Positions 1-30,646 of a DNA stretch of 30,646 nucleotides are shown one piece after another. Source of the DNA: a virus; IMG/VR virus record IMGVR_UViG_3300005265_000747, positions 1-30,646 of that record, one strand, 5' to 3'. Numbering within the stretch: position 1 is the stretch's first letter; every line of letters begins with the position of its first letter. The notes under the pieces are model-generated. The model was not told where the DNA came from and did no database searches. It saw only the letters and a list, made by a program, of their open reading frames with translations. Position numbers and translations under genes: made by a program.

Positions 1-177
1 AAGTTATTTGCCTTCAAAGTTCTTTATTTCCAAGAAGGGCGTGATGAAATAATTCAAGTTTGGAAAAAAGATGATAGTTCGAATTTTATGTTTTGCTGGC
101 CAAAGAAGAATTCAGAAGATTATAATTGGATAAAAAACTGGTCTTGGAAGAATGAAAGAGAGGAGGAAATTAAATGA
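1..177 (+). CDS. Methyltransferase-like protein, C-terminal fragment (runs off the left edge)
   Basis: An open frame enters from base 1 and ends at TGA 175-177, whose first bases overlap the ATG of the next gene (ATGA). The 58 visible residues align by eye with the C-terminus of the downstream methyltransferase: an aromatic F-x-F-K block, then I-x-x-VWKK, then a W-P-x-K motif and a Trp-containing acidic tail. This suggests two tandem paralogues in one operon. The catalytic domain lies outside the window, so the family is inferred only from this similarity. Confidence 0.6.
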   Translation, partial: KLFAFKVLYFQEGRDEIIQVWKKDDSSNFMFCWPKKNSEDYNWIKNWSWKNEREEEIK

Positions 178-815
178 AAGAAAAAAGTGGATTAGAAATA
201 AATTCTTTAAAATGGAAAAAGCTCTTGGAAATACAAAAAGATACAGAATATGAAAAAACTGGACAAGAAGAACCAATAGTGTTAGAGCGTTTCCTTAAAG
301 TAGTTAAGAACTTCACGAAACCAGAAGATAAAATTCTAGAGATTGGTGCAACTCTTAGAGAAAGAGAGAAACTTAAAGAACTAGGTTTCTTAAATTTAAT
401 AAGTATTAACTTAGAAGGAACTAAAGAAATCCTTCAAATGGATATGCATAATCTTCAATTCGAAAGAGAAAGCTTTGATATAGTTATAGCTAAGAATACA
501 GTAGAGCATTCCTTCATACCTTGGCTATTGTTTCTAGAAATAAGGAGTGTTCTTAAGACTGGAGGTCTATTTATCTTTACTATGCAAAATTATCATCCAT
601 GGAATCGACTTTTTGAACATCCCTTTTTAATTCAAGAGGATTATGTTGAAAGTTTGGAAAGATTCTTTGGATTTAAGACTATTTACCGAAAAGATTATCA
701 GTCTCAAATTGTTCTAGTCTGGAAAAAACTAGAAGATTGGAAAGCTATTAAATGGCCTAATAAGAAATTTGATCCTAAAGAGTTTGTAAAAGAGTGGGAG
801 AGGATCTTTCATTGA
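174..815 (+). CDS. Class I SAM-dependent methyltransferase (Methyltransf_11-like)
   Basis: 213 residues with a Rossmann-type methyltransferase core at about 50-140. Motif I is ILEIGA (54-59), but the usual G-x-G that follows is missing (ATLRE instead). An acidic QMDMHNL segment (88-94) and FDIVIAKNTVEH (101-112) match motifs II to IV, and the LKTGG at 127-131 matches the post-motif loop. The ATG is preceded by GGAGG seven bases upstream and overlaps the previous stop. The ATP-grasp, aminotransferase and epimerase genes that follow suggest a sugar or glycan substrate. The degenerate motif I may mean weak SAM binding or a non-catalytic paralogue. The substrate is unknown. Confidence 0.75.
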   Translation: MKEKSGLEINSLKWKKLLEIQKDTEYEKTGQEEPIVLERFLKVVKNFTKPEDKILEIGATLREREKLKELGFLNLISINLEGTKEILQMDMHNLQFERESFDIVIAKNTVEHSFIPWLLFLEIRSVLKTGGLFIFTMQNYHPWNRLFEHPFLIQEDYVESLERFFGFKTIYRKDYQSQIVLVWKKLEDWKAIKWPNKKFDPKEFVKEWERIFH

Positions 816-1696
816 GAAATGTGTTAGTAACTGGAACAGATGGAGGAGCAGCTCAATCAATTATGAAATGTCTAAGAAAGGCAAAGAAATATAGAATAAT
901 AGCTACTGGAATAGATCCTTTGTGTATAGGTATTCACATGGGAGATGTTGGTTATTTAGTTTCTAAGGACTGGGAAGAATATAAGAAAGAACTTAAGGAA
1001 ATCTCAGAGAAAGAAAACGTAGATATAATAATTCCAGGTTCCGATATAGAACTAAGTCACTTTGCCAATAATAGAAAATGGTATGAAGAGAATTGTCCTC
1101 CTATCTTGATAGATTGGAAGAATGTAAATATTGCTAGAGATAAATATCTTCTCCAAGAGAAACTAAAGGAGTTAGGATTTCCTTATATTAAAACCTGGAA
1201 AGTAGATGAGTTTGATAAGATAGATACTTGTCCTGTTGTTCTTAAACCTAGACATGGCTTTGGGTCAAATATGCTATTCAAAGAGGTTAGAAGGAAACAC
1301 GTAAAGAGTTTAGCTGATTATATTCAAAACCAAGGTTGGGAACCTATTGCTCAAGAACAGCTTTATGGGAGAGAATATTCCTGCATGACATTAAGAGCTA
1401 AAGATGGAGAATTATTAAGTTATTTCATAGCTTGGTCTTTTAAGAAGTTTGGTCAATCTTATAAGACAATAATAAAGAAAGATGATCCTCAGATAAGAGA
1501 CTTAATTATTAGATTAAGTGAGAAATTAAATTCAATAGGACCTCTATCTATTCAATTGATAAAAGATACAGAAAGTGGAGAACTTAAGATCTTTGAATTA
1601 AATGCACGTTTTACAGGAGCTCAAATAGTTAGAGCAGAGGGAGGAGTCAATATGGTCGATCTAGCAATAAGGAGAAATATCCTCTTTTTAATGTAA
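812..1696 (+). CDS. ATP-grasp ligase (CarB/PylC-like), C-terminus probably truncated
   Basis: 294 residues from the TTG at 812, chosen because GAGAGG lies eight bases upstream, the TTGA overlaps the previous stop, and the protein then opens with the expected NVLVTGTDGG Rossmann start. An in-frame GTG at 794 lacks these features. The N-terminal domain is about 1-100. The ATP-grasp domain follows, with VVLKPRHGFGSNML as the ATP-binding loop and KIFELNARFTGAQ near the end carrying the metal-binding E and N. Such enzymes join a carboxylate to an amine or thiol using ATP. The protein stops abruptly after RAEGGVNMVDLAIRR, about 25 residues earlier than relatives usually do, at a point where a deletion seems to fuse it to the next gene. 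Confidence 0.75.
   Translation: MRNVLVTGTDGGAAQSIMKCLRKAKKYRIIATGIDPLCIGIHMGDVGYLVSKDWEEYKKELKEISEKENVDIIIPGSDIELSHFANNRKWYEENCPPILIDWKNVNIARDKYLLQEKLKELGFPYIKTWKVDEFDKIDTCPVVLKPRHGFGSNMLFKEVRRKHVKSLADYIQNQGWEPIAQEQLYGREYSCMTLRAKDGELLSYFIAWSFKKFGQSYKTIIKKDDPQIRDLIIRLSEKLNSIGPLSIQLIKDTESGELKIFELNARFTGAQIVRAEGGVNMVDLAIRRNILFLM
1680..1695 (+). other. Inferred deletion junction between ATP-grasp and aminotransferase genes
   Basis: Left of this point the frame is an ATP-grasp C-terminus. Right of it, in another frame and with no start codon, the DNA encodes VIVPTFTFIATAN, a hallmark segment that normally sits about 80-100 residues inside a DegT/StrS aminotransferase. The expected N-terminal part with the SGTAAL phosphate-binding loop is absent. 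The simplest reading is a deletion of roughly 300 bases that removed both the ATP-grasp tail and the aminotransferase head. Confidence 0.55.
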
Positions 1697-1755
1697 TAGT
1701 TCCTACCTTTACTTTCATAGCAACTGCCAACGTCCCAAGAGTCTTTAAAATAGAA

Positions 1756-2550
1756 ATGGAACTAGTAGATGCTAGAAAAGATACCTGGAATCTAGAAGTA
1801 CCTAGTTATTTAAAGGGAGATGTAATAATGGCTGTCGATGTAGGAGGATTGCCTTGTGACTATGATAGACTTAAGAAGACAGGAGCTATCATTTTAGAAG
1901 ATGCTGCTGAAGCTGTAGGTGGAATTTATAGAGGAAAGAAAGTAGGAAGTATTTCAGATATAACTACCTTTTCTTTCCATTCAGCTAAAGTTATGAGTAC
2001 AGGAGAAGGAGGGATGATTACTACTAACAATAAAGAACTTTATCAAATAATGAAGAGTATAACTAATCAAGGATATCCTGAAAACAAGAAAGCTTGGGAA
2101 TATGAACATCCAAGAGTAGGACTTAACTTTAGAATGACTGAAATGCAATCTGCATTAGGATTAGTTCAATTAAAGAAACTTTCTAAGTTCTTAAGAAATA
2201 GAAGAGAGATAGCTAGGATTTATAAAGAAGAATTAAAGAAGTATGGTGAATTTCAAAGAGTACCGAAAGATAGAGTTCATCCTTACTTCCTATTTGGTAT
2301 TTTAGTAGAACCTAAGAAAAGGGAGAAGCTTATACAAGAACTGAGAAAGAATGGCATAGGTGTGAAAGTAACCTGGAAACCTGTTCATCTTCAGAGACCT
2401 TATAAAGATGAATTCTCATTAAAGAAATTTACCAATGCTGAATATCTTTACAAGAGAATAATTAGTTTGCCAATACATAATAAGATGAACGAGGAAGATG
2501 CAAAAGAAATAGTCTCTATCTTTAAAAAATGTTGGAGGAAAATAAAATGA
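1756..2550 (+). CDS. DegT/DnrJ/EryC1/StrS aminotransferase, N-terminally truncated
   Basis: 264 residues from the first ATG, although homologous coding (VIVPTFTFIATAN) runs back in frame to about 1690 without a start codon. The PLP-binding Asp is in ILEDAAEAVG (D49) and the Schiff-base Lys in SFHSAKVMSTGEGG (K78). The C-terminal small domain with FLFGILVEP and the VTWKPVHLQ region is complete. Family members are about 360-400 residues and convert keto-sugars to amino-sugars. This copy lacks about the first 75-80 residues, including the phosphate-cup SGT motif, so it is probably inactive unless the missing part is supplied elsewhere. It ends in an ATGA overlap with the epimerase. Confidence 0.75.
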   Translation: MELVDARKDTWNLEVPSYLKGDVIMAVDVGGLPCDYDRLKKTGAIILEDAAEAVGGIYRGKKVGSISDITTFSFHSAKVMSTGEGGMITTNNKELYQIMKSITNQGYPENKKAWEYEHPRVGLNFRMTEMQSALGLVQLKKLSKFLRNRREIARIYKEELKKYGEFQRVPKDRVHPYFLFGILVEPKKREKLIQELRKNGIGVKVTWKPVHLQRPYKDEFSLKKFTNAEYLYKRIISLPIHNKMNEEDAKEIVSIFKKCWRKIK

Positions 2551-3404
2551 AAATAACAATAACTGGTGGATCTGGATTTATAGGAACTCAATTAGCCTAT
2601 TATCTGAAAAAGAAAGGACACCAATTTTTGATAGCTGATGTTAAGGAACCTTCTATAGACTTAAGAAATTATTATCACTTCTGTGATATTACAGATCCAT
2701 ATCAAGTTCAGGATGTTATCGAAGGACAAGATCTCGTCTTTCACCTGGCAGCTAATCCAAATCCAGGGAGAGCCGAAAATAATCCTAGATGGGATTTAAG
2801 GATAAATGTTGAGGGAACTATGAATGTACTAATGTGTTGTCTAAGAGAAAAGAATAGAATGATCTTTACTTCTTCAGCAGCAGTAAAGTATTCTCCACAT
2901 TCTTGTTACGCTATCTCAAAGAGAACGGCAGAGAATTATATTCTTCATTATGTTGAAAAGAAGAACTTAGATGCTAGGATAATGAGGTTCTGGAATGTCT
3001 ATGGACCTACTCAGTCTTTAGGCTATGTAATCCCTGACCTTATGGAGAAATTATACCGAGATCCAGAGAAGATTAAAATCAGAGGAACAGGATTTGACTT
3101 AAGAGACTTTGTCTATATAGATGATGTTCTTAAGGCTCTTTGGTTAGCAGCAACGAAAGGAGAGCCTGGGAAAATATATGAAGTAGGAACTGGTTCTCAA
3201 GTTACTATTAGAGAACTAGCTGAACTGATAGGAGAAGTAATAAACAAGAAAAAGCCAAAAGTAATTCCATCTAAGAAACTCTTAGCTTGGGAAAGAAATG
3301 AAATACCAGAAGATCTAGAACCAATAAAGAAACTAGGATGGAAGCATGAGATAGAGTTGGATGAAGGAATTTATAGAGTTTATAAAGAAAGATATTTGAA
3401 GTGA
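2547..3404 (+). CDS. NAD(P)-dependent epimerase/dehydratase (extended SDR)
   Basis: 285 residues from ATG 2547, with GGAGG eight bases upstream and overlap with the previous TGA; an in-frame TTG at 2529 is not needed. The nucleotide-binding GGSGFIGT is at 7-14, followed by an HLAAN segment. The catalytic set is S110 in FTSSAAV plus Y121 and K125 in YAISK. RFWNVYGP and the DFVYIDDV block are typical of UDP-glucose 4-epimerase and dTDP-glucose dehydratase relatives. It probably interconverts or dehydrates a nucleotide sugar, the last step of this small cassette. The exact sugar cannot be read from the sequence. Confidence 0.85.
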   Translation: MKITITGGSGFIGTQLAYYLKKKGHQFLIADVKEPSIDLRNYYHFCDITDPYQVQDVIEGQDLVFHLAANPNPGRAENNPRWDLRINVEGTMNVLMCCLREKNRMIFTSSAAVKYSPHSCYAISKRTAENYILHYVEKKNLDARIMRFWNVYGPTQSLGYVIPDLMEKLYRDPEKIKIRGTGFDLRDFVYIDDVLKALWLAATKGEPGKIYEVGTGSQVTIRELAELIGEVINKKKPKVIPSKKLLAWERNEIPEDLEPIKKLGWKHEIELDEGIYRVYKERYLK

Positions 3405-3433
3405 AAAGATATGAAAATAAACAAGAGAGGGTT

Positions 3434-3466
3434 AAGAAGGAAGTTCCGATTAATGGATGCCTTCTT
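3434..3466 (+). repeat. Hairpin 1 of a four-hairpin array
   Basis: Perfect 7-base arms AAGAAGG and CCTTCTT enclose TCC-GATTAAT-GGA, a weaker inner stem with a CCGAT core like that of the next three hairpins. It lies just after the epimerase gene and is followed by a pyrimidine-rich run, so it could also act as a terminator. Confidence 0.5.
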
Positions 3467-3484
3467 CCTTTCTTGTTATCAACT

Positions 3485-3521
3485 GAAAGAAGATGTGCCG
3501 ATAGGGCTGCTTCTTTCTTTT
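3485..3521 (+). repeat. Hairpin 2 of a four-hairpin array, followed by TTTT
   Basis: Perfect 8-base arms GAAAGAAG and CTTCTTTC enclose an inner GCC-GATAG-GGC stem-loop. The design matches hairpin 1 (purine arm, CCGAT-capped inner stem, pyrimidine arm). A short T run follows, then the strong ribosome site AGGAGGG. Confidence 0.55.
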
Positions 3522-3538
3522 AAGAGGAGGGACATGGC

Positions 3539-3997
3539 ATATCAATAGATGCCGATAAGGCATACAGTACCGATAAGGTACACGAAATAAGAGATAACTC
3601 CATAGATCTTTCTCCAAAAGAAGTAATTCCTATAGATGATCATGGTCATTCAATAGAACTTCTCTTCTATAAAAGAATAAAAGTAGAACTCTTAACTAGT
3701 GCCCTTCTAAAAGAGATCTGGGAAATGAGAAATGCCAAAGCTCCTCTTTCTGTATTAGAAACTCCTTTCTTCTTTTTTCTTCAATATCCTTCTAAACCTG
3801 TAATAATTATAGATAAAAGAATAGGAAGACTTCTAACTCTTACAGATGGATTTTCCAAACATGAGCAAAGTAAACAAGCTGGATTCATTATTCGTATGCT
3901 TAAGAAATTCGATCTAGTTGAGAAGGTATCTTATAAGAGAATAACTCTCGAAGAATGGAAAAAGAAAAGAAACTCTTTCCGAGGTGAGAATGCATGA
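3539..3997 (+). CDS. Unknown small protein, start codon missing or frame broken near 3534
   Basis: The safe part is 3725-3997 (90 residues from ATG 3725), but the same frame is open back to TAA 3521-3523 and reads as plausible protein from about 3600 (SIDLSPKEVIPIDD and onward). No ATG, GTG or TTG exists upstream of 3725. A strong AGGAGGG at 3525-3531 sits eight bases before an ATA at 3539 and only a few bases before an out-of-frame ATG at 3534 that meets a stop after four codons. So either ATA is used, or a small indel broke the start. The C-terminal half (TLTDGFSKHEQSKQAGFIIRML) could be a small winged-helix domain. It overlaps the PAPS-reductase-like gene by four bases and may be its partner. 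Function unknown. Confidence 0.5.
   Translation: MSIDADKAYSTDKVHEIRDNSIDLSPKEVIPIDDHGHSIELLFYKRIKVELLTSALLKEIWEMRNAKAPLSVLETPFFFFLQYPSKPVIIIDKRIGRLLTLTDGFSKHEQSKQAGFIIRMLKKFDLVEKVSYKRITLEEWKKKRNSFRGENA
3549..3581 (+). repeat. Hairpins 3 and 4: tandem 15-base stem-loops with GATAA pentaloops
   Basis: ATGCC-GATAA-GGCAT (3549-3563) and GTACC-GATAA-GGTAC (3567-3581) are two perfect 5-bp stems with the same five-base loop, three bases apart. The closing pairs of the stems differ while the CCGATAAGG core is identical. Shape and loop resemble the boxB hairpins of lambdoid phages (GNNRA pentaloop), but nothing like an N protein is seen here. They may be RNA-protein sites, a leader regulator or mobile hairpins. 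Confidence 0.6.
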
Positions 3998-5064
3998 AAA
4001 TTGAAAAATTAAGAAAGAGACAAAAACTAAGTCTCGAAAGAAAGATTGCTCTTTCTAAGAAAATTATTAAACAGTTTTATGAGTTTCTAGATGGAAAAGT
4101 TTATGTTGCTTTTTCTGGAGGAAAAGATTCGACTGTTTTGTTACATCTTGTAAGAAGTCTTTATCCGGAAGTGCCTGCTGTTTTTTGTGATACTGGTCTA
4201 GAATATCCTGAGATAAGAAACTTTGTGAAGACTGTTCCAAATGTTATTTGGATAAGGCCTAAAATGAGCTTTGCTCAAGTTATAAAGAAATATGGCTACC
4301 CGGTTATTTCCAAAGAACAAGCAATGTATATTCGACAATATCGTACTACTAAGAGTCAATATCTTAAGAGCATAAGATGGGCCGGTAAAGATGGTAAATA
4401 TAAGATAAGTGAGAAATGGAAGTTCCTAGTTAATGCTCCTTTCAAGATCTCAGAAAGGTGTTGTGATGTTTTAAAGAAAGCTCCCTTTAGAAAGTTTGAA
4501 AGAGAAACAGGGCTTCGTCCATTCCTTGGGAATATGGCCTCAGATTCAGACGTAAGAACTCGTGTTTATCTTAAATATGGATGTAATTATTTCGAGAAAG
4601 TAGGGAAAGAGAGATCTACTCCTCTCGGTTTCTGGACAGAGAAAGATATTTGGGCCTACATTAAGAAATACAAATTAAAATATTGTAAAATTTATGACTT
4701 AGGTGTAGACAGAACTGGTTGTATTTTCTGTATGTTTGGTATTCATAAGGAGAAGAATAATCGATTTGAGATTCTAAAAAGATTGCATCCTGAATTATAT
4801 AATTATTGTATGGAGAAATTAGGCCTGAGAATGGTTTTAAAATATATAGAAAAGAATCTTCAAAGTCAAAAAAGAAAGCAAAGTAGGAAGAAGGTAAAAA
4901 AGAAGAATTCTCCTATAAAGAGTAAAGTTTATAAGAGGAAAACCCAAAAAATAAAGTCTAAAAGAGGTGAAAAAAAGTATGGATCCACAAATAATGATGA
5001 TCTTGTCCGGAGTCGGAAAGGGCCTTGTCTATGGTGGAATTGCAGCAGGTATTGGTTATATTAA
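3994..5064 (+). CDS. Phosphoadenosine phosphosulfate reductase-like (PP-loop) protein
   Basis: 356 residues; the ATG has GAGGTGA six bases upstream. The PP-loop SGGKDS is at 41-46, followed by CDTGLEYPEI (65-74). Conserved-looking cysteines are a CC pair at 156-157, C197, and C243/C246 in GCIFC, which could hold an iron-sulfur cluster as in DndC-like and many phage-encoded relatives. The family activates substrates by adenylation. In viruses the role is unclear: sulfur assimilation, DNA phosphorothioation or nucleotide modification have all been considered. The last 70 residues are Lys/Arg-rich and the final 29 run out of frame through the next gene. Removing one A from an A6 tract near 4945-4950 would give a stop at about 4953, so an indel may have extended it. 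Confidence 0.8.
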   Translation: MKIEKLRKRQKLSLERKIALSKKIIKQFYEFLDGKVYVAFSGGKDSTVLLHLVRSLYPEVPAVFCDTGLEYPEIRNFVKTVPNVIWIRPKMSFAQVIKKYGYPVISKEQAMYIRQYRTTKSQYLKSIRWAGKDGKYKISEKWKFLVNAPFKISERCCDVLKKAPFRKFERETGLRPFLGNMASDSDVRTRVYLKYGCNYFEKVGKERSTPLGFWTEKDIWAYIKKYKLKYCKIYDLGVDRTGCIFCMFGIHKEKNNRFEILKRLHPELYNYCMEKLGLRMVLKYIEKNLQSQKRKQSRKKVKKKNSPIKSKVYKRKTQKIKSKRGEKKYGSTNNDDLVRSRKGPCLWWNCSRYWLY

Positions 5065-5332
5065 ACAAGAAACATGGGAAACTTTTGATCCTCATAAATT
5101 CCTTAAGACTCTAATAATCGGTGCTATTGTTGGTGCTATAACTGGTTCTGGAACTTCTATAACTCAGGCTTCTGTTTTAATTGGTAATGAGTTTGATGTT
5201 TCTCCTATTCTTGTTGAAGGGTTCATAATGACTTCAATAGTTGCTATTGCCGACAACATAGTAAAAATAATAGCACGCAGAACAGACCTTGGAAGGTTTT
5301 GGGCAAAAATCAAAAGCTTTTTCTCTAAGTAG
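4979..5332 (+). CDS. Small membrane protein, holin-like candidate
   Basis: 117 residues from ATG 4979, chosen because AGAGGTGA lies eight bases upstream; the in-frame GTG at 4967 is part of that ribosome site. Three hydrophobic segments are visible (about 3-27, 42-66 and 76-98) with Gly-rich stretches such as GGIAAGIG and IIGAIVGAITG, then a basic tail. The front 86 bases overlap the previous reading frame. Its position at the end of the plus-strand unit, facing an XhlA-like gene, would suit a lysis or membrane role, but no family is recognised with confidence. Confidence 0.65.
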   Translation: MDPQIMMILSGVGKGLVYGGIAAGIGYIKQETWETFDPHKFLKTLIIGAIVGAITGSGTSITQASVLIGNEFDVSPILVEGFIMTSIVAIADNIVKIIARRTDLGRFWAKIKSFFSK

Positions 5333-5368
5333 AAATTTTTAAAATTTTTTTCTCGTTTTTCCCATTTT
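5333..5368 (+). terminator. T-rich end of the plus-strand unit between converging genes
   Basis: The 36 bases between two converging genes contain four T runs of five to seven bases on the plus strand, without a GC stem. Archaeal RNA polymerase commonly stops on such oligo-T tracts. A short AAATTTT/AAAATTT symmetry is also present. No matching T run ends the minus-strand unit here. Confidence 0.5.
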
Positions 5369-5680
5369 TTATACTAGGAACTTTGCTAGTAATTTTACTA
5401 ACTCTATAAGAAGATAAGTAACAACTGGAGATACTAATCCAGCTATAAACTTCCAACGTTTTACTTCTGTTTTATATGAGTCCTCAAGTTTTTCTTGTCG
5501 ATGCCTTAAATCTATTAGCTGTGTAGAAAGAGAACCGTATTCTTCATTTAATTTCCCTACATGTTTGGTCATACTTTTTAAATCTTCTCTTAAGTTCTTA
5601 AACTCTAGAGAGATTGTAGTCTCTAAACGGGTGACTCTTTCGATCAATTCTAAAAGTTGTTCCTTTTCTTTTTTATTCAT
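5369..5680 (-). CDS. XhlA/holin-accessory-like coiled-coil membrane protein
   Basis: 103 residues. Residues 1-72 form a long heptad-type coiled coil rich in L, E and K, followed by one transmembrane segment at about 78-98 (FIAGLVSPVVTYLLIELV) and a short end. This layout matches the haemolysin XhlA family, which sits next to holins and helps lysis in Bacillus phages. It is the last gene of the long minus-strand structural operon, where lysis genes are often found. A virion anchor or spanin-like role is an alternative. Confidence 0.55.
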   Translation of the reverse strand: MNKKEKEQLLELIERVTRLETTISLEFKNLREDLKSMTKHVGKLNEEYGSLSTQLIDLRHRQEKLEDSYKTEVKRWKFIAGLVSPVVTYLLIELVKLLAKFLV

Positions 5681-5705
5681 AGGCCTTCACTAATTATATC
5701 TACTT

Positions 5706-5718
5706 TAATTTATTTAGA
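5706..5718 (-). promoter_or_regulatory. Weak TATA-like box before the XhlA-like gene
   Basis: On the minus strand CTCTAAATAAATT lies about 33 bases before the start at 5680. It is a poorer version of the TTTAAATA boxes found before other genes of this operon. Confidence 0.3.
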
Positions 5719-5720
5719 GT

Positions 5721-6635
5721 TTATGAAAAGGCTACGATTATAATTGTGTCAAAGAAGGAATAGTAGTAGGAACCAGTATCTTGATACTGAACAAGAGCAG
5801 CCCAATAAACATAACCAGTCTCTGCTGGGATTTTGACTGCAATTCTCCTTGGTTTATATGAATTTCGTGGTTGATTTATTCTAATGATACTATCTGTTTC
5901 ATCTGTCCAAACCCTTAGAACAGGTGGGATATCTTGTATTTGTCCGCCTGGACTGTGTTTTGTATAAGTCAAATGGAAAATAATGAAAACTTCTGAGTAG
6001 CCAGCTCCGGAGTAAAGTTTGTGAGTGTACGCACTTTTATTTGGGATCGTTTGGCCAGAAGAATCAGTAGTACGATTATCTCCGGGATAGAAGTCAATGC
6101 CCCAAGACCCAGTATAAGGATAGTTTGTTTTTCTATGGATCTTTGAACCACCATTACTCCATCCATCATAATCATCTTCAAAGTCAGCAAGAGATAAACA
6201 AATCCCATCATTATGATTAAAGAAATAGTAATTGAAATCAACATAATCTTCACCATATAGATCAGTATAATCTGATTGCTTGTAGGCTCTTATATAAACT
6301 CTCAAACTTTCAGTCACTTTCGAAGTAGGGACCACTCGTTCTGGAGTCCATTCTTTCATAGTTTTTCCACTAGCACTAACAGAACCCAGTTCTTCAGAAA
6401 GATCACTCCAAGCACTTGCATTTCCATTTAGTACAGTAGCTTCCACTTTGAAATAAAGAGTAAAAGTAGAGTTATTTACAATATCTAAATATTGACTTAA
6501 AGGAAGAGTACCAGATAAACCACAATAATCTATAGCAACATCTGGATCTCTATGTGGGAAAACAAAGACATCATCAGAGATTAAAAGATTCATTTTCTCG
6601 GAATCTGTAAGATCTCCATAATATTTTTGAGGCAT
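5721..6635 (-). CDS. Beta-rich virion protein, probable tail fibre or receptor-binding protein
   Basis: 304 residues, rich in Y, S, T, D and N, with no charged-helix regions. AAGGTG precedes the ATG. The N-terminal part (TDSEKMNLLISDDVFVFPHRD) is unlike anything I recognise. The middle has an FEDDYDGWSNGG segment that looks like a jelly-roll calcium loop, and the end (ETGYVYWAALVQYQDTGSYYY) is beta-rich. Located after the hub and glycosyltransferase, where adhesion devices are usual. No enzyme motif is visible. Assignment as a fibre is by composition and position only. Confidence 0.5.
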   Translation of the reverse strand: MPQKYYGDLTDSEKMNLLISDDVFVFPHRDPDVAIDYCGLSGTLPLSQYLDIVNNSTFTLYFKVEATVLNGNASAWSDLSEELGSVSASGKTMKEWTPERVVPTSKVTESLRVYIRAYKQSDYTDLYGEDYVDFNYYFFNHNDGICLSLADFEDDYDGWSNGGSKIHRKTNYPYTGSWGIDFYPGDNRTTDSSGQTIPNKSAYTHKLYSGAGYSEVFIIFHLTYTKHSPGGQIQDIPPVLRVWTDETDSIIRINQPRNSYKPRRIAVKIPAETGYVYWAALVQYQDTGSYYYSFFDTIIIVAFS

Positions 6636-6644
6636 CTAAACACC

Positions 6645-7073
6645 TTAAGGATTTAATTGTGTGGAAATTTCATCTTGTAAACTTAAACTATTACTTAAAT
6701 TTCGTTTCATACTCTTAAAGATTTCGGACTGAAAAATTAGAATTTCGTTCGTATGTTTAGGTCTATTTGGAAAATGAATCTGCTCAAGGAACTGTGCTAC
6801 TTCAAAAATAAAACTTAGTTTTATGTTTTCTACTGAAAAAGCAACTCCCTTCAAAAACGTAAAACCAAAACTAGCAATCTTACTTGGTATTATTCCCTTA
6901 AGAAAACTAAAGGCATATTTAGGAGCTTCATGGCTTGGTTCTCGTTTTTGAGAGGATTCTGCTCCTTCCCAAGTTCCTATGTCAGTAGGAGTTCCTGGAT
7001 TTTGCCTCTTCCTCTTTACTTCTTGTTGTAAGGAAGTCACATCTTTCCTTAATTGTTTTTCAGCTTTTGGCAT
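6645..7073 (-). CDS. Small fibre-like protein with repeated F-x-FLKG segments
   Basis: 142 residues from ATG 7073, which has GAGGTGA five bases upstream; the in-frame GTG at 7082 lies inside that ribosome site. The start overlaps the glycosyltransferase end by 14 bases. The N-terminus is helical and basic (1-25), then a low-complexity P/G/S linker (26-52), then FSFLKG (55-60), FTFLKG (71-76) and LSFIFE (86-91) at a 15-16 residue spacing. Such alternating hydrophobic strands with a turn glycine resemble the 14-residue repeat protein at 21592-22056, suggesting a short fibre. Function otherwise unknown. Confidence 0.5.
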   Translation of the reverse strand: MPKAEKQLRKDVTSLQQEVKRKRQNPGTPTDIGTWEGAESSQKREPSHEAPKYAFSFLKGIIPSKIASFGFTFLKGVAFSVENIKLSFIFEVAQFLEQIHFPNRPKHTNEILIFQSEIFKSMKRNLSNSLSLQDEISTQLNP

Positions 7074-7644
7074 GTCTCTCACCTCTTCTATCTCTAAGAT
7101 GTTTCGCTCTGAAAGGAAGAGTCTCCAATCTTCCGTGATAGAATTTCAATTTTCTCCACATGTAAGTGCATTCACACCAACCATTGTTAAGTGAAGAATA
7201 GGCCATTGACCCAACTTTCACTATTTCCCCATCTTGAACTTTTTCCATAGAAAAGTCATATAGTTTCTTTAGAACATTTGTTTTCCAAATAGAAATTCCA
7301 AACTCTAATGCTCCTTGACAATGACCAACATCTTCATAGAATATTGAGATAGCGTCTATGTTTTTTGCTAATAACTTAACGGCTTCCTTGAGATAACCTT
7401 TGGGGATAATGACATCGCTGTCTAAGTTTAAAATATACTTCGTTTTTACGTATTGATAACCAAGTTTTCTTGCTTCCCAAAACTTAAGATCTTTCTCTAT
7501 ATAGACCTGAGAGAAACTTTTCAGGAGCTTCCCGCCTCCACTATCTATCACGATAAGAGGATATTTCTTAAAGGCCCAAAGATTCTCTTGTATGAAATCG
7601 TTCAAGGAAACAGGGTTTTTAACTGGGATCACTATTGAGATCAT
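7060..7644 (-). CDS. Family 2-type glycosyltransferase (GT-A fold)
   Basis: 194 residues starting with the classic SIVIPVKNP strand. The nucleotide-sugar region includes VIDSGGGK, and the metal-binding DxD is LNLDSDV (the D-S-D), followed by IIPKGYL. Short for the family (usually 230-300), so the acceptor half is reduced. TTAGGTGA before the ATG overlaps the hub stop codon, so translation is coupled to the hub. Placement between hub and fibre genes suggests it glycosylates a virion protein or modifies a host surface sugar. Conserved acceptor-side residues are hard to place. Confidence 0.75.
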   Translation of the reverse strand: MISIVIPVKNPVSLNDFIQENLWAFKKYPLIVIDSGGGKLLKSFSQVYIEKDLKFWEARKLGYQYVKTKYILNLDSDVIIPKGYLKEAVKLLAKNIDAISIFYEDVGHCQGALEFGISIWKTNVLKKLYDFSMEKVQDGEIVKVGSMAYSSLNNGWCECTYMWRKLKFYHGRLETLPFRAKHLRDRRGERHAKS

Positions 7645-7654
7645 CTTTTATCAC

Positions 7655-10600
7655 CTAAGGACTTACAGAGATATCGTCAATATACATAAAGTACATCCAC
7701 TTAGCATCTAATTCAAATCTAACTTGTCTTACCTCCTTGCCAGCTTCTAAGTAAGGCTTAAGATCCCATTCGACCCAAGTTTCATCTTCACTTTCAGTTG
7801 TCTCACGAGTAACGGTAGTATAAGTTCCATCTTTGTAGTAAATCTTAGCTGTAAAGACTCCTGAATAAGGAGGTGATGGCGACCATTGTCCCCAAATCCA
7901 GGCTCTGAATGTAGAACTAGTAGTGAAACAACTAGTTGGAATTGTTTGATCAAAAGTCTGATAGATAATTCCTACATCTCCTCCGACATTTCTTGCAGAG
8001 TAAGTACCAGAGTGTTTTTTATAAGAAGAAATTTCTATATCTCCACTATGGTTCCAATTTGTGAAATCTCCAGTTTCAAATCCACCGTTTTTCACTTGTT
8101 CACCCGTTGGGCATGTAGATTCTTCTGGCTGTAAACCTTCATTGTCCAAATCCAATTTCCCTAGAAGATCTCCATCCCAAATCCATGTAATTTTCTTTAT
8201 TCTCAAGGAGAAAGAACCTTCAGGTAAATCAAAATTCACTATTTCTCCAGGACTAAGGCTTTCCATACCTGAATAATCTATTTCTACATTTTCTAAAGTT
8301 CTAACAGGGTACTTATATTTCTTTACGATATACATTGCTTGATAATAACAATCCTCATCTGAGAAAGCGGTTTTATCAAAGAACTCTTCTGTTCTTCTTC
8401 CATATTTTTGAACTGAAGCATGGTCATCTGAAAGCCTATATCTTCCCTTCCATCTTCCTCCAGCAAAATGAACCCAATCTAACCATAAAGCTATATAGTC
8501 CATGTAAGGATTTCCCTCAGTATCAGTTTTAGTTTCACCAGTTATTCTCCACTCAACTTTCTCAATAGAAGTCCAATCAAAGTCACTATCTAATCTTGTC
8601 CATTCTCCATTTGCCTCAGCATTTTCTCCAACAGAAATCTGAATTTCTTTCATCTTCTTCTTTTCTGGAGAAGGGAAGGAAGTAAAGGTTGTTCCTGGGT
8701 AGAGGTCTGAAGCAGCATATTCAATTCTATTATTAGAAGAATCATAGAGCCTCACAGTAAAGGTAGAAATAGATGCTTCTGGTCTCCTCCAATAGTCTAA
8801 ATCACTTACTACGCCCATGTCTATTAAAGCAGCGAACTTAAGAAACTTATATCCCTCCTTATGGTCAGTTGTTTGACACCCTATCGTAGTAGGAGGAGTA
8901 AGCCATATCCTAGCAGATATTGTCCCAGCCCCTATTGTTCCAGCCCAATAGATTTTTATCGAACCTGTACCAGCTTTTTTAATTGTAGTATCAAAAGTCA
9001 TTAATGATGCTGCTTTAATATATTTCACATACATATAACCATAAGTTATTCTCACTATTCCAGCAGATCCAATTTTTTCTAATTTCCAACGTGTATTGAT
9101 TATCTTATCTCTTTCATTAAGATAAGTTTTGACATCTAAACTTTTAAGAGTATAACTGGTTTCTCCAGAACTCCAAGTGATAGTCCCGGCATCGATCCAA
9201 ACTCTAGAATCTACGTCCCAGACATACACTTTTACAGTTGCATCGTCATCACCATTTACATTCCTTCCTTTAAGATAAACTTTGACTTCCTCAAGGCTAG
9301 CAGCTTGAGTGATAGTTAGGTCGAAGTCCTTCCACTCTAAGTCCGTCTGTCCATCTTCACTTGCTTCAACATAATCTCCATCTCCGTCATCATTATGAAG
9401 ATAAGGAGAGCCATCAGAGGTGTAAAGATTTACTACTGCTCGTAGCAAAGCTACATAAATCTCACAAGTACCACTAGCATTCTCAGGTCCAGAAACAGAT
9501 ATGACTTTAAACTTAAGTCTAGCATTCTTAAGATTAGTGAGAGTTTCCTCAGGAGTTGCCCCAGTTAAGTAAGGACCTACATTAAATGTTTTTGTTCCAT
9601 AAGAATATTCAGGTCCGGGTTCCCATTCAAATGTGGAAGTATACCAGATTCCATAAGTATAATTATAAATTCCATACTCAATAGTCCAAGTCAAAGCACA
9701 AGCTTTTAGTTTTATCTCATCTATACGACAAGGATTACCAGCGGTTTCTACATCTGTAAACCAATAAGCACCCCAGATTAACCGTTTCATTGTTACTCCT
9801 GACCAGTCTAAGGTTGGGGTCTCTTTCCACGTCTCGTTGTTACTATCCCAGAACATAGCATAAGCGCTCTGTTTTTGATAAGCATAAATCCTAAGTTTCA
9901 CTTTTACCCACGAATCACTTGGAGCTTCTAAGCCTGTATCTGTATTGTCTTCTACATTATCCTTATCGTGAGTCTCAATAAACCAATAGAATTTTCCATC
10001 ACTCTTTTTCCGCACTTTCAAGCAAACTATATCATCTATCATTGTACTGCGTGTTGCATAGAAGAGCTTGATTTCATCTCCAGTATTCAAGGGATCTGTA
10101 TTTGATGGACGGACCCAAAATTCTACTTCAATAGAAGGAGTTTCATCTATATCTTTGTAAATATAGCCCCATTTATCATCTTTATCAAAATGAAAGAGAA
10201 AACATTTCTGATCATCTGAAACACTAGAGTAACCAATGTCAATTGGTTCATTTGTACCAGTGAAATCATCATAAGAAGAACAATCACTTACGAAGACGTA
10301 ATCAAGATCATAAGTATCATAGTTTCTAACAAAGTTGAGACTTAACTTTAGTTGAATTGTATTAAATTGAGCAATATTTTCCCACGTAGGGTCTTGGAAC
10401 TTAAAATATTTCATCTGTTTGTCTTCGTGTTCTTTTCTTGCCCAAATCCCATCACTGTTAAGTCCGAGCCATGGCTGCTTGCCGTAAGTTTCCCATTCTT
10501 TAATTTGTTCAACCCATTCATTGACATAAAATGTACCCGCAACATTTTCTTGGATTGTTCTGTGATGTGTCCAAGGGAACGTTGAAGAATCTGTAAACAC

Positions 10601-11398
10601 AGTAGGAACTCCAGAAACTGAAATTGTTTCTCCGCCTCCTGAAGCCTCAGAATCCCAATAAGTTAGGGTTTCACACCAACCATCTTCCTTATCTGTACCA
10701 TAACGAGGTTCTGTTTTATTATCAGCTCCATAAACAATACAGTCATTAATTATATCTCGCTCCTTTCTTACCTCGTAATTTACAAGATCATTTTCGTTCA
10801 AAGTTTTATTGGCACTTCTAGATCCTCTCAAAAAGAAATGTAAATCTTTATCTGGATCAACATAGAAATCTGTAAGAGCAGTATCACTTAGTTTTTGAAG
10901 AGCTTCAAACATACTAAGTCCAATGAAATCAATTGTTCTTGTTTTCTTAATTTCTTCTACATTGTCTACAGTTATTAATCTATCATTGGCACCGGGAGTG
11001 ATTGTACTTGTAATCGAAGAAACTATGTCCTTTGCAATAGTAGAGACATATTCAACAGTTGGATAAGATAAGTTTACTTTTCTTTCTGAAAGAAGCTTGC
11101 CCCAATCATAAGCTGTAACCTCTATCAAGGGCTCTCCTTCTTCTCTAATGAAATTTACGTCCTCAACTTCACCAGAAAATACTTTAGTAGTTACAGTTCC
11201 TGCAGAAGCTATTTCGATGATTACAGCATCTCCAGCTCTAATATCTCCAGGTTGAATACTTGCTCCGTCTAGCTTTAGTTTTGCCATCCCTTTTTCAGAA
11301 GTACATGCTTCTTCTATTTCAAAATTAAGAGTTTCGTCTGTAGCATCTAAGGACTTAGAATTATCTCGATAGAATTCAACCTTGAAAGTCTCTGTCAT
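7655..11398 (-). CDS. Tail baseplate hub (gp27/Tal-like) with large adhesin insertion and C-terminal jelly-roll
   Basis: 1247 residues, the largest protein here. Residues 1-230 look like the first half of a phage hub (gpD/gp27 type: a DGASIQPGDIRAGDAV loop, FSGEVEDV, VTAYDWGKLLSERK, and a FYVDPDKDLHFF segment). The second half of the hub fold returns at about 982-1090 (YPVRTLENVEIDY, LSPGEIVNFDLP, LRIKKITW). Between them about 750 residues of beta-rich domains are inserted, including a laminin-G/jelly-roll-like unit (380-580). Residues 1104-1247 form another jelly-roll beginning NGGFETGDFTNW, related to the end of the long tail-tube paralogue. It follows the Dit-like gene with ATGA overlap. 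Likely roles are closing the tail tip and binding surface glycans. Confidence 0.75.
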   Translation of the reverse strand: MTETFKVEFYRDNSKSLDATDETLNFEIEEACTSEKGMAKLKLDGASIQPGDIRAGDAVIIEIASAGTVTTKVFSGEVEDVNFIREEGEPLIEVTAYDWGKLLSERKVNLSYPTVEYVSTIAKDIVSSITSTITPGANDRLITVDNVEEIKKTRTIDFIGLSMFEALQKLSDTALTDFYVDPDKDLHFFLRGSRSANKTLNENDLVNYEVRKERDIINDCIVYGADNKTEPRYGTDKEDGWCETLTYWDSEASGGGETISVSGVPTVFTDSSTFPWTHHRTIQENVAGTFYVNEWVEQIKEWETYGKQPWLGLNSDGIWARKEHEDKQMKYFKFQDPTWENIAQFNTIQLKLSLNFVRNYDTYDLDYVFVSDCSSYDDFTGTNEPIDIGYSSVSDDQKCFLFHFDKDDKWGYIYKDIDETPSIEVEFWVRPSNTDPLNTGDEIKLFYATRSTMIDDIVCLKVRKKSDGKFYWFIETHDKDNVEDNTDTGLEAPSDSWVKVKLRIYAYQKQSAYAMFWDSNNETWKETPTLDWSGVTMKRLIWGAYWFTDVETAGNPCRIDEIKLKACALTWTIEYGIYNYTYGIWYTSTFEWEPGPEYSYGTKTFNVGPYLTGATPEETLTNLKNARLKFKVISVSGPENASGTCEIYVALLRAVVNLYTSDGSPYLHNDDGDGDYVEASEDGQTDLEWKDFDLTITQAASLEEVKVYLKGRNVNGDDDATVKVYVWDVDSRVWIDAGTITWSSGETSYTLKSLDVKTYLNERDKIINTRWKLEKIGSAGIVRITYGYMYVKYIKAASLMTFDTTIKKAGTGSIKIYWAGTIGAGTISARIWLTPPTTIGCQTTDHKEGYKFLKFAALIDMGVVSDLDYWRRPEASISTFTVRLYDSSNNRIEYAASDLYPGTTFTSFPSPEKKKMKEIQISVGENAEANGEWTRLDSDFDWTSIEKVEWRITGETKTDTEGNPYMDYIALWLDWVHFAGGRWKGRYRLSDDHASVQKYGRRTEEFFDKTAFSDEDCYYQAMYIVKKYKYPVRTLENVEIDYSGMESLSPGEIVNFDLPEGSFSLRIKKITWIWDGDLLGKLDLDNEGLQPEESTCPTGEQVKNGGFETGDFTNWNHSGDIEISSYKKHSGTYSARNVGGDVGIIYQTFDQTIPTSCFTTSSTFRAWIWGQWSPSPPYSGVFTAKIYYKDGTYTTVTRETTESEDETWVEWDLKPYLEAGKEVRQVRFELDAKWMYFMYIDDISVSP

Positions 11399-11862
11399 CC
11401 TTGAATGCCCTCATTATTGACTACTTTAAGTTTTATAGAATATTCTACCCATTCTTTCCCTTCTAATAATCTGAAGGAAGTTTCTTCAAACATAACATAT
11501 AGAGTTTCTTCTGCAGTTTGTGGCCAAGGATGATCCGCTGGATATACTGTCCTAGTAGAATAAGGAGTTAAAGAGATCATATCTCCCCAGGAAGAGTTGT
11601 CAATTTTAAATTTGGAATATCTAGTAGCATAGAACTCTATTTCTTTTCTTTTCTCTGGAGTACATCCTCCTTTCAAAGTAAACTCGATAGTTCTTCTAAA
11701 TCTATATTTACATCTAGGATAAATAGAATAAAGACCAGTATGTCTAGATCTCCATTCTACTTTAACTAATTTCTCTATCTCTCTTGGCCCAGGATCTAGG
11801 GTTAAGGTTCCTGAATTTACAAAGTTTGAACCATCCCAAGCATATTCAATTAACTTTAACAT
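11395..11862 (-). CDS. Distal tail protein (Dit)-like
   Basis: 155 residues located between tape measure and hub, the usual place of Dit. The sequence has the beta-rich layout of such proteins: an opening LIEYAWDGSNF strand, then RRTIEFTLKGG, a central loop, and YSIKLKVV near the end. The family forms the hexameric ring that joins the tail tube to the hub. The assignment is by position, length and general pattern; no single diagnostic motif is present. Confidence 0.5.
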   Translation of the reverse strand: MLKLIEYAWDGSNFVNSGTLTLDPGPREIEKLVKVEWRSRHTGLYSIYPRCKYRFRRTIEFTLKGGCTPEKRKEIEFYATRYSKFKIDNSSWGDMISLTPYSTRTVYPADHPWPQTAEETLYVMFEETSFRLLEGKEWVEYSIKLKVVNNEGIQG

Positions 11863-11863
11863 C

Positions 11864-12805
11864 TTATCTCGACCTCTTAAATTGTCTATCTAATATTCTT
11901 TCTATTTCTCGAGCAAACGACTCTGCTATTTCTCTACTTCCTACTGGAGCATTTATATTAATATTAACTACAGGTGGAGCTTCTTCCTCTTTCTTCTTTC
12001 TAGTAACTGTAGCAGGTACAACCTCTTCCCCCGCATGGAGATAAGCAATACCTTCTCTAGCAATTATTCCTCCTTCTTGGAGTTTAGGCACAATCGTTGC
12101 TACTAAAGCAGTACCCATTGCTTCAGCTACTCCGCCTAATCCTAAACCATGTAATAAGGCGAAAGCTCCAGCCAGAGCAACTATAGATGCAGAAAGGACA
12201 AAGAGAGCTCCCGCAAGAAGTGTAACCGGAATAATTGCCAAAGCAGCTGAGACTGCTAATAAGCCTAATCCTGCAGCTACACCTACTAATGCGCTTCCTA
12301 ACACAAAGAGACTAGGTGCAACTGCTGCTAATTGAGTAAGTCCTGAAGCAATTAATTGAAGACCTTCACCAAAGAGTTTGAATCCAAGTCCGACTAAAAG
12401 AACAGCAGCTCCTAATATTAACAGAGCGGCTGCACCCATTAAAGAAAGAGGACCTAACGTTCCTAAGATCTTAGTAATGAGAGCTAAGACTCCGATGAAG
12501 ACCAGAAGAGTTGCCGAAACTACTAAAAGAGCTCCAATTCCACCAGGTAAACTTAAGACTATTTGTAGGAATTGACCTAGAGCAAAAGTAAGTAGCCAAA
12601 CTGCTCCTACTAAAATTAATAAAGCAGCCACGCCTTTGAAAAGTGTAGGACCTAAATTACCCAAAACTTTCATAGCTAGTGATAAGCCAAGGACAAATCC
12701 AATTAAAGCTGCTCCAACAGCTACGAGTGCAGCAATAGCTTCCCAAAGACCAACACCCATTCCTAGAAGAGTAGCAAAGAACTGAGTAATAGTTACCATT
12801 AACAA
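11864..12805 (-). CDS. Tail tape measure protein, C-terminal part (after frame change)
   Basis: This frame continues the tape measure that starts at 13691. It is open from 12841 (its upstream stop is at 12842-12844) and first offers TTG 12805 or ATG 12799, but neither has a ribosome site. Long hydrophobic Ala/Leu/Gly segments (residues 1-225) are typical membrane-interacting tape-measure regions. The end has the signature EGGIIAREGIAYLHAGEEVVP, then VNININAPV and a helical tail, as in many tape measure C-termini. A +1 (or -2) change between about 12800 and 12841 would join it to the N-terminal part, giving roughly 600 residues in total. Sequence error, mutation or recoding are all possible. 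Confidence 0.75.
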   Translation of the reverse strand: MLMVTITQFFATLLGMGVGLWEAIAALVAVGAALIGFVLGLSLAMKVLGNLGPTLFKGVAALLILVGAVWLLTFALGQFLQIVLSLPGGIGALLVVSATLLVFIGVLALITKILGTLGPLSLMGAAALLILGAAVLLVGLGFKLFGEGLQLIASGLTQLAAVAPSLFVLGSALVGVAAGLGLLAVSAALAIIPVTLLAGALFVLSASIVALAGAFALLHGLGLGGVAEAMGTALVATIVPKLQEGGIIAREGIAYLHAGEEVVPATVTRKKKEEEAPPVVNININAPVGSREIAESFAREIERILDRQFKRSR

Positions 12806-13691
12806 AGCAAGAGCAGCAACTACTGCCGCTGTTGCCTGTAATTACTTCAAATAAATCCCAAAGATCTTCCATGATTGCGGGAAGGACTAAGAACGAAAGT
12901 CCTAGCATACCGAAGACAAAAGCAAGTTTTAATCCAAAGAAGAAAGTCTTTTTCAGACCAGCTTTCAAGCCTTTTATTCGATCAGCAAGAGTTTTCACAC
13001 TTCTTTGTTGAGGCTTTCCAAAGGATTCATAAAGTGCCTCATTAACGCCGTAAAGTTGAGCTACTAGTTTCTTTTGTTTCCCAGTAAGTCCTTCCATAAC
13101 TTCTTGCAGTTCTGCTCCTGTTACTCCATATCCTTTTTGGCTAGCAATAAAACGCCTAAGAGCTTCATCCCCTTTCATAAATTGAATCCATACTGCTCGC
13201 AGAGTAGTCCAAAGCCCTAAGTTTGCTCTTCTAGCTACAAGAACTGTACCAATATAAAGAGTTAGAGAACCTATCGTAGAAAGGATCATACCTACGAATT
13301 TCCCAAAAATAATTAAACCAAGACTTATGACAGCAAGATATTGCAAGATAGGATAACGTTCTAAGTGATCTGCAAAAGATTCAATTGCATTAGCTACGAT
13401 ATCTAAAACAGGAGCAAGTAAATCTCCTAAAACGTAACCGACATCCTCCAAAGCCCAAGAAATATCTTCTAGTCCAGCTTCCCACATTAGAGAGCCCTTT
13501 AAGACGGTTCCTATTTGACGTTCTAACATACCAAAGAATCTACTCATAGTCCCTCCTAATCTCATCATATCTCTGCCTGTTAGACGTAATCGTGCACCTA
13601 AAGCTTCTAACGCTCTATCTGCTTTAGTGAGTGGCCCAGTCTTGGCTGTGCTTTCAAGAAGTAAACCTATTGGAAATATTGCTCCTGGCAT
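12657..13691 (-). CDS. Tail tape measure protein, N-terminal part
   Basis: Starts at ATG 13691 after GAGGAGATAAATA. The first about 284 residues are tape-measure-like: a GPLTKADRALEALGARLRLTG opening helix, then a hydrophobic LAVISLGLIIFGKFVGMIL segment, a charged helical stretch, and another hydrophobic FGLKLAFVFGMLGLSFLV run. After the VITGN sequence (near 12830) the frame yields Cys/Ser/Tyr-rich junk to the stop at 12657, while the natural continuation lies in the next frame. Tape measures set tail length at about 0.15 nm per residue, so roughly 600 residues would imply a tail of around 90 nm. Confidence 0.75.
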   Translation of the reverse strand: MPGAIFPIGLLLESTAKTGPLTKADRALEALGARLRLTGRDMMRLGGTMSRFFGMLERQIGTVLKGSLMWEAGLEDISWALEDVGYVLGDLLAPVLDIVANAIESFADHLERYPILQYLAVISLGLIIFGKFVGMILSTIGSLTLYIGTVLVARRANLGLWTTLRAVWIQFMKGDEALRRFIASQKGYGVTGAELQEVMEGLTGKQKKLVAQLYGVNEALYESFGKPQQRSVKTLADRIKGLKAGLKKTFFFGLKLAFVFGMLGLSFLVLPAIMEDLWDLFEVITGNSGSSCCSCFVNGNYYSVLCYSSRNGCWSLGSYCCTRSCWSSFNWICPWLITSYESFG

Positions 13692-13740
13692 TATTTATCT
13701 CCTCTTAATATTAGAGAAAAAGGGGCCATGAGACAATCTT

Positions 13741-13899
13741 TCATCTTCTTCTCACTGCCCTGGCCTCTTTTCTCTTTTGCTCTTCCAAACTCTGAGCTAT
13801 CCAATTAAGTTGCAGCAGACTCAACTTTCTAATATCATCAAAAGTCCAGTGCATGTGGTACATCACTTGAAAGATTGTCTTTAAGACTTTGTTTTCAAT
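13741..13899 (-). CDS. Frameshift extension of the tail-assembly chaperone (gpGT-type)
   Basis: After a -1 slip on AAATTTA (13901-13907 on the minus strand) the ribosome would read 52 further codons, from ATT 13899 to TGA 13741-13743. The product contains MYHMHWTFDDIRKLSLLQLN and then a basic tail (EEQKRKEARAVRRR). The W-T-x-D-D-I-x-K-L pattern is typical of the second chaperone part in long-tailed phages. No ribosome site precedes it, so it is probably made only as a fusion with the upstream gene. It lies directly between chaperone and tape measure, where gpT lies in lambda. Confidence 0.75.
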   Translation of the reverse strand: MENKVLKTIFQVMYHMHWTFDDIRKLSLLQLNWIAQSLEEQKRKEARAVRRR

Positions 13900-14222
13900 A
13901 AATTTGCTAGCTTATCTATCGAATCCTTATCTAGCTCTGAAAACTTCTGAATTTCTAATGCTATCTCTAGAAGAACTTTATGGTTTAATTTCCTTACTTC
14001 GTCAGGCTTAAGTTTAGGCTCTGTTAGTCCTTTATAGACTAACCAGATATATTGTTCTAGCTCGTTATCTTTTGCTACTTTCATAATATCTGCTAGTTCA
14101 CCAACAGTTACTTTCTTAATCTTTATTTTCTTCTTTAGTGTCTGAATAGTTACCTCTTTTTCTCCAGTAGCTTCAGCTAGCAAGTCTGCTGCTTTAGCAA
14201 ACTCTTTAACTTCTACACTCAT
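13881..14222 (-). CDS. Tail-assembly chaperone (gpG-like)
   Basis: 113 residues, mostly helical, rich in K, E, L (VKEFAKAADLLAEATGEKE, then TIQTLKKKIKIKKVTVGELADIM). It resembles short tail chaperones (DUF-type gpG analogues) that hold the tape measure before tube assembly. AGGAGG before ATG 14222 is strong. It lies between tube and tape measure genes. Its last codons include the slippery sequence A-AAT-TTA, which permits the longer fusion product. A bulged hairpin lies upstream of its ribosome site. Confidence 0.7.
   Translation of the reverse strand: MSVEVKEFAKAADLLAEATGEKEVTIQTLKKKIKIKKVTVGELADIMKVAKDNELEQYIWLVYKGLTEPKLKPDEVRKLNHKVLLEIALEIQKFSELDKDSIDKLANLLKTKS
13895..13912 (-). promoter_or_regulatory. 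Programmed -1 frameshift site AAATTTA
   Basis: On the minus strand the codons read GCA AAT TTA, giving the canonical heptamer A AAT TTA (X XXY YYZ). After slippage both tRNAs can re-pair (AAA and TTT). The 0-frame stop lies six codons further on, and the -1 frame is open for 52 codons in a protein with gpT features. This matches the arrangement in lambda and most long-tailed phages. Confidence 0.75.
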
Positions 14223-14250
14223 ACGACTTACCTCCTTTCTTGGATTTTTC

Positions 14251-14280
14251 GACTAAATAGCTCTTACTTGAGCTTTAGTC
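14251..14280 (-). terminator. Bulged hairpin between third tail tube gene and chaperone
   Basis: Arms GACTAAA-GCTC and GAGC-TA-TTTAGTC pair over 11 bases with a two-base bulge and a six-base loop. It follows the tail tube stop by five bases. No T run follows on the minus strand, so it is more likely an attenuator, RNA-processing or 3' stabilising hairpin than a full terminator. Confidence 0.5.
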
Positions 14281-14285
14281 TAATT

Positions 14286-14666
14286 TTACACTAAGGCTAC
14301 AGATTTTGCTCTAAAGTCAAAGTCTTCCTTTAGGAAGCCATCTTGAGGGATATCTACTGCCCCTCTTTCAAACTTGCAGTTATAACAATAAAGTTTCACT
14401 GCACCACCACCAATCTCAAAGCAAAGAGTAAACTCATTAAGAGATCCACTACCAGTTACTAGTTGAAGGTATGTTTTATTGACCCAAGCTTTAGAAAGAG
14501 ATCCTGTGACCTCTTCATTCCCTTCGACTAGATCAGTTGGTTGTCTACCACCTATTTGATAGAAAGCTTCTAGATTAGTAGCTATTTCAACAGATGCTGA
14601 ATCTGCATGCCCTATTTCTACATCATCCTTGTAGATTTTTGCATTCCAACCTTTATAGACAGGCAT
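14286..14666 (-). CDS. Tail tube protein paralogue 3
   Basis: 126 residues from ATG 14666, chosen because TTAGGTGA lies seven bases upstream and MPVYKGW matches the start of both paralogues; an in-frame GTG at 14678 lies in the ribosome site. The protein has an MPVYKGWNAKI start, EIG, an EAFYQIGGRQPTDLVEG strand-loop, a GSLSKAWV segment, then FDFRAKSVALV as the last strand. Tube proteins form stacked hexameric rings that carry DNA. This copy has its own TTTAAATA box about 41 bases upstream, so it is perhaps the most abundant form. Confidence 0.75.
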   Translation of the reverse strand: MPVYKGWNAKIYKDDVEIGHADSASVEIATNLEAFYQIGGRQPTDLVEGNEEVTGSLSKAWVNKTYLQLVTGSGSLNEFTLCFEIGGGAVKLYCYNCKFERGAVDIPQDGFLKEDFDFRAKSVALV

Positions 14667-14699
14667 TCTCTTTTTCACCTAACATTAAAAGGAGCAAAG

Positions 14700-14711
14700 T
14701 TTTATTTAAAC
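14700..14711 (-). promoter_or_regulatory. TATA-like promoter box before tail tube 3
   Basis: CGTTTAAATAAA on the minus strand, centred about 41 bases before ATG 14666. If it is an archaeal TATA element, transcription would start about 14 bases before the ATG and still include the AGGTGA site. Confidence 0.45.
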
Positions 14712-14715
14712 GCTC

Positions 14716-15507
14716 TTAACAATTAAGAATAAAATAATCTAGATAAAAGCAATTTTGACCAATAGCATGCCAACACCAAACTTTGAATTTTGATAGTTTC
14801 TTTCCTTCAACAAGATGAGGTCTCACATTGTATTTGGTCCAGTCGTTATATAAAGTAAATTCTTTTGTGGTAGAAGAACCATCACTATAGGTAGCTACCC
14901 ATTTCATATATGAGGTTTCTGCGCAAATACGGGCATAAAAATAAAGTTCATTAATAAAATTAACAGGAATAGGAACTCCATAAATATCTTCAAAATTCTG
15001 CTCAATTGAGGAAGTACCAAAACCTACGGCACATTTACTTCCATCTTTTCCTAAGTCACCAATTTCCCAAGTTCCAGATTTTGACCAATAAGAGAAATCT
15101 CCAGTTTCGAAAGAATTATTCTTAAACATTTGTCCCGAAAAATAATATGGAGTAATGCTTTTAGCTATAAATTGAAAGTCTTCAGTGATTATCCCGCCTT
15201 GTCCTCCTATGAATGAGCCTTTTGATAGTTTACAATTTTCTACCAAAATACCCATTTTATCCACTTCAAGATCTAGTTCAAAGGTACTAGATGAATTTAA
15301 AAGGTTAAAGTAATAAGAATTAACCCAAGCTTTCTTAAAACTTCCTTGAAGTAAACGTTCTCCAGGAATTATTGTTGAAGGGAACCTTGCTCCAGCTTCA
15401 AAATAAGTCTCAGAGTTTTCCTCTATTTCTAATCTCCAGTTTTCGACATATCCTATTTCGATCCCATCAAGGAATAATTTTGCTTTCCACCCTTTATAAA
15501 CTGGCAT
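14716..15507 (-). CDS. Tail tube protein paralogue 2 with C-terminal carbohydrate-binding-like jelly-roll
   Basis: 263 residues, twice the length of its neighbours. Residues 1-120 are a tail tube domain (MPVYKGWKAKL, EIGY, ETYFEAGARFPSTIIPG, GSFKKAWVNS, DFQFIAKS). Residues 131-263 start NNSFETGDFSYWSKSG, then a beta-sandwich with YMKWVATYSDGS and a CFYLDYF end, a carbohydrate-binding-module-like jelly-roll also found at the end of the hub. The start TAATG overlaps the stop of paralogue 1. It probably decorates the tube outside, perhaps for glycan binding. It could be a minor tube subunit, as in phages that mix two tube proteins. Confidence 0.75.
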   Translation of the reverse strand: MPVYKGWKAKLFLDGIEIGYVENWRLEIEENSETYFEAGARFPSTIIPGERLLQGSFKKAWVNSYYFNLLNSSSTFELDLEVDKMGILVENCKLSKGSFIGGQGGIITEDFQFIAKSITPYYFSGQMFKNNSFETGDFSYWSKSGTWEIGDLGKDGSKCAVGFGTSSIEQNFEDIYGVPIPVNFINELYFYARICAETSYMKWVATYSDGSSTTKEFTLYNDWTKYNVRPHLVEGKKLSKFKVWCWHAIGQNCFYLDYFILNC

Positions 15508-15911
15508 TAGACAACAGCCACAGATTTAGCTATGAAAGTATAATCTTCAGTTAAAACTCCTTCTTGAGGGATAGTAATCGTTCCTTTACTAAATTTACAG
15601 TCATAGACATATAATCCTAATGCAAAACTAGGTGACTGCCCTGGAGGTTTATTCCAGACTTGAATATAGAGATCGAAAGAAGAAAGACTTCCTGAACCAG
15701 AAATCAAACTTAGATAAGTTGTATCAACCCAAGCTCTTTTGAAAGAGCCAGTAATATTCATAGGTCCTTCCACTATTTGAAGGGTACTTCTATTCCCTGC
15801 TTCGAAATAAGCTTCTAAAGAATGATCTATATCAATTCTTACTTGTTGGACTTTGCCAACTTCAGTACCATCTATTAGTATCTTTGCGTTCCAACCTTTG
15901 TAAACTGGCAT
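15507..15911 (-). CDS. Tail tube protein paralogue 1
   Basis: 134 residues; GAGGGAATAAA precedes the ATG. It shares MPVYKGWNAKI, EVGKVQQVRIDIDHSLEAYFEAGNR and GSFKRAWVDTTYLSLISGSGSL with the two following genes, plus the FIAKSVAVV end strand. The family is the phage tail tube/major tail protein (gpV-like) fold. It follows the tail terminator gene with one base between them. Which of the three is the main tube subunit cannot be told. Confidence 0.75.
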   Translation of the reverse strand: MPVYKGWNAKILIDGTEVGKVQQVRIDIDHSLEAYFEAGNRSTLQIVEGPMNITGSFKRAWVDTTYLSLISGSGSLSSFDLYIQVWNKPPGQSPSFALGLYVYDCKFSKGTITIPQEGVLTEDYTFIAKSVAVV

Positions 15912-15912
15912 T

Positions 15913-16407
15913 TTATTCCCTCGGCCATAATACTGTTATTCTTATAGTTATAGTTTTTCTATGAAGAAGATTATCTTCATCTAGAGGATGAGAGAACATT
16001 CCAATTTCTTCAATGTCCAGAATTCCATGACTATTCTTTAGAGTTTCTTTTCCCGTCTCGAGGATTCTGATAACTTTTTCAGCAAGGAAATCTCTCAATT
16101 TAGTACCTACATAAGTTGTAGAATCAAAAGTTGCTTTATCGTTCATCTTAACCCAAACATCAATATCATAATCAATCATAGCTACTTTTGCTAAAGTAAA
16201 TGTACTTCCACTTTCTGTTATTGGAGAAATTTTATCCCCGATTCCTGCAGGACTTAAGATAGCTCCTGTTTGAGTAACAGATATCCTTGGGAAAGTAGCA
16301 TCCATCCGAGGATAATCACTGTAAATCCAATTCCCACTTCCATGGGGATTTGGCATATTATTTCTCAGATGTGTGACAAGAGCTGTAGTTAGATTAACGA
16401 GCCACAA
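15913..16407 (-). CDS. Tail terminator / tail completion protein
   Basis: 164 residues from TTG 16407, which overlaps the preceding gene. Position between the neck gene and the tube gene, plus the layout (a starting helix LTTALVTHLRNN, then FPRISVTQTGA, a YDIDVWVKMND strand and RKTITIRITVLW at the end), fit the gpU/gp17-type terminator fold. Such proteins cap the finished tail and bind the head connector. No single signature motif is diagnostic; confidence is from context and pattern. Confidence 0.6.
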   Translation of the reverse strand: MWLVNLTTALVTHLRNNMPNPHGSGNWIYSDYPRMDATFPRISVTQTGAILSPAGIGDKISPITESGSTFTLAKVAMIDYDIDVWVKMNDKATFDSTTYVGTKLRDFLAEKVIRILETGKETLKNSHGILDIEEIGMFSHPLDEDNLLHRKTITIRITVLWPRE

Positions 16408-16999
16408 TTTGTACTTTCCCTCTTTTACTTCTCATTATAGTTCTCTTCTTGACCTTAATTTCCTTTTCTAAGAACTTAAGAATTTCTCTATGTCTTCTTG
16501 TTACAATTCTATAGATCCAAGGATTTGTTCCTGTTCTAGCAGGTTGTTTGACCTTTCTTGTAATTACCCATGTTTTCGCCCCTTTTTTACCTGGTGGTGG
16601 TCTAGCTACTTTTGGATTTCTAAAGACTAAAGTTCCTAATGGGAATGTCATTGCCTTTCCTTTAATGGTAATTGCTCTTCTCCCAGAATGTAGAGAGAGT
16701 AAAGCCATCAAAGCATGATAAGCAGGACTTCCTCTTATACTTCCTCCTGGAATCCCTATTGTTCTATACTTATACTTTCCATGTGTGGTTCTTATAATTT
16801 TTAAATGTTTTCGTATTAATCCTTTAGGTACTGAAGGGTTATTCCCACTATAAACTGGTGTTTCAGAAATTACTTCTGGATAAATAGAATAAATCCAATC
16901 AGAGAAAGCTTTAAAATAAGCCTCAGCAATTGGCTCTTTAAGATGTTTAGGATAACGTGCTTTAAGTACTAGCCCGATTACTCTTACTTTCCTTGGCAT
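16394..16999 (-). CDS. Neck protein, HK97 gp10-like
   Basis: 201 residues, basic, with start TAATG overlapping the head-closure stop. Typical gp10-like features are the N-terminal helix (AYFKAFSDWIYSIYP) followed by SETPVYSGNNPSVPKGLIRKHLK, comparable to the tail-side P-x-x-[ST]-G-x-L-R motif, and a basic C-terminus with RTIMRSKRGKVQIV. Family members join the head to the tail. Larger and more basic than most, with a proline/glycine-rich central loop (RPPPGKKGAKTW). Function by position and motif. Confidence 0.6.
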   Translation of the reverse strand: MPRKVRVIGLVLKARYPKHLKEPIAEAYFKAFSDWIYSIYPEVISETPVYSGNNPSVPKGLIRKHLKIIRTTHGKYKYRTIGIPGGSIRGSPAYHALMALLSLHSGRRAITIKGKAMTFPLGTLVFRNPKVARPPPGKKGAKTWVITRKVKQPARTGTNPWIYRIVTRRHREILKFLEKEIKVKKRTIMRSKRGKVQIVAR

Positions 17000-17376
17000 T
17001 AGATCACTCTCTTAAGAACCGCTCTTTTGTACCAGATCTTTTCTCCATAATAATAGTCTTCTATTGAATCTATTCTCCAAGTTTTACTGTTCCAAGTAAC
17101 TTCGTCCTCAGCTTCAATACTAATTGTTTTTCCTCGGACTAAATATGATGGAAGAAAAAAGCCAAAAGCATCTCCTATGCTCAGAGTGCCAGGAACTACA
17201 TAAGCTAAGTCCTCAGAAGTTATTTCCTGAATTTCAGCTTTAATTGTATAAGTTCCAGAAACACTTCGACCTCTTTGGCCATAAGCATCTTCTTCATCAC
17301 TATAGGAATATTTAGTAAGAGTAACTTCCTTTCGAAGAATTTTCTTAAGGACATACTTAGGTGGTATCTTTAACAT
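16999..17376 (-). CDS. Head closure (stopper) protein
   Basis: 125 residues from ATG 17376, chosen since AGGTAGGA lies six bases upstream; the longer ORF start at 17409 gives an extra 11 residues with no ribosome site. The beta-rich pattern (LTKYSYSDEEDAYGQRGRS, then EDLAYVVPGTLSIGDAFGFF, then ISIEAEDEVTWNSKTWRIDSIEDYYYG) resembles phage head-closure proteins such as SPP1 gp16. It overlaps the connector gene by 20 bases. Role: seals the connector channel. Confidence 0.6.
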   Translation of the reverse strand: MLKIPPKYVLKKILRKEVTLTKYSYSDEEDAYGQRGRSVSGTYTIKAEIQEITSEDLAYVVPGTLSIGDAFGFFLPSYLVRGKTISIEAEDEVTWNSKTWRIDSIEDYYYGEKIWYKRAVLKRVI

Positions 17377-18064
17377 AGCGTTTCCTACCTCTACTTTCTT
17401 CATAATCAACTACAGTCCCTGGTCCCCTGAATCTACCTTTTATCCTAGGAGCAAGAACCATTTTTCTATATCTGACATAGTCCATAGGAACAGAAGTTAT
17501 TTGGTTGACTATTCTAAAGAACTCTTCTCTTAATCTTTCCCATGGTTGAACACTTCTTACTCTTATCCCACCAATTGCAAAAGTTTCTGGCACTAGATAT
17601 TGTTCTCTAGCAACCCAAAGCATTCCAGCATAATAAGCTGTTGCTAAATTAACTAAATCCCAATCAATAGCTTTAGTATAATAGGAATAATCTATAGTTA
17701 TTTTCTCCACATCAGTAGATGGTGCAGAACTTAAGACAAATTTCCCATGTTCGGGATAAAAAGTAGAAACAGTAGCTTCTACCCTTGAACCAGGGTCATC
17801 TTCATCAGTCCATAAATAAATAGTAAAATCGTTAGTAGTTATTTTCTTATCAAAGTCTGTATCTGCTATGAACTTATTAGAAACAGAGAAAGTATTATTA
17901 CTTCCATTTATAGACCCTGTCATGGTTTCATCTTTAATTTGAACTTGCCAATACTTAATTACTACGTGTTGAGCTTTATCTATAAATTCTTCTAGAATAT
18001 CATCAGGTGCATCTTCTATAGTAACACCCAATAAGTCTCTAATCTCTTGAGGAGTAGTATACAT
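17357..18064 (-). CDS. Head-tail connector/adaptor protein (gp6/gp15-like)
   Basis: About 235 residues from the ATG at 18064 (MYTTPQEIRDLLG); the open frame goes back to 18121, but those residues are not typical. Starts with the helical EIRDLLGVTIEDAPDDILEEFIDKAQHVV seen in phage gp6-like connectors, where a short PD-x-x-[IL]-x-x-x-I motif precedes a long helix. A beta-rich insertion (60-140) follows, then helices. A GTTTAAATG box lies 36 bases upstream of ATG 18064. The family forms a 12-subunit ring below the portal. Confidence 0.65.
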   Translation of the reverse strand: MYTTPQEIRDLLGVTIEDAPDDILEEFIDKAQHVVIKYWQVQIKDETMTGSINGSNNTFSVSNKFIADTDFDKKITTNDFTIYLWTDEDDPGSRVEATVSTFYPEHGKFVLSSAPSTDVEKITIDYSYYTKAIDWDLVNLATAYYAGMLWVAREQYLVPETFAIGGIRVRSVQPWERLREEFFRIVNQITSVPMDYVRYRKMVLAPRIKGRFRGPGTVVDYEESRGRKRYVKDTT

Positions 18065-18093
18065 CTTCCTCACTAGAAATACTTCATCTACCA

Positions 18094-18105
18094 CACATTT
18101 AAACC
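18094..18105 (-). promoter_or_regulatory. TATA-like promoter box before the connector gene
   Basis: GGTTTAAATGTG on the minus strand, about 36 bases before ATG 18064, the same spacing as boxes at 14700, 21590 and 25643. It lies just after the terminator-like hairpin that follows the capsid gene, which suggests a fresh start for neck and tail genes. Confidence 0.45.
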
Positions 18106-18146
18106 TTATGAGAAAACACACAAATTAGAACTTAAAATATTTGGGA

Positions 18147-18192
18147 GAAAAAACAAAAAGAAAAGGTTAAACGATCACACAGGATCGTAACC
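18147..18192 (-). terminator. Intrinsic-type terminator after the major capsid gene
   Basis: On the minus strand GGTTA-CGATC, loop CTGTGT, GATCG-TT-TAACC forms a 10-bp stem with a two-base bulge. It is followed by T4-C-T5-G-T6 (18147-18164). It lies 30 bases after the capsid stop. This is the strongest terminator-like signal in the window and may limit read-through so that capsid is made in excess. Confidence 0.65.
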
Positions 18193-18221
18193 TAAATTTT
18201 ATTTAACTTTTAACTGGCAGC

Positions 18222-19256
18222 TTAAAGATCAGCTGAACCGTCTGTTATGTTAACTATCAGTTCCAGAGCATCTTTGTCTGTTACCTTGACACCATACTCC
18301 ACATAGAAGTATAGTTCTATCGAGTCAGTTGCAGGATTATCCCATCTCTTCATATCTAGCCTTCTTCTTACTGCAAACCAAGCAGCTCTGGTTGGGTCTA
18401 TAACTAGAGCAGCTCCATCAGGCATTTGAGTTGTAACCAAGACTTTCAGACCAGCTATCTTACCTATCTCACCATTGACTATTGGTTCATTAGTTCCATA
18501 TTTAGCAGCATCAATGAACATATTGCTCTTCAGAATTCCACCCAAAGCATTAGGATGAATTACTATGAACTGAGGACGCCATTTTCTTGCTTTAACTGCT
18601 GTTACTGCTTTGACTATTGCTTTATAGCCATTCACTGACCAAGTGCCTTCAGAGAGAGCATCTACACAGTAACTCTTACCATGAGCAGATTGCCAATAAG
18701 TTATTGTACAAGCACCTGAAGCAACTATTTTGCCATCATAGTAATCTGCCTTTACAAAGTTACTTTCTGACTCTTCAACATAGACAAGAGCTCCGCCAGA
18801 TATTGTCGCAGTTCCTGCAGCTCCAAAGGTATGAGCATCCTCTGTATAATCCAGCAATGCTTTCATAATATCAGAGTCTTCTTTGTCTGCCAAAGCAATT
18901 CCTGCTTCTGTGACCGCATCCCTTATCAGGTTAAGTTCACAGCCTTCTATAGCTTCTTGAGTTATGTGCACTGCCACACCCTTCTTTGAGGGCGTAATTG
19001 TATTAGAAGTATAAGTTATTTTGGAGCTAGATAGTTCTGTTCCTTCTGAAACATCTTGAGCTGTCAAGGTTCCTCTGCGTCCAATTACTATTGAACGCCC
19101 TTTAGTCCTAACAAGGTCTTCATTTATTCGGACCAAGTTACGACCAAATCTACGAGCCCTTGCAGCTTCTTCTACTTCATCAAGGATAACCTTTGGTATC
19201 AAGTCTGTGATAGCAGAGACACTTATTGTACTTGCCAGTTCTTCTAAACTTTTCAT
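18222..19256 (-). CDS. Major capsid protein (HK97 fold, N4-gp56/P22-coat-like)
   Basis: 344 residues from ATG 19256 (MKSLEELASTISVSAI); GGGTGA lies eight bases upstream, the in-frame GTG at 19268 belongs to that site. The segment TLTAQDVSEGTELSSSKITYTS followed by ITPSKKGVAVHITQEAIEG is the hallmark E-loop/spine region of the N4-gp56 and P22-coat branch of HK97-fold capsids. RWRPQFIVIHPNALGGIL and GLKVLVTTQMPDG fit the A-domain. It follows the protease-scaffold gene as expected. It is flanked by its own promoter box and by a hairpin terminator, consistent with high expression. Confidence 0.85.
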   Translation of the reverse strand: MKSLEELASTISVSAITDLIPKVILDEVEEAARARRFGRNLVRINEDLVRTKGRSIVIGRRGTLTAQDVSEGTELSSSKITYTSNTITPSKKGVAVHITQEAIEGCELNLIRDAVTEAGIALADKEDSDIMKALLDYTEDAHTFGAAGTATISGGALVYVEESESNFVKADYYDGKIVASGACTITYWQSAHGKSYCVDALSEGTWSVNGYKAIVKAVTAVKARKWRPQFIVIHPNALGGILKSNMFIDAAKYGTNEPIVNGEIGKIAGLKVLVTTQMPDGAALVIDPTRAAWFAVRRRLDMKRWDNPATDSIELYFYVEYGVKVTDKDALELIVNITDGSADL

Positions 19257-19269
19257 TTTTATATTCACC

Positions 19270-19285
19270 CTTGTATATTTACAAG
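19270..19285 (-). promoter_or_regulatory. Perfect palindrome in the capsid leader
   Basis: CTTGTA-AATA-TACAAG, arms of six bases, immediately before the GGGTGA ribosome site of the capsid gene. As DNA it is a possible operator; as RNA a short hairpin that could block or protect the ribosome site. No protein that binds it is identified. Confidence 0.4.
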
Positions 19286-19310
19286 AGTACGTAATATAGA
19301 AAGAAAGAAT

Positions 19311-19321
19311 TATATTTAAAA
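19311..19321 (-). promoter_or_regulatory. TATA-like promoter box before the capsid gene
   Basis: TTTTAAATATAAT, about 60 bases before ATG 19256, giving a leader of about 35 bases that holds the palindrome. The sequence also includes TATAAT, so a bacterial -10 box is an alternative, though no good -35 is seen. Confidence 0.5.
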
Positions 19322-19331
19322 GTAGTCCTTA

Positions 19332-19568
19332 CTATTCTCTTCCTCTTTTTATAAGATCATGCTTAAGGGCATAGTGCAAGAGTTCAGCTACATCGTATTC
19401 TCGAAGCATCTCTTCTATTTCTTCTCTGCTAGGCTGATCTTCTTTTACTTCTGTATTTGAAGGTTTAGAAACCTGTTGCTGAATTTGCATTTTTTGGATT
19501 TCAACAAGACTCTCTACTGCTTTCTTAAGTTCTTTGATTTGCTCTTCTAGAGATTTTTCTTCTGACAT
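19332..19568 (-). CDS. Small coiled-coil protein between protease-scaffold and capsid
   Basis: 78 residues: a coiled-coil front (SLEEQIKELKKAVESLVEIQKMQ), a Gln/Ser/Thr/Pro linker and a helical end (REEIEEMLREYDVAELLHYALKHDLIKRG). The ATG follows GAGGAAGGACG. Proteins of this size between scaffold and coat genes in other phages are decoration, scaffold-helper or capsid-stabilising proteins. No motif decides between them, so the role is unknown. Confidence 0.55.
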   Translation of the reverse strand: MSEEKSLEEQIKELKKAVESLVEIQKMQIQQQVSKPSNTEVKEDQPSREEIEEMLREYDVAELLHYALKHDLIKRGRE

Positions 19569-19592
19569 CGTCCTTCCTCTTTAGAGAGAAGC

Positions 19593-21557
19593 TTAGAATT
19601 TTTTCTTCTTGATTAGCTCAAGAAGGATCTCAGGGTAGTTTTCCCTGACAAATTTCTCTAGTTCTTCTGGAGTAGGTTCTTTCTTTTCTTCTTTAGGCTC
19701 TTCAGCTTTTGGAGCTTCTTCTTGGACTGTTTCTTCTTGCTTAGTTTCTGCAGGTTTCTCTTCTATGGGTTTTTCTTCTGAAGGCTTAGATTCAACTTTG
19801 GGCTCTTCTACCTTTGGAGTTGCTACTTCCTCTTTTTTAACTTCTGGTTTAGGTTCCACAGGTTGTTCTGTCTTTTCTATTTCTTCTTTCACTTCTGGTT
19901 TAGGCTCTTCTGTTTGAATTTCCTCGGTTTTCTCGACTTTAGGTTCGACTGGTTTACTTTCTTCTGCCTTTGGTGTCTCTTCTTTGATTTCCTCTTTCTT
20001 TTCAGCACAAGGTTCTTCAGGACATGGTTTCTTTTCTTGAGGAGCTTCTTCCATTTTAGTAACCTCAGGTACTTCATTCCCTAACTCCTTTATATCTGTT
20101 GCCGACTTCTCTTCAAGAGACTTAGTTATTTCTTCTGTTTGTTCTTCAATTGTAGCAGACTTCTGTTCTTTTTTCCATTCAGCAGCACAAGCTTTCATTC
20201 TCTTAACAACATCCGGAATTTCTTCTGCCTTTTCTTTCATACACTTTTTCATAAAGTCTTTGTAATTACCTGCTAATTCTAGAAGATCTAAAAGTTCTTC
20301 TTCTGCTGATTTCTCTTCTGGTTTAGGTACACATTTTTTCTGCTCAGGATCCCAAACTTGTCCTTCTGGGCATTTATATTCTGGTTCCTTCTCTTGTTTC
20401 TCTTCTTTTTCTTTTTCTTCTTCCTCTTCTTCCTCTTCGTCTTCTTTGTCTGCATCAGACTTAGGCATTGGATATTTACCGTAGTAAGGATAGTAAGGAT
20501 ATCCATAGTAAGGATATTGCCCTTTGCCATAGTAAGGATATTTGTAGTAAGGATATCCATAATAGCCATAGTACACTGAAACTACTTTTCTACCTCTTTT
20601 CTTAAGTTCTGCTACTTCTTCAGGACTCTCAAGTTCTAAGACAGCCCAAAGAGATTTCTTCTCTGGTTTCTTTGCTTTCTTTTTCTTCTTTGGCTTGTAA
20701 GGATAGTATGGGTAATACGGATAGTATGGATATGGGTATTTGCCATAGTATGGATAAGGATATCTATAGCCATAGTAATAAGTCACTACTTTCTTTCTTG
20801 CATTCTCTTCTAGTTCAGAAAGATCTTCTAGTTCAACAACAGCATAGAGTTTTGGTGATTCTATTTCAGAGAGATCGATTTCTTCTTCCTCTTCCTCTTC
20901 CTCTTCTTCCTCAGTTTTCAATTCTTCAAGGACTTCTTCTTTTTCTTCTTTTTCTGACATTTTTTCCACTGCCTCTTTCTTTTCAATATTTATATTTAAT
21001 CTTTTTGACAGTTCTTCTACTGCAAATATGAAACACTTATCACATGCAGGAGACTTTACGAGAGAAAGTTCGTTGAACAAGTAATTAAAGCCTATAGACT
21101 GTTCAGAGTTAATTGGGAACTTGTCTAACCAAGTTGAACAAGAGACTGCTGGGAAAGTTCCATCTTTAACTTTCTTAATAGCTTCTGGGTCTGTAACTTC
21201 TGCCTTAAAGATTAAGGACCTAAGAGTAGGATCATAATAAGTTTCTAAGACTTTGCCAACAGTTCTATCCTTAAAGTGTTCATCTAAACCATGTTCAACT
21301 TTCAAAGGTTTGCCCTCTAGTCTCTTAACTGCTTTCGCTATTTCCTCTTTCGGATAAAGAACATTTTTCCAGACTCCTTCAGTCAAGGCTACTCCCGAAA
21401 TTATTAATTTCTCCTTTTTCTCTTCTAATGAAATAAAAGGAAGAGAAAACTCTACTTTCTCATGAGTAATATTCTTAGCCGTTTTCAATAATCTTTCTAA
21501 TTGTTCTCTCTCAGCTTTAATTACATCAAATATTCCAGATGAGTCTGAAATATCCAA
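19593..21557 (-). CDS. Prohead protease fused to a Glu-rich, Tyr/Pro-repeat scaffold (XkdF-like)
   Basis: 654 residues from TTG 21557 with AGGTGA six bases before. The protease domain (about 1-185) has ISGVALTEGVWKN, the H in VEHG (H89), S in VSCST (139/141) and E in NELSLVKSPA (E163), matching the H-S-E triad pattern of S78/XkdF-type phage proteases. Beyond 200 it is scaffold-like: a run of about 15 Glu, then two related modules (237-290 and 303-366), each with an [LY]-x-AV-x-ELE helix followed by Tyr/Pro/Gly repeats. A CPEGQVWDPEQKKC two-cysteine loop (396-409), a helical part with C439 and C457, and a long Lys/Glu/Pro tail to the end follow. Such fusions are cleaved during capsid maturation. 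Confidence 0.8.
   Translation of the reverse strand: MDISDSSGIFDVIKAEREQLERLLKTAKNITHEKVEFSLPFISLEEKKEKLIISGVALTEGVWKNVLYPKEEIAKAVKRLEGKPLKVEHGLDEHFKDRTVGKVLETYYDPTLRSLIFKAEVTDPEAIKKVKDGTFPAVSCSTWLDKFPINSEQSIGFNYLFNELSLVKSPACDKCFIFAVEELSKRLNINIEKKEAVEKMSEKEEKEEVLEELKTEEEEEEEEEEEIDLSEIESPKLYAVVELEDLSELEENARKKVVTYYYGYRYPYPYYGKYPYPYYPYYPYYPYKPKKKKKAKKPEKKSLWAVLELESPEEVAELKKRGRKVVSVYYGYYGYPYYKYPYYGKGQYPYYGYPYYPYYGKYPMPKSDADKEDEEEEEEEEKEKEEKQEKEPEYKCPEGQVWDPEQKKCVPKPEEKSAEEELLDLLELAGNYKDFMKKCMKEKAEEIPDVVKRMKACAAEWKKEQKSATIEEQTEEITKSLEEKSATDIKELGNEVPEVTKMEEAPQEKKPCPEEPCAEKKEEIKEETPKAEESKPVEPKVEKTEEIQTEEPKPEVKEEIEKTEQPVEPKPEVKKEEVATPKVEEPKVESKPSEEKPIEEKPAETKQEETVQEEAPKAEEPKEEKKEPTPEELEKFVRENYPEILLELIKKKKF
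20460..20849 (-). repeat. Duplicated coding module with Tyr/Pro/Gly repeats
   Basis: Two copies of a unit in the protease-scaffold gene: copy 1 encodes LYAVVELED, an Arg/Lys KVV, then YGYRYPYPYYGKYPY and more; copy 2 encodes LWAVLELES, KVV, then YGYYGYPYYKYPYYG. At DNA level the tail is a loose tandem array of units like CCATAGTAAGGATA (plus strand). The two helices differ while the layout is the same, so the duplication is not recent. The Tyr-rich arrays may have spread by slippage. Confidence 0.75.
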
Positions 21558-21589
21558 TATCTCTCACCTACTCTTAAAGAATTGAATAT

Positions 21590-21601
21590 TTTTATTTAAG
21601 T
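21590..21601 (-). promoter_or_regulatory. TATA-like promoter box before the protease-scaffold gene
   Basis: ACTTAAATAAAA on the minus strand, about 40 bases before TTG 21557, the spacing seen at the other boxes. Confidence 0.4.
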
Positions 21602-22056
21602 TCTTCTTCATCATCTAATATCTCCCATAGAATAGGAGTAAAGTCCTTCTTTCCAATACAACTTAATTCTTCCTCAAATCTAACTACTAAGTTTCCCGTT
21701 AGACTTAATTCCATTTTTACGGGATAAGAAAGGATCCCTCTTAGAGGGAACTTATGAGCAAAAGGAATAGAAGTCGAACCAATTAAAGAAAGACTTTTAC
21801 TAAAACTTAAAGACGGAAAGCCTGTAATTAGAAACTTAGAAAAGAAAGGAGAAAAAGGAGCTCCTTTAACTAAAACAAAACTTTTGTAGGGAAATACTTT
21901 ATCACCAAAGACTTTAATTGTTTCTCTGAACTTTCTTCGTCTAACAGGAATTACTCTAGTAATTATTTTCTTAATAACTTTAATTATCCATTTAAGCCAG
22001 CCATAGCCTTGAGTAATAAGAGAAGAACCACCTAGTCCCTTAGTTACTATACTCAT
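21592..22056 (-). CDS. Fibre-like protein with seven exact 14-residue glycine repeats
   Basis: 154 residues. The N-terminus (1-45) has a hydrophobic helix and a basic cluster. From residue 47 on, glycines fall at 51, 65, 79, 93, 107, 121 and 135, exactly 14 apart. Each unit has the form hydrophobic-x-hydrophobic-x-G then about nine residues with a central F/V/Y strand (e.g. LSLIG, FPLRG, LSLTG). This resembles the 15-residue repeat of adenovirus and reovirus fibre shafts (triple beta-spiral). A beta-solenoid is the alternative. The TAATG start overlaps the previous gene. It ends in an acidic tail. Confidence 0.65.
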   Translation of the reverse strand: MSIVTKGLGGSSLITQGYGWLKWIIKVIKKIITRVIPVRRRKFRETIKVFGDKVFPYKSFVLVKGAPFSPFFSKFLITGFPSLSFSKSLSLIGSTSIPFAHKFPLRGILSYPVKMELSLTGNLVVRFEEELSCIGKKDFTPILWEILDDEEELK

Positions 22057-23210
22057 TAAACAGGAACCCTCTCTGAATAAGCTTTCTTCTGTTCTCCTTT
22101 GAGCAAGAATTTCTTAAGTATAGTCTGACCATCAGTATCATAAATTATTAGATAATCTCCTTCTATCTTCCATCTTCCAGTTTCTACCTTCTTCAGAAGA
22201 GTTACATCACTCTCTATGTTCTCTATTTTACTCTTAACTGTACTTCCATCTTCAACATCCCAGACTTTCTCAGCTATATCTGTTTTGTCACTTTCAGTAA
22301 GGCCAGAAGTCATAGAGATAATTCCTTGAGAAGAAACCTGAAAAGTAATAGAAATAACTCCTGCTCCAGGAAGGACAATCCTTTCAGAACCATCGTCAGT
22401 TATTATGGTTCCGATTAAAACTAATCTATAATTTCCTTCCTCAGGAGCTAGCTTCCATCCATTCGTAAGCATGAAAATCTTATCCGTATAAACATTTCCT
22501 CCAAGAGGAGCATATCCTGTTGCTGACATCGGACAAGAGTAAGAAATCCCTTCTGGATTATCTGCCCAATCCATAGCTTGATTATAAATATCTTGAACAT
22601 CGATTTCTATTGGATGAACAGTAGCTTTATATCCAGGAGTATAAGTTCTTGTTAAAGAAGTTTTTAAAATAAAGTTTTGCCCTGACCAAGAAGAATATTC
22701 ATATCTATCTGATTCTCCAACATAAATTCCAGCAGGCCATCCTAAAGTAGCTAAAGCATCTGAAGTCCCCGGCTTAAGTCTAAAGGCATAGACATCACCT
22801 TCATATCCTTCCTTGTATCTTATTCCAACTCTTTCTCCATTATGAAAAGCCTCTAAGTATTGATTATGTGGAAAAGGGGAAGAGAGTTGTTGATTAATAT
22901 GACTTACGATTGAATCTAAATCAGGACAATTCTGATTAAGAGTAACTTGAGTAAACTGATTATAAGAAGCTTTAGAATAAACATAAAAATTTTCAGGAGA
23001 GGAGGACCAATCATGTCCTCCCGAGAGATCTACAGTCCCCATACATTCTGCTTTTGACAAAGCTAGACTTATTTGTCCCTCATCAGGTGTCTCAGCAGGA
23101 ATAGTTTCATTTACAGTAACTGTATTGGATCCAACTGTTGCCTCTGAGATAGTAAACTTTTGAGAAAGGATTTGGATCCATTTCATAGAAGGAAGGAAAT
23201 TAATTGTCAT
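22056..23210 (-). CDS. Structural protein with the phage fibre C-terminal VWD/RWKI motif
   Basis: 384 residues. The N-terminal part is beta-rich and unlike any enzyme (FTISEATVGSNTVTVNETIP, then a repeat-free middle with DWADNPEGI). The last 80 residues carry TDIAEKVWDVEDGS, a short coiled coil (KIENIESDVTLLKKV), then GRWKIEGDYLIIYD and DGQTILKKFLL, a block common at the C-terminus of phage minor structural and fibre proteins. Overlaps neighbours on both sides. Likely a trimeric accessory fibre or head-fibre protein. Confidence 0.6.
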   Translation of the reverse strand: MTINFLPSMKWIQILSQKFTISEATVGSNTVTVNETIPAETPDEGQISLALSKAECMGTVDLSGGHDWSSSPENFYVYSKASYNQFTQVTLNQNCPDLDSIVSHINQQLSSPFPHNQYLEAFHNGERVGIRYKEGYEGDVYAFRLKPGTSDALATLGWPAGIYVGESDRYEYSSWSGQNFILKTSLTRTYTPGYKATVHPIEIDVQDIYNQAMDWADNPEGISYSCPMSATGYAPLGGNVYTDKIFMLTNGWKLAPEEGNYRLVLIGTIITDDGSERIVLPGAGVISITFQVSSQGIISMTSGLTESDKTDIAEKVWDVEDGSTVKSKIENIESDVTLLKKVETGRWKIEGDYLIIYDTDGQTILKKFLLKGEQKKAYSERVPV

Positions 23211-23415
23211 TCTGTATCACTATACTTGGATTAAGTTCCTTGAATTCTTTGTATTTATACCACTGAATCCACTTTCTATTTCTGCCTTTGATCATTACTT
23301 CTACATACTCTTCTAGCTTAAGAGTGTCGTTGTTTACTGCATCTTTGACAGCAAACTTCACTTTTTTGAAATATAGTCCTTCTCGTATTCTTCCATTTGG
23401 ATCTTTAAACTTCAA
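23200..23415 (-). CDS. Unknown small protein
   Basis: 71 residues from TTG 23415 with GAGAGTGA upstream. The product is basic with several Trp/Tyr (RKWIQWYKYKEF) and an opening KFKDPNGRIREGLYFKK. No motif recognised. It lies between two fibre-type genes and overlaps the next by 11 bases, so it is co-translated and probably a virion or assembly protein, e.g. a fibre accessory. Confidence 0.5.
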   Translation of the reverse strand: MKFKDPNGRIREGLYFKKVKFAVKDAVNNDTLKLEEYVEVMIKGRNRKWIQWYKYKEFKELNPSIVIQNDN

Positions 23416-23429
23416 AGCTATTCACTCTC

Positions 23430-25613
23430 TTAAGTCACAATTCCATCTGAAGTTCTAATCGCTGAAACTCTCAATCCTGTATCAGTGAAAGTAGCTGCTA
23501 GTTGGAATGGGATTATTCCTTTCCTTCTGACTACTACTAAGACATATCTATCGGCTATATACTTTACTGTTACTGACTCTTGAGAAGCATCTGCTTGTCT
23601 GTCAAGATAAGGTACATAGGCCTTGTCAGAAGAAGTATAAGCTCTTGAAGTTGTTCCTTGTATCATAAACTTCTTGTTATCAAAGTCTATTGAGTTATAT
23701 GCATAGATATCTTCTCCTTCAGTAGGTTGACCTACATTATATCTTACTCGAATAACACCTGGCATGTCTTCTTCTTTATATGGAGTATCTACAGGAATTT
23801 CTTCTTGTACTTCGATATAATTAACACCAGAGCTTTGACCAGCTAGAGTGAATTGAGACTTATTAATTGTAGTAGATCCTTGTCCAGTTGTTGGGAAGAT
23901 CGCTACTCTATCTCCAGCAACCAGGCTTGTAACGACATAAGATTGCCAGTTTGGAGGATCATGAGTTGTATTGTTATGATCTATTAACTGATAGTTTCTG
24001 ATATCATTGATATCCATGTTTTGTATCCAGATTCCTCTAGCTCCAAAGAATTTGCCACCGGCAAAGGTGCCTAGAGGTGAAGCCTTCTTTATCTGAGTAT
24101 AAGAAGTATCTGCCCTTTGATATTGTTCACCTTCTATTTGATAAATAGTTGAAGTTCCATCAGTTGGATAGAGAATAAAGCTAGAAGTTCGTCTGCAGAG
24201 ATATTTCACAAATTCATATAACTCAGCAACAGTTCTTGACCCTAAGTCTATTACTACACTGTAAGGCTTAGCTCCTTGACCATCATCTATGTCTTTGTTA
24301 ATGGTATTATCGAATGTTAAAGTACCAGCAGCTTGTCCAGACCAATTATAGTCTGTCTGAGTACCTAAAGCTTTCGCGATAGTATTTCCAGAAACTAACA
24401 AGTTTTCTCCATCTTGGAAGTCATTGGCATTTCTATCCGAAAGATAAAGATAACCTATAGTTGCTCCATCTATTTGATCTAAGTATCTAATAACTCCTTG
24501 AGCATTAGAACTCTCTCCTGTGACTGTATCTCCTACATAAAAGGTTCCAGACGGATTGTTAAATGTTAGTTCTGACAAGAACTCCAAAGAGTCATTATCA
24601 TTAAAAGTCCCAGATGTATTACCAAGTTTGAAGGTGCCAGCAACTGTACCACCAGAAACTTGTTCTAAAACTACTCCAACGGCATGAGAAGAAGTATCAT
24701 GAATAACATGAGATACCACATTAGTTGGTAGAGTACCTGAACCGTTATCATAAGCTAAATCTCCATGAACAAACCAGACTTTTATATCTTTTATATAATT
24801 AGCAACAGTAGATCCTGCAGTCTGGTTGTCCAAGTCATCTGAAGTAGCCAAAGGCACAGCATTTCTACCACCAGCAGACAAGTCAATCTCATAAAAGTCA
24901 TAAAAGTCGGTATATTCTCTAGCATAGACAGTCAGAACACCATTGTCAATCTCAGTGCCAGCTTCTTTGACTCTAACAAGAATGTCAATGTGCCCCGCAG
25001 GCCACCATTCACTACCAATACCCCAATAAGAGGGATATCTTTCTCCTGCTTGTATAACATAAATGTTAGTACCAGACTCAATTGTACCTAGGGTGTAGAT
25101 GTTTGCATAAAGATCTTCTCCTGTTTTCGAACAATTTGAAGACAAAAGAGTACCAGCACCAGTACCTCCATTGATTGAAATAGATGTTCCACAAGAGGGA
25201 ATTGTTCCTGTCTTTCTTACCCACCATTTTCTTTTTGTATTGTTGTAATATAATAGAACACCAAAGTCCCCGCCACCATTTTGAACATATTTACCGATAT
25301 CTCCAGAGACACAGTTTGTATAACCAGAAGATTGTAAATAGAGAATGTAAATCTCCCCATCCCAACCATCGGTCTTTATAGCTCCACCTTTGAGATACTT
25401 AAGAGAGTTTTCATCGATAAACCAACCATTTACTAAAGTATACTCTGTAGGTGTCTGAGCAGTCATAGGTATAGGATCGTCCATGTATTGTTGACTGTCG
25501 AATTCATCCATTAGCCAAGAATAAAGATCATTAACAGTAAAGGTTGAGGGACCAGAAGTTGTATAAATCCTTTTGTTTAAAGCATCTATGTTCCATTCAT
25601 CAGATATGGCCAT
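23430..25613 (-). CDS. Large tail fibre-type protein (marine-phage family)
   Basis: 727 residues from ATG 25613, with GTAGGTGA six bases upstream; an in-frame GTG at 25622 lies in that site. The start (WNIDALNKRIYTTSGPSTFT, then LYSWLMDEFD, MDDPIPMTAQTPTEYTLVNG and WFID) is like a widely seen uncharacterised phage protein family that sits near capsid genes. The middle has repeated units (GTFKLGNTSGTFNDNDSLEF, then SGTFYVGDTVTGESS) as in fibre stalks, followed by a beta-rich end. Its own TATA-like box lies about 37 bases upstream. Probably an adhesin or head fibre; the exact location on the virion is unknown. Confidence 0.65.
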   Translation of the reverse strand: MAISDEWNIDALNKRIYTTSGPSTFTVNDLYSWLMDEFDSQQYMDDPIPMTAQTPTEYTLVNGWFIDENSLKYLKGGAIKTDGWDGEIYILYLQSSGYTNCVSGDIGKYVQNGGGDFGVLLYYNNTKRKWWVRKTGTIPSCGTSISINGGTGAGTLLSSNCSKTGEDLYANIYTLGTIESGTNIYVIQAGERYPSYWGIGSEWWPAGHIDILVRVKEAGTEIDNGVLTVYAREYTDFYDFYEIDLSAGGRNAVPLATSDDLDNQTAGSTVANYIKDIKVWFVHGDLAYDNGSGTLPTNVVSHVIHDTSSHAVGVVLEQVSGGTVAGTFKLGNTSGTFNDNDSLEFLSELTFNNPSGTFYVGDTVTGESSNAQGVIRYLDQIDGATIGYLYLSDRNANDFQDGENLLVSGNTIAKALGTQTDYNWSGQAAGTLTFDNTINKDIDDGQGAKPYSVVIDLGSRTVAELYEFVKYLCRRTSSFILYPTDGTSTIYQIEGEQYQRADTSYTQIKKASPLGTFAGGKFFGARGIWIQNMDINDIRNYQLIDHNNTTHDPPNWQSYVVTSLVAGDRVAIFPTTGQGSTTINKSQFTLAGQSSGVNYIEVQEEIPVDTPYKEEDMPGVIRVRYNVGQPTEGEDIYAYNSIDFDNKKFMIQGTTSRAYTSSDKAYVPYLDRQADASQESVTVKYIADRYVLVVVRRKGIIPFQLAATFTDTGLRVSAIRTSDGIVT

Positions 25614-25642
25614 TAAATTCACCTACTACTTTTAACTTATTT

Positions 25643-25654
25643 TTTTATTTAAAC
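25643..25654 (-). promoter_or_regulatory. TATA-like promoter box before the large fibre gene
   Basis: GTTTAAATAAAA on the minus strand, centred 37 bases before ATG 25613. Together with the boxes at 14700, 18094, 19311 and 21590 it forms a consistent set. Confidence 0.45.
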
Positions 25655-27217
25655 CTAACCTCCAAGAGAGGTGTCTTCATACATAGTCACATATTGAGTA
25701 AGACCATCTACTCCTATCACTCCTATAGTCTCAACAGGAATATACCTAGTATCTCCTACTGAAGATTTCCTGACTCGGATAATAACTTCTACATCCGATC
25801 CTGGATATTGAAATGTTTCTTCTGCCTTTCCATTTGCGTCAGTTAGTTCATTCATTAGTTGAGTCATGTCAGAGGATTTATAAATAGCAACTCTGGCATT
25901 TGAAATTTCTACTCCATCGCTATCTTTGACATAAACTTTTAAGTAAACTACGTTTTGAATTTCCACCGTTCCACCAGATGGTGAAGAAGAGGTGCTTGGA
26001 TTTGAGCCGTTGACACACTGGACTACTACTGTTCCACCAGAAGTATTATAAATATCTATATCATTTCCAGTAAAAGTAAGATTGTCAAAAGTGAAAGTTC
26101 CTGGAGTATCAATTTCTACAGCTTTTGGATTTGACAAGAAGGAACAGTCTTTGACATTATGTGAAGAAGGTAAAAGCAGAGCAACATCGTCAGCGTCAAC
26201 AAACGTACAAAATCTGAAAGTAGAACTTGAAGGGTTTATTCTAGCACAAGATTGAAAGAGACAATTTAATACTTCAGCTCCTACTGTCTCAGAAGGAAGA
26301 GTTATAGTTGAAGCATCTAGAAAAGTAACTCCACATAGCTTGAAAGTTGAAACATCTACATCAGTGATAGTCACTTTATAGGGGTAGATAGTATTCTTTG
26401 CTCTAATTAACCCACCTGCAAGACCTACTTCTCCAGATTTTTCTCCAAAGAGAACGGAGGCTATTCCACTAGGGTTGTTTACTACAGAAATTTCGAATTG
26501 ATCTGGGATTGAAGGTAAATCTTCAAACTGAACAACTTGCAATTTGTCAGAGAAATAGACATCACCAGAACTTGTATCACCAAACTGGATTCCTCCAGTT
26601 AAAAGATAGGTTTGTTCTCCTTTCTGAATCACACCTATATCAGAAGTATCATCATCTGAAAAAAGATCCTCCCAAGTTAATGGAGAAGCGGCAGACCCTC
26701 CTGTTATCTTAACTGCAGGTTGAGTAGCAGATCCATATCTTACAAAATCTACATAACAGTTATCAGCTAGTTTGCTCTTTGCCACTCCTTTGTATCTTAC
26801 TCCTATATAACGAGTTTGTGAAGGATCTGCGTTTGTTCCATTATTTGCATCTGGAGTTGAAGAGCAATAAACTGAGAAACATTTCCAACCTCCTTTATAG
26901 GTATCGCTTCCACCTACGTACCAATACGATTGATTACCAGAAGAATCTTCTATGAAAATTTGCATACCTCCATTTGCCTTTGTATCTAAGAAGGAGGCAG
27001 TCATGCACATCATCCAGACATAGAGAACTCTATTGGAATAATCCTGAGCAGAGCCTAGATCATAAATCATATAACTTGTTTCTATATCTACATCCATTGA
27101 GAGAGAATAAGATCCTTCTTTCCTTATATCGTCTAAGCCAAAAGATGGATCGTTAGAGTCCCAGTTAGTTTCTGAATCACAATTAGATATTGTTGTAAGA
27201 TTACTCGTTACTGTCAC
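25655..27217 (-). CDS. Multidomain fibre protein: jelly-roll, beta-helix, carboxypeptidase-regulatory-like domain
   Basis: 520 residues from GTG 27217, preceded by GGTGA and overlapping the previous stop. Residues 1-170 look like a carbohydrate-binding jelly-roll (DSETNWDSND, YSLSMDVD, DNCYVDFVRYG). Residues about 255-415 have the T-x-x-x-C/F ladder of a right-handed beta-helix (CGVTFLDASTITLPS, NCLFQSCARINPSS, FCTFVDADD, CSFLSNPKAVEI). Residues 430-505 look like a CarboxypepD_reg Ig-type domain (VYVKDSDGVEISNARVAIYK). Typical receptor-binding or depolymerase-like layout. No catalytic residues evident. Confidence 0.65.
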   Translation of the reverse strand: MTVTSNLTTISNCDSETNWDSNDPSFGLDDIRKEGSYSLSMDVDIETSYMIYDLGSAQDYSNRVLYVWMMCMTASFLDTKANGGMQIFIEDSSGNQSYWYVGGSDTYKGGWKCFSVYCSSTPDANNGTNADPSQTRYIGVRYKGVAKSKLADNCYVDFVRYGSATQPAVKITGGSAASPLTWEDLFSDDDTSDIGVIQKGEQTYLLTGGIQFGDTSSGDVYFSDKLQVVQFEDLPSIPDQFEISVVNNPSGIASVLFGEKSGEVGLAGGLIRAKNTIYPYKVTITDVDVSTFKLCGVTFLDASTITLPSETVGAEVLNCLFQSCARINPSSSTFRFCTFVDADDVALLLPSSHNVKDCSFLSNPKAVEIDTPGTFTFDNLTFTGNDIDIYNTSGGTVVVQCVNGSNPSTSSSPSGGTVEIQNVVYLKVYVKDSDGVEISNARVAIYKSSDMTQLMNELTDANGKAEETFQYPGSDVEVIIRVRKSSVGDTRYIPVETIGVIGVDGLTQYVTMYEDTSLGG

Positions 27218-27695
27218 TTAGTTTCACCTTCCTGTCATAGAGAACTATAGACATTGCAGTGTGAGCCCATAGAGGTATTGTTGATCCGGTCTCAATCGAG
27301 ACTACAAAGTTACCCTCTAAATACCCCTTCTCTTTCAACTCAGATAAATTGAGAACAGAGTAGTCAGAACCAAAGACATACAAAACATTATCTGCTGGAT
27401 GCTCAAAGCTCTTAAGAGGTATAAAGTCTATTCCCTCTATTTGCTGAGCACACTCAAGGAAGACAAAAGTATAATCTGAGTATTTCTTTAGGACCTCTTC
27501 AAGAGTATTATAGACTTCAAATTCTATTTCAAGATCCCCACAAGTAACAGGAAGGTCATCAATGTTAACTATAATCAGTTTCTTTACACCGAAAGCTTTC
27601 ATGTTAAGTCTCCAGAAAGAGATTATTTTCTCAATCAATTTTGGATCTGTTTCGAATAAGTCATGTACCTGAAAGACTGAAACTATACCTATCAT
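27201..27695 (-). CDS. SPOUT/TrmH-like RNA methyltransferase
   Basis: 164 residues. The C-terminal half has the two knot motifs of SpoU/TrmH enzymes: YVFGSDYS (106-113) in place of the usual FGNEGxG, and VSIETGSTIPLWAHTAMSIV (132-151) in place of the usual IPMxGxxxSLNVSVAAxIxLYE, ending in LYDRKVK. The pattern FEHPADNVLYVFG and LYDR is close to a short SPOUT-like protein seen in marine phages. The N-terminal part (FGVKKLIIVNID) fits the first Rossmann strand. SPOUT enzymes methylate tRNA or rRNA ribose or bases using SAM. It lies inside a structural operon with ATGA and short overlaps, which is unusual. Confidence 0.65.
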   Translation of the reverse strand: MIGIVSVFQVHDLFETDPKLIEKIISFWRLNMKAFGVKKLIIVNIDDLPVTCGDLEIEFEVYNTLEEVLKKYSDYTFVFLECAQQIEGIDFIPLKSFEHPADNVLYVFGSDYSVLNLSELKEKGYLEGNFVVSIETGSTIPLWAHTAMSIVLYDRKVKLSDSNE

Positions 27696-28039
27696 TTCTT
27701 AACCTCCTCTTCTACTTCTATTTTTCTTTTTGCAACATAAACTATTTCTCCAGTTACTCTAATTCCAATTTCAAGAGCCTGCTCAAACTTAGCAGAAGGT
27801 CTCCATCTTAGAGTTAAAGGTTCTGCTTTTCCGGGTTGAATTGTGACAGGCGCTTTCACTACTTCTATTTTTTCAGAAGGTGGCAACGGACTAGAAAACT
27901 CAAAAGCCAAATTAGTGAGAATCCCTTTTGAGTCATTAAGAAGCCAAACAGTAACTTCTTTACTCTGACCAACTTTTACTTTACCAAAGTTAATAGCTTT
28001 TATTTCTTCCTTTAAATCTGGGTCTTTGAAGATCTTCAT
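27692..28039 (-). CDS. Ig-like structural/decoration protein
   Basis: 115 residues with the pattern of an Ig-like (ASPM/SPD-2/Hydin-type) domain: INFGKVKVGQSKEVTVWLLND, then FEFSSP, then PVTIQPGKAEPLTLRWRPS, a second beta sheet. It overlaps both neighbours by 4 bases (ATGA). Ig-like proteins of this size often decorate capsids or tails and bind surface carbohydrates weakly. A role on the outside of the virion is inferred. Confidence 0.6.
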   Translation of the reverse strand: MKIFKDPDLKEEIKAINFGKVKVGQSKEVTVWLLNDSKGILTNLAFEFSSPLPPSEKIEVVKAPVTIQPGKAEPLTLRWRPSAKFEQALEIGIRVTGEIVYVAKRKIEVEEEVKK

Positions 28040-30303
28040 TCCTTATTAACCTCCAACCATTTTTCTATTAATTCTAGTTTCTTTTTAAGCAACTCCTTTT
28101 TCAACTTTTCTTCTTCAGTATCTTTCTCTGATGCCTTTCTTTCTATCTCTTTTAAGATTTTAAGTACTGCAGAGTCAACTTCTTTTTCTAACTCACTTTC
28201 TGTTTTCTTTCTTTGCTCTCTTATTAATTCTCCTTCCCAAGTATGTAACTTATTCTTCCTTATCCACTCACTAGCTTTATCTACTGACCATTCTTCTGAT
28301 ATTTTCAACCCACATACTCTTGCTCCATGAATAGTACCTGGTCTTGGATAAAGACACACTAGGACATCAAGAACTTCTTTTGGCCTATCTTTCAAAGCAG
28401 GGATATATTTCTCAGGATCTTTTACACATCTTGTAAATTCTCCAATATCGTAAAGATACAACCAATAGTAATCCCATGTTTTCTTTTTCTCTACTTTGAA
28501 AGGTCTGTAATAATCTCCTGTTGTTGGATCTCCTGTTCCAGAAAGTGGTTCAGGGAGTTTTGCTTTCTTAAAGACAGCTTCTTTATCTTTCTCTATATAG
28601 ACATAATAGCCTTTTAATTTCTTTCCATGAAATTCCATTGAGATAAATATTGGTGGTTTGTATTCAATTATACTTACATCTCCCTCATCTATAGGAGTGA
28701 CATAAGTAATCAAGTTACCTATCATCATTTTAGTCTTAGGCTTTTTGATATTCATCCATTTCTCAATATTCAAACATCTTTTATATACAGCCTTAACACC
28801 TTCACCTTTTTCAAGCTCTACGGGATTTCCATAGAGATTAAATTCCCAGCCATCTGAAACTCTAACGTCCCAATGTTTTTTCAAACCTTCTGGTGTTTCT
28901 ATTTCATGAATTTGTAAGACAAATTTAGCCTTTTTCAAATTACTAAGTTTTTCTACTTTCCAAGTATAGATTTTAGAACCTTTCTCTTCTTGAATTAGAG
29001 CAAACGTACCTTTTAACTTCTTTCCTTTCATTTCTAAAATTAGTTTCTCAGTCCCATTTACTTTTTCACTTTTAACATTTACCTTTCCTTTGTCAATTAT
29101 TTTCATTTTAGCATTCAGTTCTTTAGTAGGATTATAAGTTGGATTCTCTCCTGGCTTAATTTCTCCTTCATAATCAAACCACTTAGAAGCTACATATCCT
29201 TCGTCAGTCAAAGGAACAGGTTGGAATCTAGTAAAGTCATAATCAGAAATGAACGATCTTACTTTGCCTCCTTCTTTTAATCTTAATAACCATCTCATTC
29301 TAGGTATTCCTCTTACGTGTACTGGACCCATCCAAGATAGATAATGAACAACAAAACTAGCTTCTGCCAGCTCACTTTTGCTTTCTTTGCTTTTCTTGCC
29401 ACCTTTCCATTGTTCTTTGACCCACTCATACCATTTCTCATAGAGCTCTCCCTTTCTCCATTCTGGTGGAACTGGGATATAGTTCTTAGGTGGAACCCAT
29501 TTCTTTTTCATTCCTCTTTTTAGACAATACGGAGTTTGATCTCCAGGAATCAAGATCCTCCACATTAGTTCTGTCCCTGGTTTAGGCTTCTTAGTTTCTG
29601 GATCAATTATATTCACATTAACTGCTCTTACTATTACTCTTGTCCAATCTTTCTTAGAGAAAACACCATCTTTCTTCTCTGATTTAATAAAGTACTCATG
29701 GAAGTAAGGTTTTTGAGCACCAAAGTAAACTTGACCCTTATCGATGATATAGAAAACTCCAGGATATTCTTTCGTGGCTCCTACTTCTCCTGGTTTAACT
29801 ATCCCTTCTACGTTTAACCAAACTTTAGGTTGTCTAGCTAATTCTTCTAAAGTTCTTAAAGAAAGCTTTTCTATATTTTTATACTCAATAAAGACTTGAC
29901 CGTCTTTGATTCCTTTTATAGAATAGGTCCATTCATCACAAACTTCTGAAGGACATTTGGTTTCTGCTCTTAAGCCAATATTCTTTTTCTCTGGTCGGAA
30001 TTTGAATTTACTTTTCCATTCGTTAAAGACTTTTCTAGCTTCTTTAACTGTAGTAACAGTAGGAGTTCCTTTTGGATTATCTAATACTGTCCAACCTATT
30101 AGATGGTCGTTTACTTCCATTCTCCAGTCAGTATGTACACTAGCCCCTCTCCAATGATGTTGCATAACGTATTTACATTTCTTGCAAGTAGGATATTCCA
30201 TATAGGGTGCAAGAAAGAATCCACCTTCTCCTCCCTCACCTTTCTTAGGAGGAGCTTTAGCAAGAAGTTCTAGCCAATTAATTATCTTAGGAGTTATCTT
30301 CAA
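28036..30303 (-). CDS. Triple LigD 3'-phosphoesterase-like protein
   Basis: About 755 residues; I favour TTG 30303 (AGGTGA five bases upstream) over ATG 30324. After a linker with KKGEGGEGG comes a CKKC pair and MQHHWRG, then VHTDWRMEV, matching the LigD phosphoesterase motif QKH...HYDFRLE with H-x-D-x-R-x-E intact. A second, degenerate unit has VVHYLSWMGPVH, RMRWLLRLK and KGKKLKGTFALI. A third has FVLQIHE, KKHWDVRV and EFHGKKLKGYYVYI. GKKLKG is also typical of this family. The phosphoesterase domain removes 3' phosphates or ribonucleotides at DNA ends. No ligase or polymerase domain is attached. Position upstream of the protease, in a structural operon, suggests a virion-associated or packaging-linked DNA-end enzyme. 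Confidence 0.6.
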   Translation of the reverse strand: MKITPKIINWLELLAKAPPKKGEGGEGGFFLAPYMEYPTCKKCKYVMQHHWRGASVHTDWRMEVNDHLIGWTVLDNPKGTPTVTTVKEARKVFNEWKSKFKFRPEKKNIGLRAETKCPSEVCDEWTYSIKGIKDGQVFIEYKNIEKLSLRTLEELARQPKVWLNVEGIVKPGEVGATKEYPGVFYIIDKGQVYFGAQKPYFHEYFIKSEKKDGVFSKKDWTRVIVRAVNVNIIDPETKKPKPGTELMWRILIPGDQTPYCLKRGMKKKWVPPKNYIPVPPEWRKGELYEKWYEWVKEQWKGGKKSKESKSELAEASFVVHYLSWMGPVHVRGIPRMRWLLRLKEGGKVRSFISDYDFTRFQPVPLTDEGYVASKWFDYEGEIKPGENPTYNPTKELNAKMKIIDKGKVNVKSEKVNGTEKLILEMKGKKLKGTFALIQEEKGSKIYTWKVEKLSNLKKAKFVLQIHEIETPEGLKKHWDVRVSDGWEFNLYGNPVELEKGEGVKAVYKRCLNIEKWMNIKKPKTKMMIGNLITYVTPIDEGDVSIIEYKPPIFISMEFHGKKLKGYYVYIEKDKEAVFKKAKLPEPLSGTGDPTTGDYYRPFKVEKKKTWDYYWLYLYDIGEFTRCVKDPEKYIPALKDRPKEVLDVLVCLYPRPGTIHGARVCGLKISEEWSVDKASEWIRKNKLHTWEGELIREQRKKTESELEKEVDSAVLKILKEIERKASEKDTEEEKLKKELLKKKLELIEKWLEVNKE

Positions 30304-30646
30304 TTTCTTCACCTGTATCTTCATCTATTTCTTTTACCTTTAACTCTTTTATATCATAATAATAAGGCTTTACAAATCTACATCTATACACATTAGCAAA
30401 ACGACAAACTATTGGGAACTTAAGATATTCTATCTCTATCTTATCAATTTTCTCAGAGAGTTCTTTCTTTTCTTTATCTCTAGGTATGAAGAATCTTGTC
30501 TTGAAAGGACAGATTCTTTCATCATTCCAGAAAGGACAAGGTTCTAATTTGAAGACTAACTTAGAGAGAGTTACTCTTTGTTCTTTGGTTGGTCCAGTTC
30601 CTACAGCTTCTATCTTCTTCACCACATCTAAGGAATCTGGTTCTTT
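30287..30646 (-). CDS. Unknown cysteine-motif protein (runs off the right edge)
   Basis: The open frame continues to the window edge (KEPDSLDVVKKIEAVGTG), so the start lies outside; a GTG at 30625 is unnecessary. It has two similar cysteine pairs: CPFWNDERICPF and CRFANVYRCRF, both of the form C-[PR]-F-x(5,6)-C-[PR]-F, which could bind zinc or an iron-sulfur cluster. The end is acidic. It overlaps the phosphoesterase-like gene by about 17 bases. Function unknown; perhaps related to packaging or to the following DNA-end enzyme. Confidence 0.55.
   Translation of the reverse strand, partial: KEPDSLDVVKKIEAVGTGPTKEQRVTLSKLVFKLEPCPFWNDERICPFKTRFFIPRDKEKKELSEKIDKIEIEYLKFPIVCRFANVYRCRFVKPYYYDIKELKVKEIDEDTGEEIEDNS

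Follow-up and report, generated by a model that had tools for sequence, protein, structure and literature searches.

In MS2, coat protein bound to the operator represses translation (PMC3561173). The operator loop is AUUA, and AUCA also binds strongly (PMC12803234, PMC3561173). The T4 proteins gp32 and RegA resemble the system proposed below in that a protein of a double-stranded DNA phage binds the leader of its own message, at the ribosome-binding site. For gp32 the target is a pseudoknot together with unstructured sites, and for RegA a linear element.

We describe a locus with repeated hairpins at the ribosome-binding site of an orphan gene, orfX. The DNA analysed (the window), a fragment of 30.6 kb, comes from a tailed virus whose capsid is of the HK97 type, and the hairpins lie 3′ of its sugar epimerase gene (2529-3404). 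In our judgement they are probably parts of an RNA leader that acts in cis on the translation of orfX and whose loops are read by an RNA-binding protein, with OrfX as the likeliest candidate. Counted with the corresponding loci of its relatives, the leader would represent a family of structured control RNAs not described before, at a single orphan gene shared by five related tailed viruses, all uncultured.

The original prediction named four consecutive inverted repeats, and all were found at the coordinates given, on the plus strand. Hairpin h1 (3434-3466) sits inside a longer stem (3420-3477) and is part of the minimum free energy (MFE) fold; from the outside in, it consists of an outer stem, the arms AAGAAGG/CCTTCTT, an internal loop (AAGT/TG), an inner stem (TCC/GGA) and the loop GATTAAT. 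Hairpin h2 (3485-3517) has a purine arm (GAAAGAAG), a pyrimidine arm (CTTCTTTC), an internal loop (ATGT/TG), an inner stem (GCC/GGC) and the loop GATAG. The two share a plan: the outer arms are purine/pyrimidine, A(A/T)GT faces TG in a 4/2 internal loop, the inner stem has 3 bp, and the loop begins with GAT. Hairpins h3 (ATGCC-GATAA-GGCAT, 3549-3563) and h4 (GTACC-GATAA-GGTAC, 3567-3581) are 15-nt units, and only these two have the identical GATAA pentaloops that had been noted. The paired outer-stem changes between them are real, with two base pairs altered on both sides, one from A-T to G-C and the other from G-C to A-T. The common internal loop of h1 and h2, and the bracketing of the ribosome-binding site by the hairpins, had both been missed.

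The hairpins are real, and the region carries more structure than expected by chance. The MFE of the leader RNA (3411-3590) is -59.6 kcal/mol, compared with -36.9 +/- 4.0 in 200 dinucleotide shuffles (z -5.7), none of which was as low (0/200). In the whole window, h3 and h4 are the sole pair of same-loop hairpins of at least 5 bp lying within 150 nt, where shuffles give an expectation of 0.1. CCGATAAGG has no second copy in the window.

The gene that follows, previously taken as possibly broken, is orfX (3539-3997, plus strand), whose conserved core begins at about 3620. Homologues are present in four IMG/VR contigs, G010 (120.7 kb), G019 (133 kb), G022 (121.5 kb) and G033 (38 kb), and identity among the five OrfX proteins is 21-45%. 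The open frame spans 3524-3997, is conserved in the relatives, and would start with ATA, not ATG; the open reading frame (ORF) listing shortens the gene to 3725-3997 because there is no earlier in-frame ATG, GTG or TTG. A Shine-Dalgarno sequence, AGGAGGG (3525-3531, plus strand), has SD-like counterparts at the equivalent place in the four relatives. Seven nucleotides 3′ of it is an in-frame ATA (3539-3541, plus strand), at which orfX appears to start; the corresponding codon is ATG in G010 and ATA in G033, and the starts in G022 and G019 are CTG and ATG. The stretch from start to core is open at all five loci (joint shuffled probability about 1.5e-6). A frameshift into orfX from the ATG at 3534 (MAYQ, then stop) was considered and dropped, because G033 would need a different shift and the in-frame ATA is normally spaced. 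Three of the five orfX genes thus have, at normal Shine-Dalgarno spacing, a near-cognate in-frame codon instead of AUG: AUA at 3539 in the window, AUA at 26468-26470 in G033, and CUG near 88257 (minus strand) in G022.

The relatives first came to light in capsid and tail-protein scans; when viral contigs were scanned by pattern or protein for orfX alone, G010 was the one relative returned. Synteny with the window is seen in G010, where aminotransferase and epimerase genes precede orfX and tail genes on the minus strand come after it, and the genes neighbouring orfX differ between viruses. As read from translations, the gene 3′ of orfX encodes a papain-like protease in G010 (79.4-80 kb), a trypsin-like protease in G022 and a PAPS-reductase-like protein in the window.

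Hairpins surround the orfX Shine-Dalgarno in all four relatives. Those of G010 are AGGAC-TATAG-GTCCT, TACAAAC-TATCTG-GTTTGTA and GTAGAC-TATCAG-GTCTAC, with an upstream stem GAAGGGAT..ATCTCTTC whose inner part is TGTCT-ATA-GGGCA. G033 has GGAGAG-GA-TCAC-TATCAG-GTGA-A-CTCTCC, TGTCC-TATCTG-GGACA and AAAACC-TATCTG-GGTTTT; G019 has GAGGG-ATCT-CCCTC, GGTGT-ATCT-ACACC and TCTCT-GTCTATTGT-AGAGA; and G022 has CAATTA-TCTTG-TAATTG and GGGATG-GTCT-CATCCC. The upstream hairpins of the window, G010 and G033 follow a common plan of an outer purine/pyrimidine stem, a small internal loop or bulge and a short inner stem. The hairpins of G019 and G022 are less regular, and the downstream stem of G019 has a 9-nt loop. 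Loops differ by virus (GATAA in the window, UAUCWG in G010 and G033, AUCU in G019), and short AU-centred loops recur: AUCU, AUCA, GUCU and AUA.

The position of the hairpins is fixed. The first stem 3′ of the Shine-Dalgarno begins 13-17 nt from it at all five orfX loci (17 nt for h3), compared with a stem at this distance at 54 of 2935 SD-like sites (1.8%) and 8 of the 538 with an ORF; the interval was set after the five loci had been seen, and this background includes the orfX sites. Searching by loop gives the same location. The sequence CTATCWGG (both strands) has nine copies in G010 and seven in G033, and stems of at least 3 bp are found only in two and three of these, respectively, all at orfX; copies away from orfX extend into stems of 0-1 bp. 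Across the genomes, pairs of hairpins that have the same loop and lie within 150 nt are rare; in the window, G010 and G019 they sit at orfX.

Covariation was counted in an alignment of eight hairpins, which folds with an AUCU, AUCA or GUCU tetraloop closed by U-G, G-C or U-A. Paired cells make up 89.3% compared with 50.4% when shuffled, and 24 cells are changed on both sides compared with 7.3 (0/500), counts that are biased upward because the hairpins were picked by pairing; the same-loop, loop-first and position tests are less biased. Both-side changes occur at all seven pairs, and slid registers lower pairing to 32-52%. Selection on the structure, which the original prediction had read from h3 and h4, is strongly supported by the homologous loci in four other viruses, where stems vary in matched pairs. 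A covariance model of the hexaloop hairpins, trained on the relatives and too short for wide search, ranks four of its own members first (best other locus E 0.7), and the window copies barely scored. Neither the window nor the loci of the four relatives match Rfam at gathering or relaxed thresholds. Coding conservation, which might have accounted for h3 and h4, does not explain the structure, because the encoded N-terminal residues are unconserved and the hairpins of the relatives lie in other frames or in untranslated DNA; the upstream hairpin of G033 is inside the coding end of the epimerase gene.

In the window the epimerase gene closes a sugar-modification cassette (174-3404: methyltransferase, ATP-grasp, aminotransferase, epimerase). 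Its DegT-type aminotransferase ORF (1756-2550) lacks the first ~113 profile positions, and is either truncated or has another start. Three tail genes (14286-14678, 14716-15507 and 15507-15911) are mutual paralogues by cross-hits. A 762-aa protein (28036-30324) is conserved in the relatives, with a weak match to LigD 3′-phosphoesterase (TIGR02777, E 1e-7). A further contig, G001, overlaps the window at 97.6-100% identity and sits in an Archaeoglobales metagenome-assembled genome (MAG) from Guaymas Basin; another relative sits in a Shapirobacteria MAG. With contigs of the virus group (L099, L100) binned in an Archaeoglobales and in a Shapirobacteria MAG, at least one binning is doubtful. Family-B DNA polymerase is encoded in all five contigs, and the archaeal PCNA marker is absent from them.

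A leader of this kind might work as follows. One or two hairpins precede the Shine-Dalgarno and one to three come just after it, beginning within what would be the footprint of the initiating small subunit: the first downstream stem would begin about 8-10 nt into the coding region. That distance is inside the ribosome footprint. An RNA-binding protein would recognise the loop (AUCU, AUCA, GUCU or AUA), and stem letters may drift in matched pairs because the stem would be needed only as a shape. A translational leader is the simplest account; a constant loop on arbitrary stems, repeated, is the pattern that a loop-reading RNA-binding protein would select. Bound to several hairpin copies, the protein would either clamp or release the initiation site. 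With OrfX as the reader, this would be feedback control; a host protein or another viral protein might serve instead.

In the window and G010, the upstream pyrimidine arm could pair either with its own purine arm, leaving the Shine-Dalgarno free, or with the Shine-Dalgarno, hiding it, and so act as a switch. The pyrimidine arm of h2 is complementary to the orfX Shine-Dalgarno, and competing pairing is predicted. A segment around the start codon (GGCATATCA, 3536-3544, plus strand) is predicted to pair with 3492-3500, with the Shine-Dalgarno hidden, or, via GGCAT, with the 5′ arm of h3. At 37 C, when the habitat may be hot, pairing the Shine-Dalgarno with the pyrimidine arm of h2 gives, in the window, a fold better by 5.7 kcal/mol than the one in which h2 forms, the two folds are near equal in G010, and the open form dominates in G033. 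A Shine-Dalgarno-hiding switch is therefore possible in the window and G010 by these predictions, and is not general, because of G033.

The structural data would be identical if the leader were read by a host protein, another viral RNA-binding protein or a metabolite, and we hold such a reader to be possible though doubtful. OrfX has no detectable RNA-binding family, and Pfam, PHROGs, NCBIfam and PDB sequences gave no family for it at all. Searches of phage records with the OrfX protein and the leader DNA gave no matches; orfX was not found in 59 Archaeoglobi genomes or 393 genomes of that phylum; and Foldseek gave no significant match in PDB or viral models. The AF2 model of the OrfX core (pLDDT 88, pTM 0.80) aligns with archaeal TBP halves at Z 6.3 and 6.1, other folds scoring about 5. 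The modelled fold thus seems to resemble a single TBP half, at a middling Z of 6.3 that is no proof of nucleic-acid binding. OrfX nevertheless seems the likeliest reader, because the element is at one locus per virus; that this is always orfX suits feedback better than a regulon.

The hairpins could instead act as DNA, as sites for a recombinase, for replication or for a hairpin-promoter polymerase (as in phage N4) beside a variable gene cassette. Nearly all stem pairs are Watson-Crick, and the neighbours of orfX do vary between viruses, as this reading would have it. It sits poorly with the fixed Shine-Dalgarno spacing and with loops that are always in sense orientation at orfX. A U-G wobble also closes the loop in five of the eight aligned copies, which suggests an RNA element. 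We regard action as DNA as unlikely. We judge it equally improbable that a stem after a weak start codon merely slows the ribosome and so raises AUA or CUG initiation with no protein involved. The near-cognate codons of the window, G033 and G022, at normal spacing, and the stem 13-17 nt after the Shine-Dalgarno speak for it; the upstream hairpins and conserved loops are left unexplained by it, and G010 and G019 have AUG.

A transcription antitermination site like boxB/nut or HK022 put is very improbable. The hairpins share with lambda boxB a small loop in viral RNA and a similar shape, a resemblance that the original prediction had raised and that does not hold further: the three to five hairpins straddle the Shine-Dalgarno and start codon, are tied to orfX, and in the relatives have AUCU, AUCA or AUA loops unlike boxB. 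Lambda nut has a boxA, and its boxB is single. With at most one mismatch, boxA (CGCTCTTA) is not found between 1399 and 4365, its whole-window count equals chance, and there is no boxA-like site within 900 nt. Nor was an intrinsic terminator (GC stem plus T run) found in 3200-4100, or anything in a sigma-70 promoter scan. Chance or a by-product of coding is scarcely credible: a repeated hexapeptide can give two in-frame hairpins, but the same-loop pair, loop-first, position, covariation and MFE tests contradict this, and it is refuted in practice by the relatives, whose peptides and frames differ.

Among other leader types, RNA thermometers and Shine-Dalgarno-hiding riboswitches resemble the orfX leader in that two mutually exclusive folds are predicted for the window and for G010; they differ in that multiple loop-conserved hairpins are atypical of them, and no Rfam match was found. 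A CsrA/RsmA target is not indicated, there being no GGA in the loops of h1-h4. Unlike the T4 gp32 and RegA sites, the orfX leader has repeated hairpins with conserved loops. We found no matching RNA control element in Rfam or in a limited literature search, and little is known of cis-acting RNA control in uncultured tailed viruses. Conserved loops, covarying stems and fixed Shine-Dalgarno spacing offer a route to a new RNA-protein pair, and tandem hairpins with the same loop and different stems are detectable by a simple genome scan where sequence alignment and a covariance model fail.

The MS2 operator, which is not related by descent, would by analogy be the closest system in function. Alike are the short stem-loop at the start codon, the loop that in the orfX leader, too, a protein would read, the unpaired or internal-loop bases in the stem, and the AUCA and AUCU loops in relatives of the window virus. 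The MS2-type loop is AUUA or AUCA with an unpaired purine in the 5′ stem; the window has GAUAA, GAUAG and GAUUAAU, and AUCA is seen only in hairpins G010d and G033a. In place of a levivirus coat protein gene there is an HK97-type major capsid gene, in a double-stranded DNA tailed virus, and the hairpins come in several copies, with AUCU, GUCU or AUA loops, and bracket the start codon rather than contain it. At its most ambitious, and rather unlikely, the reading would be that a tailed double-stranded DNA virus, possibly archaeal, combines a multi-hairpin RNA switch, an orphan protein with a TBP-like fold and an AUA or CUG start to hold synthesis of that protein at a set level; the locus would then be the equivalent, in a DNA virus, of the MS2 operator, and would bring with it a new RNA-binding fold.
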